Of a DNA stretch of 64,000 nt, positions 1 to 64,000 are shown piece by piece. Source of the stretch: Pandoraea pneumonica. Lineage in GTDB: Bacteria > Pseudomonadota > Gammaproteobacteria > Burkholderiales > Burkholderiaceae. The stretch is taken from NCBI RefSeq assembly GCF_902459645.1, contig NZ_CABPSK010000003.1, positions 372,001 through 436,000 of the forward strand, read 5' to 3'. The position numbers were made by a program, and so were the translations under genes. Position 1 is the stretch's first letter, and each line of letters starts with the position of its first letter. Under the pieces are notes generated by a model. The model ran no database searches and was not told where the DNA came from. It saw only the letters and a program-made list of their open reading frames with translations.

Positions 1-359
1 AGCCACCACGGGCGCACACGACGCCCCGGCCCATTCGTCGGCATCGACGATTCGATCGGCGCATCGTTAGCGACAGGCGCATTCGTTTGCGGAATCTCAC
101 TCGCGGGCTTCGCCCCCGCCTGCTGACGTTGCGCATGCGTGCGCAGCAACGCGTCGAGATTGGCGCTCAGGCTTTCGGGCACGGGGGGCAACGCTTGCGC
201 AGCAAACGTCTCGCGATACGGCAGGCGCGACGCCCGCAGCGAGGCCACCACGTCGGCCAGCGCGGGCGAGGCGGCTACGGCCGCTTCTACCTCGGCACGT
301 TCGGCCGGGGCGAGTTCGTTGTCGACGTACGCGAGCAGGCGGATATCGTCTTCGTTCAT
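1..359 (-). CDS. anti-sigma factor, partial (C-terminus beyond window)
   Basis: The reading frame opens at ATG 359 and runs off the left edge without a stop, giving about 119 residues. The N-terminus (MNEDDIRLLAYVDNEL, then a run of Ala/Glu) is the usual opening of proteobacterial anti-sigma factors that begin with 'LLAYVDGEL' and bind a group-IV sigma factor. A basic, proline-rich stretch at the visible end may precede a membrane helix that lies outside the window. The start codon overlaps the stop of the ECF sigma gene (TGATG), so the two are translationally coupled. Function as an anti-sigma is inferred from the N-terminal pattern and the gene pair; the sensed signal is unknown. Confidence 0.75.
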   Translation of the reverse strand, partial: MNEDDIRLLAYVDNELAPAERAEVEAAVAASPALADVVASLRASRLPYRETFAAQALPPVPESLSANLDALLRTHAQRQQAGAKPASEIPQTNAPVANDAPIESSMPTNGPGRRVRPWW

Positions 360-913
360 CACGCGTCCTCCTCACGTGCGCCGGGGGTGGTGTCGATCCG
401 GCGGGGTTGTCCCTCGGGGTTACGGAACCGGTCGCCGATGGTACGGCGAGCACGTGACAGGCGGCTCATGACCGTGCCGATGGGCACGTCGAGCACGAGC
501 GCAGCCTCTTGATAACTCAAGCCTTCAACCGCCACGAGCAGCACCACGAGACGTTGCGCCTCGGGCAACTGGTCGACGGCACCGAAGACCTGGTGATAGC
601 TGGCAAGCTCCTCCGGCGTCGACGCTTGCAAATCAGGCACGGTTTCCACATCGGCGTCTTCCCACGCGAGACTGCCGCGCGAGCGTACCCGCCGCGCACG
701 AATCTCGTTGATCCACGTGGTGTGCACAATGCTGTACATCCAGCTCAGCGCGGAGGTGCCCGGCTGCCACTGATGCACGCGCTCCAAGGCATGCACGCAG
801 GCGCGCTGCACGAGGTCTTCGGCATCGTGACGATCGCCTGCGATACGCAGCGCGAACGCCCAGAGGCGTGGCAGCAGGCCCGGGAGCATGCTGGGCAAAT
901 CCTGACCGGTCAT
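359..913 (-). CDS. ECF (group IV) RNA polymerase sigma factor
   Basis: A 184-aa protein with both sigma regions visible: region 2 around residues 15-75 (ALRIAGDRHDAEDLVQ, then WMYSIVHTTWINEIRARR) and region 4 near residues 110-160 (LPEAQRLVVLLVAVEGLSYQEAALVL followed by GTVMSRLSRAR, the DNA-recognition helix). It directs core RNA polymerase to a small regulon. The ATG at 913 is chosen because the upstream in-frame extension is arginine-rich and unlike a sigma N-terminus. It overlaps the anti-sigma gene by TGATG. The secreted COG4315-type gene lies just upstream on the same strand and could be a regulon member; that link is inference. Confidence 0.9.
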   Translation of the reverse strand: MTGQDLPSMLPGLLPRLWAFALRIAGDRHDAEDLVQRACVHALERVHQWQPGTSALSWMYSIVHTTWINEIRARRVRSRGSLAWEDADVETVPDLQASTPEELASYHQVFGAVDQLPEAQRLVVLLVAVEGLSYQEAALVLDVPIGTVMSRLSRARRTIGDRFRNPEGQPRRIDTTPGAREEDA

Positions 914-1058
914 CGGCGAATTTCCTGGCGGAGGAGACCTGGCGGCAAGCCAGTCCGAAGCGCCGCCGGCGGTGGCCGCCAGCGTACGCCGCGAAATTAT
1001 ACTGAGCCGCCGGGAAACCCGCGCGACGGGAGTTCGCACCCGCGTCCTCCCGCTTCGC

Positions 1059-1451
1059 TCAAGGCTTGATGGCGTGCCACACGTCCTTAAAGCCGTCGCC
1101 CTTCATGTCGCCCGGTGCGGCATCTTTCGTGAACAGGTACATCGGCTTGCCTTTGTAGGCCCACTGCATCTTGCCGTCGTCGCGCTTGATGATCGAGTAG
1201 TCGCCTTCGGGCTTGGCGCCCAACATGGCCATCACCGGCGGCCACGCTTCGGCGCACGGGCCGTTACATGCGCTCTTGCCGCTGCCGGCTTCATCTTTGT
1301 CGAACGTATAGATCGTGCGGTTCTGGCCATCGACCAGCATGCCGTTGGCCGCCTTGAACGGCACTTCTGCGTGGGCAACGGTGGCGGCAAACGCTCCGGC
1401 GGCGACGACGAGAGCGGACAGAACGGCGGACATCGATTGACGTTGGTTCAT
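1059..1451 (-). CDS. secreted COG4315-type protein with YxFxxD repeats
   Basis: A 130-aa exported protein with a signal peptide (residues 1-28, ending ATVAHA). The mature part carries two copies of the 'secreted repeat of unknown function' motif: IYTFDKDEAGSGKSACNG-P-C followed by AWPP, and MYLFTKDAAPGDMKGDGFKDVWHAI. A cysteine pair (SACNGPC) sits in the first repeat. The family is common beside ECF sigma/anti-sigma pairs in Betaproteobacteria, as here, and is thought to work in the periplasm, but no biochemical role is established. Family assignment is firm; function is unknown. Confidence 0.85.
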   Translation of the reverse strand: MNQRQSMSAVLSALVVAAGAFAATVAHAEVPFKAANGMLVDGQNRTIYTFDKDEAGSGKSACNGPCAEAWPPVMAMLGAKPEGDYSIIKRDDGKMQWAYKGKPMYLFTKDAAPGDMKGDGFKDVWHAIKP

Positions 1452-1563
1452 CAGATTGGCTCCTCAGGTAATTGTCGGTGTCGACATTGAGAGAACGTTC
1501 GCCCGCAACGCTTTATTCCATCGCGAGCGATCGGTATTTTCCGCCGCTGCCCGGTAAACGACA

Positions 1564-1593
1564 ACGGCCACCCGAGCCCCCTCGGATGGCCGT
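1564..1593 (-). terminator. hairpin downstream of the ABC importer operon
   Basis: A 13-bp stem with one G-U wobble on the minus strand (ACGGCCAYCCGAG arm) and a four-base loop lies 80 bases after the last permease stop. On the minus strand it is followed by TTGTCGTTT, a weak U-tract. It probably ends the transport operon. The rest of 1452-1675 holds no gene that I can support. Confidence 0.55.
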
Positions 1594-1675
1594 CACCGGG
1601 CAGGCCGCGCCGGGGGGACATCCGGCGCGTCTGCCTGACAAACGCAATATTCCTTTGCTGGCTGACTTCCCCTCT

Positions 1676-2641
1676 TTATTCTCCTTTCGGTGCTTCTTTG
1701 ACGCGGCTCACCAACTGCGTCGGGCTGACGAATTGCAGCGCGATGAGCACCCACAGCAACGTGATCGCCATGTAGATCATCGCCATCGCATCGATCGACT
1801 GTGGCGCCCGCACGCCGGTGGAAAACACCGCGTAGTACAGCGCCACCACGAGCGTCTGTGTGTCTGGGCCTGCCGTGAAGAACGTCAGTTCGAACATCCC
1901 GATGGTGCGCACCAGCACCAGCAAGCCTGCCGCAAGCATGCCCGGCACCAGCAACGGCAGCAGCACGTAGCGGAAGTACTTGAGCGTGTTCGCACCGAAG
2001 ATGCGCGCGGCAGCCTCCAGATTCGGGTCGATCTGCTCGATGAACGGCGTCATCACGAGAATCACGAACGGCAGCGACGGGACGAGGTTCGCGAGAATCA
2101 CGCCCGAGAGCGTGCCGCCCAACCCGATCTTGTAGAGCACCGTCGCCATCGGAATGCCGTACGTCACCGGCGGCACCATCAACGGCAGCAGGAACACCAG
2201 CATCGCAATCCGCTTGCCGGGGAACTGCGCACGCGCCAACGCGTAGGCCGCGGGCACCCCCAACGCAATGGACAACAGCACCACGGCGCCCACGACCTCG
2301 AACGTCACCCACAACACGTTAGCGAGTTGGAAGTCGTTCCACGCCTGCGCATACCAATGCAGCGTGAAGCTCTCGGGCAGCGGCGTGCCGAACCAGCGCG
2401 TAGCGACCGAGTTCATCGTGACCGTGGCAATCATCAAGCCGACGTTCACGAGGAAGAAGATCATCGCGCCCCACACCAGCACCCGCCAGATGCGCGCGCC
2501 GGGGCCTTCGCGGCGCAAATTGCGGCGCGCACCCTTCGCTTCGCGCGACGCGGTTGTGTTGCCCACGGGCGAAGGCGTCGTCATGAGGTCTCCGTTCTGC
2601 ATAGCCATGGCACCCGCCATCGATTTATCGGTCGCGCTCAT
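1676..2641 (-). CDS. ABC transporter permease, spermidine/putrescine (PotC) type
   Basis: A 321-aa inner-membrane permease with about six membrane spans. The BPD_transp_1 signature is present: the EAA loop reads EAAARIFGANTLKYFRYVLLPLLVPG, the cytoplasmic contact for the ATPase. Length and order match PotC-like subunits of the polyamine/opine/phosphonate/iron class of importers. It is the last gene of a four-gene operon (binding protein, ATPase, permease, permease), and its start overlaps the stop of the preceding permease by four bases (ATGA). The N-terminal 45 residues are polar and variable, so translation may begin at one of the other methionines at residues 8, 12 or 19. Substrate cannot be read from this gene. 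Confidence 0.88.
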   Translation of the reverse strand: MSATDKSMAGAMAMQNGDLMTTPSPVGNTTASREAKGARRNLRREGPGARIWRVLVWGAMIFFLVNVGLMIATVTMNSVATRWFGTPLPESFTLHWYAQAWNDFQLANVLWVTFEVVGAVVLLSIALGVPAAYALARAQFPGKRIAMLVFLLPLMVPPVTYGIPMATVLYKIGLGGTLSGVILANLVPSLPFVILVMTPFIEQIDPNLEAAARIFGANTLKYFRYVLLPLLVPGMLAAGLLVLVRTIGMFELTFFTAGPDTQTLVVALYYAVFSTGVRAPQSIDAMAMIYMAITLLWVLIALQFVSPTQLVSRVKEAPKGE

Positions 2642-3519
2642 CCTTTGCCTCCCGTGGTCGGACCGCTATAGAACGCCCGGCGTGCGCCGAGCATGCCCGC
2701 CACGATCAGCAGTTGCACAAAGCCCATCACAATCGCCACACACGATGCGAGCGAGTAGTCGTAGCTCTCGAATGCCGCTTCGTACGCCGCGATCGACACC
2801 ACGCGCGTGGCACCGGCCGGCACCCCGAGCAGCACCGCCGACGGAAACACCGAAAACGCCTGCACGAACGACAGACACGCAGCCATCGTCAGCCCGGGCA
2901 CGAGCAACGGCAGATAGATCAGCCGGAACTGTTCCCACGGGCCTGCGCCGAGCGTACCTGCGGCGCGCGCCAGCGTCGGATCGATACCCGTCACGTACGA
3001 CAGAATCAGCAGGAACGCGAACGGAAACCCCGAGATCACGAGCGAGATCAACACGCCCCAGTAGTTGTGGGTCAGACGCACTTCATCGCTATACAAATGC
3101 AACGCGTGCAGTGCCTGCGGGAACCAGCCGTTCGGCCCGTAATACGTCAGCATGCCGTCGGCGATCAGCACCGTGCCGAGCGTGACCGGCACCACCAGCA
3201 GCATCGTCACGAACTTCGCCGCAGGCGTGTTGCGGCGCAACGCAAACGCCGCCGGAATCGATGCGCCGACGTTGATCAGCGTGGCGGGAACCGCAAGCTT
3301 GAGCGTGATCCAGACCGTCGGCCAAAGCGTGGATTCGGTAAAGAACTTGAGATAGTTCGCGAACACCCCGCCGCCGTCCATCGGCTGGAACGACAGGAAC
3401 AAGCCGTACGCGAACGGGTACACGAACATCGCCACCAGACACGCGAGCGCTGGCACGACGAGCCAGCCGCGCGCATCGAATCGTGCCCCGGCCGGGGCCG
3501 TAGACGTGGCGGCACTCAT
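2638..3519 (-). CDS. ABC transporter permease, PotB type
   Basis: A 293-aa membrane protein with six predicted spans. Its EAA-type loop (ARAAGTLGAGPWEQFRLIYLPLLVPG) is the coupling segment for the ATPase. It pairs with the PotC-type permease to form the heterodimeric channel of the importer. Both ends overlap neighbours by four bases (ATGA), showing tight operon coupling with the ATPase gene upstream and the second permease downstream. Family assignment follows from topology, EAA loop and gene order. Confidence 0.88.
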   Translation of the reverse strand: MSAATSTAPAGARFDARGWLVVPALACLVAMFVYPFAYGLFLSFQPMDGGGVFANYLKFFTESTLWPTVWITLKLAVPATLINVGASIPAAFALRRNTPAAKFVTMLLVVPVTLGTVLIADGMLTYYGPNGWFPQALHALHLYSDEVRLTHNYWGVLISLVISGFPFAFLLILSYVTGIDPTLARAAGTLGAGPWEQFRLIYLPLLVPGLTMAACLSFVQAFSVFPSAVLLGVPAGATRVVSIAAYEAAFESYDYSLASCVAIVMGFVQLLIVAGMLGARRAFYSGPTTGGKG

Positions 3520-4595
3520 GCCCGCTCTCCCGCGTACACGAGCGTGCGATCGGCTGGCACGCGCAGCGGCACACGCTCACCAACAGCGAAGTCGCCGGGC
3601 AAGCGCGCATACAACGGGCCGAACGGCGACGCCACGCGCAGCAGCGAATCGTGACCGCCGTATTCCACCGTTTCCACCACGGCCTCAAAGGCGTTGTCGT
3701 TGGCGGCTTGCGCGCGCTCGAAGTCGTCGGGCCGGATTGCCACACTCACGTTGGCGCCGCTAGGCGATTCCATGAGCACGCCGTCGAACGACGCACCGCC
3801 TGCTGACACGCGGGCATGTTCGCCCTGCGTCGACGTGACCGAAAAGTCGAGCACATTGCGATAGCCCATGAAGCGCGCCACGTGCAGATTGCGCGGGCGG
3901 CAATACACGTCGCGCGGCACACCGATTTGCTGCACCACGCCTTCTTTCATCACGACGATGCGATCGGCCATCGACAGCGCTTCGTCCTGATCGTGCGTGA
4001 CGTAGATCGTCGCGCGGTCGAGCTTGCCGTGAATGCGGCGAATCTCGGCGCGCATCTCGATACGCAGCTTCGCGTCGAGATTCGACAAGGGCTCGTCCAT
4101 CAGCACCACCGGCGGCTCGATCACGATGGCGCGTGCAATCGCCACGCGCTGCTGCTGGCCGCCCGAGAGTTGACCGGGCAGCTTGCGCTCGTGCCCCACG
4201 AGTTGCACGAGTTGCAGCGCGTCGCGCGCCCGCTTCTCGATCTCCGCACGCGGCACGCCGCGCATGCGCAGACCGAAGCCCACGTTCTCGAGCACGCTCA
4301 TATGCGGAAACAGCGCGTAGTTCTGAAACACCATGCCGAAGCCGCGCTTTTCGCTGGGCAGCACGTCGATGCGCTCGTCGTCGAGCCAGATCGCGCCGCC
4401 CGTGAGCGGCGTGAGTCCGGCAATGCAGTTGAGCGCGGTCGACTTGCCGCAGCCCGACGGCCCGAGCAAGGCGATGAACTCGCCGCGCTCGATCGTCAGG
4501 TCCAGCCCGTTCAGTGCAGCAACGGACTGGCCTTCGGCGTTGGTGAAACTACGCGCAACGTTGTCGAGGCGTAGATGCTGAAAGTTATGCTTCAT
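3516..4595 (-). CDS. ABC transporter ATP-binding subunit, PotA type
   Basis: A 359-aa ATPase. Walker A is GPSGCGKST, the Q-loop follows at NYALFPHMSV, the signature is LSGGQQQRVAIARA, Walker B is VVLMDEPLSNLDAKLR and the switch histidine is in IYVTHDQDEA. The C-terminal 100 residues form a TOBE regulatory domain (VSVAIRPDDFE). This is the layout of PotA/FbpC-like subunits. I start it at ATG 4595 (MKHNFQHLRLD), because the 21 codons upstream do not resemble the family. Its stop overlaps the next permease start. It powers import of whatever the binding protein captures. Confidence 0.93.
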   Translation of the reverse strand: MKHNFQHLRLDNVARSFTNAEGQSVAALNGLDLTIERGEFIALLGPSGCGKSTALNCIAGLTPLTGGAIWLDDERIDVLPSEKRGFGMVFQNYALFPHMSVLENVGFGLRMRGVPRAEIEKRARDALQLVQLVGHERKLPGQLSGGQQQRVAIARAIVIEPPVVLMDEPLSNLDAKLRIEMRAEIRRIHGKLDRATIYVTHDQDEALSMADRIVVMKEGVVQQIGVPRDVYCRPRNLHVARFMGYRNVLDFSVTSTQGEHARVSAGGASFDGVLMESPSGANVSVAIRPDDFERAQAANDNAFEAVVETVEYGGHDSLLRVASPFGPLYARLPGDFAVGERVPLRVPADRTLVYAGERA

Positions 4596-4621
4596 GACGA
4601 AACCCTTGTGAATCCGCCGAA

Positions 4622-5797
4622 TTACTTCGACTTCTGGGCGCCGATCTCGGCATCCCACTTCTGGAAGGCCGCCACCATGGCCGTGGCGTCGAGCGGCACG
4701 GCATGCGGGAAGTCGGCGATCAGCTTCGCGTACTCGGGACGACCGTACTTGGCGATCACTTCCTGACTCTTGGCGGGCGCAGCCGAGAGCGGCACGTCCT
4801 TCACGGCGGGGCCCGGATAGAAGTAGCCGTCGTCGTAGGTCAGCGCCTGTTGCGCCGGTTCAAGCATGAAGTTGATCAGCTTGATGATGACTTCCATCTT
4901 TTCCTTCGACACGCCCTTGGGCACGACCATGTAGTGCGCGTCGTTCACCCACGTGAACTTGTCGAACGACTGCACCTTGAAGCTCGCCGGGACGATGCCG
5001 AGTGCGCGCGGGTTGATGTCCCAGCCCGTGACGGTCACGGTCATATCGCGGCTGCCTTCGCCGAGTTCCTTCATCACCGCCGACGTGCCGCCCGGGTAGT
5101 ACGGAATGCACGTATCGAGTTCTTTCAGGAAAGCCCACGTCTTGTCCCAGCCCTTGATCGGATCGTGCGGATCTTTGTCGCCGAGCAGATACGGCAGGCC
5201 CATCAGGAACGTACGGCCCGGGCCGGAGTTGGCCGGACGCGCGTAAATCAGCTTGCCGGGGTTCGCTTTGCACCATGCCAGCAGCTCAGCCGGCGTTTTC
5301 GGCGGTGCGCTGACCTTGGCCGGGTTGTATTCCACGAGCGGACCAGCGGGCATGAACGTCACCGCCAGACCATAGCCCTTCGAGAGTTCCTGCATCGCGC
5401 GCACATTCGGCGCGTACTTGTCGAGCACGCCCGGCAGTTGGGCGCTGTACTCGGGCAGCAGGCGTTGCCAGAGGTTTTGCTGGATACCGGCGGCGAGCGC
5501 ATCGGTGCCGGTCAGCACCACATCGATGTCGGCGCGGCCAGCGGCCTGCATCGCTTTGATCTTGCCCGGCAGTTGCGGCGCCGGGGCGTTGGTGAAGGTG
5601 ATTTTCGAGACCAGATCCGGGTACTTGTCACGGAACGCTTCGAAGCCCTTCTGCGTGAGCGCGAGGTTACCCGCCACGTCCACGATATTGAGCGTCACCG
5701 GCGCAGCAGCGGCGGTGTTCGCAATGCTTCCCACTACGGCGGCACATGCCAGTGCGCTTAACGTGCGTTGCCAGAATCCCCTGCGGCTGAAGGCCAT
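4622..5797 (-). CDS. periplasmic substrate-binding protein of the ABC importer
   Basis: A 391-aa extracellular solute-binding protein (family 1, PotD/FbpA-like fold). It has a signal peptide at residues 1-32 (basic start, hydrophobic core, cut after AAA-A). The mature protein shows the usual two-lobed pattern, with a conserved segment GPGRTFLMGLPYLLG. First gene of the importer operon, 26 bases before the ATPase gene, and divergent from the glucarate-dehydratase-family gene. The shared intergenic region carries matched operators, so the likely substrate is a sugar acid, although this transporter class more often carries polyamines or iron. The substrate is inference from context. Confidence 0.88.
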   Translation of the reverse strand: MAFSRRGFWQRTLSALACAAVVGSIANTAAAAPVTLNIVDVAGNLALTQKGFEAFRDKYPDLVSKITFTNAPAPQLPGKIKAMQAAGRADIDVVLTGTDALAAGIQQNLWQRLLPEYSAQLPGVLDKYAPNVRAMQELSKGYGLAVTFMPAGPLVEYNPAKVSAPPKTPAELLAWCKANPGKLIYARPANSGPGRTFLMGLPYLLGDKDPHDPIKGWDKTWAFLKELDTCIPYYPGGTSAVMKELGEGSRDMTVTVTGWDINPRALGIVPASFKVQSFDKFTWVNDAHYMVVPKGVSKEKMEVIIKLINFMLEPAQQALTYDDGYFYPGPAVKDVPLSAAPAKSQEVIAKYGRPEYAKLIADFPHAVPLDATAMVAAFQKWDAEIGAQKSK

Positions 5798-5830
5798 GCT
5801 GTCTCCTCTTCTAGGTTAAATTTCTCGTAA

Positions 5831-5843
5831 GTCATCATATGAC
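5831..5843. promoter_or_regulatory. putative operator GTCAT-N3-ATGAC upstream of the importer
   Basis: GTCATCATATGAC is a palindrome with arms GTCAT/ATGAC and a 3-base centre. It lies 34-46 bases before the binding-protein ATG. A second copy with the same arms sits before the divergent dehydratase gene. Short perfect dyads of this size are typical of GntR/FadR-type sites, and such a regulator is encoded nearby at 8844. Confidence 0.55.
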
Positions 5844-6019
5844 TGACGTTGTCATTTTGCAATTAGGAGACGCCGCGAAACACGTCAGAGATTTCCCTAG
5901 GATAGCGAGACATCTTTGTTTTTGCAGCGTTTACAGGCTTATTTCACCAGGAAAGACAGCCAACGATCAGGGGAAACACCGATAGAGAGACGCCGGATGC
6001 GTCACCTAAATTACGGCCA

Positions 6020-6032
6020 GTCATACGATGAC
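6020..6032. promoter_or_regulatory. putative operator GTCAT-N3-ATGAC upstream of the dehydratase gene
   Basis: GTCATACGATGAC has the same arms as the site at 5831 and lies 57-69 bases before the GTG of the dehydratase gene. The pair would let one regulator control both divergent transcripts. Confidence 0.55.
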
Positions 6033-6088
6033 GTAAAAGATATCAGCGCACCGCAATTTGCGGATGCCGCAGACGAGGCCGAGACACC

Positions 6089-7363
6089 GTGAAAATCCAG
6101 CGCATCACCATCACCCCGATTGCCTTTCGCGACCCGCCGCTGCTCAACGCGGCCGGTATTCACGAGCCCTACGCCCTGCGCACGATCATCGAAATCGAGA
6201 CCGATAACGGGCATGTCGGGTTGGGCGAGACGTATGGCGACGCCCCGGTGCTCACCCTGTTGCAAAACACCCGCGAGCATTTGATCGGCATGGACCCGTT
6301 CGACACCAACGGCCTGCGTGCCCGGGTGGCGGCGGTGGTGGCGCGTGGCGTGGGCGGCGAGCGCGTCGAGTACGAACTCGCGCCGGGCACCGATCCGCGC
6401 AAGGATGCCGAGAAGATTTACTCCGCCTTCGAAGTGCCCTTCCTCGATTTGCAGGCGCGGCATCTGGGCATTCCGCTCGTCGAGCTCCTGGGCGGTGCGG
6501 TGCGCAACGAGGTGCAGTACAGCGCGTATCTGTTCTTCAAGTACGCGCAGCACATCGAGAACCCCTACGCCCCCGACAGTTGGGGCGAGACGCTCGACGC
6601 CACGCAGTTGGTCGCGCAGGCACGCACGATGATCGACACCTACGGCTTCGGCAGCATCAAGCTCAAAGCCGGTGCGCTCGATCCGAGCGCAGAAGTGAAG
6701 TGTCTCAAGGCGCTCAAGCGCGCATTCCCGGACAAGCCGCTGCGCATCGATCCGAACGGCAACTGGTCGCTCGCCACCGCCATCGCGATGGGCCGCGAAC
6801 TCGAAGGCGATCTCGAGTACTACGAAGACCCCACGCCCACACTCGAAGGCATGGCCGAACTGCACCGTGCAACCGGCATGCCGCTCGCCACCAACATGGT
6901 GGTGACCGATCTGCGCCAGTTCCGCGAAAACGTGCGGGTGAACGGCGCGCAAATCATTCTTTCCGATCACCACTACTGGGGCGGCCTGCGCGATACGCAG
7001 CTTCTGGCGCGCATGTGCGAGACGTTCGATCTCGGCCTGTCCATGCATTCCAACTCCCACCTGGGCATCAGCCTGATGGCCATGACGCATCTGGCCGCGA
7101 GCGTGCCGCGTCTGTCCTATGCCTGCGACACGCATTACCCGTGGCAAGAGGCCGATGAAGAAGTCGTGCGCGGGGGAAAGATCGCGATCCGCAATGGCGC
7201 CGTCGCCGTCACGAAGGCCCCGGGGCTGGGTCTCGAAATCGATCAGGACCAGTTGGCGAAGCTTCACGAGCAATACCTGCGTTGCGGGGTGCGCACCCGT
7301 AACGACGCGGTACAGATGCGCAAATACCAACCCGGCTGGAGCGGCAAGGCACCCCGCTTCTGA
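6089..7363 (+). CDS. gudD: glucarate dehydratase family protein (enolase superfamily)
   Basis: A 424-aa enzyme of the mandelate-racemase/enolase superfamily. The residues that define the glucarate dehydratase family are all present: Lys191/Lys193 in SIKLKAG, magnesium ligands Asp221 (RIDPNGNW), Glu246 (YYEDPTP) and Asn269 (LATNM), and the Asp293 (LSDHHYWGG)/His320 (SMHSNSHLG) catalytic dyad. The family dehydrates D-glucarate or close aldarates to a 5-keto-4-deoxy acid. Start is GTG at 6089. It is divergent from the importer and followed by a porin and a FadR-type regulator, together a plausible uptake and catabolism unit. The protein is slightly shorter than E. coli GudD, so exact substrate (glucarate, idarate or another aldarate) is open. 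Confidence 0.88.
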   Translation: MKIQRITITPIAFRDPPLLNAAGIHEPYALRTIIEIETDNGHVGLGETYGDAPVLTLLQNTREHLIGMDPFDTNGLRARVAAVVARGVGGERVEYELAPGTDPRKDAEKIYSAFEVPFLDLQARHLGIPLVELLGGAVRNEVQYSAYLFFKYAQHIENPYAPDSWGETLDATQLVAQARTMIDTYGFGSIKLKAGALDPSAEVKCLKALKRAFPDKPLRIDPNGNWSLATAIAMGRELEGDLEYYEDPTPTLEGMAELHRATGMPLATNMVVTDLRQFRENVRVNGAQIILSDHHYWGGLRDTQLLARMCETFDLGLSMHSNSHLGISLMAMTHLAASVPRLSYACDTHYPWQEADEEVVRGGKIAIRNGAVAVTKAPGLGLEIDQDQLAKLHEQYLRCGVRTRNDAVQMRKYQPGWSGKAPRF

Positions 7364-7451
7364 CACAGGCACACGCGGTATCCGAAGTCCCGAAGCATCG
7401 AAGCACCGTAGTTTCAGAAACACAAGAAAACACACCACCTGAGGGGATGTC

Positions 7452-8624
7452 GTGAGACAAACGAAACTGTTCGCCGGGCTTGCACTCGCCGGTCTCGCTG
7501 CCGGCGCCGTGCCGGCCTTCGCGCAAACCAACGTCACGCTGTACGGGATCGTCGACGATGCGCTGACTTACAGCAGCAACCAGAACGGCAGTTCCAACAC
7601 CTACCTGCGTAACGGCAATCTGGCGGGTAGCCGCTGGGGCATTCGCGGCACGGAAGATCTGGGCGGCGGCACCAAGGCGCTGTTCCAGTTGGAAAACGGC
7701 TTCGACGTGAACAGCGGCGCGTTCAGCTCGGCGGGCGTGATGTTCAATCGTCAGGCGTTCGTAGGGCTGAAGAACGACACCGTCGGCACCGTCACCATCG
7801 GCCGTCAGTACACGCCGTACTACCTGATGGTCGGCACGATCGGCCCCGTGGCCTACGTCACGGGCGCGACCGGCGCGCACCCGGGCGATATCGACGGTTT
7901 GGACACGACGATTCGCATCAACAACTCGGTGACGTACACCTCGCCGGTGCTGTGGGGTGTGACGGCCAGCTTGCAATACGGCTTCGGCGGCCAACCCGGC
8001 GCATTCAGCAAGGGCAATACGTATTCCGGCGCATTGCGCTACGACGGCGGCCCGCTGTCGTTGGCAGCCGGTTATTTGCGTTTGAACAACGTGGGTGGCG
8101 GCACGAGCTGGAACAGTGCGTCGACCGGGTCGTTCGGCACCTCGGCGGTCAATCAGGGTTACGTGACGGCAGACGTGCTGCAACACATCGCCTTCGCGGG
8201 CGTGTACACCATCGGCGGCCTGACGTTCGGGGCAAGCTACAGCAACGTGCAGTACAAGCCGGGCGCCACGTCGCTGTTCCACGACACGGCAGTGTTCAAT
8301 ACGGCGGGCGTGCACGCGTCGTGGATCGTTGCGCCGCAATGGCGTCTGGCGGCCGCCTATAGCTATACGGCAGCGTCGAAGGCAAACGGCATCAACGATG
8401 CCGCGACCTATCATCAGGTCTCGCTCGCGCAGGTGTATTCGCTCTCGAAGCGCACGTCGCTCTACGCGCTCGAAGCGTGGCAGCACGCCAACGGCAAGTC
8501 GCTGTCGGCCAATGCGACGAGCATCATCAACGCCGGTCCGGTGGTGGGCGATTCGCAGAACGCCACGCCGTCGACGACGAGCTCGCAGTTCGTCGGCATG
8601 CTGGGGATTCGCGTCGACTTCTGA
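7452..8624 (+). CDS. general outer-membrane porin (Burkholderiales type)
   Basis: A 390-aa trimeric beta-barrel porin. Signal peptide residues 1-24 (cut after PAFA), mature start QTNVTLYGIVDDALTY, the hallmark of Neisseria/Burkholderia-type porins; the chain ends in MLGIRVDF with the C-terminal Phe needed by the BAM complex. The internal GNLAGSRWGIRGTEDLGGGTKALFQLE segment is the conserved loop-strand region. The GTG at 7452 is used, since the ATG just before it reads straight into a stop; GAGGGG ahead of it is the ribosome-binding site. Its place between the dehydratase and the regulator suggests it admits the same sugar acid. Confidence 0.92.
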   Translation: MRQTKLFAGLALAGLAAGAVPAFAQTNVTLYGIVDDALTYSSNQNGSSNTYLRNGNLAGSRWGIRGTEDLGGGTKALFQLENGFDVNSGAFSSAGVMFNRQAFVGLKNDTVGTVTIGRQYTPYYLMVGTIGPVAYVTGATGAHPGDIDGLDTTIRINNSVTYTSPVLWGVTASLQYGFGGQPGAFSKGNTYSGALRYDGGPLSLAAGYLRLNNVGGGTSWNSASTGSFGTSAVNQGYVTADVLQHIAFAGVYTIGGLTFGASYSNVQYKPGATSLFHDTAVFNTAGVHASWIVAPQWRLAAAYSYTAASKANGINDAATYHQVSLAQVYSLSKRTSLYALEAWQHANGKSLSANATSIINAGPVVGDSQNATPSTTSSQFVGMLGIRVDF

Positions 8625-8761
8625 CGTCTGCCCGCACGTTGTGTGTCCTGAGGGTCGACGCCGTGCGCGCGTCGGCCCGTGCTTGACGAGTGGTCGCGAG
8701 AAGGCGCACTTTGGACCGTCGATACCGCATCGCATTTGGGGTGAGGCATCGACGGTCGATT

Positions 8762-8797
8762 CTTATCGGTTGTCGTATGTATGCGACGGTCGATAAG
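8762..8797. promoter_or_regulatory. 36-bp imperfect dyad upstream of the GntR gene
   Basis: Two 17-base arms (CTTATCG... and ...CGATAAG) match at 13 of 17 positions around a central GT, 47 bases before the regulator start. The element CGACGGTCGAT recurs here and at 8749-8760, with a related copy near 8715. It may be the regulator's own operator, since its sequence differs from the GTCAT-N3-ATGAC sites. It does not have a terminator-like U-tract right after the stem. The rest of 8625-8843 shows no gene. Confidence 0.45.
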
Positions 8798-8843
8798 GTA
8801 AACTGGGGGCGTTTTTTTCGTCATCACCTCTTTATCCGACGCC

Positions 8844-9596
8844 ATGTCCATGAACAGCTCGTTGCCCGCACGTCCTCGCCGCAAGTCTCGCAGCCTCACG
8901 GAAGAGGTCGTGAGCGCCTTGTCCGAGCAGATTCGCGCCGGCACGTTCCGGCCCGGCGACAAGCTGCCGACCGAGTCGGCCATCATGGAAAGTCTCGGCG
9001 TGAGCCGCACCGTAGTTCGCGAAGCCATTTCGCGGCTGCAAGCGGCGCAACTGGTCGAGACGCGTCACGGCATCGGCACGTTCGTGCTCGAAGCGCCCCG
9101 CGAAAACGCCCTGCAAGTCGACACCAACAGCATCCTCACGATGCTCGACGTGCTGGCCATTCTGGAATTGCGTATTTCGCTGGAAACCGAAGCCGCCGGG
9201 CTGGCCGCAAATCGCCGTACCGACACGCAACTCAAGCTCATGCGTCAGGCGCTCGACGACTTCGAGATGCACGTGCGTCAGCGCACCGGCAATGCGGTGA
9301 CCGCCGACGTCGCCTTCCACTTGCAAGTGGCGAGCGCGACGGGCAACCGCTACTTCCACGACATCCTCGAACAACTCGGCAACACGATCATTCCGCGCAC
9401 GCGCGTGAACTCGGCTGCGCTGGCCGACGACGATCAGGTGACGTATTTGAATCGTGTGAACCGCGAGCACGAAGATATCTACAACGCGATTGCGCGACGC
9501 GACCCCGAAGCGGCGCGTGCTGCGATGCGCACCCACCTGACGAACAGCCGCGAGCGCCTGCGCCGTGCGCAAGAATCGGCAGGCGCACAGAACTAA
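8844..9596 (+). CDS. GntR-family (FadR/FCD subfamily) transcriptional regulator
   Basis: A 250-aa repressor. Residues 15-80 form the winged helix: RPGDKLPTESAIMESLGVSRTVVREAISRLQAAQLVETRHGIGTF is the classical GntR signature. Residues 100-235 form the all-helical FCD ligand-binding domain, with metal-ligand-like histidines at DVAFHLQVASATGN and REHEDIYNAI. FCD regulators usually respond to acidic metabolites, consistent with a sugar-acid gene cluster. It follows the porin on the same strand and likely controls the dehydratase, porin and importer, though which dyad it binds is not proven. Confidence 0.9.
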   Translation: MSMNSSLPARPRRKSRSLTEEVVSALSEQIRAGTFRPGDKLPTESAIMESLGVSRTVVREAISRLQAAQLVETRHGIGTFVLEAPRENALQVDTNSILTMLDVLAILELRISLETEAAGLAANRRTDTQLKLMRQALDDFEMHVRQRTGNAVTADVAFHLQVASATGNRYFHDILEQLGNTIIPRTRVNSAALADDDQVTYLNRVNREHEDIYNAIARRDPEAARAAMRTHLTNSRERLRRAQESAGAQN

Positions 9597-9609
9597 TTTC
9601 CTCCGACGT

Positions 9610-10254
9610 TCAGTACAGATCGCCGCGCACCGCGCGGTAATACCCTTCATCCATCTCCTGCGCTTTCGCTTTATCGATCCCGGTAAGCGAGGCCTTCATC
9701 TCGCCTAGCGACGGCACTGCCGTACGCGCGAGTTGCGACTCCGGCCGCCAGAGTTTCGCGCGGTTGATCGCTTTGCCGCAGTGGAACAGCACTTCGTCGA
9801 TCGTGACGACGATGGCCGTCTTTGGCGTGCGCTCGTTCTCCTTCAAACGGTTCAGCAAATCGGGCGACGTCGAGATCTGCCCGTGCCCGTTGATCCGCAT
9901 GAACACCTCCAGCCCCGGAAATAAAAACAGCATGCCGATGCGGCTGTCTTCGTTGAGATTGCGCAGCGACGCGATGCGGTTGTTGCCGGGCCAGTCGGCA
10001 AACGCCACGGTTTTTTCGTCTAGAGCATGAACGAACCCGGGCTCGCCGCCGCGCGGTGACGCATCGAGCCCTTGCGCGCTCCCCGAGGCGAGGCAAAAAA
10101 ACGTGGCGACTTTCAAGTACGCGATGTGAAAGGGCAGCAGATTCGGCATCACGCCTTTGACGATCATCTCCGAGGGCGGATCGTAGAGTTGATCGAGATC
10201 GATGGGCTTGATGAGTTCGGTGGGCTCGATGGGCTCGACAGGGGCTTGTGACAT
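9610..10254 (-). CDS. pyridoxamine 5'-phosphate oxidase-like FMN-binding protein
   Basis: A 214-aa protein of the PNPOx-like split-barrel flavin-binding superfamily (MSMEG_1061-like). Signs are the central segment VHALDEKTVAFADWPGNNRIASLRNLNEDSRIGMLFLFPG, in which substrate/FMN contacts of this family lie, then GHGQISTSPDLL and the C-terminal HCGKAINRAKLW. Such proteins bind flavins and act as oxidoreductases of unclear substrate; this is not the biosynthetic PdxH. ATG 10254 is preferred over the upstream ORF opening. Divergent from an AraC regulator 131 bases away that may control it. Confidence 0.8.
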   Translation of the reverse strand: MSQAPVEPIEPTELIKPIDLDQLYDPPSEMIVKGVMPNLLPFHIAYLKVATFFCLASGSAQGLDASPRGGEPGFVHALDEKTVAFADWPGNNRIASLRNLNEDSRIGMLFLFPGLEVFMRINGHGQISTSPDLLNRLKENERTPKTAIVVTIDEVLFHCGKAINRAKLWRPESQLARTAVPSLGEMKASLTGIDKAKAQEMDEGYYRAVRGDLY

Positions 10255-10385
10255 GACGAGGTGTCCTTGGCAGATTTGACAAGGCAGCATATCGCCGCGA
10301 GCGCTGGCACTGATAGACTATTCACGCCATTGAATAGCGCATTTGCGCCACAATTGCGCTCACCTATCGCGGCATCCCGATCACC

Positions 10386-11174
10386 ATGACTTTCCCCGAG
10401 CATCTGACACCGAAGATCGCACGCGTGCACTGCATGGACGCCACCGATCCGCCGATCATCGCCTTGATGGGACGCATCGACGAGCCGCGCGGATCGCAAA
10501 CCCATCAACACGATTCGGGGCAACTGCTCGGGTTGCTCGGCGGACTGCTGACCGTGCAGACGAGCGCAGGCACATGGGTCGTGCCCACCACGCGCGCCGT
10601 CTGGATTCCGCCGAATCATCCCCACGCCGCGTTCTCGCACGGGCCGTTCTACGGCTGGGCGGTGTATGTGCGCCCTGACCGGTGTGGCGACCTGCCCGAC
10701 GCACCGCGCGCCATCGAGGTAACCGGTCTGATGCGCGAAGCCGTCTTGCGGGCCGCGCAGTGGGAATTGGGCCAGCCGGATCGCCGTCAGGAGAGCGTCG
10801 TGAACGTGTTGCTCGATGAGATTTCCACCAGCGATGCCGACACTTTCCGCTTGCCGATGCCGGGCGACGCCCGGTTACGGCGCATCGCCACCGCCCTTGT
10901 CGACAACCCCGCCGACGCCCGCACCCTCAACGAATGGGCGGTCTGGGCCAACACCACGCCGCGCACCGTGAGCCGCCGCTTCGTCGAAGAGACGGGGCTG
11001 ACGTTCACCGCATGGCGTCAGCGTGCGCGGTTGCTTCGCGCGGTGGAGCTGCTGGCGGCGGGCCAACCGGTCAGCACCGTGGCACTCGATCTGGGATACG
11101 ACAACGCAAGCGCCTTCATCGCGCTATTCCGACGCACGTTCCACACCACGCCGGGGCGCTACTTTGCTTCGTAA
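10386..11174 (+). CDS. AraC-family transcriptional regulator
   Basis: A 262-aa activator-type regulator. The N-terminal half is a cupin-like sensor (HQHDSGQLLGLLGG, VVPTTRAVWIPPNHPHAA), in which the histidines resemble a metal or small-ligand pocket. The C-terminal 100 residues hold the two AraC helix-turn-helix units: LNEWAVWANTTPRTVSRRFVEETG and VSTVALDLGYDNASAFIALFRRTFHTTPGRY. It is divergent from the PNPOx-like gene, its probable target. Ligand unknown. Confidence 0.9.
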   Translation: MTFPEHLTPKIARVHCMDATDPPIIALMGRIDEPRGSQTHQHDSGQLLGLLGGLLTVQTSAGTWVVPTTRAVWIPPNHPHAAFSHGPFYGWAVYVRPDRCGDLPDAPRAIEVTGLMREAVLRAAQWELGQPDRRQESVVNVLLDEISTSDADTFRLPMPGDARLRRIATALVDNPADARTLNEWAVWANTTPRTVSRRFVEETGLTFTAWRQRARLLRAVELLAAGQPVSTVALDLGYDNASAFIALFRRTFHTTPGRYFAS

Positions 11175-11279
11175 TACGGCATAACACTTTGTCGGTGCCG
11201 CACCCTTCGCCGCCCGTTCCCGGCGTCATGCGGCGGGGGTAGTATCACCGCTGGTCCTCGTTCGAAGGTCAATAAAAAT

Positions 11280-12260
11280 ATGATGCCCATCGCCACGCGT
11301 TTGCGCCCTCGCCTTCACCTTCCACGCCTTGCACTTCGCTGCCGCTCAGCGGTGTTGGCGGCGATGCTTCCGATCGCGTTGTGCGCGGGTGCGCCGCACG
11401 CCTTCGCGCAGGACGAAGCCCCGGCAGCGGCGACCGCCTCACCACAAGAGATTCAGCCCGAAATCGTCTCGATCGTGGTGCCCGGCGCAGGCACCTTTGG
11501 CCGCGACATCGCCATGCGCACCGAGGTCTACAAGCCCGCTGGCAACGGCCCCTTCCCCGTGCTGCTGTTCGAGCATGGCCGCGCGGGCGACCCGCTGGAG
11601 CGCGCCAAGCTGGCACACCCGGTGTTGCAAGGGCATGTGCGGTTCTGGCTCAGCCGAGGCTTTGCCGTCGTGGCGCCGATTCGCGTCGGCTATGGCACGA
11701 CGGGCGGCCCGGATCGCGAGAACTCGGGCGCGTCGTTCGGCAATGCGGGGGAATGCAAGCGCCGCCCCGATTTCCGCCAGCTTTGGAAAGTGACTTCCGA
11801 GGCAAATCTCGCCGCCCTTGGCTGGGTGCGAGAACAGCCGTGGGCCGACAAGGATCGCGTCATCTTGGAAGGCCGCTCGGTCGGCGGCTTCACGACTGTG
11901 GCGACCGTGGCCGAACGACCACCGGGTGTCGTCGCGTACATCAACTTCTCCGGCGGTGCCGGGGGCTCGCCCGACAAAGCGCCGGGCCATAGTTGCGACC
12001 CCGAGCAAATGAAGTCGATCTACGGCGAAATGGGCAAGACCACGACGATTCCCGGCTTGTGGCTCTACGCGAAGAACGACCAGTACTGGGGACCGGATGC
12101 CCCGAAGGGCTGGTTCGATGCGTTCGCGGCGGGCGGCAGCCCTGCCCAGTTCGTCCACACCGACGACCTGCCCGGTCACGACGGTCACTTGCTGCTCACC
12201 TACGGCGGCAAGATGTGGTCGGTACCGCTCGACAAATTTCTCAAGCAGGTCGGGTTTTGA
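11280..12260 (+). CDS. secreted alpha/beta hydrolase (dienelactone hydrolase-like)
   Basis: A 326-aa protein with a signal peptide (about residues 1-44, ending PHAFA) and an alpha/beta-hydrolase core. The nucleophile elbow is GRSVGG (Ser at about residue 202), an acidic residue follows in LYAKNDQYWGP, and the catalytic histidine is in DLPGHDGHLLL. The oxyanion segment LLFEHGRAGDP precedes. Exported hydrolases of this shape cleave esters or peptides of unknown nature. The ATG pair at 11280/11283 leaves the exact start open. No operon partner; it converges on the TonB receptor gene. Confidence 0.8.
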   Translation: MMPIATRLRPRLHLPRLALRCRSAVLAAMLPIALCAGAPHAFAQDEAPAAATASPQEIQPEIVSIVVPGAGTFGRDIAMRTEVYKPAGNGPFPVLLFEHGRAGDPLERAKLAHPVLQGHVRFWLSRGFAVVAPIRVGYGTTGGPDRENSGASFGNAGECKRRPDFRQLWKVTSEANLAALGWVREQPWADKDRVILEGRSVGGFTTVATVAERPPGVVAYINFSGGAGGSPDKAPGHSCDPEQMKSIYGEMGKTTTIPGLWLYAKNDQYWGPDAPKGWFDAFAAGGSPAQFVHTDDLPGHDGHLLLTYGGKMWSVPLDKFLKQVGF

Positions 12261-12277
12261 GTGTGGCGGCGATGCGC

Positions 12278-12341
12278 ACTCAGTAGCGGCTTAGAAGATG
12301 CTTAGAAGCGGCTCGGTAGCGACTCAGTAGCGGCTTAGAAG
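12278..12341. repeat. direct repeat of 20 bp at the 3' end of the receptor gene
   Basis: ACTCAGTAGCGGCTTAGAAG occurs at 12278-12297 and 12322-12341, with a diverged partial copy between. The second copy includes the stop codon of the TonB receptor gene, so the gene end appears to have been locally duplicated. Confidence 0.8.
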
Positions 12342-14797
12342 CGATACGTGAGCTTCACCCAGCCGTTACGCGGTGCGCCATAGGTGTAGCCGTTGTAGCC
12401 GCCCAACCCGGCCCAGTAGCGCTTATCTGTCACGTTGCCAACGTTGAGCGACACGCTTAACTCGCGCGTGACGTCGTAGCGCGCCATCAGATCGATGAGC
12501 GTGATACCGCCTTGTCGCGCCGTCAGCCCGCTATAGGTCTCCACATACGAGATCGCGCTCTGGTAGCTCAAGCTGCCGCCGATCGTCACCTTGCTTAGCA
12601 CGCCGGGCAGACGATACGTCGTGGCAATACGCAGCAGCCGCTGCGGATACGTCGGGTTCACCAGCGCGCCGCTGCGGTCGCGCTTGGCGCTGTAGGTGTA
12701 GCCCGCCTGCACCTGCCAGCCCGGCAGCACCTGCCCCGCGACGGTCGCCTCGAAGCCTTGCGTCTTCGCACCGCTCACCGCCTTGTAAGCCGCCGTGCCG
12801 CTCGGCGTGAGCGTGCCGTCGGTCACAGCGAGGTTGTCTTCATACGTGCGGAAGATCGCTACCGCCGTATTCAATCGTCCACCGAAGTGTTCGCCCTTCA
12901 GACCCAACTCGATGTTGTTGCCGCGCTTAGGCGCCAGCGTATTGCCCGAGGTGTCTTGCGCCGTGTTCGGCGTGAAGATGCTCGTGTAGCTGGAATACAG
13001 CGAGAAGTCCTCGCTGACATCGACCACCAGCCCTGCGTATGGCGTGAACACGGCGTTCTGCTCGACCGGCGCACCGGTCACGAGCGCACCGTTCGTGCCG
13101 TTGTTCCAGTAGCGCGCCCACGACGTCGCGCGATACCACGTGACGCGACCGCCCAGAATCACCGACACACGGGCGATCGGTTTGATCTGTGTCGCCGCGT
13201 AAATGGCGGTTTGCTGCGTGGTGCCGCCGAGCCGGTTCAGCGGATAGGCAAACGACGGCATCGGGATGCTGCCCGGATTGAGAATGTCGACCGGGCGTCG
13301 ATCGAACGCATTGGGCACCGCCGAATCGTTGCCGTAGTTGTAGGCGTTGTGATTGATGCTCGCGCCGAACGTCGCCTGATGGGTTCGCCCGAACAGGTGA
13401 TACGGCCCCGTTGCATACACGTCTAACGCTTTGTTGATGCCATACGCGGGGTTACTCGCGAGCTGCATCGTGCCCATGTGCGTATTGGGATCGATGTTGG
13501 CGGGATACAGCCAGACGTCGCCGCTGTAGCGCTCGCGCTGGTTGCGCGACCACGAGCCTTCCGCCTTGATCTTCCAGCCCGAGTCGAAGCGATGATCGAG
13601 ATCGACGAAGACGCGATCGGTCGTCATGTTCCACAGGCTCCACGGCGTAGAGGAGTTATACGAGCGCGGCAAATTCGTCGCGGCTCCGTTGCTGTAAAAC
13701 AGCGGACTCTGGCCGAAGTCAGCACCGTGAATCTTGTTCTTCTGATACTCGTAACCGGCCGAAATCGTGGTGTTGTCGGTGATGTCGGCTTCGACGATGC
13801 CGTAGAACACGTCTTCACGCGTGCGCTTGTCGTCGATGAAGGTGTCGCCTGCGGTGTGCGAGCCGACCACGCGCGCGCGCAGCGAGCCCGATTCGTTGAG
13901 CTTGCCGCCCACATCGGCTTCGAGGTTGTAGCGGCCCCACGACCCTGCACCGGCGGTGACGTAGCCCGTGAAGTCTTTGCTCGGGCGCTTGCGCACGAGA
14001 TTGATGGCACCGCCCGGATTGCCCACGCCATTGAGCAAACCCGCTGGGCCGCGAATCACGTCGATACGGTCGTACATCACCATGCTCAGCAGGTTGCGCA
14101 TGCCCGCGATGGTGTCGTACGCGAGCGTTGGCACGCCGTCGATCATGGTGGCGAGATCGAAGCCGCGCGAGGAAAAGTTCGCGCGCTCGTCGAGCGTATC
14201 GACCACGATGCCGGGCGTTTGCCGCAGCACGTCGGTGAGCGACATCAGGTTCTGATCTTCGATCTGCTGGCGCGTGATGACCGTCATCGATTGCGGCGTT
14301 TCGCGCAGCGACAGGTCCATACGCGTGGCGCCATCGGTCACGCGCGTTGTGTACGAACCCGTGCCTTCGGTAACGCGCTGCGCGTCAGCGCTGACCACCG
14401 TCGCGGGCAAGGCCACGGCATCGGCATGAATCGATACCGTGCGACCGGAGATACTCACCGCGAGCCCCGAACCGGCAAGCGCCCGTGAAAGCGCATCGCC
14501 CAACGTCATACGGCCTTGCAGCGCTGGGGCGGTCTTGCCGGTGGCGAGGCTCGCATCGAAGCCGATACCGACGCCGGACTGGCGCGCCAACGCGTCGATG
14601 GTCAGCGCGAGCGGTTGTGCGGGCAGCGACAGATCAAGCGGCGTGGCGGCGACATTAGTGTTGGTGGTCGCAGGTGTCTGGGCGCGCACCTCCAGCGGGA
14701 GCGAGGCGGCGCACAGGCAGGCGACGGCGATGCTAATGAGCGTGGCCGCATGTTTCGAGTGAGTTGAAGTCGGCAAAGCGTGCAGATGTCTGGTCAT
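12335..14797 (-). CDS. TonB-dependent ferric-siderophore receptor with STN signalling domain
   Basis: An 820-aa outer-membrane receptor. Order: signal peptide to about residue 40; secretin/TonB short N-terminal (STN) domain about residues 52-125 (LDLSLPAQPLALTIDALARQSG), the part that passes the ligand signal to FecR; plug domain about residues 145-270 (RETPQSMTVITRQQIEDQN, FSSRGFDLATMIDGVP, IDVIRGPAGLLNGVGNPGGAINLVRK); then the 22-strand barrel ending in VKLTYRF with the terminal Phe. The STN domain and the FecR and FecI genes upstream mark it as a transducer of the FpvA/PupB type. It imports a ferric siderophore of unknown identity and switches on its own expression. Confidence 0.93.
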   Translation of the reverse strand: MTRHLHALPTSTHSKHAATLISIAVACLCAASLPLEVRAQTPATTNTNVAATPLDLSLPAQPLALTIDALARQSGVGIGFDASLATGKTAPALQGRMTLGDALSRALAGSGLAVSISGRTVSIHADAVALPATVVSADAQRVTEGTGSYTTRVTDGATRMDLSLRETPQSMTVITRQQIEDQNLMSLTDVLRQTPGIVVDTLDERANFSSRGFDLATMIDGVPTLAYDTIAGMRNLLSMVMYDRIDVIRGPAGLLNGVGNPGGAINLVRKRPSKDFTGYVTAGAGSWGRYNLEADVGGKLNESGSLRARVVGSHTAGDTFIDDKRTREDVFYGIVEADITDNTTISAGYEYQKNKIHGADFGQSPLFYSNGAATNLPRSYNSSTPWSLWNMTTDRVFVDLDHRFDSGWKIKAEGSWSRNQRERYSGDVWLYPANIDPNTHMGTMQLASNPAYGINKALDVYATGPYHLFGRTHQATFGASINHNAYNYGNDSAVPNAFDRRPVDILNPGSIPMPSFAYPLNRLGGTTQQTAIYAATQIKPIARVSVILGGRVTWYRATSWARYWNNGTNGALVTGAPVEQNAVFTPYAGLVVDVSEDFSLYSSYTSIFTPNTAQDTSGNTLAPKRGNNIELGLKGEHFGGRLNTAVAIFRTYEDNLAVTDGTLTPSGTAAYKAVSGAKTQGFEATVAGQVLPGWQVQAGYTYSAKRDRSGALVNPTYPQRLLRIATTYRLPGVLSKVTIGGSLSYQSAISYVETYSGLTARQGGITLIDLMARYDVTRELSVSLNVGNVTDKRYWAGLGGYNGYTYGAPRNGWVKLTYRF

Positions 14798-14868
14798 TTC
14801 CGTGAGTCTTCTGTTGGCTTACCCGGTGAAGACGCACGAGAACGCAAACGACAGACAAAAATTTTTCC

Positions 14869-15921
14869 CTACCGTAGTGCCGCGATGACGGCTTGACCGT
14901 TTTCCCGACGAACGCGAACCGGCAGCATCGTCGGCAAGCCTTGCAGAAAGCCCGCGGGATCGGACACGGGGAATGTGCCCGTCAGCCGCAGCCCGCGCAG
15001 CGCTGCGGCGTCGGCGTCCGCCATACGCATCTGCTGCGCCGGCTGGGCGAGAAAGTCGTTCCACTGCGCGATCGCCTGCGGCAGCGGCGTGGCTTGAAAG
15101 ACCAGCCACCCTTCGCGCCAGGCCCCGACGCTTCGCGGCGTGACCGCTTGCGGCGCGCCGATACCCTGCGGCAGCGTCGTGACCGCCTGTCCGGCGGCCA
15201 GCGTGACATCGGGGTCACGATCCACGTGGACCCGGCCGTCAGGCGAGCGCGCCCAGACGGCGACGCGTCCATGCGCGACGGCCACGTCCATGCCGTCGTC
15301 ACGCAGCGCAACGGTGAAGACCGTGCCCAGCACGCGCACGTTGCCGAACTGCGTGGCGACGCTCAGTGGCCGCGACGTATCGGGTTGCACGTCGAGATGC
15401 AGTCCACCGCGCGACAGTTGAAACTCGCGGCGATTGCGGTAGTAAGTGATCTGCACGTCTGTGTGGGGTGCCAGCGTCACCACGCTGCCATCGGGCAGCG
15501 TGTGCGGCAGCACTTCGCCTTTGCCGGTGCGCAGCGCGAGAGTGTGCGTCGGCTGTAACCATTGGCGCCGGGCCACACCGCCGAACACGATGGCGAGCCC
15601 GCCGACGCCTAGCCACGTCAGCATCTGACGGCGGGCTTGGCGCGGCGTGCCATCGACTCGCTTCGGCACCGCGACACGCTCGCGTAACGCGGCACCGTCC
15701 GTCTGCGCCCAATACGATTGCGCAATGTCGGCGGCGGCATCCTGCACGGGAGACTCGGCACGCCAGTCGGCCAGTGCGCGGGCGGCGGCCGCGGCATCAT
15801 CGGCGTCGCCGTGTTGCGTACGGCCAATCAGCGAGAGCGCGTGCGCAATCTGGCCGCGCGTCGGCTTCAATGCACGCGATGAGGGCTTCGTGCCGGGAGT
15901 TTGGGTCGCGCGGGCGCTCAT
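14869..15921 (-). CDS. fecR: FecR-type transmembrane anti-sigma/sensor
   Basis: A 350-aa inner-membrane regulator. The cytoplasmic N-terminus (DUF4880-like, ALADWRAESPVQDAAADIAQSYW) would bind the sigma factor, one membrane helix lies near residue 110-120 (LTWLGVGGLAIVFGGVA), and the periplasmic FecR domain follows (LPDGSVVTLAPHTDVQITYYRNRREFQLSRGGLHLDV). ATG 15921 overlaps the sigma stop by four bases. An in-frame ATG at 15939 is an alternative. It relays the receptor STN signal to the sigma factor. Confidence 0.9.
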   Translation of the reverse strand: MSARATQTPGTKPSSRALKPTRGQIAHALSLIGRTQHGDADDAAAAARALADWRAESPVQDAAADIAQSYWAQTDGAALRERVAVPKRVDGTPRQARRQMLTWLGVGGLAIVFGGVARRQWLQPTHTLALRTGKGEVLPHTLPDGSVVTLAPHTDVQITYYRNRREFQLSRGGLHLDVQPDTSRPLSVATQFGNVRVLGTVFTVALRDDGMDVAVAHGRVAVWARSPDGRVHVDRDPDVTLAAGQAVTTLPQGIGAPQAVTPRSVGAWREGWLVFQATPLPQAIAQWNDFLAQPAQQMRMADADAAALRGLRLTGTFPVSDPAGFLQGLPTMLPVRVRRENGQAVIAALR

Positions 15922-16385
15922 GGGCGGTAACTCATGCAATCCATGACAGCGCGCACGACGTGCTTATCGATGGCTTCGAGCGAGACTTGCATGTGGCTGG
16001 CGGCTTCGGCATAGCTCATGCCGTGAATACGCACGAGGATGAAGGCGTCGCGGCGTTTGCGCGGCATCCGCTCCAGTCGGCTGAGCAGCCGTTCGAGTTG
16101 CTGACGAATATCGGCGTGATGTTCGGCCGACGGCGCGTGGTCGGCGCCGATGAGGGCCAGGGTCTGGAGCATGCGCGTCTCGGCGTCATGACGACGCGCG
16201 TCGCTCACGATCAGATGCTTGCCGGTGCGATAGAGCAACGCCCGCCAGTCGCGAATCTCCGTGCCGCGCGTCTGCAAGGCGAGCACCTTCGCATAGGCTT
16301 CTTGCACCAGGTCTTTCGCGTTGTCGCGATTGTTCAGCGACTTCGCGAAGAAGTTGACCAGCTCGGTGTAGTAATGCGCAACCAC
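15918..16385 (-). CDS. fecI: FecI-type ECF sigma factor
   Basis: A 155-aa iron-starvation sigma factor. Region 2: YYTELVNFFAKSLNNRDNAKDLVQEAYAKVLAL, with the typical WRALLYRTGKHLIVSDARR; region 4: LPRKRR-like ERMPRKRRDAFILVRIHGMSYAEAASHMQVSLEAIDKHVVRA. Short length and sequence match FecI/PupI. First gene of the sigma-FecR-receptor cluster and preceded by a Fur-like box, so it should be made under iron limitation and activated through FecR. Confidence 0.92.
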   Translation of the reverse strand: MVAHYYTELVNFFAKSLNNRDNAKDLVQEAYAKVLALQTRGTEIRDWRALLYRTGKHLIVSDARRHDAETRMLQTLALIGADHAPSAEHHADIRQQLERLLSRLERMPRKRRDAFILVRIHGMSYAEAASHMQVSLEAIDKHVVRAVMDCMSYRP

Positions 16386-16429
16386 GGCAGTCTTCCGGCA
16401 GCCCGTCGCATCCGCGCACGGAAAAAGTT

Positions 16430-16450
16430 AAATGAGAATTAATCGCATTA
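16430..16450. promoter_or_regulatory. Fur-box-like sequence upstream of fecI
   Basis: AAATGAGAATTAATCGCATTA shares the core NAATGAGAATNATT pattern of Fur sites and lies 45-65 bases before the sigma start. It is imperfect in its right arm. Iron control is expected for this cluster. Confidence 0.55.
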
Positions 16451-16596
16451 TGGCCGTGAGTGACGACGTGACGCAAGAAGGATTTTGCGTATTGGAACGG
16501 GATTAGGTCAGGCGCGCTCCGCCCCGCGGCAAATGCGCGCCTGTATGCGGCGTCGAATCAGAATGAAGTCGGCGTCGTTAGCGTTGTCGCGTGGCG

Positions 16597-16980
16597 CTAT
16601 CGGATCTCAGCGACGTCGATGCGATTGCCGTCAGGATCGGCAAACACAAACGCACGTAAGCCGATGTCCATGGTGCGCAACCGTTTGACGATCCGCACGC
16701 GATGCTGCTCGAGGTGATCGTGCAAGGCATCGGCATTCGCCACCATCAAGTGCGCGACGTTCTGCGCGGTGGCGCGATGCTGGGCGTCGCGGGACAAGTG
16801 CAGCTCCGCACCGTCTTTTTTGAGAATCACGAAACCGACGGGCGAACCGGCTTCGAACACTTTCTCGAAGCCGAGCACATCGCAGTAGAAACTCAGTGAC
16901 CGGTCGAGATCGGCAACGGAGAGGGTCGGGGCAATTCGGCCGAATTGCACGGCATGAGGGACACGATTGAGAGTATCCAT
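16597..16980 (-). CDS. VOC-family (glyoxalase/bleomycin-resistance fold) protein
   Basis: A 127-aa single-domain protein: IAPTLSVADLDRSLSFYCDVLGFEKVF at the N-terminus and RTMDIGLRAFVFADPDGNRIDVAE at the C-terminus are the paired beta-alpha-beta-beta-beta motifs. Metal-ligand positions are plausible at His/Glu in GAELHLS and the final Glu. The family covers glyoxalases, dioxygenases and drug-binding proteins; closeness to bleomycin-resistance-like binders is suggested by length only. No clear operon partner. Confidence 0.82.
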   Translation of the reverse strand: MDTLNRVPHAVQFGRIAPTLSVADLDRSLSFYCDVLGFEKVFEAGSPVGFVILKKDGAELHLSRDAQHRATAQNVAHLMVANADALHDHLEQHRVRIVKRLRTMDIGLRAFVFADPDGNRIDVAEIR

Positions 16981-17111
16981 GGGCGCTCCACAAGCGGCGT
17001 CTGCGGTTCCAAGATGGGCGACGAAGGCGGTGCTTCGACGGGAAACAGACGCTAGATGGCGGAGCGGTGTCCGCAGGTTCGGCGTATCCTAGCACGACCT
17101 TTTTGGGCTGT

Positions 17112-17141
17112 TGAGTCCTGCTGAGTCCTGCTGAGTCCGCC
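17112..17141. repeat. three-copy 10-bp tandem repeat
   Basis: TGAGTCCTGC is repeated three times with one end mismatch, 20 bases upstream of the next gene start. No function is evident. Confidence 0.7.
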
Positions 17142-17161
17142 ACCCCTATCAAAACTATCAA

Positions 17162-17905
17162 GTGCACGACGCGCCCAACGCCCTCACCTCTATCTATTGG
17201 CATGACGACACGCTGCGCCACCGCAGCGTGAGTCGCGTCGTGCTGTGGGGGCACGCGGATATCCCCGCGCCGCCTGAGCGTTTGGTGACGGATTGGTCGC
17301 GCGATATTTCGTCGCACACGCCGTTGGCCGTTGGTGACGTCGAGCCGATGCCGCTAGCGCGCGCACGCATGCGCTGGCCCGAGTATTCACAATGTGTGCA
17401 GGCGGCCTACGACTGGACCGGGGCACAGGGTCTGCCGGGGCTGCTGGCGGCGAGCGATGTGGCGTTGATGGCGTGTCGCGGCGCGCGCTATCACCACGAT
17501 GGCGAACAGTACGGCGGCTTCGTGTTCTGCAATTTGTTTCTGAGCGACGACTGCGGGCTGGACGTGCATTTCCCGCATGCCGGGAATGGCGGCTACCGCA
17601 TTCCGCTGACGCGCGGCACCATGCTCGTGTTCGATACCTGCCAGCCGCACGCGGTCATCCGTCGAGGCAGCAGCGGGTTCGACGAAGCGGATTTTGCGAA
17701 TCCCGTAGGTACGCTCGACAACGTACACATGTTCCTCACGTGGGAGCTTCCCGTCGACGACGCACGTATGGTACAAGCGCTCGGCATTCGCTTCGACGTT
17801 TTGTCGTCGGCTCCGGCACAAGACTCGCAAGTGCTGGTCGATGGGCGCACCGCCACGCTGTGTGCCGATACCGGCCGATGGTTGCCTGTGGCGAATTCGC
17901 TTTGA
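17162..17905 (+). CDS. uncharacterised protein, possibly 2-oxoglutarate/Fe(II) oxygenase-like
   Basis: A 247-aa soluble protein that I do not recognise with certainty. The middle contains YHHDGEQYGGFVFCNLFLS, then GYRIPLTRGTMLVFDTCQPHAVIRRG about 50 residues later: a His-x-Asp-like pair, a distal His and a nearby Arg, the spacing seen in double-stranded beta-helix oxygenases. No signal peptide. GTG at 17162 is the longest start; no strong ribosome-binding site is seen. Real coding is supported by codon bias and the lack of an overlapping alternative. The oxygenase idea is a hypothesis. Confidence 0.6.
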   Translation: MHDAPNALTSIYWHDDTLRHRSVSRVVLWGHADIPAPPERLVTDWSRDISSHTPLAVGDVEPMPLARARMRWPEYSQCVQAAYDWTGAQGLPGLLAASDVALMACRGARYHHDGEQYGGFVFCNLFLSDDCGLDVHFPHAGNGGYRIPLTRGTMLVFDTCQPHAVIRRGSSGFDEADFANPVGTLDNVHMFLTWELPVDDARMVQALGIRFDVLSSAPAQDSQVLVDGRTATLCADTGRWLPVANSL

Positions 17906-18087
17906 TTGGGGCATTCGGCCCTTAGCGCCGCCGCTCGTAACGCCATCATCCGCAAGATCGTACAAGCCAGCCACCTGACGGTTGCGCTAGTCTTCCCCTC
18001 TCGCATTTCCACACGACCGGCGCCGCAGATGCGCTGGCGTGTTCGACGTTTCGTTGGGCGTAAGTGTTTTTGTTTGAAGGACGTGTA

Positions 18088-18819
18088 ATGAGTGGTATGT
18101 ATTCGCCATCGGTCGCGGCGCAGGCGTCGCCGTTTCGCACCGAGATGGCACGAGGCATGCGCGCCGCGCTGCCGGTGATGTTGGGTTTCGTTCCCTTTGC
18201 GTTAGTGCTTGGAGCTCAGGCGGCGCAGAAAGGCTTGAGCGCGATTGAAGTGCCGTTGATGACGGGCCTGAACTTCGCGGGCGGCTCCGAGTTCACGGCA
18301 ATTCGTATCTGGACCTCGCCGCCGCATATCGCGCTGATTATTGCGATGTCCCTGCTGGTGAATGCACGGCATATTTTGATGGGTGCGGCGCTCGCGCCTC
18401 GTATGCGTCATGTGCCGCTGCCGCGTGCGCTCGCTGCGCTCTTTCTGATGTGCGACGAAAGCTGGGCCATGGCGCTTGCCGACGCGAATGCGCGCGGCAA
18501 GGAGCGCATTAGTTTCGGCTACTACGTGGGTGCGGCGATCAATCTATGGATGACGTGGGTGGCGTTCACTGCGCTCGGGGCAGTGCTTGGCCCGGTGCTG
18601 GGCGATATCGAGCAATACGGTTTCGATATGGCTTTCACGGCGGTGTTCATCGTGCTGCTCAAGGGCATGTGGAAGGGCATGAAAGCGAGCCGTCCGTGGT
18701 TCGTGAGTCTGGTGGTCTCGGCGATCACGTATCTGCTGGTGCCTGGTGCTTGGTATGTTGCGGCGGGCACGTGTGCCGGGCTGATTACAGCGGTCATGCT
18801 GGAGAAGAAAGATGCTTGA
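18088..18819 (+). CDS. azlC: AzlC-family branched-chain amino acid exporter, large subunit
   Basis: A 243-aa membrane protein with AzlC hallmarks: LPVMLGFVPFALVLGAQAAQKGLS, GLNFAGGSEFTAIRIW, and LLVNARHILMGAALAPRM. With AzlD it forms an exporter for branched-chain or other amino acids in the inner membrane. ATG 18088 is chosen over 18064 because GAAGGA lies seven bases ahead. The stop overlaps the azlD start by eight bases. No regulator gene adjoins it. Confidence 0.9.
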   Translation: MSGMYSPSVAAQASPFRTEMARGMRAALPVMLGFVPFALVLGAQAAQKGLSAIEVPLMTGLNFAGGSEFTAIRIWTSPPHIALIIAMSLLVNARHILMGAALAPRMRHVPLPRALAALFLMCDESWAMALADANARGKERISFGYYVGAAINLWMTWVAFTALGAVLGPVLGDIEQYGFDMAFTAVFIVLLKGMWKGMKASRPWFVSLVVSAITYLLVPGAWYVAAGTCAGLITAVMLEKKDA

Positions 18820-19108
18820 TGGGATGACCGTTCTGACCATTGTGTTGATGGCAGCGTCGACGTACGCGACGCGCATCGTTGGCTTTGTGGCACTGCGCGA
18901 TCGCACGTTGAGCCCGCGCATGCGCGCGATTATGGAGAGCGTGCCGGGATGCGTGCTGATCTCGGTGATTGCACCGGCGTTCGTCGCCCGTAACCCCGCC
19001 GACTTGCTCGCGCTGGCTGTGACGTTGCTGGTGGCGACGCGGTTTTCGCTGTTGCCGACGGTGGTGATCAGCGTGGTGGTGACTGGGGTGTTGCGGCAGG
19101 TGGTTTGA
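18812..19108 (+). CDS. azlD: AzlD-family amino acid exporter, small subunit
   Basis: A 98-aa protein with three to four membrane segments and the conserved ASTYATRIVGF and PRMRAIMESVPGCVLISVIAPAF motifs. It overlaps azlC and completes the two-part exporter. Length is normal for the family. Confidence 0.9.
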   Translation: MLDGMTVLTIVLMAASTYATRIVGFVALRDRTLSPRMRAIMESVPGCVLISVIAPAFVARNPADLLALAVTLLVATRFSLLPTVVISVVVTGVLRQVV

Positions 19109-19141
19109 AAGGAGCGCGGGACGCGCGCCCCCTCTAAGGAA

Positions 19142-19699
19142 TTACGGACATTCAGGGCCGCTATCCTTGCTCGCGTCACGCTCCACAAATTTGATTTTCA
19201 TGGCGGTCTGCGACTTTCCCCGGCAAACCTCCTGTAGCGCTACATCGGGAGGTTGCCCCTCGCGGCGCACAGGGACGAGTTTGTAAATCGTGTCGGGCGC
19301 TAGGTCCACTTCCAGTTCGCGATAGTCCTGTTTCCGCTTGGTCACGGATCCAAACCCCATGGGGCTCACGGATGCGGAATGCGAGAGGCGAATGGTCAGC
19401 GTGTGGTTGCCGGGCAGCATTTGGATGAACAGGCCACAGTACGGGACGCCGCCGCCGTTACCCGATTCCTCAGGACATAGTTCGCCATCGACGCCCGCGA
19501 CGTATGCGATAACTTGCTCCGCGGTTGTCTTGTTCCAGGAACCACCGATCCACCCCACTGCCACCAGCGAAATTTCCTCGTCCGGGAGCGTGTCCCCCGG
19601 GTACATTCTTTTGGGCTCCTCACGGGCCCCCTGGGCAATTGAAATCGCACCGAATAGCATTGCACTGACCACGGCAACCCGGCTCAATACTCGTCGCAT
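19142..19699 (-). CDS. exported protein of unknown function
   Basis: A 185-aa protein with a signal peptide (residues 1-23, ending AQG). Four cysteines in the mature part (ELCPEES, PYCGLF, EVCRGK and a C-terminal ECP) could form disulfides. The segment LPGNHTLTIRLSHS...YRELEVDLAPDTIYKLVPVR resembles the beta-sandwich of periplasmic 'PEGA-like' or DUF2846-like proteins that describe a polypeptide binding a wall or protein ligand, but I do not recognise the family. Convergent with azlD and divergent from another unknown gene. Confidence 0.65.
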   Translation of the reverse strand: MRRVLSRVAVVSAMLFGAISIAQGAREEPKRMYPGDTLPDEEISLVAVGWIGGSWNKTTAEQVIAYVAGVDGELCPEESGNGGGVPYCGLFIQMLPGNHTLTIRLSHSASVSPMGFGSVTKRKQDYRELEVDLAPDTIYKLVPVRREGQPPDVALQEVCRGKSQTAMKIKFVERDASKDSGPECP

Positions 19700-19757
19700 T
19701 GTGTTTCCCCTTATCTGTTATTGATTTTCGCGCAGAAGCATATCAAACGATTCGCGT

Positions 19758-20306
19758 GTGACGGAAGTTCAACTTATCAATCCACAGGGAGCCCATTTGA
19801 ATCTGCTTACGTTGTTCCCCGGCGTCGAGGCGGGTGTGGAAATACGGCCCCGCTGGCCCGCACGCTATGTCTACGTGGATGCGCATGCGTTGAGCAAACT
19901 TCAGGCGATTCAATCCGAGATGCCGCCTGAGATCACGCTGATTCTGACACGCGGCTTCGAGCCGAAAGCTTCGAGCCTCGGGTTAGCGCGGCGTCAGTTT
20001 CGCTCGCTCGGTATCGCTGTGTTTCGCTTGATCTATCCCACGCGACACGACGAGCTCGCGGATATTTTCGGCAGCAACGGACATGATGTGGACGGCACGC
20101 ACGTCGACGTTTCTTTTCGTTTAAATGGGCGACGTGTGCGCATGCTGCCGCTAGGTGTATTTACCCCACCTTCGTGGCAACGGCGCCGCATGGAACGCTG
20201 CGCTGCGGCATTGGCACTTGTGAAGTCAGCGCTCGTCAGCCATGGGTTTTCGATTCATCACAACGCGACGGAGAGTCTGCAAATTCATTGTGATTGGGTT
20301 GGATAG
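19758..20306 (+). CDS. uncharacterised protein, M15-peptidase-like segment
   Basis: A 182-aa protein starting at GTG 19758. It has no signal peptide. The middle region (FRLIYPTRHDELADIFGSNGHDVDGTHVDVSFRLNGRRVRMLPLGVF) has a His-x(6)-Asp-like pattern and a late HCDW near the C-terminus, loosely reminiscent of D-Ala-D-Ala carboxypeptidase-like (M15) zinc ligands. This is a weak resemblance, so no function is assigned. It is flanked by two other small genes of unknown role. Confidence 0.55.
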   Translation: MTEVQLINPQGAHLNLLTLFPGVEAGVEIRPRWPARYVYVDAHALSKLQAIQSEMPPEITLILTRGFEPKASSLGLARRQFRSLGIAVFRLIYPTRHDELADIFGSNGHDVDGTHVDVSFRLNGRRVRMLPLGVFTPPSWQRRRMERCAAALALVKSALVSHGFSIHHNATESLQIHCDWVG

Positions 20307-20398
20307 TGCCTGCTGGCAGCGAGCCATTTCGTGTTTCACCGTGCTAACATCGCGAAAAAATTCGTTTAATAAATCAAACTAAAAATCGCGATAACAAG

Positions 20399-20926
20399 AT
20401 GAAAAAAATATCCTGGGGATTTAGCACACGACATCTCGCAATCGGACTGATGCTCGTCGGTTCGCAACTGCTCTCCGCTTGTGGCGCAATTGGACCGGCG
20501 TTCCAAGCGGTTCAGAATGTTCCAGAAGATAAAGCCCTTGTTTATGTGTACCGTTACGACCGCCTCGCACTTGGCGCGCGTACGGCCAAGTTCTATCTCA
20601 ACGACGTTCCCGCTTTCGATTTGGATAGCAACGGTTATTCATGGCTGACGCTGTCACCGGGAACGTACCACCTTGCACAGCGCTGGAGCAGCCTCTGGAT
20701 GGGCGAGGACAGGGACGAGACCCGATTGATCCTGATGGTGGGGGCGGGTGAGACGATCTACGTTTCGTTCGACACCAATCGGTGCCCCTCCGATTACGGC
20801 ATGCTCTGTCTCAGTTGGAAACTGAAGCGGATGTCGGAATATTTGGGACCGAAAGAAATCGCCAACAAAAAATTTCAGGAAAACTTCGGGCTAAAAGAAA
20901 TCGCGGAAAACGTGGAGCCCGAGTGA
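20399..20926 (+). CDS. DUF2846-like lipoprotein
   Basis: A 175-aa lipoprotein: lipobox LLSAC with the lipid-bearing Cys at about residue 28. The mature part begins with KALVYVYRYDRLALGARTAKFYLND, then SWLTLSPGTYHLAQRW and the aromatic-rich GETIYVSFDTNRC, the pattern of DUF2846 envelope lipoproteins. The C-terminus is charged and repetitive (PKEIANKKFQENFGLKEIAE). Membrane destination cannot be told; function of the family is unknown. Confidence 0.7.
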   Translation: MKKISWGFSTRHLAIGLMLVGSQLLSACGAIGPAFQAVQNVPEDKALVYVYRYDRLALGARTAKFYLNDVPAFDLDSNGYSWLTLSPGTYHLAQRWSSLWMGEDRDETRLILMVGAGETIYVSFDTNRCPSDYGMLCLSWKLKRMSEYLGPKEIANKKFQENFGLKEIAENVEPE

Positions 20927-20968
20927 TCAAGTGACGCTGACCGGGGGCGGGGATTCATTGCGATTGGC

Positions 20969-22534
20969 TTAATGCGTACCACGCGCCTTAAGCCACGCAC
21001 TCAACGTTGCCGCCGGCAGCGCCTTAGAGAATAGCCACCCCTGACCGTATTCGACGCCTTTGCGCTTCAAGTACTCAACCTGCGCCTCGGTTTCGACACC
21101 TTCTGCCACGATGCCAAGGCCAAGCTCGTGTGCCATTTCGATGATGTGCGGCGCGACGACACTCGATGCCGCGCCCTGCCCGATGGTGTCGACGAAAGAC
21201 TTGTCGATCTTCAGCACGTCGACGGTGAACGATTGCAGGTAGGACAGACTGGAATAGCCGGTGCCGAAGTCATCGATATACACGGGGTGACCGGCCTGCC
21301 TGAGCGCCCCAATGATCTTTCGGGCCGAGTCGGCTTTGAGCATGCCCCGCTCGGTCGCTTCGATTCGGATTTGCGATGGATGGATGCCCGTGCCCGCCAA
21401 GCTCGCATTCAATTTCTTGATAAACCTGTCGGTTTGCAAATCCTCGCCAGCAACATTAATCGACACATAGAACGATGGCTGCGCCCGCAGCAATTCCTTA
21501 AGGTCGCGAATCGTCTTTTCGAGCACCAAGTCGGTAAGCGGTTGAATTAAGTCATTGTCTTCGGCCACAGCGACGAAGATATCCGGCGGGATATTCTTGC
21601 CGTTCAAATTCCACCGAACCAGCGCCTCGCATCCGACGCACACGCCATCCTCCAGCCGCACGATCGGTTGGTAATGCACGTCGATATACCGGCGCGAAAT
21701 CGCCCATTCGAGCGTAGCGGGGAACGACACTTGTCGTGAGATTCGCTTATACGACAGCCATCCAATCAATCCGCCCACCGCCACGCCAATCGCAAGCCAG
21801 AACGCCAGCAGCCCCGTCCAACCGGCGACTAACCCACTGCGCGGCGCTTTGACGATGACCCCAATGGGGCGCGATGACGAACGGGCAACGGCGTAATGCC
21901 ATTGATCACTCTTGATCTGACCGCCATGCCGCCACGCGTTGAGCATGTCGTCGCGATCGGCGCCGTACGACATGGCAAGAACGCCGTTGGTATCGATGTT
22001 GATGGCAGCGATCGGGCGGCGGGCCGGGTCGATGATGTCCACATACGATTGCGGATTGATCGACACGTAGTTGCCGTCGCGCCCGAATTGAATGTCGTCG
22101 CGAACGTCGCTGATGGGGTTGTGCTGACGCAGCCAGACGAGATAACCGTCGTTGCTTCGCCAACTCGGTGCCGGGAGTTTGAAATGCTTGTCGCGCACGT
22201 CGCCAAGCAGTGGCGAGCAAAGGTATTGCGAGTCGCCGTACGCGCCTGCGTCCTGAACGTAGCCGTAGTTGAAGATGACGCGGGAAGCTCGCGCAAGATA
22301 GGCGGGGGAACAGCGAGGTTCTGCACCGGCAGACAAGTCTGCGATGGCAGCGAACGCCTGATAGGTGACCTGCTCCGCGCGCATGACAGCCTTCTGCGCG
22401 AACTGCTGGAGCTCTTCTTGCTCACGCTTTTGCGCGTCTTCGCGCGCGATGTAGATGCTGGTCAGCACAGGAAGCACTGTGCCGACGCAACCGAGCGCAA
22501 TCGATGCCGAAATGAGCGACAGCCGTCTGAACAT
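20969..22534 (-). CDS. CSS-motif/EAL cyclic-di-GMP phosphodiesterase
   Basis: A 521-aa inner-membrane enzyme. Membrane helix at residues 8-28, periplasmic CSS-type sensor domain (RCSPAYL and YLCSPLLG supply the cysteine pair that controls such enzymes by redox state), second helix near residues 235-255, then the EAL domain. Catalytic motifs are complete: CEALVRW, SINVAG, IEATERG, DDFGTGYSSL, KIDKSF and EGVE. It should hydrolyse cyclic-di-GMP to pGpG and so favour motility. ATG 22534 is chosen, as the upstream codons are proline/glycine-rich and lie before the hydrophobic start. Confidence 0.92.
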   Translation of the reverse strand: MFRRLSLISASIALGCVGTVLPVLTSIYIAREDAQKREQEELQQFAQKAVMRAEQVTYQAFAAIADLSAGAEPRCSPAYLARASRVIFNYGYVQDAGAYGDSQYLCSPLLGDVRDKHFKLPAPSWRSNDGYLVWLRQHNPISDVRDDIQFGRDGNYVSINPQSYVDIIDPARRPIAAINIDTNGVLAMSYGADRDDMLNAWRHGGQIKSDQWHYAVARSSSRPIGVIVKAPRSGLVAGWTGLLAFWLAIGVAVGGLIGWLSYKRISRQVSFPATLEWAISRRYIDVHYQPIVRLEDGVCVGCEALVRWNLNGKNIPPDIFVAVAEDNDLIQPLTDLVLEKTIRDLKELLRAQPSFYVSINVAGEDLQTDRFIKKLNASLAGTGIHPSQIRIEATERGMLKADSARKIIGALRQAGHPVYIDDFGTGYSSLSYLQSFTVDVLKIDKSFVDTIGQGAASSVVAPHIIEMAHELGLGIVAEGVETEAQVEYLKRKGVEYGQGWLFSKALPAATLSAWLKARGTH

Positions 22535-22722
22535 TCTGCAAGCCTCCCCCGAGCTCCACACACCGCCAAGCAGCGGCAGTCCCCCGAACGGCGACAAGGG
22601 CCAGGATGCCTATTGCGACCCGTGACTTGGTCGCATACTAGCCGATATTTGAGGCGCGGGGGATTGCCACACGTTTGCGGCAATGACGCGTCTATTTTTT
22701 GATAAGCATTAATGCCAGAGCA

Positions 22723-23523
22723 CTACGATCTTTGATGCTTTCGCGAAAGGCCAAGCAAGGCGAACCCCACGATCGACAAGATCAGCAGCACTTGTAGCGT
22801 GGCATCCCAATGGAAAAGTCCTCTGGCTTGCGGATACTGAACTCGGACATAGACGTAGCTCATCACGCACTGAAGCACTTCAAACGACGCAAGCGCAACC
22901 AACAAGAGTCCCGCGACGTGCTGGGCTGACCGCTTCTCCTGCCAAATCACACCGCCGATCCACATGATTAGCAACGCCGCACCGAGGTTCACGAGTGCTT
23001 GGCCGCTCGTCATGGCCACCGAACTCATCGTCGGCGACGTGCCGTTGAACAGCGCCCCAATGGTCACGTAAAGCAGAAGCGTCGCGAAACCGAAAAAACC
23101 CAGCCCAACCGCGCGCTGAATGTTTTCCTCTACCGAACGCCGACGGTTATCGGTTGCCCGCACAATGGGCGCGCGAAAGAGAATCATCAACGGCACCGCC
23201 GAAACCAGGGCCCCGAACAACTGGAAGACCACACTTCCCTCGTACAGAAACAAGCCCGCGACATTACTCAGCAGAAACTGGGCAATGAGCACAGTCCTTC
23301 CCCAAGACAACCGCCGCAGCAGCGCGACCGCACAGATCGCACTGACTACGCCACCCAACCCCGTCATTACCCACTGCCAGCCAATCGATAACGTTGATCC
23401 CGGAGTGAGTGGCGCGCCACGGGACTGCTGCGATGCATAGACCCAGTAGAAAGCCACGAGCGTAGACATCGCATAGAACATGCAAAAATAGCCCGCCAAT
23501 GTTGGCCGATCAGATTGGTTCAT
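22723..23523 (-). CDS. polytopic membrane protein of unknown function
   Basis: A 266-aa protein with about eight hydrophobic segments and a central basic loop (RAPIVRATDNRRRSVEENIQ). I do not recognise a family. It is the last chromosomal gene before the prophage, and originally lay beside tRNA-Cys. No partner gene is evident. Confidence 0.65.
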   Translation of the reverse strand: MNQSDRPTLAGYFCMFYAMSTLVAFYWVYASQQSRGAPLTPGSTLSIGWQWVMTGLGGVVSAICAVALLRRLSWGRTVLIAQFLLSNVAGLFLYEGSVVFQLFGALVSAVPLMILFRAPIVRATDNRRRSVEENIQRAVGLGFFGFATLLLYVTIGALFNGTSPTMSSVAMTSGQALVNLGAALLIMWIGGVIWQEKRSAQHVAGLLLVALASFEVLQCVMSYVYVRVQYPQARGLFHWDATLQVLLILSIVGFALLGLSRKHQRS

Positions 23524-23670
23524 AAGTCGAAGTGCCCGGAGCGCGGGCGTGGGTCAATCGAAAATTGCCACGAATTGAAGCGACAGAACATCTATTTTCA
23601 CGCAATGACGGCCCATCCTCTTAAAACAAAGGAGGCGGTATAGGGAGCGAATTCTGGCGCGGAAAAAGAA

Positions 23671-23694
23671 AAAGCCCTGACAAGTCAGGGCTTT
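23671..23694 (-). terminator. original tRNA-Cys terminator, displaced to the left prophage end
   Basis: Ten-bp stem AAAGCCCTGA/TCAGGGCTTT with loop CAAG, A-rich on the left so that minus-strand RNA ends in a U-tract. It lies eight bases from attL, where the tRNA-Cys transcript ended before insertion. The 335-base stretch 23524-23858 holds only this hairpin and attL. Confidence 0.8.
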
Positions 23695-23701
23695 TGAATT
23701 T

Positions 23702-23751
23702 TGGAGGCGGGAGTCGGAATCGAACCGGCGTACACGGCTTTGCAGGCCGCT
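23702..23751. repeat. attL: 50-bp copy of the tRNA-Cys 3' end
   Basis: These 50 bases are identical to 61680-61729, the 3' part of tRNA-Cys including CCA. Identity ends abruptly on both sides. This is the displaced 3' fragment left by integration. Only the 3' part of the tRNA is here, so it does not encode a working tRNA. Confidence 0.95.
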
Positions 23752-23858
23752 TGAAAGTCTTAAATATCAATCGACTACTAACAACACCACCCCGAAGCAC
23801 CCCCTCCAGCGTTCCAGTTACCTAAAGACCCGCTGCGTAGGCTGGCTGGAATCCAAAA

Positions 23859-24236
23859 TTACTGTGGCTCGTATTCATCCCCGACCTGCAAGAGCCCTCT
23901 TACACCGAGCACAACGCTGAAGCGCTTGAAATGGCGCAGGAACTCGGCAGCGGTCAAGGCCAAGTCGACCTGTCTCAAAGGAATCGCGCCCTGCGCGCGC
24001 TTGGCATCAATGTACGCCTTGGAAGTGTCGTACGTATTTTCGGGCACAACCAGTGCCTTGATCGAAATGAAGTCGTGAGCGCCAGCGTAGAACTTGACAC
24101 CGACCACCGTCTCTCCCTCTTTGAGGAGTCCTTGGTCCGCGATCCAAGCACGAATGCCAGCCAAGTCAGCGTCGTCAGCGTGAGCATCACCGACCCAATC
24201 CCCATATTGCGCCTGCGCTTTGAATACTTCCGGCAT
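23859..24236 (-). CDS. prophage-end protein of unknown function
   Basis: A 125-aa acidic soluble protein (MPEVFKAQAQYGDWVGDAHADDADLAGIRAWI). No known motif is visible; the sequence hints at an alpha/beta fold with a strand-rich middle (VVGVKFYAGAHDFISIKALVV). GAGGTGAATTT precedes the ATG as ribosome-binding site. It is the gene closest to attL and sits in AT-richer DNA than the phage core (the gap 24237-24343 is notably AT-rich), which is typical of cargo. Confidence 0.65.
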   Translation of the reverse strand: MPEVFKAQAQYGDWVGDAHADDADLAGIRAWIADQGLLKEGETVVGVKFYAGAHDFISIKALVVPENTYDTSKAYIDAKRAQGAIPLRQVDLALTAAEFLRHFKRFSVVLGVRGLLQVGDEYEPQ

Positions 24237-24343
24237 AAATTCACCTCGAATATCAATAGTGGAATCAAGAATTCTACATTGCTCTGCACACCTACTTATC
24301 TCATATTTCGATTAGAAATCCTCAACGTACGGATTTGTCATTT

Positions 24344-24919
24344 TTATGGAAAAGGCGGTTGCGCTTTCGCCAAAAACTCATCGCCAACAATTCTCGGGAC
24401 AGTTTCAAATGCGAGATGGAGCATGGGGGTGACATCAACCCCGTTCAGCTTGTTGTCATATGTTGCATGAGCAAGACGCTGGCCTGCAAAGTCACATGTT
24501 GCTACCCACGCTCTCCGCACCTTCTCAGGCTGAGGGAAGCGATGGACCACGCCTAGAGGCAGCCGATGCAAAGGGGAACCACCGATATCCCAGAAATCTT
24601 CTATCCCCACGTCCCCCTTCTTTCGCTCCTTTATTTCCACAAGGTCCGAAAGCTGCCCCCCACTCCTTAGCCCCACGAACTCAAGCAGTAGGCGGCAATG
24701 AACTGCTGCCATGTTTGAAATCGGATGCGTGTACATGTTAACCGTCGTCTCGTGTACAGGTTCCGCCTCTTGATCGACGTACACCCTCAACGGCGCCAGT
24801 TGATTGTGCTTGCTTGCCAGTTGCAAAGCATGCAAGCCATATTCAACCGACATTTTGTAGTAAGGGATTATGTGTAGCAGCATGTCAAAGCGCCGCTTTG
24901 CGGCCCGCGTCAATTCCAT
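24344..24919 (-). CDS. prophage cargo protein of unknown function
   Basis: A 191-aa soluble protein beginning MELTRAAKRRFDMLLHIIPYYKMSVEYGLHALQLA. ATG 24919 is chosen for the GGGGGAGAA just ahead. No recognised domain; the N-terminal third is helical, the rest mixed (GIEDFWDIGGSPLHRLPLGVVHRFPQPEKVRRAWV). Divergent from the 24994 gene; the 74-base gap carries a LexA box, so this gene may be SOS-linked too. Function unknown. Confidence 0.6.
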   Translation of the reverse strand: MELTRAAKRRFDMLLHIIPYYKMSVEYGLHALQLASKHNQLAPLRVYVDQEAEPVHETTVNMYTHPISNMAAVHCRLLLEFVGLRSGGQLSDLVEIKERKKGDVGIEDFWDIGGSPLHRLPLGVVHRFPQPEKVRRAWVATCDFAGQRLAHATYDNKLNGVDVTPMLHLAFETVPRIVGDEFLAKAQPPFP

Positions 24920-24961
24920 TTCTCCCCCTTGACTTCGTTGCACTCGGACAAACCAGATATA

Positions 24962-24977
24962 CTGTACAAAAACACAG
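24962..24977. promoter_or_regulatory. LexA (SOS) box
   Basis: CTGTACAAAAACACAG fits CTGT-N8-ACAG exactly, and the flanks extend it to TACTGT...ACAGTG. It sits 17 bases before the 24994 start and 43 bases before the divergent 24919 start, in a good position to block RNA polymerase. It implies induction of one or both neighbours by DNA damage. Confidence 0.75.
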
Positions 24978-24993
24978 TGTTATATTTTGCACC

Positions 24994-25332
24994 ATGCCGC
25001 ACATCCTGTCTGACACATCAAACTCACCGTGCGATAGGTACATGCTCGATACGGAGCATAACGTTGTGCCAGCGAGCGATTGGGCCGACTGGTGTAAATG
25101 GATGGCCGGGCCACTGTGCCCTCGATGGGTGACGGAGGTACCGCCGACTAACGTTCGAGTTTTCACGTTCTTCGCAGGCATGCCAGACGAGCACGGCGCC
25201 TTCTTTTGGACCACCATCACTGGCGGACGTTATCACGGGCGAGCAGGGCACGCGCTCACCTACGCAGACGCCAAAGCACAGCACACCCGGGTGGTTGCTT
25301 GGCTCCGCAAACGCTTCCCCGACCCGTCATGA
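24994..25332 (+). CDS. LexA-box-controlled small protein of unknown function
   Basis: A 112-aa protein, MPHILSDTSNSPCDRYMLD. It is rich in tryptophans and aromatic residues (SDWADWCKWMAGPLCPRWV, FFWTTITGG). ATG 24994 is used, because longer in-frame starts run through the LexA box and the divergent gene. I do not recognise a domain. The canonical LexA box just upstream suggests that it is made during SOS, when the prophage itself would be induced. Confidence 0.65.
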   Translation: MPHILSDTSNSPCDRYMLDTEHNVVPASDWADWCKWMAGPLCPRWVTEVPPTNVRVFTFFAGMPDEHGAFFWTTITGGRYHGRAGHALTYADAKAQHTRVVAWLRKRFPDPS

Positions 25333-25367
25333 GTAGATTTTTGCAAAGCGACTTTTCATTGCAATTG

Positions 25368-25385
25368 TGTAACCCATGGGTTACA
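25368..25385. promoter_or_regulatory. perfect 18-bp palindrome, toxin-antitoxin operator
   Basis: TGTAACCCATGGGTTACA is a perfect palindrome nine bases before the toxin start. It is in the normal place for the autoregulatory operator bound by a toxin-antitoxin complex. Confidence 0.7.
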
Positions 25386-25393
25386 TTTAAATC

Positions 25394-25690
25394 ATGACGA
25401 AAATTCTCCAACACCCTGAATTCAGCAAATGGTTTTCCGGCTTGCGGGACAAAAAAGGCGTTGCCGCGATTGCTCAACGGCTCGACCGCATCGCCCTTGG
25501 CAACCCGGGGAACGTCAAGCCGGTGGGCGAAGGCGTGTCGGAGTTGAAGGTGGATATCGGCCCGGGCTATCGCGTGTACTTTGTGCAGCGTGGAGCCGTG
25601 CTTGTGGTCCTGTTATGCGGGGGCGACAAGTCGACGCAGGCCAAAGACATTAAGCGTGCCAAGAAGTTGGCCGACGAGCTGGAGGATTGA
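25394..25690 (+). CDS. RelE/ParE-superfamily toxin (Gp49/HigB-like)
   Basis: A 98-aa protein with the addiction-module killer layout: EFSKWFSGLRDKKGVAAIAQRLDRIALGNPGNVKPVGEGVSELKVDIGPGYRVYFVQRG...LVVLLCGGDKSTQAKDIKRAKKLADEL. This matches the Gp49-like (PF05973) toxin family, probable mRNA interferases that act with ribosomes. Its stop is three bases before the antitoxin start, giving the toxin-first order usual for HigB-type pairs. A palindromic operator precedes it. Confidence 0.88.
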   Translation: MTKILQHPEFSKWFSGLRDKKGVAAIAQRLDRIALGNPGNVKPVGEGVSELKVDIGPGYRVYFVQRGAVLVVLLCGGDKSTQAKDIKRAKKLADELED

Positions 25691-25693
25691 GAA

Positions 25694-26008
25694 ATGAAAC
25701 TTAGCGAATTGAAGGAATTTGACGCCGCAGAGGCGCTACAAGACGACGAGACGATCCGACATTACCTGTCGCTCGCGTTCGAAGGAGGCGACCCGCGAGA
25801 GATTCAGCGGGCGCTTGGCACGGTTGCCCGTGCGCGAGGAATGAGCGCACTTGCACGAGACTCCGGGATCGCTCGTGAAGCGCTTTATCGTGCGCTGTCA
25901 GACACGGGAAACCCCGAATTTGCGACCATCGTAAAGGTAGTAAGCGCCCTTGGCTTACACCTCACGCTGACCGCAAACACCGAGCCGACAGACACCGCGA
26001 CGGCGTGA
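25694..26008 (+). CDS. antitoxin with HTH (HigA-like, addiction-module antidote)
   Basis: A 104-aa protein. The C-terminal half is a helix-turn-helix of the 'putative addiction module antidote' family: GGDPREIQRALGTVARARGMSALARDSGIAREALYRALSDTGNPEFATIVKVVSALGLHL. The N-terminal segment (ELKEFDAAEALQDDETIRHYLS) is the likely toxin-binding arm. It neutralises the upstream RelE-type toxin and probably represses the pair through the palindrome at 25368. Confidence 0.88.
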   Translation: MKLSELKEFDAAEALQDDETIRHYLSLAFEGGDPREIQRALGTVARARGMSALARDSGIAREALYRALSDTGNPEFATIVKVVSALGLHLTLTANTEPTDTATA

Positions 26009-26073
26009 CCTTCTTTAGCACGCTACGCCGCCGCCCGGAACTAAACGCGAAGTGCGGCACACGTGCGCCAACT

Positions 26074-26868
26074 TTACCCGAAGAGCCCCGCTGGCTCCGC
26101 GTGCCGGTCCCAACTGTAGATAATCACTTCTCTCCGGTCGACGGGTTTGTCATTACCGCCGACCGTGTATTTGATATCGCACGTGTCAATCTCGAACCCC
26201 GCGAATACACGCCGAATATCCGGGTGATCATTTAGGCTCACAATCGCCTTCCCTTTGATCGTTCGAAGCAAGTCAGCCATGCGCTCGTACTCAGCAAACG
26301 GGAACGCCACGCCGTAACCCTCTGTCTGCCAGTAGGGCGGATCAAGATAGAAGAACGTCTGCTCGCGGTCATAGCGCTCGATGCATGCGTACCACTCCAT
26401 ATTCTCGATGTACGCACTAGACAGACGGAGATGAGCCGCCGACAAATTCTCCTCTAAGCGCAAAAGATTGAGTCCGGGCGGTGCTGTAGTAGCCGTACCG
26501 AAGCTCTGCCCTTCCACCTTCCCACCAAAGCAATTTTGCTGAAGGTAATAGAACCGCGCAGCACGTTGAATATCCGTCAGCACGCGCGGCGGCGTGTCTT
26601 GCAGCCACTTGAACACCTCCCTGCTCGATAACGCCCACTTGAACTGTCGCACGAACTCCTCGAGATGGTTCTGCACCACACGATATAGGTTTACCAATTC
26701 GCCATTAATGTCGTTAATCACCTCGACCGGTGCCGGGTTCCGCATGAAGTACAACGCTGCACCTCCAGCGAACACCTCGACATATGTCTTGTGTGCTGGA
26801 AAGCGGGGGATTAGATCGTCCGCAAGACGGCGCTTTCCGCCGATCCAAGGGATGATGGGTTTCGTCAT
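26074..26868 (-). CDS. DNA adenine N6-methyltransferase, D12 class (Dam-like)
   Basis: A 264-aa phage-type methyltransferase. S-adenosylmethionine motif: PWIGGKRRLADDLIPRFP and VEVFAGGAALYFMRNP; catalytic motif DPPYWQTEGYGVAF; further helper segments FYYLQQNCFGGKVEGQSFG. D12-class enzymes such as Dam and phage T4 Dam methylate the N6 of adenine at short sites (often GATC); the specificity here cannot be read. Placed next to the toxin/antitoxin pair with no restriction enzyme. In a phage it may protect DNA from host restriction or alter gene control. Confidence 0.9.
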   Translation of the reverse strand: MTKPIIPWIGGKRRLADDLIPRFPAHKTYVEVFAGGAALYFMRNPAPVEVINDINGELVNLYRVVQNHLEEFVRQFKWALSSREVFKWLQDTPPRVLTDIQRAARFYYLQQNCFGGKVEGQSFGTATTAPPGLNLLRLEENLSAAHLRLSSAYIENMEWYACIERYDREQTFFYLDPPYWQTEGYGVAFPFAEYERMADLLRTIKGKAIVSLNDHPDIRRVFAGFEIDTCDIKYTVGGNDKPVDRREVIIYSWDRHAEPAGLFG

Positions 26869-27043
26869 GAGTATGGGCCTTATGGTTTTGTTACAATTCG
26901 CCCCGCCTCCTAGGAAGGTAGCAGGGCCTTGGCTTGGCTCACTGGGTACTCAGTGTGTCAGGTGACTGTTCAGATGCTGCAACACCTGAGCGGTCGCCCT
27001 GTTTTTCGGATACGAGTCGTTTCTCTAAGCGGGGGGTGAACGA

Positions 27044-27757
27044 ATGTCACAAAGCCGAGCGCTAACGGCAATCAGCATCGTGGGAGCTGCTGTCACGGAT
27101 GCCCTGACAGCACAAAACAGTCTGGTTGCCACGTTGGGCGGCACTGGTATGGTTGTAGCTCTTACCGGTCTACTAGAGGCACGCGTAAAGAATGCGACGC
27201 AGATTATTGAAGAAGAGCTGCGCCGAGGCGACCGCAACCTCGACGTCTCGGATCTCGATGGCGTCGCGGCAATTGCATACAGGTACGCTCGGGCCGCGCA
27301 GGAGGGCGCAGCACGCAACAATTTGCGTCTGATGGCAAGAGTCCTCGCGGGCCAACAAGAACAAAAATCCATCTCAGCCGACGACTTCCTTTATTACGCA
27401 GATCTAATTTCTGGTCTCCGGAGAAACGAGATCATCTATCTCGGAAGCCTACTGCGCTATAACGTGCGGCTTGAAGCATTACAGCCCCAGAATTCCCAAG
27501 AGTTGCAGAAGCGTTACCTCGATATGCAACGCGAGCTACATGCGAGCGGCTTTTTGACTCACGAGCAAAGCACAGTCGCCACCAGCCTTCAGCGCACAGG
27601 CTTGATCCTCAGTTTCCAGACCGGCATGAACTTCACCGGATCCTTGGGAATTCACGTGGGGACGCGTCTGCTTGATGAATTCGAGCGATGGGCAAAACTG
27701 GAGGCATTGGTTCGTGAAGATGGGGCCACAGAACCGCCCCCTGACGTGAGCAATTAA
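27044..27757 (+). CDS. cargo protein of unknown function with an N-terminal hydrophobic segment
   Basis: A 237-aa protein. Residues 8-45 are hydrophobic and may cross the membrane (AISIVGAAVTDALTA...GGTGMVVALTGLL). The rest is helix-rich (TQIIEEELRRGDRNLDVSDLDGVAAIAYRYARAAQEGAARNNLRLMARVL). GGGGGG-rich ribosome-binding site a few bases ahead of the ATG. It is transcribed against the lysis operon and its stop overlaps the Rz1 gene end by four bases (27754-27757), a usual place for phage morons. No recognised domain; superinfection exclusion or abortive infection are guesses only. Confidence 0.65.
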   Translation: MSQSRALTAISIVGAAVTDALTAQNSLVATLGGTGMVVALTGLLEARVKNATQIIEEELRRGDRNLDVSDLDGVAAIAYRYARAAQEGAARNNLRLMARVLAGQQEQKSISADDFLYYADLISGLRRNEIIYLGSLLRYNVRLEALQPQNSQELQKRYLDMQRELHASGFLTHEQSTVATSLQRTGLILSFQTGMNFTGSLGIHVGTRLLDEFERWAKLEALVREDGATEPPPDVSN

Positions 27758-28005
27758 CGGCTCCACGCCGCTACCGTCTTGGCGTGGCGGCGAGCGCAAT
27801 CAACCAGTGCCCCAAGTAACTTTTCCTGCACCCACACTTGCCACACGTCGTAATCGGCAAGTGCGGGGGCGTCCGGCACCTCGCAGGCTGCGGCAAGTGC
27901 ACTATCGAGTTGCGGCTTGCTTGGCGGCGTCAATTGCGTCTGAGAGGCTGCGCAGCCGACCAGCATCAGGGCGGCAGTCAACAGGCAGAGGCTTTTCGTT
28001 CGCAT
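27754..28005 (-). CDS. Rz1-like outer-membrane spanin lipoprotein
   Basis: An 83-aa lipoprotein with lipobox LVGC (Cys18) and a proline-containing linker after it (TPPSKPQLDS). It overlaps the Rz-like gene by 104 bases in another frame, the standard Rz/Rz1 architecture. Together they link inner and outer membranes for the last step of lysis. Last gene of the leftward late operon, converging with the 27044 cargo gene. Confidence 0.8.
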   Translation of the reverse strand: MRTKSLCLLTAALMLVGCAASQTQLTPPSKPQLDSALAAACEVPDAPALADYDVWQVWVQEKLLGALVDCARRHAKTVAAWSR

Positions 28006-28303
28006 AGTTTTTCAAATCCTTCGATAGTTGGTCGAGCTTGCCGACAATCGCAGCACGCTCGTCGGTATACGACTTAGCCGCGTCCCTCACCAAGTCGGCC
28101 CCCTTCACAAAATCCGCCAGCGCGGCCTCTGCCGCTGACGCGCGATCCTCTGCTCTCGCATGACGTTCTTCAGCGATTGCCGCTGTCATGCGCCAACCGT
28201 TCACCACCCAGCCGCCGCCGAATCCAGCGAGCACGCCCAAAAGCAAGAGCGCGACGATGAGGCCGCCCTTGGATGTCCACGCTGTAACGTCAAGCACGCC
28301 CAC
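27902..28303 (-). CDS. Rz-like inner-membrane spanin
   Basis: A 133-aa protein with one N-terminal membrane helix (GLIVALLLLGVLAGFGGGWVVNGW) and a long helical periplasmic tail (ARAEDRASAAEAALADFVKGADLVRDAAKS). This topology and the nested lipoprotein gene identify the i-spanin. It follows the holin-like genes and ends within the Rz1-like gene. The start at 28303 overlaps the holin stop region by a few bases. Confidence 0.8.
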   Translation of the reverse strand: MGVLDVTAWTSKGGLIVALLLLGVLAGFGGGWVVNGWRMTAAIAEERHARAEDRASAAEAALADFVKGADLVRDAAKSYTDERAAIVGKLDQLSKDLKNYANEKPLPVDCRPDAGRLRSLSDAIDAAKQAATR

Positions 28304-28691
28304 GATCCACCTCCTGAAGTCCGCGATTCAGTACAGCGTCAAGGACGCGGGATCCGCCGTACCCGGCCAGCGTGATAGCCAGCGCTTCAAGCGCCCACTT
28401 CCACTCCATCCACTCGGCCACGAAGAACGCCGCGAGACCCGCTACAACGCCGACGACCAGATCCTTCGCAACTTCAAGCGGCACTGAGCGAACAGGCGGT
28501 GCGTCAACTCGCGCGAGCTTCTGCAACGTGTTCGCGACCCCACCGAGCAGCGAAAACACCAATGTCAGAACGATGGCGGCCGGTGCGATGTTCGCAAGAT
28601 CCTGATCGAACGTCACCGAGCTACCGGCGATGGCTGCCGTCGCCCAGCAAAGCAGCCAGATTGCCCACGTCAGCTTGATAATTTGTTGCAC
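28290..28691 (-). CDS. holin, LydA/superfamily III-like
   Basis: A 133-aa membrane protein with four hydrophobic stretches. The central LTLVFSLLGGVANTLQKLARVD, then LEVAKDLVVGVVAGLAAFFVAEWM and LAGYGGSRVLDAVLNRG at the end, resembles LydA-type holins (superfamily III), which open the inner membrane for the endolysin. The start is GTG 28691, nested in the end of the upstream gene in another frame; the longer frame upstream is basic and not membrane-like. It lies in the lysis module with endolysin and spanins. Confidence 0.75.
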   Translation of the reverse strand: MQQIIKLTWAIWLLCWATAAIAGSSVTFDQDLANIAPAAIVLTLVFSLLGGVANTLQKLARVDAPPVRSVPLEVAKDLVVGVVAGLAAFFVAEWMEWKWALEALAITLAGYGGSRVLDAVLNRGLQEVDRGRA

Positions 28692-29116
28692 ACCATCCCC
28701 CGTTGAGTGCGATGTTTTTGAAGGGCGTCGCGCAACGCGAGCACGACGCCAAAGCAAGCCATTCCGACGTGAAGTGCATACACCGCCCAATCTCCGAATC
28801 CGACGCTTGCAGCTCGAAGTACCTGCACAGCGACGAACGGCGGCACGAGATATCCGAACGCCACTCCCACATAAAACCAGTGACGTAGGTGCACTGCCCA
28901 AGGCAAAGCGAACCGTGTCGGCATCACGTCGTTTACAACCACGTCCGCCAGCAAGGCCACGGCCAACGCAGCAGTCCCACACGAAATCAGGCCGCCCGCC
29001 ACCCCACTGAAGTCGACCATAAAGGCCGCGAGTGAATCCGGTGCCCCGAACGCAGCGACCGCCATGTACAAAGCGAACAACGCGTACATGACGCGCGCAA
29101 CAATGTCTCTTTGCAT
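28670..29116 (-). CDS. phage membrane protein, second holin candidate
   Basis: A 148-aa protein with four predicted membrane segments (VMYALFALYMAVAAFGAP, GGLISCGTAALAVALLADVVV, HWFYVGVAFGYLVPPFVAVQVL, YALHVGMACFGVVLAL). It starts at ATG 29116, one base after the endolysin stop region, and overlaps the LydA-like gene. Location between endolysin and holin suggests a holin, antiholin or pinholin role, but the sequence does not settle it. Confidence 0.65.
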   Translation of the reverse strand: MQRDIVARVMYALFALYMAVAAFGAPDSLAAFMVDFSGVAGGLISCGTAALAVALLADVVVNDVMPTRFALPWAVHLRHWFYVGVAFGYLVPPFVAVQVLRAASVGFGDWAVYALHVGMACFGVVLALRDALQKHRTQRGMVCNKLSS

Positions 29117-29117
29117 C

Positions 29118-29651
29118 TCACACTCCCAAAGCAGCCTTGGCCTGCTTCCACCGTGATTGCCGATCCGCAAGGCCATTCGTGCCGCCGTTGATGACTCGCG
29201 TAAGCCCAACGAAATCGCCCCGATCCGCTAACGCGTTACAACCCGAGTTTTTCCAGTACCAGCCCGCCGAGCGAGCGGCATTGATCGGCTCTAGCAACAG
29301 CTCCGGGTGCTCCAGCAAGTCCAGCTCAAGCGCCATCCCGCACAGCACGTAGTTCCGGTGCCCCGTGATCTGGATTAGCCCTCGGCCCTTGTATCGCTGC
29401 CCGTCGCCGTCGGCTTCCGGCGTGTTGCCCAAAGCGATAGCTTTCGCGCCGGTGTCGTAAGCCGCTCCGCTCGCGTATTCCTGTGCCGTCGCGAAGCCAT
29501 CACTCTCGTGCCCGATCTGCGCGAGAAAGGCCGCTTGACGTTCAGGCGTCGATATCCCGAACTCGGACATAGCCAATGAAACCGGTGCGGCCCACCGGGC
29601 GGCAAGCTTCACGCTGGTTCCTGTAGCGCGTTGAAAGGTCTGCAACTCCAT
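29118..29651 (-). CDS. endolysin, glycoside hydrolase family 19 (chitinase-like)
   Basis: A 177-aa phage lysozyme of the GH19 type. Catalytic glutamates are likely Glu49 (GHESDGFATAQE) and Glu58; the sugar-binding signature is QRYKGRGLIQITGHRNY, and SAGWYWKNSGCNALADRGDF is typical of this group. It cleaves the glycan chains of peptidoglycan. No signal peptide, so it depends on a holin. The start overlaps the stop of a 26-codon gene (TAATG). Confidence 0.9.
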   Translation of the reverse strand: MELQTFQRATGTSVKLAARWAAPVSLAMSEFGISTPERQAAFLAQIGHESDGFATAQEYASGAAYDTGAKAIALGNTPEADGDGQRYKGRGLIQITGHRNYVLCGMALELDLLEHPELLLEPINAARSAGWYWKNSGCNALADRGDFVGLTRVINGGTNGLADRQSRWKQAKAALGV

Positions 29652-29731
29652 TAGCGCCCCACAAACCAGATCGTCAGAAGCGGCGACGCCACCACCGCGC
29701 CCACCGCCACAAACCCGAGCAACACATCCAT
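29651..29731 (-). CDS. 26-aa hydrophobic peptide gene
   Basis: MDVLLGFVAVGAVVASP, then LLTIWFVGR: one membrane helix. GGAGG lies seven bases ahead of the ATG, and the stop overlaps the endolysin start (TAATG), so both signals support translation. It sits just after a terminator, so it may be the first reading frame of a short lysis transcript. A role in lysis timing is conjecture. Confidence 0.55.
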   Translation of the reverse strand: MDVLLGFVAVGAVVASPLLTIWFVGR

Positions 29732-29749
29732 ATGCACCTCCAAATAAAA

Positions 29750-29770
29750 AAGGCCACCCGAAGGTGGCCT
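29750..29770 (-). terminator. terminator between tail and lysis genes
   Basis: AAGGCCACC/GGTGGCCTT stem with a UUCG-type loop, followed on the minus strand by TTTTTTATT. A strong intrinsic terminator that separates the tail-gene transcript from lysis genes, presumably bypassed by antitermination in the late phase. Confidence 0.85.
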
Positions 29771-29792
29771 TGCTGTTGAACTGCTCAAAGAT

Positions 29793-30545
29793 TTAGAGCG
29801 CCGATACGTCGAGCACCATCGCATTCCAGCGAAGTGCCGATCCAAAGTCGTAGTTATAGGCGGGAGGGTTCGGGGCTTTCGGACCAAAACGCCAGTGATA
29901 GAACGATTGATAAACGACACCCGAGCCGGTCGACCATCCGCCCATACCCAAGATGCCACTCCACGCGCCCTCGTCCTTGCGACCGCCCGAAAGCGTCGTG
30001 ATCGGCGTCAGAACAGCGCCCACGGCGAGCTTGCCGCGCCCCGGGTATGAGTACGGCTGCGTGAACGCGCCGGGGAACGCGTATTGCCCGTAACCGTCAC
30101 TGTCGCGGGCAATACGCCCCGAAAGCACGTCGGCGACACGCGCATATTTCGTGCGAGCGTCAAACACCGGCACCTGCGCCTCGTTGAAAATTCGCACGCC
30201 TGCCCCGGGACCACGATAGGCAGGTGTCGGATTGAACACATACCAATCGACGTCTTGCGGGGACAGCGAGTGCAATCGCACGGTCCACGTACCGTTGCCA
30301 TTGTTCACGCACGTGAGCTGCGCAACCGGATAAGGGCACGAGTACGCCACCATTGGCTGCGTACCGACAAATGTGATATCCGCGATGTACCCGGACGCAT
30401 AGACGTCGCCATTGCCACTCCCGCCGATCCAAATGCTGGCCCAAACAAGCGACACAGTTCCCTTATCCGACACGCCGTAGTTCGTGTACTCCCCGTCAAT
30501 CTGCAAGTTGAATTGGTTATCACGACAACGAAAACCACCCGGCAT
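29793..30545 (-). CDS. phage tail-tip/fibre-associated protein
   Basis: A 250-aa protein directly downstream of a shorter related gene. It starts MPGGFRCRDNQF, and residues near 120-145 (GVRIFNEAQVPVFDAR) repeat the pattern FRILDEQQRTVFDGSAR that opens the upstream protein, so the two look like one family. Rich in Gly, Tyr and Trp in the C-terminal half (SGILGMGGWSTGSGVVYQSFYHWRFGPKAP), as in fibre or base-plate proteins. Probably a virion tip part. It is the last gene before the terminator at 29750. Confidence 0.6.
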   Translation of the reverse strand: MPGGFRCRDNQFNLQIDGEYTNYGVSDKGTVSLVWASIWIGGSGNGDVYASGYIADITFVGTQPMVAYSCPYPVAQLTCVNNGNGTWTVRLHSLSPQDVDWYVFNPTPAYRGPGAGVRIFNEAQVPVFDARTKYARVADVLSGRIARDSDGYGQYAFPGAFTQPYSYPGRGKLAVGAVLTPITTLSGGRKDEGAWSGILGMGGWSTGSGVVYQSFYHWRFGPKAPNPPAYNYDFGSALRWNAMVLDVSAL

Positions 30546-30850
30546 CAGTAGACTCCATAAACGATGTAGACCGGCACCCCATACTGCGTGCCTTGCGGCG
30601 TGGGATACGTCCACGAAACCATGCGGTTCGCATCTGAAATCACGGGATGGCGCTTGTAAGCCCGCACATCCGAAAACAGGAGTGCGAGCTGGGGCGCGAA
30701 GTAGATATCGCCAGTTGCAAACGCTGGGTGCCAGACGCTTCCCGGATTGACACCATCCGCATAGGCGATGCCCAGCACGCGAGGCACACGTGCTGAGCCG
30801 TCGAAGACCGTTCGCTGCTGCTCATCGAGAATTCGAAATCCGCTAGGCAT
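30545..30850 (-). CDS. small tail-tip protein, paralogue of the downstream gene
   Basis: A 101-aa protein opening MPSGFRILDEQQRTVFDG and ending in a tyrosine-rich tail (TQYGVPVYIVYGVY). It overlaps the J stop by eight bases and touches the 30545 gene start, so the three are co-expressed. The shared MP-x-GFR start and the VFD core with the following protein point to duplication. Role in receptor binding is inferred only from place. Confidence 0.6.
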   Translation of the reverse strand: MPSGFRILDEQQRTVFDGSARVPRVLGIAYADGVNPGSVWHPAFATGDIYFAPQLALLFSDVRAYKRHPVISDANRMVSWTYPTPQGTQYGVPVYIVYGVY

Positions 30851-33800
30851 CCCACCACCCGAATTGAGCGTTAATGTTTCCGTTCGGGAAGAACAGCGTC
30901 ACACCGTTGCTATCGATCTTGAGCCGCCGCCCTTCCGCATTCATGGGGTTAAATTCCATCTGCCCCGTGCGGAAGTTGAGACGCAGCAACGGCTGCCCCA
31001 GCGCATTACGCGCGTCTGACTCCAGCCACTCGACAAAAACACCGCTACCCAAAGTGGCTTTGCCGATCAGCGCACTGTTAATCACCGTATCGCCGTTCTG
31101 GATCGCAAACGGAATTGATACCTTCCCGTTTACAACGTTAAGCACGAAAAACTGATCGGCCTGCACGCCAAACCGCGACGTGGGCTTACCGTTGCTGTTG
31201 TCGATACCGACGCTGAAACCTGCCGCGTACGGAATGCCGTCGGCCGTTACGTTGACCTGCACCACCCGAGACGCCGAGATCTTGCCGTCGAGCGAAACCT
31301 GCGCCTCAGACAGATCCTGAATTGCCGCACTGGTTTCGCCGAGCGATGCCTGCACGTTGTCGACACGACGAGCGACGGCCATGTTTTCCGCTGCCCACGC
31401 AGACTGCTGCGACCAGACACCCGCAAACACTTTTGTTGATCCGGCGTTGAACGACGTCGAGCCAGCCATCGGCGGATTCAGTGTTGCATACACCCCGTCA
31501 AGCTTCGTAGCCAGCGCATCGTTCTGCTGTGCGCGCGTCTGAGACTCTTCGATCAATCGAGCATCTACGTTCTCGAATGACGACTGCATCGCATCTACTT
31601 GCTTCGTGATCGCCTTGTCTCGCTCAAGACTTGCGCTCGCCTCACGAGTAACTAGCGCATTGGTGTCGCCGACGCTCGCCTTTACCAAATCGACCTGCGT
31701 GGAAATCACTCGGTCGCGCTCGACGCTGGCACTCGCCTCTCGATTCGCGAGCGCTGCGACGTCGCCGACGCTGGCCTGCACCGAGTCGATACGCTTTGCC
31801 GCCGCCATATCCTCGCTGGCCCATGCAGCTTGTTGGGACCACACACCTGCGAGCACAAGCGTTGAGCCAGCGTTGAACGTCGTCGAGCCAGCCATGGGCG
31901 GATTGAACTGCGCATACACGCCGTCAACCTTCTGCGCCATCGCATCCAACGCAGTAACGCGCTGCTCGTGCTCGTCTACGAGCGCTGACGACAGCCCCTC
32001 AACCTCGCTTTGTACGCCGCGTACCCGCGCATTGACGGATCCGGGCAATTCAGGCGGCCCGTCAATCAGGTCGATACGCTCAGCGAGCTTCTTTCCGATG
32101 ATCGACTCGTCAACTTCTCCTTTGATGTAATCGAGAATGTTGCCGGGATTGACGTCGGTCGAGCCAAGCACCCCGCCAACACTGGGATAAAAGTCGCCGA
32201 CGTTGCCGGATCGGTCGACCAGTCGCGCCCAGAAATAGAATTTCTGACCGTGAGCCAACCCCATGAGTGACGTTGAGTTGTGCGGATAGGCAAAATCGCC
32301 GAGCTTGATCGCTGCGCCCACGTTAGCCGTAAGCGAATACCAGATCTCCGTTCGCTCGATATCGAGCGGCCCGGGCGGGAAACCCCACGCAAGCGCGATG
32401 CCCATTACCAGCGGACTGGCGCTAAGTGCTGTGACCACTGGCGGCGGCGTCGTCTTACCTTCCAGTAACGTCGCCACCGAATAAGTCGCGGCAGACATCA
32501 CCCCCAGCGCGTTGATCGCACGAACCCGCATTACATACGTGCCCGCGTAGATCCCTTGCACTTCTGCGCTCGTGCTACCCGTTGTCGGCATCGACACCCA
32601 ATCGCCGTTGTCACGACGCCACGCCACGCTGTATTGCACGGCATTCTTGACTGACGGCCACTCGCCTACCATCGTCGTGATAGCGATGCCCTGATTAATC
32701 ACGTGATAGGCGGAAACCGTCACGCTATCGGGCGGGGGCTGCACGCTTGGAGGCACAACGACAGTCGGTCGCGGATCAATGCGCGTGCCGTGATCGACCG
32801 CCTCGAACTTACCCGGCTCGTACTGCACGGCCGTAACCTCGAACGTGAGCTTGTCGCCCGCGCGCTTTTCCTTGACCAATCGAACCCGGTAGAGCGGCGC
32901 CGTGAGATCCGAGGTCTCGATCACCCATGCCGCTTGCTTCGCAACTTCCTCGGGCCAGTCCTGCGTTACGGTCACAACCCGGTCACTGATAAGCTCGATG
33001 GTGCGCGTGGCGCTCTGACCGCTCGGCATGTTGATCGTGATCGTGTCGCCCGCAGACGCGTATGGCTCTCGATCCAACGTAACCGACCGCCCCGACGACT
33101 GACTCACGCGGCCGTCGTTCATCCGCCGCGCCCGCACCCGGTCATACACTCGCACCACTTCACCCGGGAGGCTGCGCAGCCCCTCCAATGCCACCTCAAA
33201 CGTAACGGTGCCCCGCTCAAGCCGCGACGAGAGCAATAGCCATTGCCCCAAGCGTTGCGCCTGCCCTTGCGAAGTGCACCCGAACGCAACGACCTCGGTG
33301 ATTTGGAGGCCGTAGCGCTGGATGCCGTCGGGGTCTTCGACGTATTCAACTTTCTGCCGCCCGAAGTCGGTTTGATCCGACCACGACACGAGCGCCGCAG
33401 TGAAGCGAGTCTTACGCGGCGTGCCTGCGTAGCGAAACTTGCCGTCGATGACGTTCGCCGCGTTGTAGACGTACCCGGGATCTTTGGGCATGTCCGCCGA
33501 CACGAACACGGTGCCTCCGGCCATGTACGCGATGCCTCGGAACAGCGAGGCAAGATCCTGAATTACCTTGCGCGCCTGCGCCCGCTTTTGCAGGTACACA
33601 TTGCACGTGAAGCGCGGCTCCATGCCGCCGCGACCGTCCGGCACCATCTCGTCGCAATAGCGGGCAATCGTGTACAGATCCCACTTATCGAGCTGGTCGG
33701 CCGAGATGTACCGCCCAAGCCCGTAACGGCGCGAGAGCACAAGATCCCGGAACACCCAAGCCGGATTGTTCGTCCACGCGAGCTTAAAGGCACCTCCCCA

Positions 33801-34598
33801 CGCTCCGGTGTACTGGCGAGTCCACGGGTCATAGTTGTCTGGCACGGCCACAATGCGCCCATAGATCTCATAGGCACGCTTTGGAATGCTCCCGCTGAAT
33901 TGAGCGGCCGGGAGTGTAACGAAGGCCAGTGCACTCATGGGGTAGCGCAACTTGGCGTCGATAACCTCCGTGTATGCCTCGACAACCGTCTTACCCGAGA
34001 TCGTGTCGCTCGTCGGTTGCGGCGTCTTTCGCACAACGCGAACCGTCCAACCGAGCTTTGCATGCGGTAAATCGATGCGCCGCGTGCGCTCATACTTTTG
34101 CGTCGTTTTGCCATCGAACGCTTCGTTCAGCACGTCGACGAACGGGCTACCGTCCGTCGAAAGCTGAATGGAATATTCGACACGCCAACCGACCCTATCG
34201 CCGTTGTCGAGCTGCTGCATCAATCCGGCAGCGGACAGCCTGACGCGCACCGCCGACAGACTCAGATTGTTGATCGCTTGCGTCCAATGCTGGCCGAACT
34301 TCAGCTCGACGCCGACATAGGTTTCGTTGTCGACCGAAGGCAGGCCAGCGATATAAGTCTGATCCTGCGTCCCGGGCCGGAAGTCGACCGTAGCGCCTTG
34401 GAAGTTGAACGACCCGTCCGCGTTTTGTAGCGGCGTCTCATTCACGAATACAGACCGCAACCCGTCGACGAACCCGTAGATCTCTCCTTCGCTCACGATA
34501 TCGAGCACCTTGGCCGTCGCGACGCTATGCAAACTGTCCGGTGACTCCACCGGCTGGCGCACCTCGCTCTCGGCCTTGAATCCCATCAATGCGTTCAC
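30843..34598 (-). CDS. J: tail tip/host-specificity protein J
   Basis: A 1251-aa lambda gpJ-like protein. N-terminal part (SLHSVATAKVLDIVSEGEIYGFVDGLRSVFVNETPLQN, then the MSALAFVTLPAAQFSGSIPKRAYEIYGRIV segment) is the tail hub; a fibronectin-like region follows (GEWPSVKNAVQYSVAWRRDNGDW); the C-terminus is helical and repetitive. A block of about 55 residues around FNPPMAGSTTFNAGST occurs twice (near 31775-31930 and 31345-31510). It binds the cell receptor. GTG 34598 overlaps the I stop (GTGA) and has GGAGG ahead, so it is chosen over the longer frame. Confidence 0.93.
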   Translation of the reverse strand: MNALMGFKAESEVRQPVESPDSLHSVATAKVLDIVSEGEIYGFVDGLRSVFVNETPLQNADGSFNFQGATVDFRPGTQDQTYIAGLPSVDNETYVGVELKFGQHWTQAINNLSLSAVRVRLSAAGLMQQLDNGDRVGWRVEYSIQLSTDGSPFVDVLNEAFDGKTTQKYERTRRIDLPHAKLGWTVRVVRKTPQPTSDTISGKTVVEAYTEVIDAKLRYPMSALAFVTLPAAQFSGSIPKRAYEIYGRIVAVPDNYDPWTRQYTGAWGGAFKLAWTNNPAWVFRDLVLSRRYGLGRYISADQLDKWDLYTIARYCDEMVPDGRGGMEPRFTCNVYLQKRAQARKVIQDLASLFRGIAYMAGGTVFVSADMPKDPGYVYNAANVIDGKFRYAGTPRKTRFTAALVSWSDQTDFGRQKVEYVEDPDGIQRYGLQITEVVAFGCTSQGQAQRLGQWLLLSSRLERGTVTFEVALEGLRSLPGEVVRVYDRVRARRMNDGRVSQSSGRSVTLDREPYASAGDTITINMPSGQSATRTIELISDRVVTVTQDWPEEVAKQAAWVIETSDLTAPLYRVRLVKEKRAGDKLTFEVTAVQYEPGKFEAVDHGTRIDPRPTVVVPPSVQPPPDSVTVSAYHVINQGIAITTMVGEWPSVKNAVQYSVAWRRDNGDWVSMPTTGSTSAEVQGIYAGTYVMRVRAINALGVMSAATYSVATLLEGKTTPPPVVTALSASPLVMGIALAWGFPPGPLDIERTEIWYSLTANVGAAIKLGDFAYPHNSTSLMGLAHGQKFYFWARLVDRSGNVGDFYPSVGGVLGSTDVNPGNILDYIKGEVDESIIGKKLAERIDLIDGPPELPGSVNARVRGVQSEVEGLSSALVDEHEQRVTALDAMAQKVDGVYAQFNPPMAGSTTFNAGSTLVLAGVWSQQAAWASEDMAAAKRIDSVQASVGDVAALANREASASVERDRVISTQVDLVKASVGDTNALVTREASASLERDKAITKQVDAMQSSFENVDARLIEESQTRAQQNDALATKLDGVYATLNPPMAGSTSFNAGSTKVFAGVWSQQSAWAAENMAVARRVDNVQASLGETSAAIQDLSEAQVSLDGKISASRVVQVNVTADGIPYAAGFSVGIDNSNGKPTSRFGVQADQFFVLNVVNGKVSIPFAIQNGDTVINSALIGKATLGSGVFVEWLESDARNALGQPLLRLNFRTGQMEFNPMNAEGRRLKIDSNGVTLFFPNGNINAQFGWWDA

Positions 34599-35152
34599 TG
34601 CTGATCCTCCGCATAAATGCCGCCAGAACCCACCGCCGAACCTGCAATCACGCGGCCGTATGCCAGACCGACGCAGTTCCCCTGCGCTTCGGTGTTGACG
34701 ATCCCGTTGAAGTAATACGAAGCGCCGTTGTCCGGTGAGTCGGCCGCCGCGACGCCGTTCGGTTGACGTGAGATCAACTGCGTCACGCCGCCGAGCGTCA
34801 TCGAAATCCCGAGCGGCGCAGCGGCGGGAAACCATATCGACGCGACCAAGAGCACCCCACCCAGAATCGTTTGAAATACGCCGCCAGCCTTCGCCCCCTG
34901 CAAGATCGGAGCGATGCGAATGTCCTCGCCGTTGGCGAATGTCCGCAGCTCGTCATAGCCGAGGTTTCGCTTGCCGACGAACACGGCATACGAGATCCCG
35001 AGATCCTGACTCTCCATCAGCGCTTGCCTAAAGCCCGGGACCATCACGCTAAGTGCCTTGATCGCTTCGGCCGGGGACGCCACCACTAAGCGGTGCACGC
35101 GACCGAACCGCGCCCCTAGCCATCCGTAGAGCCTTATCGTCGTATAGGTCAT
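34595..35152 (-). CDS. I: tail assembly protein I
   Basis: A 185-aa lambda gpI-like protein. The N-terminal half has a ubiquitin-like pattern (YTTIRLYGWLGARFGRVHRLVVASPAEAIKALSVMVPGFR), and the middle has a hydrophobic hairpin (GGVLLVASIWFPAAAPLGISMTLGGVTQLI). It helps to assemble the tail tip and is not usually found in virions. Overlaps the J start (GTGA). Confidence 0.88.
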   Translation of the reverse strand: MTYTTIRLYGWLGARFGRVHRLVVASPAEAIKALSVMVPGFRQALMESQDLGISYAVFVGKRNLGYDELRTFANGEDIRIAPILQGAKAGGVFQTILGGVLLVASIWFPAAAPLGISMTLGGVTQLISRQPNGVAAADSPDNGASYYFNGIVNTEAQGNCVGLAYGRVIAGSAVGSGGIYAEDQQ

Positions 35153-35170
35153 TTGCGGGACCCCATAGAA

Positions 35171-35193
35171 AAGGCCCGCTCGTGGCGGGCCTT
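35171..35193 (-). terminator. strong hairpin between K and I genes
   Basis: Nine-bp stem AAGGCCCGC/GCGGGCCTT with a five-base loop, followed by TTTTC on the minus strand. It lies between two co-oriented tail genes and may lower or protect downstream transcripts; a working terminator here would need antitermination. Confidence 0.6.
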
Positions 35194-35215
35194 GAGAAGC
35201 GTCAGACTCATTCGA

Positions 35216-35983
35216 TCATTCGCGCACGTAGCGCAGCACGTGACGGGTGCAATCGAGCCAGTACCCGCCATATACGTCGCGCGTAGAGAGGCGCCCGTGT
35301 AAGTGGTGCAGCATGCAACCGTCGCCGATGTAGACCCCGGCATGGTTCGGGACACCGTTCTTGCTGCGAATCTGCATCAGGATCACGTCGCCGACTTGCA
35401 AATCGCGAACCGCGCGGTGCACGGCGGCCGGACTATCAGCAACATCCTCGAAGCCAGCGTCGCGATAGTGCTGCCGATACAAGTCACTTTGCCCGTCGTC
35501 CCACCAGCCATCCGTTCGGCCAAAGTCCGGCAACACAATGTCGCGCTCCCGCTCGTACCAATCGCGCACAAGTGCATAGCAGTCGAGCGTACCGTGATGG
35601 AAGGATCGGCCGACGAGCGGGGCCACGTAGCCACGTGGCTCGATCATCTTCGTCTCGCCGGACGGCCAAGCCATAATCAGCCACGGCAGGCGAGAGCCTT
35701 CGCACCTCACGAGATCCCCCTGACTGGGTTCGGGTGACGCATCGGGATGTGAATGCACTGCACACACAATCTCGCCCAGATCTTCGGCTGCGGAATACTC
35801 ATCAGCGGGCAGCATGAAACTATCCCATTTCCCCGTACGCGGATTGCGCGCGGCCTTGTTCGAACACGGCACGTACACCTCGCGCCCTCGCTCAATGATG
35901 ACGAGGCCGCAGCATTCCCGACGCTCGTTCTCGTATTCCTTGGCGGCGTGCTCGCGGATGGCTTGCAACGTGGTTTCGTTCAT
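35216..35983 (-). CDS. K: tail tip protease K (JAB + NlpC/P60)
   Basis: A 255-aa two-domain enzyme. N-terminal JAB/MPN metalloprotease: ECCGLVII...VHSHPDASPEPSQGDL (the HSHP-x(n)-SxxD zinc site). C-terminal NlpC/P60: TLDCYALVRDWY (Cys nucleophile) and NHAGVYIGDG (His). It matches lambda gpK and probably trims wall or J/I during tip assembly or entry. ATG 35983 is used, and its stretch overlaps the L stop. Confidence 0.92.
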   Translation of the reverse strand: MNETTLQAIREHAAKEYENERRECCGLVIIERGREVYVPCSNKAARNPRTGKWDSFMLPADEYSAAEDLGEIVCAVHSHPDASPEPSQGDLVRCEGSRLPWLIMAWPSGETKMIEPRGYVAPLVGRSFHHGTLDCYALVRDWYERERDIVLPDFGRTDGWWDDGQSDLYRQHYRDAGFEDVADSPAAVHRAVRDLQVGDVILMQIRSKNGVPNHAGVYIGDGCMLHHLHGRLSTRDVYGGYWLDCTRHVLRYVRE

Positions 35984-36678
35984 GATCGGTTCAGCCCTGC
36001 GCCCGGGAAGGCGCGAAAAGGTATCGGCTCCCACTCGCCGAATCGCAACTTGCAATCGCTCATTGCACGGCCGCACGCATCGAGCGACGGATCGTCGACG
36101 GGGTTGCCCTTACGATCGAAGCAGCGCGTGCCGGTGTAACCGCACTCCGGCCCGCGATACTCCTCGACGTCGCACCAGTTGGCAACAATGGTTCTAGCGG
36201 GGATCTGCGCATCGCCAAAGTCGAGCAACGACGCAAGTTCGAAGTCGACCTGAATCCCCGGCTCTTCGTTGGTTTTCTGCTCGATACGCCACTCGCCGGT
36301 AATTGTTCCCTGCGACGGATCTGCCGACGGGTTGCCTTCCGGGAAATTTCGAGCATCTAGATAGTGTGCGAGCGTTCGACGGCGGCGAAACACTGCACCG
36401 ACGAGATCCTCGTAAAGCACGCACATAGCCGAGATAGCCCCCTCGAAATCGCCTACCGAAACCGTGGGCGTCTCCTGCTGCCCCTCCCCGATGAGTGCAA
36501 AACCGTCGCCAAGAATCGGCCACGCCGTGTACTCCACACCACGCCACCAGATCGACGCGACGTCGGGGTAGCCATGGAAGTGAAACATCAGGCTAGGCTC
36601 GATACTCGTTGCATCGAGCTCGTACATCTCGACGTAACCACCCGGGGATAGCGTTTGAATATCTGCGAGCAACGGCAT
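35980..36678 (-). CDS. L: minor tail protein L
   Basis: A 232-aa gpL-like protein. A cysteine group in the C-terminal third (NWCDVEEYRGPECGYTGTRCFD and CGRAMSDCKLRFG) matches the [4Fe-4S]-binding region of lambda gpL. It joins the M/J tip. The stop overlaps the K start by four bases. Confidence 0.9.
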   Translation of the reverse strand: MPLLADIQTLSPGGYVEMYELDATSIEPSLMFHFHGYPDVASIWWRGVEYTAWPILGDGFALIGEGQQETPTVSVGDFEGAISAMCVLYEDLVGAVFRRRRTLAHYLDARNFPEGNPSADPSQGTITGEWRIEQKTNEEPGIQVDFELASLLDFGDAQIPARTIVANWCDVEEYRGPECGYTGTRCFDRKGNPVDDPSLDACGRAMSDCKLRFGEWEPIPFRAFPGAGLNRS

Positions 36679-36689
36679 GTCGCCCTCCT

Positions 36690-37523
36690 TTAACTTGCGT
36701 CGCCGGAAGGCGTACCGTTGACTGCGGCTGACAGTGCGTCTACGGCAGCGGTAAGGTCAGTGATACGTGTTTCCGCCTCCTTCAAACGGCGTACCACCGC
36801 CTGCACACCAGCGGCCAAATAGACCGTTAGACCGGAGTAATTAACCCGCTGGTAGTCCGGCACCATCTCGTCGGTGCCCCCTGCCGGGTCGGCAGCACGC
36901 ATCGCGTCTTTTGTCCCTGTTACCAAATGTGGGAACTGCTCCTGCAACTCGTGCGCAAAGACACCGGGACCGCGCGAGTGATCGGGGTCGAGGAGAGCAT
37001 CGTATTCGAACAGATGGAGCCGCAGGAGGCGGCCGAGTACGTCATCTGGGTCGAGATCGGCCACGTTCTCTTTTAGCCGATAGTCTGAACCTTGGGTTAA
37101 CGTGCCCAGTATCGATAGCCCGCCGACCGACGATAGCCCCATCAAAATACCGCCGTTCGCCGTGCCGCCACCGTTTGACCCAACCCAAGAAAGGCTACCG
37201 TCTACGCTCAAGAAGCAAATTCGTGCCACGACACTCGGGATATGCCACTCAAACGCGGGCCAGTTGTCGTTCTTTACTTGTACGTACCCCTTCACGGCAT
37301 TTCCGACGGTGCCGTCTCCCATAACGAAATTCGAAGATGAACCGCCCGGGTTCTTCGGCATCTTTTGTGCGAGTGCCGCCTCGGCCGTCTCGCTCGACAT
37401 TTTCGCGTCGAGCTGCCGTTGCGTCTCCTGAAAATTGTTGTTGGTCCGCGAAAATCCAGTACGCGCGTCGTCACCGCCCGCACCATCCGGCAGAGAACCC
37501 AGCCTGATAGGATCGAATGCCAT
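36690..37523 (-). CDS. S74 (endosialidase chaperone)-domain tail protein
   Basis: A 277-aa protein. The C-terminal half is the intramolecular chaperone/peptidase S74 domain of tail spikes: SDYRLKENVADLDPDD, then GVFAHELQEQFPHLVTGTKDAM, with an end coiled coil (VQAVVRRLKEAETRITDLTAAVDAL). Such domains help spike or fibre trimers fold and cut themselves off at the Ser. The N-terminal half could be a short shaft. It lies between the M and L genes, an unusual place for a fibre gene. Confidence 0.85.
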   Translation of the reverse strand: MAFDPIRLGSLPDGAGGDDARTGFSRTNNNFQETQRQLDAKMSSETAEAALAQKMPKNPGGSSSNFVMGDGTVGNAVKGYVQVKNDNWPAFEWHIPSVVARICFLSVDGSLSWVGSNGGGTANGGILMGLSSVGGLSILGTLTQGSDYRLKENVADLDPDDVLGRLLRLHLFEYDALLDPDHSRGPGVFAHELQEQFPHLVTGTKDAMRAADPAGGTDEMVPDYQRVNYSGLTVYLAAGVQAVVRRLKEAETRITDLTAAVDALSAAVNGTPSGDAS

Positions 37524-37598
37524 AGCCCCTCAAAAAGAAAAGGCCGCTTGAGTAACCCCAAGCAGCCCATATGATTTGATAACGAACCCACCGGCGCG

Positions 37599-37940
37599 CT
37601 ACGGCACCGGCGACAGTTCAAACGTGGCGGTGATCGTGCAGTTGCCAGCGCCGTGCGCGACGTAGCCGTAGCCTCCGGTCACCTTGTAAATCCCCTTGCT
37701 GTGATCTGGCGGGGTCCAGTAGAACCGCGTGACGCCGCGATGGCGGCGCAGGAAGTCTTTGACGGGTTCCAGCTCCGCAGTGGTGCCGACTAGCGTCACC
37801 GGCCACGATTGCTTTTCGACGTTAATGCCGTCGTCCGCCTGTTGGCTGTAGCCGTCGCCGAACTGCGCAGTTAGCGTGCGAAAAGTAACTTGGCCCTGCA
37901 CGTCGGGACGCACCGGCCAAGTGAAGGTTTCAAGATCCAT
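37599..37940 (-). CDS. M: minor tail protein M
   Basis: A 113-aa gpM-like protein (Phage_min_tail): TFTWPVRPDVQGQVTFRTLTAQFGDGYSQ and FLRRHRGVTRFYWTPP are the family marks. It joins tape measure and tip. Length is normal. Confidence 0.9.
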   Translation of the reverse strand: MDLETFTWPVRPDVQGQVTFRTLTAQFGDGYSQQADDGINVEKQSWPVTLVGTTAELEPVKDFLRRHRGVTRFYWTPPDHSKGIYKVTGGYGYVAHGAGNCTITATFELSPVP

Positions 37941-37965
37941 CCGCTACCTCATTCATGCGCCATGG

Positions 37966-40900
37966 CTACCTGCGGCCACGGTCAGCCCACTCGGTAATGA
38001 GACCGCCCGGCCGCAGTGCCGCTCCAATCTCAGCACGTGCCCGGTCGCCCATCTGCTCGGCGAGGCGCTGCAATAGCGGATCATTGGCTGCCGTCTGCGT
38101 TTGGGTTTGCGCACTTCCGGGGGTAATGTAGAAATTCTGTTCGACGACCACTGACGGCGTTGCAGCCCCGCGCGTTGCTGCGGGAACAGCAACCACCGGT
38201 GCGGCCGACGAACCCCCAACGTACCCACCATCGGAGAAACCCGGCAACGACGCGTTAAGGCCACTAAGAAACCCCATCATGCCGGGGCGACGCACGACGT
38301 CCGCATTCACGACGAATTCACCGCGATGCACAACGCCTGCTGCTTCGTACTTACCGCCGTCGCCCGTGTAGCCCCCTTCAGAGAAGCCGAACATGGACGC
38401 CAGCCCGCCCCACCCGCCAACGCTGCCCATCGCGCCCGATAGCCATCCGCCGTTGCCGAGAAGCGTCTCAGTGAAGAATTTCTGAGAAGCCAGCTTGGCG
38501 AGATCGCTAAGCATGCCCGTGGCCATTTTCGAGAATGCGCCACCGACCGACTCGGTGCCCGTCACCATGCTCGAAAATGCGTCGCTGAACCGCTCACCGA
38601 GATTGGTTTGAATCGCTCGGCCGAGCGCGTCGACGTTCACCTGCGTGCGAAGCATGCCGGTGTTCAACCGCGCCATGAATTCATCGATCTGCGGGGTGTT
38701 GCCGTATTCGGCTTTCAGATCTGCAACAGCCTTTTTGACCTGCTCGTATCCAGCCACGGCGATACGCGCAGCGCCGTCCGTTGCTTGCAGGCTATCCACC
38801 GTGCCCAACGTACCGAGCGCCTTGCTGTTGCTGATATTTTCGAGCGTGCGGTTGTATGTATCGTCGACCTTCCGCACTTGCTCTTCGTAATACCGCAGCG
38901 AGTCAGCAACAGTGGTGATGCGTTGCAGCGCGATAGCCTGATTGCCTTGCTGCTCGGCCTGCGTTTTTTTCTGCTGGATCTCCTGAATCTTCGCAAGCAC
39001 CTGCTCGCGTTGCTTCGCGTCCTTGCCGCTGAAGTCTTGCAGTTGCGCGATCTGTTGGTCATACAAGGCCAGCTCGTTGGCGACTGCTTCCTGCTGCGCT
39101 GCGCCCTTCGCAGCGAGATAGTCCTTAACGGTCATGAAATTCTGACCATAGAACGCGTCGAGCATTGCGTTTCGGTCTTTGAGCAACGATTCTTCGGCCG
39201 CGATCTGGCGCGTCGTCAGACGCAGCGATGCGTCTAGATCGAACTTCGGCGCATCGAAGGTCGATCCCTTGTCCTTAAACTTCTCGCTGATCTGCGCAAT
39301 ACCTTTCGACAGATCCGCATCGGAAAGCTTGCCGGTGAACTGCTCTTTGAATTCCGCGATGGCGTCGTCGCGCTCCTGCTGACGGCTCCGGTACTTCTTC
39401 ATGAAGTCCTTGAGCGCGTTCTGCGTCGTGCGCCCCTGCGCGATATCCTGCTGCTCTTGCAGGTCACGAGCACCGAACTGCAACTGTGCGAGCTGCGAAC
39501 CTTTCACCCGCAACAGCTCGTTACGCGCAACATCGTTCAATCGCTCATAGCCGCCGCGACGATTCACGATGTCGTCGACGTCTTTTTTTGCCTGCGCAAT
39601 CGCATCGGTTACTTCCGTCGATGCGGAGCGCGGGGCCATCCCCTTTGCGGCGAGCGCGTTACGCTCTTTTAGCTTGCCGATCTGCCGGTCGAGATCCGCA
39701 ATAATGTCGCTCGTGCTTTTCTCGACACTACGTTTCGCATCATCTTCGGCCCGCTGCGCGCTCGATCCCCACAACTGCCACGCAGCAACGCCAACCCCTA
39801 GCGCCGTCGTGACGAGTCCGATAGGACCGCCCAGCACGCCAAGCGCTCGCCCGAGCACGCCTGCAACACCGCTGGCGCCAGCTTTGGCAGCGGTAAGCGC
39901 CAGCGTGGCCTCGGTTTCGGCCGCCGTGGCGGCAGTCATGGCGGCAGAGATGCGGGCTTGCTGCTGACCAAGAACGGCCAATTCAGCAATGGCAGCAGCT
40001 CGTGCCTGCGTCGCAGTTGCATTGGCACGCAGCGCTGCGCTATGCGCCCCCATCGCGACCGTCGCTTCAATCGTGGCATTCGCCTCGGTGAGCGTCGCCA
40101 TAGCCTGCTCGCGCGCGGCAACGACTGACGCCTGCGTTGCGACCACTTTGTCGACCGACGCCTTTGCCTTGAGCACGTCAGCCTCGGCGCTCGCCACAGC
40201 AGCCGCGCGTTCGGTCGCAAGCGCTGCACTCGCTGTAATCGCCGCGTTGCCCTGCTGCACCATCGCGCTACCGGCCGTCAGCGCCCAGCCGCTCAGCTTG
40301 TAGGCAAGCAAGCCCTCGACCGCGCCCGCGAGCACGTCGAAGTTCTTCGCAGCCAACGTCACAGTGCTCGACAGGGTGCCACCGATCCCGGAACCCTGAT
40401 TTAGTGCAGCGACGTAGCCGATAGCTTCATTCTTGAGCAATTGAAACGACTGCCCAATCGTCTGCGGCATCTTGGCCGCTTCGGCTCGGAGCTTGTCGAA
40501 AGAATTCAGCACCGACTGAAAGACAACCTCAGACGTCAGCTTGCCCTCGGTGCCGAGCTTCTTTAGCTCGGCCTGCGCCACGCCCATACCGTCCGCAATG
40601 GCCTGTGCGAGACGCGGCGCGTTCTCCGTGATCGACCGGAATTCATCGCCTTGCAAGCGGCCGGACGCGAGGGCTTGACCGAGTTGCAAGATGGCCGCTT
40701 CGGACTGTTGCGCACCAGCGCTGCTAATCAGCAGCGACCGGTTCACCGATTCGGTGAAGCGCACGAGATCCGTCTGACTACGCGTCAGGTTCTCCGTCGC
40801 CCGGGAGACCTTGCTATACAGGTCAACCGTGGCAGTGAAGCCCGCGCGCGTGTCGTTGGCCGTGCGGAAGAGCTGCGACTGTGTTTCCTGCAACTCACGT

Positions 40901-41223
40901 TGCGTGTCGGTCACCAGCCGCAGCTTTCCGACGACCTGCTCGGAGGCATCCGAGAGCGACACAAACTCACGGGCGACCACTGCGACACTGAACATAGCGA
41001 AGGCGTTCGCCATCGCACCGCGCATCTGATCGAAGCGCTGCACGACGGCGCTCGACTGTGCTTGGATGCTTTTGAGCGCGCCTTCGGCCGTTTTCGTCGA
41101 CGACTCGATACGCTGCATGCTTTGCTGCGTGACGTCCGCAGCGCGGTTCATGTCCGCGTTAAACTTCGCGATCCCCGCTTCAAGCGAGACGACCGCAGAC
41201 CCCATGTTGACGTTGCCGTACAT
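37966..41223 (-). CDS. H: tail tape measure protein
   Basis: A 1085-aa protein that sets tail length. N-terminal helical domain (NMGSAVVSLEAGIAKFNADMNRAADVTQQSM), the tape-measure signature ALASGRLQGDEFRSITENAPRLAQAIADGMG, long Ala/Glu-rich coiled coils, a hydrophobic stretch near residues 450-470 (GVLGRALGVLGGPIGLVTTALGVGVA) and a Gly-rich C-terminal end with SEGGYTGDGGKYEAAGVVHRGEFVV. At about 0.15 nm per residue it predicts a tail near 160 nm. Start ATG 41223 (MYGNVNM). Confidence 0.93.
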   Translation of the reverse strand: MYGNVNMGSAVVSLEAGIAKFNADMNRAADVTQQSMQRIESSTKTAEGALKSIQAQSSAVVQRFDQMRGAMANAFAMFSVAVVAREFVSLSDASEQVVGKLRLVTDTQRELQETQSQLFRTANDTRAGFTATVDLYSKVSRATENLTRSQTDLVRFTESVNRSLLISSAGAQQSEAAILQLGQALASGRLQGDEFRSITENAPRLAQAIADGMGVAQAELKKLGTEGKLTSEVVFQSVLNSFDKLRAEAAKMPQTIGQSFQLLKNEAIGYVAALNQGSGIGGTLSSTVTLAAKNFDVLAGAVEGLLAYKLSGWALTAGSAMVQQGNAAITASAALATERAAAVASAEADVLKAKASVDKVVATQASVVAAREQAMATLTEANATIEATVAMGAHSAALRANATATQARAAAIAELAVLGQQQARISAAMTAATAAETEATLALTAAKAGASGVAGVLGRALGVLGGPIGLVTTALGVGVAAWQLWGSSAQRAEDDAKRSVEKSTSDIIADLDRQIGKLKERNALAAKGMAPRSASTEVTDAIAQAKKDVDDIVNRRGGYERLNDVARNELLRVKGSQLAQLQFGARDLQEQQDIAQGRTTQNALKDFMKKYRSRQQERDDAIAEFKEQFTGKLSDADLSKGIAQISEKFKDKGSTFDAPKFDLDASLRLTTRQIAAEESLLKDRNAMLDAFYGQNFMTVKDYLAAKGAAQQEAVANELALYDQQIAQLQDFSGKDAKQREQVLAKIQEIQQKKTQAEQQGNQAIALQRITTVADSLRYYEEQVRKVDDTYNRTLENISNSKALGTLGTVDSLQATDGAARIAVAGYEQVKKAVADLKAEYGNTPQIDEFMARLNTGMLRTQVNVDALGRAIQTNLGERFSDAFSSMVTGTESVGGAFSKMATGMLSDLAKLASQKFFTETLLGNGGWLSGAMGSVGGWGGLASMFGFSEGGYTGDGGKYEAAGVVHRGEFVVNADVVRRPGMMGFLSGLNASLPGFSDGGYVGGSSAAPVVAVPAATRGAATPSVVVEQNFYITPGSAQTQTQTAANDPLLQRLAEQMGDRARAEIGAALRPGGLITEWADRGRR

Positions 41224-41232
41224 GGATGTACC

Positions 41233-41957
41233 TCACTTTTTCGATGGGGGAATGCCGAATATCGTCGCGCGCAGCAGATTGGAGTGCGCAACCTTGTCCT
41301 GCAACAGAACAGGGGCCGCAGATTGCTTCTCCAACTCGGCTTGACGGCGTACGTTCCACGGCATGAAATGCAGCGGACCAAAGGCGTCAGGCGTTTTTTT
41401 CGGGTCGCGATTGACGTTGTAGATTGCCGAGACGACCGAGCCAGCCCGGAGATCGTCGAACGACGATCCCCAAGGCTCCAGTTCCGCGAAGGCAATCCAG
41501 CGCGTGAACTCCGCGCTGGACACACTTCGCTTTAGCTCGGCGACTGTTCGCCCAAGGGCGAGGGCGAGTCGGAACCAGAGCCGCTCGACTGGATCGTCTC
41601 GGAGGGCTTTTTTGCCTCTTCAACCGCCCCCGGCCCAAGACCGTTAATGCGGATTGCGTGCAGAGCCAAGCGCTCGATAACATGCGGCTGCTTCTTACGA
41701 AGCTCATCGAGCCGGTCCGCCCCGAACAGCAGCGCCCCGTCGTCGTCCACAAGGCAGAGAGAAACGACCATCTGGCCGAATCGCACCGCCGTGACGTTCT
41801 GGCTCGCATCCGAAGCGGCGACCATCATCGCGGTGAGCTGGTCGCGCTGCTCACCGCTCATCATCCGCACTCGCACGTCGCCACCCCACTCGGGCACAGG
41901 CACCGACTCGACCGCAAGATCGTCGGCAGCGAGGATTTGTTCTCGTGTCAGTGCCAT
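41233..41957 (-). CDS. tail assembly chaperone GT, made by -1 frameshift
   Basis: The G frame and the T frame (open from before 41523 to 41233) overlap. A slip back by one base at A AAA AAG (41613-41607) joins them: after the site the -1 frame reads ALRDDPVERLWFRLALALGRTVAELKRSVSSAEFTRWIAF, the usual T-domain opening. The fused product is about 240 aa. In lambda, GT binds the tape measure during tail building. The ORF that would start at GTG 41523 is probably not translated alone. Confidence 0.85.
41532..41957 (-). CDS. tail assembly chaperone G
   Basis: A 141-aa protein, MALTREQILAADDLAVESVPVPEWGG, the start pattern of gpG-like tail chaperones, with a variable, Ser-rich C-terminus. It lies between the major tail and tape measure genes. 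Most ribosomes should end at its own stop, a minority shift into the T frame at 41607-41613. Confidence 0.88.
   Translation of the reverse strand: MALTREQILAADDLAVESVPVPEWGGDVRVRMMSGEQRDQLTAMMVAASDASQNVTAVRFGQMVVSLCLVDDDGALLFGADRLDELRKKQPHVIERLALHAIRINGLGPGAVEEAKKPSETIQSSGSGSDSPSPLGEQSPS
41607..41613 (-). promoter_or_regulatory. programmed -1 frameshift site A AAA AAG
   Basis: On the minus strand the G codons GCA AAA AAG hold the heptamer A AAA AAG in the right phase for a -1 slip. It is the efficient type used in E. coli dnaX. Downstream -1 frame is open for about 125 codons. Confidence 0.85.
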
Positions 41958-41959
41958 GC

Positions 41960-42394
41960 TTAGCCCCCGACCGGCGCGTCTGCCGAGATGACTTCACCCG
42001 TCACCCGCAGCGTGACGCTAACCTTCATGATCTGATCCACACCGCCGTTTGTCGGAAAGCTCATCACGTAGGCGTCAAAGGTATCCGTGTTACCAGCCGG
42101 GTACGTCAGACGAAACGCACACTTCTTTCGCGACTTCTTAGCCGCAATGAGCGCGAGCTGCCCCGGATCCGTGAAATTGCGGTTCATTTCCATCGTGAAG
42201 TTGCCGAAGTCCTGCAAGCCCGGCCGCACTTCCTTCGCCTTGCTGCGCAGGTTCGTTGCGTCCAGCTCCGACGCCTTGCCGTCAAAGCCCTGATAGCTCA
42301 CAACCCCTTCGATCTCGACCCACTGAGCACCATCGCCCTTTACTTCGAGAATCGAGTCTTGCGCGCTGATAGCGCCATTTTCAAGAGCATCCAT
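41960..42394 (-). CDS. major tail tube protein
   Basis: A 144-aa tail tube protein: VSYQGFDGKASELDATNLRSKAKEVRPGLQDFGNFTMEMNRNF is a characteristic gpV/TTP motif. It forms the hexameric tube stacked round the tape measure. Followed by the G chaperone gene after two bases. Confidence 0.88.
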   Translation of the reverse strand: MDALENGAISAQDSILEVKGDGAQWVEIEGVVSYQGFDGKASELDATNLRSKAKEVRPGLQDFGNFTMEMNRNFTDPGQLALIAAKKSRKKCAFRLTYPAGNTDTFDAYVMSFPTNGGVDQIMKVSVTLRVTGEVISADAPVGG

Positions 42395-42402
42395 GTGCCC
42401 TC

Positions 42403-42756
42403 CTAATTAGTAAACCAGATAGAGAAATCGCGGGACGCTCGCCAGAGACCTGTGTCTGCCTCCTTCGTCCAGCGGGGATTGCCTTCGAGCGGTATTGCCT
42501 TCAGAACCGCGTCACGCGTCAAAGCGAGGAATGCTCCGTCCATGACGGCCAGCGCCTCCAAAAGTGACTTTGCGTATGCGTCGATCTGCATACGAGCGTT
42601 CTGCGTGGAACTCGGGCCGCGCAACGTGACGTTCGGCTTGCCGCCTATACCTTGGTAGGTAATACGCGGCAGCTGTGCGCCTTGTGGTGCCGTGCCGGGG
42701 AATACAGCCCCCGGCGTGACCGGCTCTAGTGCCGCTTGAACCGCCTTTTCGATCAT
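42403..42756 (-). CDS. tail terminator protein (DUF3168-like)
   Basis: A 117-aa protein with the DUF3168/gpU pattern: IEKAVQAALEPVTPGAVFPGTAPQG...LPRITYQGIGGKPNVTLRG...QIDAYAKSLLEALAVMDGAF. It caps the tail for joining the head. Start 42756 overlaps the preceding stop (ATGA). Confidence 0.82.
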   Translation of the reverse strand: MIEKAVQAALEPVTPGAVFPGTAPQGAQLPRITYQGIGGKPNVTLRGPSSTQNARMQIDAYAKSLLEALAVMDGAFLALTRDAVLKAIPLEGNPRWTKEADTGLWRASRDFSIWFTN

Positions 42757-43190
42757 TTGCCACTCCCGTGGAGCTGAATCCCGCGCCACAACGAGTCGAG
42801 CAGTTGCCGAACCGCAGCGTCGCCGGTCGCTTCAAACCCGGGCCGCACAAACGGCTCGGCGGGCATCTTTGACGTACCGAACTCCTTAAAGACCCAATAC
42901 CAAGCGTCCCGGCTGTAGTCCTTGGTTCCGTCTCGGTTACGACGCGGGCCGCTTCGCACGCCGATGATGTACGTCATGTGAAGCGGATCACTCGGATCCC
43001 TGATTCGCTTTCGGTACACCGCCGCTCGCATGCGTCCCGTATCAACCGGCGCTCGCTGTTGGATCTCGCGTTGGATTAGCACCGCCCCTGAGCTGACCGA
43101 GCGCCCCAGCGTGGTCCGTGCGACCTTGGGGGCGAGCTGGCGCATTCGGTCAACGATCTCCTGCCATCCCTGCACACGGAAGTCAGCCAT
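42753..43190 (-). CDS. HK97 gp10-like tail/neck protein
   Basis: A 145-aa protein: VQGWQEIVDRMRQLAPKVARTTLGRSVSSGAVLIQREIQQRAPVDTGRMRAAVYRKR is the HK97 gp10 motif, a basic DNA- or tail-contact protein. ATG 43190 is chosen; it overlaps the upstream head-closure gene by eight bases. It sits between head closure and terminator genes. Confidence 0.85.
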   Translation of the reverse strand: MADFRVQGWQEIVDRMRQLAPKVARTTLGRSVSSGAVLIQREIQQRAPVDTGRMRAAVYRKRIRDPSDPLHMTYIIGVRSGPRRNRDGTKDYSRDAWYWVFKEFGTSKMPAEPFVRPGFEATGDAAVRQLLDSLWRGIQLHGSGK

Positions 43191-43512
43191 CGGAGGCTCC
43201 GGTTGAACAGGCGAAATCGACGTACACGCGCCGACGTTTATCAGGAAGGATCGCCGCGATGCTGTAGACCTGTCCGTCTGCGTCAACGATTCGATCCGAC
43301 GCGAGCACGTCGTCACGCCAGCGCATGCGAATACTCACGGTCGCCACGCTTACCTCGGTGCCGCTCGTCACGTACTCACGTCCATTGACGAAACGTATGT
43401 CGCCCCAATCTGCGTCTAACCTCACCCATTGGTGCGACTGCTCGCCCAAGGCGTCCCTTACGGACTCTCGTCGCTCGATCACCACCCAATCGCTTAATCG
43501 ACCCGCTCTCAT
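43183..43512 (-). CDS. head-closure (head completion) protein
   Basis: A 109-aa small beta-rich protein (WVVIERRESVRDALGEQSHQWVRLDADWGDIRFVNGREYVTSGTEVSVATVSIRMRW), typical of SPP1 gp16-like stoppers. It seals the portal after packaging. ATG 43512 overlaps the preceding stop by four bases. Confidence 0.82.
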   Translation of the reverse strand: MRAGRLSDWVVIERRESVRDALGEQSHQWVRLDADWGDIRFVNGREYVTSGTEVSVATVSIRMRWRDDVLASDRIVDADGQVYSIAAILPDKRRRVYVDFACSTGASDG

Positions 43513-43847
43513 AGCGAGAACCATCGGTAGGGGCCGACCAGTGCCTCATAGGCCAACGGCACCGTGTACAACTGCGCCCCATCGCCAACGGCTTCCCGAT
43601 GCTCGTACCAATGGCCGATGAGCATGAGCATTGCGACGCGAACGTCTTCCGTGACAGCCATCGCGCTCTCGGGGGCGTCCTCGGGCAACTTCTCTTCGGC
43701 GGGGTACAACTTGCGCCCGGTATCGTTCTCGATCTTCCGCTGCGCAGCTTTCGCGAGCAGTTCGACGTGCGGATCGCTCCCGCCGTCAGCGGGCGGCGAC
43801 CCACGCAAGCGCAGGTGCCGCCATACCTCTGCATATGTGACGAGCAT
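43509..43847 (-). CDS. head-tail connector (gp6-like)
   Basis: A 112-aa protein: VTYAEVWRHLRLRGSPPADGGSDPHVELLAKAAQRKIENDTGRKLYP and VRVAMLMLIGHWYEHREA are the HK97 gp6 adaptor helices. It forms a ring below the portal. ATG 43847 is chosen, after the terminator-like hairpin. Confidence 0.85.
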   Translation of the reverse strand: MLVTYAEVWRHLRLRGSPPADGGSDPHVELLAKAAQRKIENDTGRKLYPAEEKLPEDAPESAMAVTEDVRVAMLMLIGHWYEHREAVGDGAQLYTVPLAYEALVGPYRWFSL

Positions 43848-43854
43848 AAAAAAA

Positions 43855-43868
43855 GCCGCTCTCGCGGC
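43855..43868 (-). terminator. hairpin between capsid and connector genes
   Basis: Short GCCGC/GCGGC stem followed by TTTTTTT on the minus strand. It lies just after the capsid gene and may reduce downstream expression to keep capsid protein in excess. Confidence 0.6.
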
Positions 43869-43893
43869 CCTCACTGACGGTTACTTCGACGAT

Positions 43894-45120
43894 TTACGCG
43901 GGCTTGCCCTGCAACGACTTGATCGCCGCCAAGTCCTGCTGAACACAGCCGAAGCGGTAGAACATCAGGAAGCCGGTCTGATCGAACTCGGCGTACCGCT
44001 CGACCAAACGCTTGAGCGTCATCGAGCGGACCTCGCGAATGACGAACTGCGAGAAATCGCCCGCGTACATGAACTTGCTGCCCGCACCGACATTCGCAAC
44101 TGCCTGATCGACGACGTATTGATACTTCAGGATGCGTGCAGGTGCCCCAGCATCCAACCCCGGGATCCACAGCGGACGGCCCTGACCGTCTTCCATCTCC
44201 TCGATGAGCTGCATCGTCGAATCGTTGAATGCCAAGCGGAAGTTCGGGGCCGAACGATAGGCCGGATCGACGGAGTGGATCAGCGCGTTAATCTCCTTCC
44301 ACGTGAATTTGTCCGCTGCCGCTGCGATCTTGCCGACGGGGGCGGAGGCTTCCAAGCCCTTCGGCTGTGCGGGCTTGCCTGCGCCCGTGCCCTGTACGAT
44401 GAGACGGGCGCGGACGCGGCCGATACGCGAGCCGGCGCGTCCGGCCAAGAACGCCTCCATATCGACGCCCGCGTCGTTCAGCAGCTCATTCGACACACGG
44501 ATCACCTTCGACGTGAGCTTGTGCGCGCCGACCGCATCGAGGCCGAATTCCACGTCCTTCTCGCCCGCGTCTTCGTTCTCGCCAACGAGCGCACCTTCGT
44601 CGTTCGTGCCGTCGCTTGTCGGCCACTCGATGGGATTACCGCTGTCGGTAACGAGCAGTTGCGACACCGATGCAATGCCGCCGAACGCGCGCATCGATTC
44701 CTGCACACGCGCAAGAAACGTCGTCGGTACGGTGTAGCCACCTCGCGACGGCTCTGCTACGCCTTGCGCGCGGCTTTCCGCCGCGAGCGCTTGCCGCTCT
44801 TCGGTCGACAGATCGCCGAGGCCGCGACGCATGAAGCGGTCGAACAACGCGGAACGCTGCTCGTCTTCCGTCTGCGTGCCCGCTGCCCGGGCGGCCTGAG
44901 CCGCCAGCTCGGCGGCATTGCCTTCGACGTAGCGTTGATCGTTCGCGCGAAGTTCTTCTTCGCGCAGGATCTTGTCGTCGAGAATCTTGATATCAGCGCG
45001 CATCGCGTCCCACTTCGAGCGCTGCTCATCACCCCATGCGCCATCGCCTTGCGCCTCGTGATAAGAACGCATTTCGTTGGCGAGCTGCGAGCGGCGTTGC
45101 TTCATTTCTGCAAGAGTCAT
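43894..45120 (-). CDS. major capsid protein, HK97 fold
   Basis: A 408-aa capsid protein. The N-terminal 110 residues are a charged coiled coil (MTLAEMKQRRSQLANEMRSYHEAQG...KILDDKILREEELRAND), the delta/scaffold domain removed by the protease. The mature part starts near ALAAESRAQGVAEPSRGGYTVPTTFLARV and carries SNELLNDAGVDMEAFL and AFNDSTMQLIEEM...LWIPGLDAG. ATG 45120 follows GGAG and is preferred over the basic upstream extension. Confidence 0.95.
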   Translation of the reverse strand: MTLAEMKQRRSQLANEMRSYHEAQGDGAWGDEQRSKWDAMRADIKILDDKILREEELRANDQRYVEGNAAELAAQAARAAGTQTEDEQRSALFDRFMRRGLGDLSTEERQALAAESRAQGVAEPSRGGYTVPTTFLARVQESMRAFGGIASVSQLLVTDSGNPIEWPTSDGTNDEGALVGENEDAGEKDVEFGLDAVGAHKLTSKVIRVSNELLNDAGVDMEAFLAGRAGSRIGRVRARLIVQGTGAGKPAQPKGLEASAPVGKIAAAADKFTWKEINALIHSVDPAYRSAPNFRLAFNDSTMQLIEEMEDGQGRPLWIPGLDAGAPARILKYQYVVDQAVANVGAGSKFMYAGDFSQFVIREVRSMTLKRLVERYAEFDQTGFLMFYRFGCVQQDLAAIKSLQGKPA

Positions 45121-45146
45121 ATGTGCTCCGTTGATAGTTGGTTGAA

Positions 45147-45755
45147 TCAGAGAGTTTCGAGATAGCGCTCGCGTGCGCGACGCCCGTTTTCGGCTTCGAC
45201 GCGCGCCTTGTATTGCGCGTCGTTTGCCTCTTTCCACGCGCTCAACGAACGCTGCGCGGCGTGACTGTCTTCGTAAGCCGGATAGGTAACGGGCGATACG
45301 TCGATGAGCGCTTCGAAGCGGCGAATTGTTCGCACAACGATATCGCCCTCTTCTCGCCACTCATCGCCCCCCGGGGCTACACGAAACTTGAAGCTCGACC
45401 CGGAAACGTCGCCTCGCTGCATCGGCGCGAGCACGAGATCCCGCACCATTTGCGTGTCCGGAGGCGTGATCGTGTACGCCAGCCCGCGTGAGTCGAGCGA
45501 GAGCGAAAGCGTGCCGCTTCGCGTTCGCCCGAGGACGAAGTTGGGATCGTGATTGAACAGAGCTCGCACGTCGTCGCCGATCACGTCATCGAACGCACCC
45601 GGCGCGATCTCCTCGACGAACATGTTCATAATCAGCGAGCTACGCGTGTTGAATACCGCCGCGTAGCCCACGATGACGGAAGGCTTCGCGGGATCGCTGG
45701 ACGAGCGCAGTTCGCACGGCTGACTCGTCAGCGTGCGCATTTCAATGGTGGTCAT
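45147..45755 (-). CDS. HK97-family prohead protease
   Basis: A 202-aa serine protease that removes the scaffold domain of the capsid. VIVGYAAVFN opens the family, His69 is in FNHDPNFVLGR, and Ser121 lies in GDVSGSSFKF; a Glu/Asp supports them at a later site. It lies between portal and capsid genes as in HK97. Confidence 0.93.
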   Translation of the reverse strand: MTTIEMRTLTSQPCELRSSSDPAKPSVIVGYAAVFNTRSSLIMNMFVEEIAPGAFDDVIGDDVRALFNHDPNFVLGRTRSGTLSLSLDSRGLAYTITPPDTQMVRDLVLAPMQRGDVSGSSFKFRVAPGGDEWREEGDIVVRTIRRFEALIDVSPVTYPAYEDSHAAQRSLSAWKEANDAQYKARVEAENGRRARERYLETL

Positions 45756-45771
45756 GAAAAGTACCTTTGCG

Positions 45772-46998
45772 TTATGCCTGAGTTGGCGGGGGCGCGTTGA
45801 CCTGCGATGCCGGTTTTGCGTTCACGCTAACGAGCATTTCGCCAAGGCCATCGCGGGGGTTCAGATCTTCAAGCGCACGAACTTCGTTTCGATCCATCCA
45901 GCCGTCCGTAATCGCGTAGTGGTAGAACTCCGCACGCTCTTTCGGGGTGCCACGCAGCAGCGCAGCCAGATTGGCTTTTACGTAGTAGCCCGCCTTTCGC
46001 TCCGCTGGCGTGAACACCTTACGGTTTAGCTCCTGCTCCCAGTTCACACACCACGGCAACATGGTGTGACGCACGAACTGGATGCCCGCCTCGCTGATAT
46101 TCGAAAACGTCGCCCGCTCAAGATCGTTGATCATGTGCGCGGGCACGTTGTAAATGCTCGCGATCTCCGAACGGTTCATCTTGCGGGTATCAATAAACTG
46201 CGCGTCTTCCGGCGCAATTGAGATCGACTTGTACTCAAGCTCCGCAGGCAAGAGAAGCGTCTTATTCTCGGAGGCCGCGAGTGCCGTTTGCGCCTTGCGC
46301 CAAACAGACTTCAAGCGCTCCCACGACGTTTCGTTAAGCGCCTGCCCTTTGAGCGTCACAAGCCCGGTAGGTCTACCGCCACCCGTGAAGAACTCTCGCC
46401 CGTAGCGCTGCGCCGCGATACCGAGGCCCAACATCTCCGCGTGCTGACGAATCGGACTGATCCCCGTGCGCCCATCGGACCCGAGCGCGCGAATGTGGAT
46501 CATGTCCTCGGGCGCAACGGACATTGGCCTATCGTCGTCGCCCAGCGTGGAGTAGACCCACCGATTGCCGTTCTTAACCAACGTGGTCTGCCAAGGCAGA
46601 CACCGCGCCAGCTCGACCAGCTCACCGCGAGCGCTTCGTCGGATCGGCGTGTACGCGTTCCCCCATCCACAGACGTGCGCCTGTCGCGTTTCCCGCCACT
46701 TGTAGCTCGTCTCCCACTCGTTCGGAGCGTCGTGCAGCAAGTAGTAGGCAGCGTGATCGGTGGCGACGTCCACCCGCTCCCCACGCCGACGAAGCACGGC
46801 AAGTGGCAGTTGCCCCCACGAACTCGATAGCACGTTGATACACGCATACACCGCAGACAGGCGCATAGCCGTTTCGGTGGTCACCGATATCTCCCCCGCG
46901 CCGTGAATGTACTCGTGCAGGTTCTGCGCCGTAATGGAGGACGATTCCGCGTCCGCGCTACGTTTGCCAATCAAGGCGTTTAAAAGTCGCATGGTCAC
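45772..46998 (-). CDS. portal protein, HK97 type
   Basis: A 408-aa portal subunit: VTTETAMRLSAVYACINVLSSSWGQLPLAVLRR is the HK97 opening, RYGREFFTGGGRPTGLVTLKGQ and FIDTRKMNRSEIASIYNVPAHMINDLERATFSNISE are the core marks. It forms the DNA entry ring. GTG 46998 overlaps the terminase stop (GTGA); ATG 46992 is an alternative. Confidence 0.94.
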   Translation of the reverse strand: MTMRLLNALIGKRSADAESSSITAQNLHEYIHGAGEISVTTETAMRLSAVYACINVLSSSWGQLPLAVLRRRGERVDVATDHAAYYLLHDAPNEWETSYKWRETRQAHVCGWGNAYTPIRRSARGELVELARCLPWQTTLVKNGNRWVYSTLGDDDRPMSVAPEDMIHIRALGSDGRTGISPIRQHAEMLGLGIAAQRYGREFFTGGGRPTGLVTLKGQALNETSWERLKSVWRKAQTALAASENKTLLLPAELEYKSISIAPEDAQFIDTRKMNRSEIASIYNVPAHMINDLERATFSNISEAGIQFVRHTMLPWCVNWEQELNRKVFTPAERKAGYYVKANLAALLRGTPKERAEFYHYAITDGWMDRNEVRALEDLNPRDGLGEMLVSVNAKPASQVNAPPPTQA

Positions 46999-48698
46999 AT
47001 GACGAGCACGTCGTCTTCATCAATGGTTTCACTCAACGGACGTCCATCACCGGCGCTTGCTCTCGACAGTGCCATGACCGTCGCGACGGCTGGGTCGATA
47101 CGCCCTCGCGCTAGCGACTTCTTCTTGTCCGGCCGGAAGTTACCGTTACTGTCAAAGAGCAGCGAGACGTTGAGCGTCGCCCAACGCATCACGGCATTGC
47201 CGCCGTGGCGCAGCCGGTAGTCGTAAATCAGCTCCTCGAACTTCTTTGCACCGGGGTACATGCCACCTGTCATCTGCGGTACTTCGACCATCGGCACACC
47301 CGCCTCCATCAGCTCGTTGGCAAGATGCGTCGCGTTCCACTTGTCGAAGGCCAGCTCGACCAGCTCGTAACGCTCCCGCACCTCGCCAAGAATGAAATTC
47401 TTGATCGGCGTGTAATCGGTAACGTTGCCCTCGGTGACGTTGAGCCACCCGTCTTTTTCCCAACGCTTGTAGTCCGCCCGGTCATCCGCAGCCTGATCGG
47501 TCACCTTCGCTCTCGGGCAATAGGTGTAGACCAGCAAGTACCACTCGCCGTCTGGATCACTTTCGTCGGGAGGGAACACAAGCGCCAACGCGGTCAGATC
47601 TCGCGTGGATGACAGGTCCAATCCGCCGTAGCATTTGCGGCCCCTGAGAATCGCCGGATCGAACGGCTTTCCACCCTTGTCATACGTCGCCGCATGGATC
47701 CAACCGTCTGCGCCGTTGACCCACTGATTCAGATCCTTGGTCAGAAAGTTGGTAAGCGCGGACGGCAGCGCCTTTGCCTTGCGAGCCATCGACCGCATGT
47801 ATTCGAACCGCTTGGACATACCCAGCCCGGGGTTCGCCTTGATCCAGTTCCGCTCCTCAAACGGATCATCGTCAGCGTCGAGCGTGTAGACGTAACCGAA
47901 GAAGCTATCGTCTTCACGCTCGCCCCGCAGAATCTCGATCAGGTAGCGACGTATCTCCGTACAAACACCATCCAGAATGAAGCCTGCCGTCGTGATCGCG
48001 GAGAGTAGCGGCTGTGTACGCGCCCCAAGCGCAGACTCCATTACGTCCCACACTTCCGGCGTTTTCTGCGCGTGCAGCTCGTCGAACAGAATTGCCGACG
48101 GATTCAACCCGTCGAGCGATTCAGCGTTTGCCGGTAGAGGCTTGAACACTGAACTATCAAAAGCAACTTTTTCCTGATTGGTGCCTTCATGGATGGTGAA
48201 CGAGCGCTTTACGCCTTTCGAGCGACGCGCCCATCGCCGGATATTGTCGAATGCAGGCTTGAACACCGACATTGCTTGTTCACGGGTAGTCGCCACCGCG
48301 TAGACTTCCGCACCGACTTCCATGTCGGCCATAAACAGGTACGCACCTTGTGGGCCTTTCCATGTGCTCTTGCCATTCTTGCGCGCAACCTCCTCATAGC
48401 CACGGGTGAAACGACGCGTGCCCTCCGGACCGAGCCAGCCGTACAGGACGGCGGTCCAAAACTTCTGCCATGGGTCAAGCAGGATTGGCCGACCGGCCAA
48501 CGGCCCTTTGATGTGAACGAAGAAGCGCTCGATGAACTGAATGACTTTCCACGCATGACCGGGGCTAAACGTCAGGCCACGCTTTGCCCCGTCTCGCAGA
48601 TCTTGGTAGTGACGCTCGACCGCGAGATACACCAGCTCACCGACAACGATCTCCCCTCGCAGCACGGGCAGACCATAGTCCTCATCCCACTCGTGCAA
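46995..48698 (-). CDS. terL: terminase large subunit
   Basis: A 567-aa packaging motor of the PF03354 type. Walker A EVARKNGKST (about residues 103-112), Walker B ILFDELHAQ, and the nuclease acidic residues in CYGGLDLSSTRDLTAL and FDKWNATHLA. TTG 48698 starts the protein right after the small-subunit stop and gives a normal N-terminus (HEWDEDYGLPVLRGEIVVG); the longer frame to 48851 would add an arginine-rich overlap in the small-subunit gene. Start codon is uncertain, identity is not. Confidence 0.93.
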   Translation of the reverse strand: MHEWDEDYGLPVLRGEIVVGELVYLAVERHYQDLRDGAKRGLTFSPGHAWKVIQFIERFFVHIKGPLAGRPILLDPWQKFWTAVLYGWLGPEGTRRFTRGYEEVARKNGKSTWKGPQGAYLFMADMEVGAEVYAVATTREQAMSVFKPAFDNIRRWARRSKGVKRSFTIHEGTNQEKVAFDSSVFKPLPANAESLDGLNPSAILFDELHAQKTPEVWDVMESALGARTQPLLSAITTAGFILDGVCTEIRRYLIEILRGEREDDSFFGYVYTLDADDDPFEERNWIKANPGLGMSKRFEYMRSMARKAKALPSALTNFLTKDLNQWVNGADGWIHAATYDKGGKPFDPAILRGRKCYGGLDLSSTRDLTALALVFPPDESDPDGEWYLLVYTYCPRAKVTDQAADDRADYKRWEKDGWLNVTEGNVTDYTPIKNFILGEVRERYELVELAFDKWNATHLANELMEAGVPMVEVPQMTGGMYPGAKKFEELIYDYRLRHGGNAVMRWATLNVSLLFDSNGNFRPDKKKSLARGRIDPAVATVMALSRASAGDGRPLSETIDEDDVLVM

Positions 48699-48709
48699 GA
48701 CGCTCGGGG

Positions 48710-49216
48710 TTAGTTGAGCGATTTGCTTGCGGGTGCGGCGAGCGCGGATTGCAGCAGATCGCCGAAGAGATCGTCCTGCTGCCCGTCGTCGCCCAACTTC
48801 GCCCTTGCCATCACCGATGACGGTAGGGTCAGGCAACTCTCGGGTAGCCATTTCAGCAACTCCGTTTTAAGCGTCTGTGCCGCATAGAAGAACTGGTGCG
48901 GCTGCTCGAATCCGGTCTTGGTCTTGATGAAATACGAGCCGCTGTTGCTGGCTTCGAACTCCTGCAACTGCAACTCGGTGTTCACCCATCGGATGAAGGT
49001 TTTGCACACGACCGCAATCGCCAGCCCGGCAGTCATGTGCGGCAGCCCTTCTTCGCGCAAAACGTGGCAAATGTAGTCCCACACCTTCCGCTCGCGCGGC
49101 GACAACTGCGTGCCGGGTGGTGGCTTCGGTGAAAGCAACTTCTTACCAACGGTGCTTGCTGACGATTTTTCGTCAGCCGCGTACTCATCGGCCAGATCGG
49201 TGTAATCCGAACTCAT
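48710..49216 (-). CDS. terS: terminase small subunit (P27-like)
   Basis: A 168-aa DNA-recognition subunit: LSPRERKVWDYICHVLREEGLPHMTAGLAIAVVCKTFIRWVNTELQLQEF is the P27 family core, followed by the LPSSVMARAKLGDDGQQDDLFG tail. It binds the packaging site (cos or pac) and hands DNA to the large subunit. Begins 183 bases from the HNH gene end. Confidence 0.88.
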   Translation of the reverse strand: MSSDYTDLADEYAADEKSSASTVGKKLLSPKPPPGTQLSPRERKVWDYICHVLREEGLPHMTAGLAIAVVCKTFIRWVNTELQLQEFEASNSGSYFIKTKTGFEQPHQFFYAAQTLKTELLKWLPESCLTLPSSVMARAKLGDDGQQDDLFGDLLQSALAAPASKSLN

Positions 49217-49399
49217 ACGGCGCTCCTGTGGCCCGCGACAAGATTTTTCGCCAAACAGGGCGAAGTAGCGGGTCTACGGGGCGGCTGCTTTAACCCCCCC
49301 CCTCTTCAAAAATCACTGCTCGGAAAAACGCAGCTGGGCGCTCGGTCCCTGGCAAAAGCGCCTCAGAGATTGACCCACCCCCTCCCCGGCCGGTCATCG
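49217..49399. other. non-coding stretch between HNH and terminase, candidate packaging site
   Basis: The 183 bases hold no gene that I can support. A run of nine C residues lies near 49298. HNH-TerS phages pack at a cos site close to these genes, so the site is likely to be in this gap or at the HNH gene end, but no cohesive-end sequence can be named from the data. Confidence 0.35.
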
Positions 49400-49828
49400 T
49401 CACCGACCGGGGGTTGCTTGTTTTGTGAGCAGACCCTGTGCCGCCCGGGATCGGCCGCGCTGCTTCTCGGCATCGGTCTTTGCGGCATGGCACGAACGAC
49501 ACAACGTTTGCAGGTTCGTGTCGTCGTCAGTTCCGCCCTCTGCCTTCGCGACGATGTGATCGCACCAAGCGCTGTAAGGCGTGTCACCCACTGGTTTGAT
49601 GACACCCGCCCGCAGGCATTCTTGGCATAGCCACTTGTCACGCGCGAATACGCGTTGTCGCTTTGCTTCCCACCCAGCTCCGTAGCCTCGCTGCTGCCGC
49701 GTGCCACGCTCGCGATCAGCGAACGAGCCACGCGCAACGCGCTTGTGCTTGTCGCAATATGCCGAGCCGTCGCGAACGAGCGCGCGACAATTCGGCTCTC
49801 GGCATGGGCGGGGAGCGCTCGATGGCAT
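49400..49828 (-). CDS. HNH endonuclease, packaging-associated
   Basis: A 142-aa nuclease: Zn-binding cysteines CREPNCRALVRDGSAYCDKH at the N-terminus, then the HNH motif CDHIVAKAEGGTDDDTNLQTLCRSCHAAKT. Phages with an HNH gene next to terminase need it for cos cleavage (HK97 gp74-like). ATG 49828 is chosen over the longer opening, which would precede the zinc residues with a non-similar tail. Confidence 0.88.
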   Translation of the reverse strand: MPSSAPRPCREPNCRALVRDGSAYCDKHKRVARGSFADRERGTRQQRGYGAGWEAKRQRVFARDKWLCQECLRAGVIKPVGDTPYSAWCDHIVAKAEGGTDDDTNLQTLCRSCHAAKTDAEKQRGRSRAAQGLLTKQATPGR

Positions 49829-49926
49829 ACGTTCACGAAATAGGTGCTCGCCGCACGTCCATAGCGGTGGACGGCGACGAGCGGTCGGCCGCGAGGAGAC
49901 GGGCGCGGCCGGTTGGACAAAACAAA

Positions 49927-49956
49927 AAGCCCCGAACGCTTTCACGTTCAGGGCTT
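49927..49956 (-). terminator. terminator ending the early leftward operon
   Basis: Stem AAGCCC-GAACG with one G-U wobble and a six-base loop, then TTTTTG on the minus strand. It sits between the Q-like gene and the late genes, so late expression should need antitermination, as with lambda Q. Confidence 0.8.
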
Positions 49957-50139
49957 CACTGTGTTCTTCGCAATCATCTAGGGCGGACCTTCCCCAACCC
50001 CACCTCGCAGGCTCCGATTGTTATTTTTATGTCCCGAGAGGTTTGCACGACTAACGCGCGGTGCCAGCGATATCCCGAAACGTCGTAACGTCCAACAGGA
50101 TGAAACGGATTCTATTTCAAGATATTTCGGATTGCAACA

Positions 50140-50757
50140 TTATCTCCATCGCATCTGCTTTTTCACCGTCGCCTCTGTTGCCGCATCGACCTCATCCAAC
50201 AACGCCAGCATTGCTGCGAACAGACGTGACCAATGTTTGCGATACACCTCCAGATCTAAACCCATGCACCGCGCTCGTGCTGCATCGTCTTGTGGCGCAC
50301 GTCCGGTGCCACCGCAACCCGGGCACTGCAAGAGCGGAGCTGCCGCCGCCTTCGACTTAGACATACGGGGGATCCATCGGCGACCGTGGCACGTCACGCA
50401 CAGATCAGCCACCCATTCGGTAATGACACGAGCCGCGAACCGCTCGACGATATCCACGCTACTCCGCTCCACATCGAATCCCATGCGAGCATCCCTACGG
50501 TCAGCCTTCGTCACGCCCGTGAACTTCGACCGCTTGAACTTACCCGAAGCCCGCACGCGGCTTGCAAGTATCAGCGTCGCACGCTTCATTCCCGCATGCT
50601 TCACGTCTTGCCCGTACTTCATGCGCCACAGCAGACGCCCCAACTCGTCTGCGAATGCGAGAGCACCCAAAGTTACTTGGGGATCCATCGCGGCATCAGC
50701 GAGTTGGCTATGCGGATTCATCGCAATCCCGGCTTGCTCTTTGTAGTCGACACTCAT
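50140..50757 (-). CDS. Q-like zinc-finger protein (candidate late antiterminator)
   Basis: A 205-aa protein. Two CxxC pairs (Cys120/Cys123 in CVTCHGRRW and Cys145/Cys148 in LQCPGCGGTGR) form a DnaJ-like zinc finger, as in lambda-type Q proteins; the rest is basic and helical. It is the last gene before the terminator at 49927 and the late genes. Role in late-gene antitermination is inferred from place and zinc motif. ATG 50757 is chosen. Confidence 0.65.
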   Translation of the reverse strand: MSVDYKEQAGIAMNPHSQLADAAMDPQVTLGALAFADELGRLLWRMKYGQDVKHAGMKRATLILASRVRASGKFKRSKFTGVTKADRRDARMGFDVERSSVDIVERFAARVITEWVADLCVTCHGRRWIPRMSKSKAAAAPLLQCPGCGGTGRAPQDDAARARCMGLDLEVYRKHWSRLFAAMLALLDEVDAATEATVKKQMRWR

Positions 50758-50767
50758 TGCATGCTCC

Positions 50768-50928
50768 CCCGTCCCAATGTCCCAACGTCCCAAAGAAAAA
50801 ATGAATGCTTGGGTGTGTGCGCCTGCGACGCGGGCGACGTGCGCACTCTCGCCTGCACGTCGCACACGTCGCACGCATCACGCGCACGGAACCGTGGCGG
50901 CGCATGGGACATTGGGACATGGGACGGC
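50768..50928. repeat. inverted clusters of GGGAC iterons
   Basis: Three 8-9-bp copies of TGGGACR lie at 50768-50793 (complement strand) and three more in the opposite sense at 50904-50927, about 110 bases apart. Between them are short GCAC-GTCGCAC direct repeats. It sits between the primase-helicase gene and the Q-like gene. Iteron arrays near replication genes often mark phage origins. Confidence 0.6.
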
Positions 50929-50994
50929 GATTCAGCGCGCCGTTGTCCGCTGTCGCGCGCGCCAATGCCAGCGGTTAGGCGCGCCTCGCTCCGA

Positions 50995-53739
50995 TCAAAG
51001 CGGCACATCGTCGGCCTCGTCGTAAGTAACAGGCGGAGGCGGAGGCGTGGGCGCTACGGGTTCGGCTGGACGCTCGTAGTACCACTCACGTGCGCCGGTG
51101 CTCTCACGCTTACGCACCCAGCCGATAGACTTGAGAGCCTTGCCAACGCGCCGCTGCTCGGCCGGGGTCCACTTCGAAATGTCGAGCTTGAGCACGTCAG
51201 CCAGAATCTGCTCCGTAGTGATCTTGCTTTCGGACAGATGATGCAAATGCCGTGCGATCATCGTCTCGTACACGTCGCCTTCGTAACGCGCTTCTTGCTC
51301 AACAGAGAACAGAGGCTTTTCGTGGGCCAGCACCTGCCACGGCGTCGGCTGCATACCGCCCGCTTCGTCGTTCGCCTGCTCCCACTCCAGATACTCGGTA
51401 AATGCTTCGGCCCAAAGTTGATCGCGGTCGCGAGCAAGGCCAACGAAATCGATGACGTCAGCAGTCTTTACCGGCCAGTAGCGACGATTGCCGGACTCAT
51501 CCTTCAGGTACGCATCGAAGTTGACCGAGCCGCCGACAACCCACTGCCGTGGCACGTCGATAGCCCGCCGCCCATAGGGCGGGCGGAACGTATCAACCGC
51601 AGTCGTGAAGAACTTCTTAGCGAGCGACGAATCGGCTTTGTTCAACGCATCAAGCTCGGCCAGCTCAAGCACCCATTTGCCGTTCATCACGACATAGGTG
51701 TCTTTGTCGCCGATGTTGATATGGGCGTCTGTAAACCACTGCTGCCCGAAGAGCGTCGCGAACGTACGCGACTTACCTGCATCCTGCTTACCCTCCAAAA
51801 TGAGGATGTTGTCCATCTTGCAGCCGGGGCGCATCACACGGCCAACAGCGCCGAGCAGCCACTTGAACCCGACCAGACGCGCATACTCGGTATCCTCGAC
51901 GCCCAAGTAGTCGACGAGCCACGAGCGGAGGCGGCTCTTGCGATCCCAATTCGGGCGAACGGATTCCAAGTAGTCGCGCACGACGTGGTACGAGCTGCGC
52001 TCAGCGACTAGGAAAGCCGCCTCCATCGTTATGTCTTGCTTCGGACTGAATCCGTAGCGCTGGCCGAGCCACAGCACGCACCGGGCATCGTCGCGGTCGG
52101 TCCATTCGCCCTCGATGCCGCCTTCGTCGAAAGGAGGCGGCTTGAGCTTCATGACTCGACCGGAGAACTGCTCGAACCCGAGCACGCCCGCCCATGCCGG
52201 ATCGTTGAGCAGGATGGCGAATACGTTGTCGAGCGCCGGAAGTACAGCACCGGAATTGTCTGCGCGACGTAGCCGCGCCCGCCAATGCTCCTCTTCGTCG
52301 CCATCGCCTCGCATGGCTCCCGCTGCGCCAGCAGACGAAGGGGTAGCCGCCGATCCCGCAACCTTGCGTCGACCGTTGGCGTCCACAGCCGTGACGATAC
52401 GGCGATCTTCCATGACCTCCAAAAGTCGAGACGCGCGCGCGTACGAAATCGAAAGTAGCTTTTGCAGATGCCCAACCGTTGCGCGCCCGTGCTTCGTCAC
52501 CGCATCGACGGCTGATTCGTAGAGCGGATCGTCTTGCGTCTCAGCAGATTGCAGGTGCGCATACGGCGCGACGCTTGCTGGATCCGCCCCCATCGCAGCC
52601 AGTACCGCAGCGCTCACCTGCTGCCTGACCACATGCAAGCCCTCTTCGACATGCAAGTCGTTAAAGTCAGTCAGCTTTCGATCGCCACGTGCTTCGAACG
52701 CTGGATACGTCACGCTCGCGTTGCCCACTTCGGCTGCCGCTTCGTGAGCCGCTTTGCGGCCTGCGTTTGCAAATGACTTCGTGCGCGGCGCAGTGCTTGC
52801 ACCGGCCGTCGTAATCGTCGCAAGCAGCCACTCGACGGCAAAGGCGTCGGCCTTGCGTTCGATACGCACCTGCACTGCGGTTTCGCCGCGTTTGAGCGAG
52901 AGTGCGTCACCACCGATCTGCGGATCGCCTTCATATCCGAATTCGTCGGCCAACCAATCGCGCGCACGCTGCTCGATCTTCCAATCGTCATCGGCGAGAA
53001 ACAGCAGATGCGCGCCGGGATGGCTCTTGCGGAGACGCTTGGCGCTCTCCATCAGCCCGCCCGCGTCGAACGCGACCACGACCGGGATTGCATCCTCCAG
53101 CGCCATACGCACGGATCTGGCGGTCGCGTAGCCTTCGGCGATGCCGACGACCTGATCGTCGGCCGAGACACTACCGAGTTGGCAGGCGGTGCCCACCTTG
53201 TCCATACCCGCATTGAAGCGCTTAACGCCGTCCGGCGAGATCTTTTGCAGCCCCGCAAGGTGCTGCGTCTCTCCGTAGACGACCATGGGCACAAGAATTT
53301 GGCCTTCGGCATCTACGCGAACGCACTCGGGTGTGATCTGCTTTTTGTCGAAATAGGCTGACGCGACGGCATGCGCCTCTGCCGCGTCCCACTGTGCGTT
53401 TGCACGATTGGAGGCATTCTTTGCCGCTTTGGCCTTCTTTTCCGCCTCTGCTCGGGCAACATCCTCCTGACGGCGCTTGACCGCCGCGAGATCATCTGCC
53501 GTTACGGTTTCGCCAATCCACTCAAACTTTGTGGCCCCGTTATCGTGACCCGACCAGCATCCGTAGGCGCCGGTATGGCCGATCAAACGGCCGTCTCTCC
53601 ACACCTCATGCAAGGCGTACCAATACTTTTTGCCCTTCCCGTACCGATGGTGCTTGTCGTCAGCGATGGGGTGACCCTCGGGTAATGCCGGGTGACCCGC
53701 CGCCAACAGTTGCAGACGGATATCGTCAATACTTGCCAT
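50995..53739 (-). CDS. primase (Toprim)-FtsK gamma-VirE/D5-like helicase fusion
   Basis: A 914-aa replication protein. Zinc-like and Toprim region residues 30-280 (VVGIAEGYATARSVRMALED with the catalytic Glu, then LLFLADDDW); an FtsK gamma winged-helix domain residues 403-462 (DPLYESAVDAVTKHGRATVGHLQKLLSISYARASRLLEVMEDRRIVT); VirE/VapE-family helicase residues 480-800, Walker A GKQDAGKS at 650-657 and Walker B in VLELAELDAL. It would prime and unwind the phage origin. ATG 53739 is chosen. The FtsK gamma domain in the middle is unusual. Confidence 0.9.
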   Translation of the reverse strand: MASIDDIRLQLLAAGHPALPEGHPIADDKHHRYGKGKKYWYALHEVWRDGRLIGHTGAYGCWSGHDNGATKFEWIGETVTADDLAAVKRRQEDVARAEAEKKAKAAKNASNRANAQWDAAEAHAVASAYFDKKQITPECVRVDAEGQILVPMVVYGETQHLAGLQKISPDGVKRFNAGMDKVGTACQLGSVSADDQVVGIAEGYATARSVRMALEDAIPVVVAFDAGGLMESAKRLRKSHPGAHLLFLADDDWKIEQRARDWLADEFGYEGDPQIGGDALSLKRGETAVQVRIERKADAFAVEWLLATITTAGASTAPRTKSFANAGRKAAHEAAAEVGNASVTYPAFEARGDRKLTDFNDLHVEEGLHVVRQQVSAAVLAAMGADPASVAPYAHLQSAETQDDPLYESAVDAVTKHGRATVGHLQKLLSISYARASRLLEVMEDRRIVTAVDANGRRKVAGSAATPSSAGAAGAMRGDGDEEEHWRARLRRADNSGAVLPALDNVFAILLNDPAWAGVLGFEQFSGRVMKLKPPPFDEGGIEGEWTDRDDARCVLWLGQRYGFSPKQDITMEAAFLVAERSSYHVVRDYLESVRPNWDRKSRLRSWLVDYLGVEDTEYARLVGFKWLLGAVGRVMRPGCKMDNILILEGKQDAGKSRTFATLFGQQWFTDAHINIGDKDTYVVMNGKWVLELAELDALNKADSSLAKKFFTTAVDTFRPPYGRRAIDVPRQWVVGGSVNFDAYLKDESGNRRYWPVKTADVIDFVGLARDRDQLWAEAFTEYLEWEQANDEAGGMQPTPWQVLAHEKPLFSVEQEARYEGDVYETMIARHLHHLSESKITTEQILADVLKLDISKWTPAEQRRVGKALKSIGWVRKRESTGAREWYYERPAEPVAPTPPPPPVTYDEADDVPL

Positions 53740-53892
53740 CGTTATGCCGCCTCGATCTGAGCCATGCGCACAGCCTTGCGCCAACGCGCGCGGCCCGCCA
53801 CAAACGCGCAGGACACCGACGCCCTACGGAAACGGAATGCGGGGCGCATATGGCCCCGTGCTTTCATTCGCAAAGTCACTTGTTGCCCCCGG

Positions 53893-54270
53893 TTAAACCT
53901 TGCCGCGCAGGCGCTGCCATTCAGCGTTATGAAGCGTCTTGAAGCGCTCCGTTTGCTCGGCAGTGAAATGGCCCGCGAGGAAGTGAAAGAAAGTTCGACG
54001 TTCGTCGAGAGTCGGGTATGTGGCGCAATAGCAAGCCGCCGCCTCTATGAAGGTGTCTACGTATCCGCCGCGACGTGCCTGCACAAACAGAACGTTGGGC
54101 GGGAACACCGCGAGAAGTGAAGTGAGAAATTCGGGCAGACGGCGGGGGGCGTGCGCCGCAAGACGTGCGCTCTCAAAAGCAACGCAGTCGAGCTGCGCGT
54201 CGAGATCGCAACAAAGCCCCGCCTTCGCGCGGTACTTGTTGCAACACACCATCCCCGGACCGAACTGCAT
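53893..54270 (-). CDS. early-region protein of unknown function
   Basis: A 125-aa protein with many cysteines (MVCCNKYRAKAGLCCDLDAQLDC and ACYCATYP) in the N-terminal half and a helical end (HFTAEQTERFKTLHNAEWQRLRGKV). It lies between the CII-like and primase genes, four bases after the CII-like stop. A metal-binding role is possible, but the family is not recognised. Confidence 0.65.
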   Translation of the reverse strand: MQFGPGMVCCNKYRAKAGLCCDLDAQLDCVAFESARLAAHAPRRLPEFLTSLLAVFPPNVLFVQARRGGYVDTFIEAAACYCATYPTLDERRTFFHFLAGHFTAEQTERFKTLHNAEWQRLRGKV

Positions 54271-54273
54271 CGA

Positions 54274-54783
54274 TCAGGAGTTGTGCTGTTGGGCGAGAAT
54301 TCGCGCGCGGGCAAGTAGCCCGTCGAGCGTTCCCTGAGTCTCACGGACCACACGGGTGATTGCGTCCAGCTCATCGAGCGAGATCCGTCCGTCATCGATA
54401 GCCGCGATAACTTCGGCCGCAACCGAGCCCGTGTGCTGCCCAAGCGTGAGCGCGTCACGCGCGAGGCCTGACACGCACTGATCGCCACTCATCTGCGCCA
54501 TAGGTACGGCACGCATGCCGTACTGCGCAGCGAACGCGGAAATCGCATCGCGTGCGTCGACCCGGCCACGTTCATCCAAAAATTCAACGAGCAATCCGAA
54601 CATTTCGAACGAGATACGGTTTTCGCCTTCGTTGCGCAGGCGAAGTCGAAGCGACTCCGGCGAGATCTGACGGCCACGGCGTGCCGAGAGGAAATTAGCC
54701 GCATCCGCAACACCACCGGGAGTGGCGCGTACAGCGTTGTAGAGCACGTCGAGCGGTTCTGTTTCGCGATACTTGTAGGTCAT
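54274..54783 (-). CDS. CII-family (Phage_CP76-like) regulatory protein
   Basis: A 169-aa protein of the phage regulatory CII/CP76 type: DVLYNAVRATPGGVADAANFLSARRGRQISPESLRLRLR resembles the HTH opening and FEMFGLLVEFLDERG its helical middle. Located after Cro as in P2- and lambda-like early operons. It may help set lysis or lysogeny. Confidence 0.78.
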   Translation of the reverse strand: MTYKYRETEPLDVLYNAVRATPGGVADAANFLSARRGRQISPESLRLRLRNEGENRISFEMFGLLVEFLDERGRVDARDAISAFAAQYGMRAVPMAQMSGDQCVSGLARDALTLGQHTGSVAAEVIAAIDDGRISLDELDAITRVVRETQGTLDGLLARARILAQQHNS

Positions 54784-54895
54784 GCTGGCCCCGTTTCTTT
54801 GATACGTGTGCGTTTCATCGTGTTAACCGCCGCCGAAGGTCACTACAGTTCAAGGCGTCACACGACAGGGAGAAGAGAAGGTGCTTAAACAGAAC

Positions 54896-55129
54896 TCAAT
54901 CCGCAGGGGATGCGTTGCCGGGCGTCGCATGACCGTCAGGGCAACTCGCGAAGTAATCGTGCAGGGCTTGCACGGTCGAAACACGGGGGTCAGTGACCAC
55001 GCCGCTGGCGACCTTTACGACCGTGTGGTACGGCACTCCGGACTCGCGGGCGATTTCAGGCCACTGGCGTTTGCGTTCTTGCAATTTGGTGCGGACGGCC
55101 TCAATCCAACTTGGCTGGTTTGGCTTCAT
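54896..55129 (-). CDS. Cro-like HTH repressor
   Basis: A 77-aa protein; RQWPEIARESGVPYHTVVKVASGVVTDPRVSTVQALHDYF is a Xre/Cro helix-turn-helix. It is divergent from the longer repressor and heads the leftward lytic operon, so it should favour the lytic path. ATG 55129 is used; the promoter at 55159 would transcribe it. Confidence 0.8.
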   Translation of the reverse strand: MKPNQPSWIEAVRTKLQERKRQWPEIARESGVPYHTVVKVASGVVTDPRVSTVQALHDYFASCPDGHATPGNASPAD

Positions 55130-55158
55130 TTCCGTGATCCCTCGATTGATTAACCGAG

Positions 55159-55188
55159 AGAATAAACCATCGATGGCTATTTTTGCAA
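55159..55188 (-). promoter_or_regulatory. leftward lytic promoter with operator in the spacer
   Basis: Read on the minus strand: TTGCAA, then 18 bases AAATAGCCATCGATGGTT, then TATTCT. The spacer carries AATAGCCAT-N2-ATGG, the same motif seen at 56263. It is placed to start the cro operon and to be shut by the repressor. Confidence 0.75.
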
Positions 55189-55235
55189 TCGACAATTGGT
55201 CACAAATGGCTATCCATCCTTGGCAAGATGGGTTT

Positions 55236-55730
55236 ATGGCTACCGCAAAAACGACCACTCCGACGAAGCTGCAAGCACTGCTGGCGAAGAATGTCCGTCA
55301 GCAAATGGACTTGCGCCCCCACCTCGACACTCAGGCGAAGTTGGCCGTGCGCGCGGGCGTCACACAAAGCACGGTCGGGAGAATTTTGCGCGGGGAAGTG
55401 TCACCGCTTCTATGCAACGTAGAGGCAGTCGCCGAAGCACTCGGGGTAAGTGTGACCAGCCTGCTAGTCGAAGAAAGCACGAGCGACGAGATCCAATACG
55501 ATCACGAAGCCTTCGCACGACTGCCCCCAGCCGAAAAAGAGAAGATCAAGTCATACATCGGATTCGTCATTGCAACGAATCGCGGCCTCAGCTTTTCCGA
55601 AGTCACACCCGCAAGCGCAGAGCAGGCCGGAGACATTACCGCAGCGTCCAGCAGACCATTAGATCACAGGACGCTGACGCATAATGAAACGACCAGTTCA
55701 TCAAAGAAACGAGCAGTCAAACGTAGTTAG
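55236..55730 (+). CDS. CI-type repressor without peptidase domain
   Basis: A 164-aa protein. Residues 25-70 form a Xre HTH: HLDTQAKLAVRAGVTQSTVGRILRGEVSPLLCNVEAVAEALGVSVTSLL. The C-terminal half is short and lacks the Ser-Lys LexA/CI peptidase, so it cannot be cleaved by RecA in the classical way. ATG 55236 is chosen because upstream codons overlap the Cro promoter. A half-operator ATGGCTAT lies at 55206 ahead of it. It is divergent from Cro and should hold lysogeny. Confidence 0.8.
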   Translation: MATAKTTTPTKLQALLAKNVRQQMDLRPHLDTQAKLAVRAGVTQSTVGRILRGEVSPLLCNVEAVAEALGVSVTSLLVEESTSDEIQYDHEAFARLPPAEKEKIKSYIGFVIATNRGLSFSEVTPASAEQAGDITAASSRPLDHRTLTHNETTSSSKKRAVKRS

Positions 55731-56181
55731 CCTTAGTGACGCCCGCGTCGAGCGTGCTACGCAAATCGACGCCGCTGCCCATAACACCGGGGTTCGGCAG
55801 CAAGCAGTCCTCAATGCCACCCTTCGCGCATTCGAATCGAAGGAGTGCGCACCTGTGGCCGCAGCGCAGGTTTTCGTCCGCGCCGACGGATCCGTCGAGA
55901 CGTGCATACAGAATGTTGAGCCGGAGCACTTTGGTCCGATACTCGCCGCACTTCGCCGAATCCAAGACGTTCTACTCGGAGCATCCCTAAGCTCCCGACA
56001 CCGCCCTCGCCCCCGCGAGCGCGGTGCAATCGACACAATCCTACTCGCCTCCACCGTCCAGATTGCGGGCTTCGCCGCCGCAGCGTACATCAACACCAAT
56101 CCGTGGATCGACGTTCTGCTGACGGTCGGGGGCGAAGCAATCGCCATCGCCGCTAGCCGCTACGCAATATCCAAGCTATAG
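55684..56181 (+). CDS. repressor-linked protein with C-terminal membrane segment
   Basis: A 165-aa protein that overlaps the repressor gene by 47 bases. N-terminal part is soluble and basic; the C-terminal 40 residues are hydrophobic (TILLASTVQIAGFAAAAYINT and IDVLLTVGGEAIAIAASRY), suggesting one or two membrane helices. It would be expressed with the repressor in lysogens, which fits immunity or exclusion of other phages. No family recognised; the role is conjecture. Confidence 0.6.
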   Translation: MKRPVHQRNEQSNVVSLSDARVERATQIDAAAHNTGVRQQAVLNATLRAFESKECAPVAAAQVFVRADGSVETCIQNVEPEHFGPILAALRRIQDVLLGASLSSRHRPRPRERGAIDTILLASTVQIAGFAAAAYINTNPWIDVLLTVGGEAIAIAASRYAISKL

Positions 56182-56198
56182 CCAAGTTTGGCGTTTTT
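56182..56198 (+). terminator. weak hairpin with T-run after the immunity operon
   Basis: GCCA-AGTT-TGGC followed by GTTTTT right after the stop. Short stem, so only a weak signal. Confidence 0.35.
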
Positions 56199-56238
56199 AC
56201 CACAATCAAGATGCACAAAAATAAGGCAATCCCCACTT

Positions 56239-56284
56239 AATAGCCATTGATGGCTTGACACTAATAGCCATGAATGGCTATTCT
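56239..56284 (+). promoter_or_regulatory. rightward promoter with two repressor operators
   Basis: Promoter TTGACA (56255), 18-base spacer, TATTCT (56279). Operator AATAGCCATGAATGGCTATT (56263-56282) fills the spacer; a second copy (56239-56256) overlaps the -35. The -35/-10 layout and operator match the leftward promoter at 55159, so one repressor should control both. Confidence 0.8.
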
Positions 56285-56316
56285 CCGCTCCAGTAACTAC
56301 CGAAGCGGAGACAGTC

Positions 56317-56610
56317 ATGCCCACTTTGTTATCTCAACGTTTGAAGCAGCACGGCACGACGCAGACCCTGCGCGAACTTCCCGCCGTGCTGCCGACCGGA
56401 TTCACCGCAGCAAGGCAAAGCGACTTTGCGCGTCCACGTCGCGCACTGTGCCTGTGCTTGCTATCTCTCGCGGCCGCAATCGTCTACGCGAGCAGTGAGC
56501 GGCCCCAAGCGCCCACGCCGCAACCCGCTAAACGCAGCCCCGGGGTCATCCGCACCAAATGCAGCTCCGATTGCCTGCATCCCACCCGACCGCTTCGCCG
56601 CTTCGTGTGA
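56317..56610 (+). CDS. first gene of the rightward operon, unknown function
   Basis: A 97-aa basic protein (MPTLLSQRLKQHGTTQTLRELPAVLPTG), with a hydrophobic stretch RALCLCLLSLAAAIVYASS near residue 42 that may be a membrane helix. GCGGAGACA precedes the ATG as ribosome-binding site. First gene after the repressed promoter. Not recognised. Confidence 0.55.
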   Translation: MPTLLSQRLKQHGTTQTLRELPAVLPTGFTAARQSDFARPRRALCLCLLSLAAAIVYASSERPQAPTPQPAKRSPGVIRTKCSSDCLHPTRPLRRFV

Positions 56611-56618
56611 GCCTCACC

Positions 56619-56825
56619 ATGCCGAAGCCCGATACGTTCGACGACGAGACGCTCGCGCGCGAATTCCGCCTACTCCGCTGCCGAGGCTCTCCGTCAGTTG
56701 CTCTCGCTCACCCCGGCATTCGCCGATGCCTCGCCAACTGCGCGGAACTCCGCCAGCAGCGCGAGAAGCCGAGAAGAGATGCACCGGATCTGAAACGACT
56801 TTCAGCCGGTGACAAAGATGAGTGA
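56619..56825 (+). CDS. small protein of unknown function
   Basis: A 68-aa protein, MPKPDTFDDETLAREFRLLRCRGSPSVALAHPGIRRCLANCAELRQQREKP. ATG 56619 is taken, eight bases after the previous stop, as upstream codons overlap the neighbour in another frame. Basic, with three cysteines; no family seen. Confidence 0.5.
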   Translation: MPKPDTFDDETLAREFRLLRCRGSPSVALAHPGIRRCLANCAELRQQREKPRRDAPDLKRLSAGDKDE

Positions 56826-56831
56826 CCAGCC

Positions 56832-57224
56832 ATGACCAAGCCTTTCATTCTCCCCGGCCCGGACCGGGATCAACGTTCCGACACGATCAGTCTCATGAGT
56901 ACCACGAGCTACGATCCCGCTGCCCCGCGTCCAACCACGCCGCTGCTGATCGGCAAGTACGTCGTCTATCGCAAGCCGCTCGCTGGCACGCCGCTTACCG
57001 TCTACATGATCATGTTCGGCAACGTTGTCGCGGGGACTCAGGTATCCCTGCCGACCAAGGCCGATTGCGACACCGCCACGAAGCGACACCGCGCCGCACT
57101 TGAGGCGCGCGCTGCCGAGCAAGCCGCACGCGATGCACAGATCGCGGAGCGGGATGCGAAGCGAAAAGAAGCGATGGACAAGCGCAAGGCAGCGAACGCC
57201 GCACGCGCAAAGGTGGCCGCATGA
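56832..57224 (+). CDS. phage protein with charged helical tail, unknown function
   Basis: A 130-aa protein. N-terminal half has a small beta unit (LIGKYVVYRKPLAGTPLTVYMIMFGNVVAGTQV), the C-terminal half a long Ala/Lys/Arg helix (ALEARAAEQAARDAQIAERDAKRKEAMDKRKAANAARAK). Its stop overlaps the ParB-like start. Perhaps a DNA or partner-binding part of the same system. Confidence 0.6.
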   Translation: MTKPFILPGPDRDQRSDTISLMSTTSYDPAAPRPTTPLLIGKYVVYRKPLAGTPLTVYMIMFGNVVAGTQVSLPTKADCDTATKRHRAALEARAAEQAARDAQIAERDAKRKEAMDKRKAANAARAKVAA

Positions 57225-58516
57225 TCGACTCACGCCAAACTGATCTAGCTGCCGAGCCGATCATCACAGGCAACACGAAGGCCGCCGTGAAGGAAGCAGG
57301 AGGCGGTTCCTCCGACTTGTGGATCATCGATCCCCGAAAAGTCTTTCACGACCCGCGTGACAATGCGCGCCCCCTCGACTACGAACGCGTTGCCCACCTT
57401 ACCGCGCTCATGCTCGCCAACGGCTTTGACAAGACGAAGCCCATCGGCTGCTTCGTGCGCAAGGTTGGCGACGAGAATCGCATCTACGTTCATGACGGGC
57501 AGCATCGTCACTTTGCCGCGATTGCGGCAATGGACTCAGGGAAGTGGTCGCGACCAGAGATCGTCTTTGATCGCGTGCCGCTCATCATCCGGGATGCCCG
57601 GACGGTTGATCGCCGGACATTAATCATCACCGGCATTACAGCCAATGATGGCGAAAGACTCACCCCACTCGAACTTGGCGGGCGCATCGCAGAATTGCAA
57701 CGAGAGGGGATGACACAGGCCGAGATCTGCGCCGCACTGAACATCACCGGCCAGACTGTGCGCGACGTCATGCTGTTGCTCGATGCTCCGACCGAACTGC
57801 ATACGCTCATTCGCGACAAGGCGATCACGTCGACGCTTGCCATCAAGACGATTCGAGACGTTGGCCCGAGCAAAGCTCTTGGCGTCATCGAAAAGGCGCT
57901 CTCCGTCGCTACCGAACAGGGGCGAACCAAGGTTACGCAAAAGAACCTTGACCTGCCCAACAAGCCGAACGAGAAAAGCTCACCCAAACCCGCCGCCGAG
58001 AAAACTAAAGGAACAAGCGCTATTGGCGATGCGTTCGCAAAGCAACTTTTGTTTGCTACCGTCGCCGCGTACAGCAGTCCGACGTTCGGCGAGGACTCCC
58101 CGGGCTTTGTCGAAATATCCACGGTGCTTTCGACGTTCTGCCGCATCCACTCGACAACCGACGATGAGGCCCCCGTGGCTGTAGCGCACGAATACGGCAT
58201 GCTCGATAGTCGGGCAACCGAATTCATTCGCTCGCCCAAATGGGCTGGAAGCTACGTAGAAATTAACGTCGCGCGTGGCGAGTCGGGCAAGTGGTACTCA
58301 TCACGGTCTTATCAGATCGGCACGACATATCAGGGCGGCCCTGTGTCGCATCATGGCACCGGGCATTCAACGCGCCGTCTCGCCATTGCGGCAGGCGCCG
58401 TCGCACTCGCCGACCAACTGCGACACAACCAATTCACCCGCGACAACAAGCACACTCACCGAGCCGTCAACTGGCTCGAAGAGCTTGCCGTACGCGCACT
58501 CACGGGGGCCGTTTGA
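57221..58516 (+). CDS. ParB/Spo0J N-terminal-domain protein
   Basis: A 431-aa protein. ParB-like N-domain around residues 30-110 (WIIDPRKVFHDPRDNARPLDYERVAHLTALMLANG, PIGCFVRKVGDENRIYVHDGQHRHFAAI, the box that in chromosomal ParB binds CTP), a HTH near residues 150-190 (REGMTQAEICAALNITGQTVRDVMLLLDAPTELHTLIRDKAITSTLAIKTI), and a C-terminal 200 residues with no clear match. No ParA partner is present, so plasmid-like partition is not shown; regulation or DNA loading is as likely. Overlaps its neighbour by four bases. Confidence 0.82.
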   Translation: MIDSRQTDLAAEPIITGNTKAAVKEAGGGSSDLWIIDPRKVFHDPRDNARPLDYERVAHLTALMLANGFDKTKPIGCFVRKVGDENRIYVHDGQHRHFAAIAAMDSGKWSRPEIVFDRVPLIIRDARTVDRRTLIITGITANDGERLTPLELGGRIAELQREGMTQAEICAALNITGQTVRDVMLLLDAPTELHTLIRDKAITSTLAIKTIRDVGPSKALGVIEKALSVATEQGRTKVTQKNLDLPNKPNEKSSPKPAAEKTKGTSAIGDAFAKQLLFATVAAYSSPTFGEDSPGFVEISTVLSTFCRIHSTTDDEAPVAVAHEYGMLDSRATEFIRSPKWAGSYVEINVARGESGKWYSSRSYQIGTTYQGGPVSHHGTGHSTRRLAIAAGAVALADQLRHNQFTRDNKHTHRAVNWLEELAVRALTGAV

Positions 58517-58737
58517 TGGGTTGCCCGGCCATTTCTACCCCATGTCCGCTGCCGCGACAGCGGGAAAGGGGGGCAAACGACAAGTCGCCCCAAACCAATC
58601 CCACTGCACACGTCAGCGCGGATGCGCCTGCATCCGAGGAATTTGTCCAGATGAACGAAGCGCCGCTCGCGCGGCGCGAAATCCAGATTAACGAAGGCGT
58701 GGCGCTTACGCGCCCCGCCCAGCCGGAGGGCTCTACC

Positions 58738-59235
58738 ATGACACACGAAATCGCTGGCCTGACCACGTACGGCGGAGTACACCACTTCTCAGCATCGATG
58801 GATGACGATGGCACGCACGCGGGTCACGCGCTGCTGCCGTGCCCGATGTGCGGCGGCAACGATCTTGAGCTTGCGAATACTCATACGCCTAGCTACTGGA
58901 TCGAGTGCTGTGACTGCGAGACACAGGCTCATGGAGATTTGCCGGAAGGCGGTGGCGGGACCATTCGGACGCGACGAGCTTGCCTTCGCTTGCACAAGGC
59001 AGCTATTGAAAGCGCAGTAGCGAAGTGGAATGCACGCGCAGCTGCGCCCGCCTCGGACAACACTCACGCCCAAGCCTTCGCATCGTTTCACGTTAGCGAC
59101 GACGACGCCCTTGAATGGGCCAGACGACACAATCTCGAAGGCGCGCTGCGGCACTCTGGCGAAGCACGTCAGGCGATCGAAGATGCTCGGTCCCTCCATT
59201 TGCTCATCGCCGAACGCGATGCAAAGGGGGCGTAA
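58738..59235 (+). CDS. Lar-like restriction alleviation protein
   Basis: A 165-aa protein with a zinc ribbon CPMCGGNDLEL...WIECCDCETQAHGD near the N-terminus, the layout of Lar/RalR restriction-alleviation proteins, which blunt type I restriction. CCGGAGGG precedes ATG 58738. In-frame ATGs at 58651 and at 58516 (TGATG with the ParB-like stop) would lengthen it by 29 or 74 residues. Its job fits a phage entering a restricting host. Confidence 0.7.
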   Translation: MTHEIAGLTTYGGVHHFSASMDDDGTHAGHALLPCPMCGGNDLELANTHTPSYWIECCDCETQAHGDLPEGGGGTIRTRRACLRLHKAAIESAVAKWNARAAAPASDNTHAQAFASFHVSDDDALEWARRHNLEGALRHSGEARQAIEDARSLHLLIAERDAKGA

Positions 59236-59239
59236 CAGA

Positions 59240-59422
59240 ATGAAGTACACCCGAGAACAACTCCGCTCGATGGCACGCACTGCACTGCAAGCCAGAGCCG
59301 AAAGCGACGAGCGCTATCTGCAACTCGTCGTTCAACTCAGCATGCAACTCGATATGCCGACCGACGAAGTAGAGCAGCGCATCGTCATGTTGGCGCACGA
59401 CGACGCCAAGGAGGCCGCGTGA
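59240..59422 (+). CDS. small helical protein of unknown function
   Basis: A 60-aa protein, MKYTREQLRSMARTALQARAESDERYLQLVVQLSMQLDM, mostly helical. Begins five bases after the Lar-like stop. The stop overlaps the next start (GTGA). Confidence 0.6.
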   Translation: MKYTREQLRSMARTALQARAESDERYLQLVVQLSMQLDMPTDEVEQRIVMLAHDDAKEAA

Positions 59423-59622
59423 CACCGATCACTTTCCCCGGCTATTCCGTGGGTGCGCGTGAAGTCACCGTAATCGCTGAGCGAATCCTTGCATGGTGGC
59501 CGATTGACTACAACGGCGTTCACGGCACATGCATTCAACTCGACACGGGCAAAGAAATCAATGTCCGCGCATGGTCGACTGAAGTCGACCGAGCCGTCGT
59601 CGCGGCCGGGAGCAAAGCATGA
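59419..59622 (+). CDS. small protein of unknown function
   Basis: A 67-aa protein starting at GTG: PGYSVGAREVTVIAERILAWWPIDYNGVHGTCIQLDTGKEINVRAW, a compact beta-strand pattern. Coupled to both neighbours by four-base overlaps. Confidence 0.6.
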   Translation: MTPITFPGYSVGAREVTVIAERILAWWPIDYNGVHGTCIQLDTGKEINVRAWSTEVDRAVVAAGSKA

Positions 59623-60071
59623 CCCACAATTACATGATGAGCCAAGCGAGCGAGTTCGATCTGCAACTGATGGCCGAAGCAGGCAGGACAATTGGACTGC
59701 GCACGCGCATCGAGAACTTTCGCGAGCTTCGTGTGGTCGCCTTTAGCGCAGCATTGCTTGGCGACTTCGACCACCCCTGCGTGCGAATTCGACACCGCTA
59801 CAACCCGCTCGACGATGACAAGCAAGCGTCCACACTGGCAGCAGTCGCCTGTATCAACGTGTACCACATGCCGGATGCAGACGCTTGCCTTGCCGAAACT
59901 TATGCACGCTCATCGGAACCGAACGGCCCGCCGCGACTAATACGGGAATCGGTTGACTATATGTCGAGATCTGCACGAGATAAAACTGCGGCGATGCGTC
60001 GGGCGGTTGTAACCGTGGCTGCGGCACTGTACCGGGCCGCGCTGGAGGCGGAAGGGGGCAATCGTGTCTAG
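59619..60071 (+). CDS. phage protein of unknown function
   Basis: A 150-aa soluble protein (ASEFDLQLMAEAGRTIGLRTRIENFRELRVVAFSAALLG). Helical C-terminus with a basic stretch (SRSARDKTAAMRRAVVTVAAALYRAALEAE). No match known. Overlaps the Xis-like gene by eight bases. Confidence 0.6.
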   Translation: MTHNYMMSQASEFDLQLMAEAGRTIGLRTRIENFRELRVVAFSAALLGDFDHPCVRIRHRYNPLDDDKQASTLAAVACINVYHMPDADACLAETYARSSEPNGPPRLIRESVDYMSRSARDKTAAMRRAVVTVAAALYRAALEAEGGNRV

Positions 60072-60393
60072 AACGTTCAACATCGCGGAGTGTGCACAGT
60101 TTCTCCACATCCACGAATCGACCGCGCAGGATCTCGCAAAGGCTGGCGAGCTTCCCGGCTGCCAGATCGGGCGGGCGTGGGTATTCCTAGTGGACGATCT
60201 TGTCGCATATCTGCGCGACCAAGTGCGCACGCAGCAAATGCAGCGACTGGCCGAGCAAGAGGTTTCACGTGGGATCGACGCGGCAACGGCACGTATTCCG
60301 CCTACGCCGATCCCGCGCCCTGCTCGCAAGGCCCGAGCAAAACGCGTGTATCAGCCTTTACCAGAGGTGAGTAGCCAAGTTGCTTGCGCGTAG
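60064..60393 (+). CDS. excisionase-like HTH_17 protein
   Basis: A 109-aa protein from GTG 60064. Residues 5-50 form a winged-helix of the excisionase type (FNIAECAQFLHIHESTAQDLAKAGELPGCQIGRAWVFLVDDLVAYL). It ends inside the integrase gene on the other strand, next to attR, fitting Xis or a directionality factor. Basic proline-rich tail. Confidence 0.75.
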   Translation: MSRTFNIAECAQFLHIHESTAQDLAKAGELPGCQIGRAWVFLVDDLVAYLRDQVRTQQMQRLAEQEVSRGIDAATARIPPTPIPRPARKARAKRVYQPLPEVSSQVACA

Positions 60394-61521
60394 GTTCGCG
60401 TACCGACTCAGCATGCGCGGGTCTTTATGGCCCGTGATCTTTGATATCTGCAAGTCCGAGAGCTGCGTCCGCTCGTAAAGGCGCGACGTAGCCTCATGCC
60501 TCAAGTCGTGAAACCGGATCTCGCCGCACTTCGCCATATCGAACACGCGCGAGTATTGCCGGGATAGCAGCGACGTCACCCTCGCCAGCTCCACGCGAGA
60601 GACTTCACCAGACCACCACGGGAACAGCCGGACGTCGGCCGCGTAGCCTTCCATGCCTCGCGTGCCGCCGTCGACGTGCGCGAGGTATTCCCCGAGCACC
60701 CGCACGGCCACACTCGAAAGCGGCACCTGTCGCCTGTCACCGTTCTTCGTCTTGTCGAGAAAGATCGTACGCGCGGCAATGTCGATCTGATCTTGTGAAA
60801 GCGTGAATATCTCGCGCATGCGCATGGCCGTCTCTAACGCCAGGTCGAACATGCATTCGAGCGCAGCGCGATAGGCGAGCGCCAACGGCCGCTCACGATC
60901 CTCGCGCTTCTCCCCGTTCAACACCGCACGAATTGCGGCCTCCTGCTTCGCGTCTAGCCGCTGCTCGCGCGATTCGTCACGCTTAGCCGCCTTCCCCTTT
61001 CCGACCGCAGCGAGATAGGCCACGTCGGCGTCAGAGTAGGTCGCGTAACGCTTGGGCAGCAATCCGAGCGGGTTAATCACCAGCTCAGGGTATTGGCCGG
61101 ATCTGCACGCCCACGCGAAACACCGACTGAGCGCCCCGACGTAATGGCGGATCGTCGACGGTGCGAGATTCTGCTCGCGCTTCATGTCGGACACCCAACG
61201 TTCGACCCACTTGTAGTCGAGCGTCAGTAGCGGCGTTTTGCCGAGACGCGCGTGAATGACGTTTAGCAGCGCTCGATCTTCGTCAGGCACATGCAAAGCA
61301 ACTTGGTATGCACGATTCAGTTCGGCGAGCGTCAACTTACCGGCCGCAGTCGGCGCAAACTCTTCGGGCACGACACCCGCATCGAGCAGCGCTTCGAGAC
61401 GGCGCACATACTCGTCGCCCTCGGCCTCGCTCTCAAATCGCAGATAGATTGGTTTGGGCAGCAGAGCGCTGCGCTTTACGACGTACTCCCACGTACTACC
61501 CCGAAGCCTTTTAGTTGCCAT
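60358..61521 (-). CDS. int: tyrosine-type phage integrase
   Basis: A 387-aa recombinase. The catalytic set is Arg234 (ETAMRMRE), Lys259 (DKTKNG), His338 and Arg341 (RFHDLRHEA), His365 (ITGHKD) and Tyr374 (LSRYANL). The N-terminal domain is a basic arm/core-binding region (MATKRLRGSTWEYVVKRSALLPKPIYLRF). It integrates the phage in tRNA-Cys. It lies 158 bases from attR. Confidence 0.95.
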   Translation of the reverse strand: MATKRLRGSTWEYVVKRSALLPKPIYLRFESEAEGDEYVRRLEALLDAGVVPEEFAPTAAGKLTLAELNRAYQVALHVPDEDRALLNVIHARLGKTPLLTLDYKWVERWVSDMKREQNLAPSTIRHYVGALSRCFAWACRSGQYPELVINPLGLLPKRYATYSDADVAYLAAVGKGKAAKRDESREQRLDAKQEAAIRAVLNGEKREDRERPLALAYRAALECMFDLALETAMRMREIFTLSQDQIDIAARTIFLDKTKNGDRRQVPLSSVAVRVLGEYLAHVDGGTRGMEGYAADVRLFPWWSGEVSRVELARVTSLLSRQYSRVFDMAKCGEIRFHDLRHEATSRLYERTQLSDLQISKITGHKDPRMLSRYANLRASNLATHLW

Positions 61522-61555
61522 TCCTCAACTCACGTACACGGCAAATATTCATGTA

Positions 61556-61592
61556 TTCCGGGTGGCAAAGCACCTAATCCCGGGTGGCAGAG
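61556..61592. repeat. two direct repeats at the integrase start, possible arm sites
   Basis: TTCCGGGTGGCAAAG and TCCCGGGTGGCAGAG are 22 bases apart, two helical turns, between int and attR. This spacing fits arm-type sites bound by Int or Xis, though it is a guess. Confidence 0.4.
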
Positions 61593-61652
61593 ACGGGTTT
61601 ATACCACTTTTGGCGGGTATACGCGGCGATGAAACGGGGAGTAGAAAAAGAA

Positions 61653-61676
61653 AAAGCACTGTAAATACAGTGCTTT
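61653..61676 (-). terminator. phage-supplied tRNA-Cys terminator
   Basis: Eight- to eleven-bp stem AAAGCACTGTA/TACAGTGCTTT, A-rich on the left, so on the minus strand it ends in U's, three bases from the tRNA CCA. It takes the place of the original hairpin now at 23671. Confidence 0.75.
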
Positions 61677-61679
61677 AGA

Positions 61680-61729
61680 TGGAGGCGGGAGTCGGAATCG
61701 AACCGGCGTACACGGCTTTGCAGGCCGCT
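61680..61729. repeat. attR: 50-bp phage-supplied tRNA-Cys 3' end
   Basis: Identical to attL at 23702. Here the segment joins the chromosomal tRNA 5' part, so that tRNA-Cys stays whole. Confidence 0.95.
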
Positions 61730-61753
61730 GCATGACCACTCTGCCATCCCGCC
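61680..61753 (-). tRNA. tRNA-Cys (anticodon GCA)
   Basis: 74 nt on the minus strand, GGCGGGATGGCAGAGT at the 5' end and CCA encoded at the 3' end. The anticodon loop CTGCAAA gives GCA. All arms fold. It is the integration target, rebuilt by the phage. Confidence 0.95.
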
Positions 61754-61840
61754 ATCGGGATATGCCGCATTGTAACCACTCGGTGTTGCCATCGAGGGCG
61801 CCCTTCGGATCGATCGCCGTGGGCTTTTCGGCAAATAAAA

Positions 61841-61859
61841 AGGGAAGCCAGGCTTCCCT
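61841..61859 (-). terminator. terminator after tRNA-Gly
   Basis: AGGGAAG/CTTCCCT stem with a five-base loop followed by TTTTTATTT on the minus strand, just after the first tRNA-Gly 3' end. Confidence 0.75.
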
Positions 61860-61866
61860 CTGGATT

Positions 61867-61942
61867 TGGAGCGGGAGACGAGTCTCGAACTCGCGACCTC
61901 AACCTTGGCAAGGTTGCGCTCTACCAACTGAGCTACTCCCGC
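61867..61942 (-). tRNA. tRNA-Gly (anticodon GCC), copy 1
   Basis: 76 nt with CCA encoded, GCGGGAGTAGCTCAGTTGG at the 5' end; the anticodon loop holds GCC. Identical to the copy at 61992. Confidence 0.95.
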
Positions 61943-61991
61943 ATGACACCCGACATCAAGGCTTTATTCACTCAATGTCCAGTGTAAAAAC

Positions 61992-62067
61992 TGGAGCGGG
62001 AGACGAGTCTCGAACTCGCGACCTCAACCTTGGCAAGGTTGCGCTCTACCAACTGAGCTACTCCCGC
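61992..62067 (-). tRNA. tRNA-Gly (anticodon GCC), copy 2
   Basis: 76 nt, identical to the first copy in all bases, 49 bases upstream of it in the tRNA transcript. Follows pgsA on the same strand. Confidence 0.95.
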
Positions 62068-62243
62068 ATTTTCATGCGTACTACCAATCCAACACTTCTC
62101 AAAATTTCGCTGCCGGGCTAACGCCGTAGCAGCGAGAAGGAGATTATGTCCAAACGCCGATTCAGTGTCAAGCACCTGCACTGAAAATTTGTGAAGATTT
62201 TTTGCCTCCCTCGCGCAAATCCCGCACTTTCAGCCACTTACGC

Positions 62244-62837
62244 TCACATCTGTGCGCCGCCACGCTCACGAATCTGCGGCCACGCGCGGCGCAAATAATA
62301 CAGCATCGACCACAACGTCAGCACCGCCGCCACGTAAATCAGCCACGTGCCCCAGAACCGCGAATCGAACCGCAAGCCGTTCCACACTACCGTGCCGTTG
62401 AACAGCAACAACGGAATCGCCACCATCTGCGCCGCCGTCTTGATCTTGCCCAATTGATGCACCGCCACGCTGCGCGACGCGCCAATCTGCGCCATCCACT
62501 CACGCAACGCCGAAATCGTAATCTCGCGGCCAATGATGATCAGCGCCACCAACGCGTTGATCCGGCCCATCTGCAACAACATCAGCAACGCCGCCGCCAC
62601 CATCAGCTTGTCGGCCACCGGGTCGAGAAACGCCCCAAACGCCGACGTCTGATTCCAGCGACGCGCCAGAAACCCGTCAAACCAGTCGGTCAGCGCCGCC
62701 AGCACGAAGATCGCACACGCCACCCAATTCATCTGGACCGGCGTCAACCACGTGGTCGGCAAGTAATAAACGCCGACCACCAGCGGGATCAGCACGATCC
62801 GAAGCCAGGTCAGGAAGATGGGGACATTAAAAGGCAT
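62244..62837 (-). CDS. pgsA: CDP-diacylglycerol-glycerol-3-phosphate 3-phosphatidyltransferase
   Basis: A 197-aa membrane enzyme that makes phosphatidylglycerophosphate, the first step to PG and cardiolipin. It starts MPFNVPIFLTWLRIVLIPLVVG. The CDP-alcohol phosphotransferase motif DG-x2-AR-x8-G-x3-D-x3-D is visible as DWFDGFLARRWNQTSAFGAFLDPVADK. ATG 62837 is chosen, since the upstream 31 codons are not membrane-like. Transcribed toward the tRNA genes, a common order in proteobacteria. Confidence 0.94.
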   Translation of the reverse strand: MPFNVPIFLTWLRIVLIPLVVGVYYLPTTWLTPVQMNWVACAIFVLAALTDWFDGFLARRWNQTSAFGAFLDPVADKLMVAAALLMLLQMGRINALVALIIIGREITISALREWMAQIGASRSVAVHQLGKIKTAAQMVAIPLLLFNGTVVWNGLRFDSRFWGTWLIYVAAVLTLWSMLYYLRRAWPQIRERGGAQM

Positions 62838-63013
62838 GGCAGCATGAGTTCGGCAAACGGCAGTCGACACACGGCGCACTCGGCAGCCGTACCAGACCCG
62901 CATTGTGCCGTGTATGCCCCGCAGCGACAAGGCCGAGGCACCGCTACGCGGTTGACATATGCGTCACTGTGCCCCTATCTTGCTCGCAACAACCCGCCAT
63001 TAGCACCGATCTC

Positions 63014-64000
63014 GTGAAACCGCTCTGGTCGTCTCTGCCCGCCCTGCGATGGCGCCTGCTCCCGCCGCACGTCATCATCAGCATGCTGGTCGGCCTCAAC
63101 GGGCTGCTGCTCGTCGCCTCCGTCTTGCTGCGCGTGCCGGGCAGCCTGCTCATCGACCTCTTCGTGCGCGGCGACCTCTCGGCACTCGAGCGCATCGAAG
63201 CCCGTCACCTGCCCCGCCTGCTCTTCGGCATCAACGCCATCGAGCGCATCGATTTCTCGCATCTGCCCCGCGCACTCGTCGGCCTCTCGCTCGTTGCGCT
63301 CAGCTGCGGACTCGTCATTCGCGCCCGCACCGCATGGGCCTTCTCGCTCGTGATGCTCGCCCTCGCGGCGATCATCAACGTGCATCTCAATATCCGCTTC
63401 GATCTGACCTTTGCGCTGTCGATCGTCAGCATTGCGCTGCTGCTCTGGTACTGGCGCGAATTCGACCGCGCGAGCTTCGCCGCCGCCACGCTCTACACGC
63501 TCGTCGCCGTGTTCGCGCTGGTCGTCTATGCCACGTTCGGCACGATGTATCTCGGCAGCGAGTTCGCGCCGCCGGTCACCGATCTGGCCACCGCGTTCTA
63601 CTTCGCTATCGTGACGATGACGACCGTGGGCTACGGCGACATCGTGCCGCACTCGACCGACGCACGGCTCTTTACGGCCTCAGTCATCATCTTCGGCATC
63701 AGTGTGTTCGCGACATCGCTCACCGTGGTCATCGGTCCGCTCGTCGGGGGCAATCTCAAGAAAATTCTCGCGGGGAGGTTTACTCACGTGATACGCAAGC
63801 AACACTTCATCGTGGCCGGCGCATCGCCGCTCGCCATCAACGTGCACCACGAACTCACGAAACGTGGCTGGCCCGTCACTGTCATCATCGCGAGCGGTGT
63901 CGACAACCCGTATCCGGAAGATGCCGATGTGATCCACGGCGACGCAAGCGATAACGCAGTCCTCACGCATGCCGGGATCGAACATGCGAAGGCCGTGTTA
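63014..64000 (+). CDS. potassium channel with RCK domain, partial (C-terminus beyond window)
   Basis: The frame opens at GTG 63014 and runs to the window edge with no stop, 329 codons. Six membrane segments fit a voltage-gated-type channel; the selectivity filter TVGYGD lies at residues 204-209, preceded by the pore helix. An RCK/TrkA-N Rossmann domain starts at about residue 264 (HFIVAGASPLAINVHHEL) and ends outside. Similar to Kch-type K+ channels of the inner membrane. No strong ribosome-binding site is seen ahead of the GTG. Exact start may differ. Confidence 0.85.
   Translation, partial: MKPLWSSLPALRWRLLPPHVIISMLVGLNGLLLVASVLLRVPGSLLIDLFVRGDLSALERIEARHLPRLLFGINAIERIDFSHLPRALVGLSLVALSCGLVIRARTAWAFSLVMLALAAIINVHLNIRFDLTFALSIVSIALLLWYWREFDRASFAAATLYTLVAVFALVVYATFGTMYLGSEFAPPVTDLATAFYFAIVTMTTVGYGDIVPHSTDARLFTASVIIFGISVFATSLTVVIGPLVGGNLKKILAGRFTHVIRKQHFIVAGASPLAINVHHELTKRGWPVTVIIASGVDNPYPEDADVIHGDASDNAVLTHAGIEHAKAVL

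Follow-up and report, generated by a model that had tools for sequence, protein, structure and literature searches.

What a chromosome-steering domain of FtsK, reused inside phage replication proteins, does in its new place is the question raised by a gene in the window, i.e. the whole stretch of 64 kb of DNA that was analysed here. The gene lies on the minus strand at 50995..53739 (ATG at 53739, stop at 50995), within a prophage that would extend over about 23859-61521 of the window, as judged from the identical IMG/VR contig L034. It encodes a replication protein of 914 aa in which an FtsK gamma domain stands between a Toprim-like stretch and a VapE-like helicase.

Domain layout and identity of gamma

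Pfam placed FtsK_gamma (PF09397) at residues 402-461 of the protein (52357..52536, minus strand) with 54.3 bits against a cut-off of 30.6 (E 1.1e-14), and a genome search gave the domain the same place. The helicase domain was recognised as PF05272 at residues 592-788 (51376..51966, minus strand; 235.8 bits, cut-off 25, E 4.8e-70). The solved VapE-like helicase 7pds, deposited as 'Similar to D. nodosus vapE', is homologous to this helicase part only and matched residues 485-759 (E 3.9e-44). The Toprim-like stretch at residues 198-254 (52978..53148, minus strand) was a weak match to Toprim_3 (PF13362), with 14.6 bits below a cut-off of 27.2; in the homologue L114, from Pseudomonas phage Haddon, Toprim_3 scored 31.2 bits and was above the cut-off. 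The PHROG 2249 family, 'DNA primase', matched residues 22-893 of the window protein (E 6.7e-163). The protein ends in a conserved domain (residues 825-890; 51070..51267, minus strand) that has ten invariant columns across 12 rows and is kept in proteins with and without gamma alike, and this domain is a candidate for origin binding. No FtsK motor domain, PF17854 or PF01580, was found in the 914-aa protein by Pfam at E up to 1, and the same library does detect both of them in the host FtsK (L001). Taken together, we lean towards regarding the 914-aa protein as a phage replication initiator composed of a primase, an FtsK-derived gamma, a helicase and a C-terminal domain.

The preliminary description of this DNA had placed an FtsK gamma between Toprim and a VirE/D5-like helicase, and this placement was borne out both by the Pfam score and by comparison with solved structures. 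When the isolated gamma was run against the PDB, seven distinct sequences were matched at E up to 1. Six of them contain FtsK gamma, with 2j5o at E 1.2e-10 and 2ve8/2ve9 at E 1.3e-10, and the seventh is a ribosomal protein (E 0.72). The profile-profile check of the region gave the same answer, as a profile of 22 gamma segments matched a profile of four FtsK gamma domains with 99.9% probability (E 3.3e-31). PF09397 was also matched by all of the 22 gamma-containing proteins that were scanned, which were taken from the 26 gamma rows described below. Judged by its sequence, gamma is an FtsK-family module placed where primase and helicase meet, and from its homology to the solved FtsK gamma domains we infer that it folds as a winged helix.

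FtsK_gamma was found at three places in the source genome, namely in the primase and in two long frames (827 and 1337 aa), and FtsK motor domains are present in the 827-aa frame. The window gamma is 47% identical to the gamma of the same-genome FtsK with motor domains. With L042 omitted, the other 25 gamma rows were compared in this way; the window gamma and those of its two nearest relatives stood furthest from the same-genome FtsK gamma (43-50% identity), and the remaining 22 rows were at 53-72%.

Gain and loss of gamma among relatives

Relatives of the protein were gathered from species genomes (30 loci), from the best 80 of 148 IMG/VR loci and from two phage records, and 106 distinct rows remained after identical proteins had been dropped, with the window protein counted in. 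The two phage records came from 1011 that were matched by the protein, none of which covers 80% of it. Gamma was present in 26 of the 106 distinct rows, a count that has the best 80 of 148 IMG/VR relatives among its sources. A six-frame profile search of the 106 loci detected gamma in 26/26 of these loci and in one of the 80 others, which include partial rows and another helicase type (L025-L033). The sole match among the 80, L032, was rejected as a distant gamma primase, as it is a bacterial FtsK of Planctomycetota. The gamma-less rows from Burkholderiaceae are the same protein; where BLAST divided the alignment in two, both flanks share about 48-59% identity with the query. Among 100 sampled Burkholderiaceae genomes, open frames of 917-951 aa that fit the primase were seen for the present genome and for the four top-ranking matches outside it, a fit that rests on the best matches listed.

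A tree was made by a quick method with the gamma region excluded, and it comprised 97 rows, 26 with gamma and 71 without; the other nine of the 106 rows (L025-L033) were omitted as partial, of another helicase type or outside the family. On this tree at least four gains or losses of gamma are required, and gamma is missing from its most distant rows (L114, L022, L115 and L078). Inspection by eye showed that the wing end of gamma is retained in six gamma-less proteins (L050, L051, L056, L062, L080 and L084) and that the linker preceding gamma is retained in two (L049 and L053). At the DNA level, L050 and L051 join in frame at the point where L071 has gamma. Because such scars, wing end or linker, persist in gamma-less proteins, the losses of gamma are real. 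Gamma is a modular extra that comes and goes among close relatives. A related family of primases with a DUF5906 helicase also has members with gamma at this joint (L139 and L157), and two loci of this DUF5906-helicase kind, L025 and L028, are without it. There are natural sets of close phages with gamma (L071, L082) and without it (L050, L051 and others), and since these relatives exist the contribution of gamma to the initiator is directly testable.

Candidate targets and role of gamma

Immediately after the gene lies an origin-like intergenic region (50758..50994, minus strand) with inverted sets of three GTCCCA / TGGGAC and a long potential hairpin. The plus-strand set holds three TGGGAC copies (50905..50925) and the minus-strand set another three with 8-bp spacing (50771..50792). 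The whole 64 kb window contains 18 copies of TGGGAC, below the 25.7 that shuffled sequence would give, and six of these 18 copies are concentrated in 155 bp (50771-50925). Hairpin folding of the intergenic region gave a z of -5.41 versus 200 shuffles, and the repeat/hairpin regions of nine phages with gamma and six without align well. Only two of 44 hairpin pairs had a two-sided change, and the covariation term was -0.34. As the base pairs are mostly invariant, covariation adds little support; the hairpin is backed by conservation and folding energy, and hardly by covariation.

Within the first 420 bases beyond the primase gene, both TGGGAC orientations were found in 25/26 loci with gamma and in 15/18 loci without it, the latter count covering 18 of the 71 gamma-less tree rows. 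Among the exceptions, L042 has GTCCC with its last A missing, and the right-hand set is absent from the distant L114, L022 and L115. That gamma itself reads these repeats, as the preliminary description had suggested for GGGAC, would agree with their clustering and conservation beside the gene, and with the finding of at least two exact TGGGAC copies in 25/26 gamma-containing vs 10/18 gamma-less loci. However, the 15 gamma-less loci that keep both orientations include L050, L055, L072 and L019, and because the repeats are kept there gamma is not required for the repeat region. Repeat reading by gamma was for this reason rejected as a requirement, and that gamma reads the TGGGAC repeats at all we find scarcely credible.

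By analogy with P4 alpha and pRN1, the C-terminal domain (825-890) may instead recognise the downstream hairpin and repeats, and the helicase would assemble at this region. When solved relatives of the C-terminal domain were sought in the PDB, four matches were obtained, the best of which (E 0.097) was taken as chance, and for this reason a winged-helix, origin-binding role of the domain is an analogy. We infer that the downstream region acts as a putative origin with the C-terminal domain as its binder. Origin recognition would then be independent of gamma, the C-terminal domain being the more likely recogniser.

In FtsK, binding of KOPS by gamma leads to loading of the motor, and gamma contacts XerD via Q1288, R1289, R1292, I1293, G1294 and N1296, which are a subset of the residues in contact with KOPS DNA (PMC5052618, Table 1; source available in part). 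These contacts are a functional trait of FtsK and lie outside the Pfam family definition. Among our 26 rows with gamma, Q1288 is kept in 26, R1289 in 24, R1292 in 16, I1293 in 24, G1294 in 23 and N1296 in 20, and R1297 is kept in 26/26 and R1300 in 19/26. This retention in most relatives suggests that specific recognition is still important to the family. The window protein has Q, K, S, I, S and A at the six XerD-contact positions, so that two of six are kept (Q1288 and I1293) and four are changed (R1289K, R1292S, G1294S and N1296A). It also retains R1300 and E1303, which we take to be KOPS contacts of FtsK gamma. The gamma family overall seems capable of using the FtsK surface, which has been altered in the window lineage; the KOPS/XerD-type specificity of gamma is probably altered or relaxed in this phage.

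The kept surface, with Q1288 and R1297 in all 26 rows, and the example of FtsK speak for a gamma that recognises polarised, KOPS-like sites in the DNA of phage or host and thereby orients or loads the primase-helicase. The motif counts at first sight point the same way. For 26 loci with gamma and 68 without, each taken as a stretch of up to about 15 kb surrounding the primase, observed/expected GGGNAGGG on the primase strand was 1.87 vs 1.00, and on the other strand 1.25 vs 0.22. However, four control motifs of like make-up ranged on the primase strand from 1.30 to 2.10 in loci with gamma and from 0.84 to 1.61 in loci without, and two of these controls were as raised in the gamma-containing loci (GGNGAGGG 1.99, AGGNGGGG 2.10). 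The P. aeruginosa form GGGCAGGG was at 1.05 with gamma and 0.98 without, GAGNAGGG at 2.17 and 1.73, and GAGAAGGG at 0.64 and 0.13. A KOPS excess specific to the gamma-containing loci was not found in this comparison, the GGGNAGGG ratio falling inside the scrambled-control range, and KOPS enrichment was rejected as a signal. In the prophage itself GGGNAGGG is at chance level, with three copies on the primase strand and none on the other vs 3.0 and 0.6 expected from simulated sequence. The counts give no specific signal, which is no proof of absence. In addition, helicase loading by gamma cannot be general, because 71/97 full-length tree rows are without gamma. The KOPS reading put forward in the preliminary description did not hold up for this phage, where N1296, G1294 and R1292 are lost from the contact surface, and we consider it unlikely.

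A gamma that binds host XerD or competes with FtsK, and so ties phage replication to dimer resolution or chromosome segregation, would fit the XerD-contact residues mostly kept in the gamma-containing relatives, and the host has a dif-like site at G000:C1:979787 with one mismatch to the dif pattern. This is nevertheless highly improbable. Four of the six contact positions are lost in the window copy, the prophage has a tyrosine integrase gene of its own at its right edge (60358-61521), and no dif-like match was found within the 64 kb window at up to three mismatches. Xer-based integration was rejected for this prophage on the same two grounds, its own integrase and the lack of a dif-like site in the window. 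The repeated losses, some of them in-frame deletions that left scars, could in turn mean that gamma is a passing insertion of little function in a flexible linker. Against this, pooled dN/dS over 17 close pairs was 0.119 for gamma, against 0.094 for the Toprim half, 0.050 for the helicase and 0.405 for the linker after gamma, which puts gamma near the Toprim half and far under the linker; the pairs were hand-chosen and non-independent, and many are well diverged at synonymous sites. Gamma looks to be under purifying selection where it is present, and its occurrence at the same joint in the primase family with the DUF5906 helicase also counts against a passing insertion, to which we give a low probability.

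The reading that we favour, by a modest degree of belief, is that gamma is an accessory grip on double-stranded DNA that was captured from FtsK and whose KOPS/XerD specificity has probably changed here. It would act as an optional extra double-stranded-DNA contact at the primase-helicase joint and help the initiator/helicase to hold the duplex.

Gamma in other phage proteins and in known systems

Gamma peptide patterns in IMG/VR led to 495 loci, and the best 80 of these (71 distinct ORFs) were compared with reference proteins. The best match was RdgC in 51, the present kind of primase in 17 and a 329-aa phage protein in one, and 11 of the best 80 had no match to the reference proteins used. 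At least two of these 80 loci (L120 and L127) share their contigs with L041 and L044. Contact-surface conservation in these 80 loci was set aside because the patterns came from that surface. Pfam confirmed RdgC plus gamma in 4/4 samples (L116, L117, L136 and L161). It also found gamma in L175, together with a DNA polymerase III beta-like stretch just below the cut-off, twice in L141, and in the 1901-aa ORF of L189, whose DNA methylase match is sub-threshold. Among annotated phage records, 251 of 50,697 were matched by the gamma query at E up to 0.01. It is conceivable, albeit doubtful, that gamma is a shared address module on phage primase-helicases, RdgC, a clamp-like protein and terminase that phages have attached repeatedly and that reads polarity signals of host or phage DNA or recruits XerD, with the present copy retargeted. 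A shared target of the RdgC, primase and terminase gammas would, if true, be a new link from phage DNA metabolism to host chromosome segregation.

The FtsK gamma domain (PF09397; PDB 2ve8/2ve9, 2j5o and 2j5p) is of the same sequence family as the window gamma. Compared with FtsK, the window protein is without a motor, carries gamma inside a primase-helicase and has four of the six XerD-contact positions changed. Cluster J mycobacteriophages have FtsK proteins whose gamma domains are divergent, as described in the available part of PMC3706429. Stand-alone phage gamma genes, role unknown, have already been published, as has a small terminase with an N-terminal FtsK_gamma in Bacillus phages Sam46/Sam112 (PMC8190038, as far as available). 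The latter is likewise a fusion of gamma to a phage DNA-handling protein; it differs in being a packaging protein, in the N-terminal position of gamma and in its Bacillus hosts. In the accessible text of PMC5512222 the FtsK wHTH is an infrequent dsDNA-binding module of polyvalent phage and plasmid proteins, with an example from Cupriavidus. The polyvalent proteins likewise bring an FtsK winged helix into proteins of mobile elements, but they have 2 to 15 domains, and that text makes no mention of a primase-helicase in which gamma is internal. A literature search with most subscription papers outside its scope found no published FtsK gamma within a phage primase and, in the same scope, no published RdgC-FtsK gamma fusion in a phage. 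Phage gamma fusions have precedents in the small terminase and the polyvalent proteins.

For the replication protein as a whole, P4 alpha and pRN1 offer a comparable plan in what is available of PMC4234260. P4 alpha binds origin repeats through a winged helix, and in pRN1 a stem-loop that closely follows the rep gene serves as the origin, a plan that has also been proposed for some phages. No FtsK gamma domain is mentioned there for P4 alpha or pRN1 ORF904, and pRN1 differs from the present system in that its primase is not of the Toprim type and its origin is without iterons. The likeness to pRN1 lies in the origin stem-loop right after the gene, which corresponds to the hairpin region of the window, and the trait of the P4 alpha / pRN1 type, conserved repeats and a hairpin beside the gene, is present at the window locus.

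Candidate replication origin and partition gene of the prophage

Directly downstream of the primase-helicase gene lies a conserved, hairpin-forming intergenic region (50758-50994). It contains TGGGAC triplets in inverted arrangement as well as GCGCGC boxes, and is a good candidate for a phage replication origin. The prophage span also contains a gene for a ParB-like partition protein at 57221-58516 (PHROG 1033, E 6.4e-47).

A dif-like site in the host genome

The host genome carries a dif-like site at 979787-979806 (G000:C1), with one mismatch to the search pattern, and the reversed pattern, used as a control, gave no matches.

The FtsK gamma domain in other phage proteins

Among the IMG/VR loci found with gamma peptide patterns (the best 80 of 495), 51 of the 80 matched RdgC references. 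In four samples analyzed with Pfam (L116, L117, L136 and L161) the FtsK gamma domain was located at the C-terminus of phage RdgC. The domain was also observed in a second primase family, with a DUF5906 helicase, where it occupies the same primase-helicase joint in the members L139 and L157 and is absent from the members L025 and L028. A 518-aa phage protein (L141:2547-4100) has two FtsK gamma stretches, and the protein at L175:2748-3683 has, besides the domain, a stretch resembling DNA polymerase III beta that scores slightly below the Pfam cut-off. Finally, an ORF of 1901 aa (L189:1464-7166) has an internal gamma domain and a sub-threshold methylase match, and its product is possibly a polyvalent protein.
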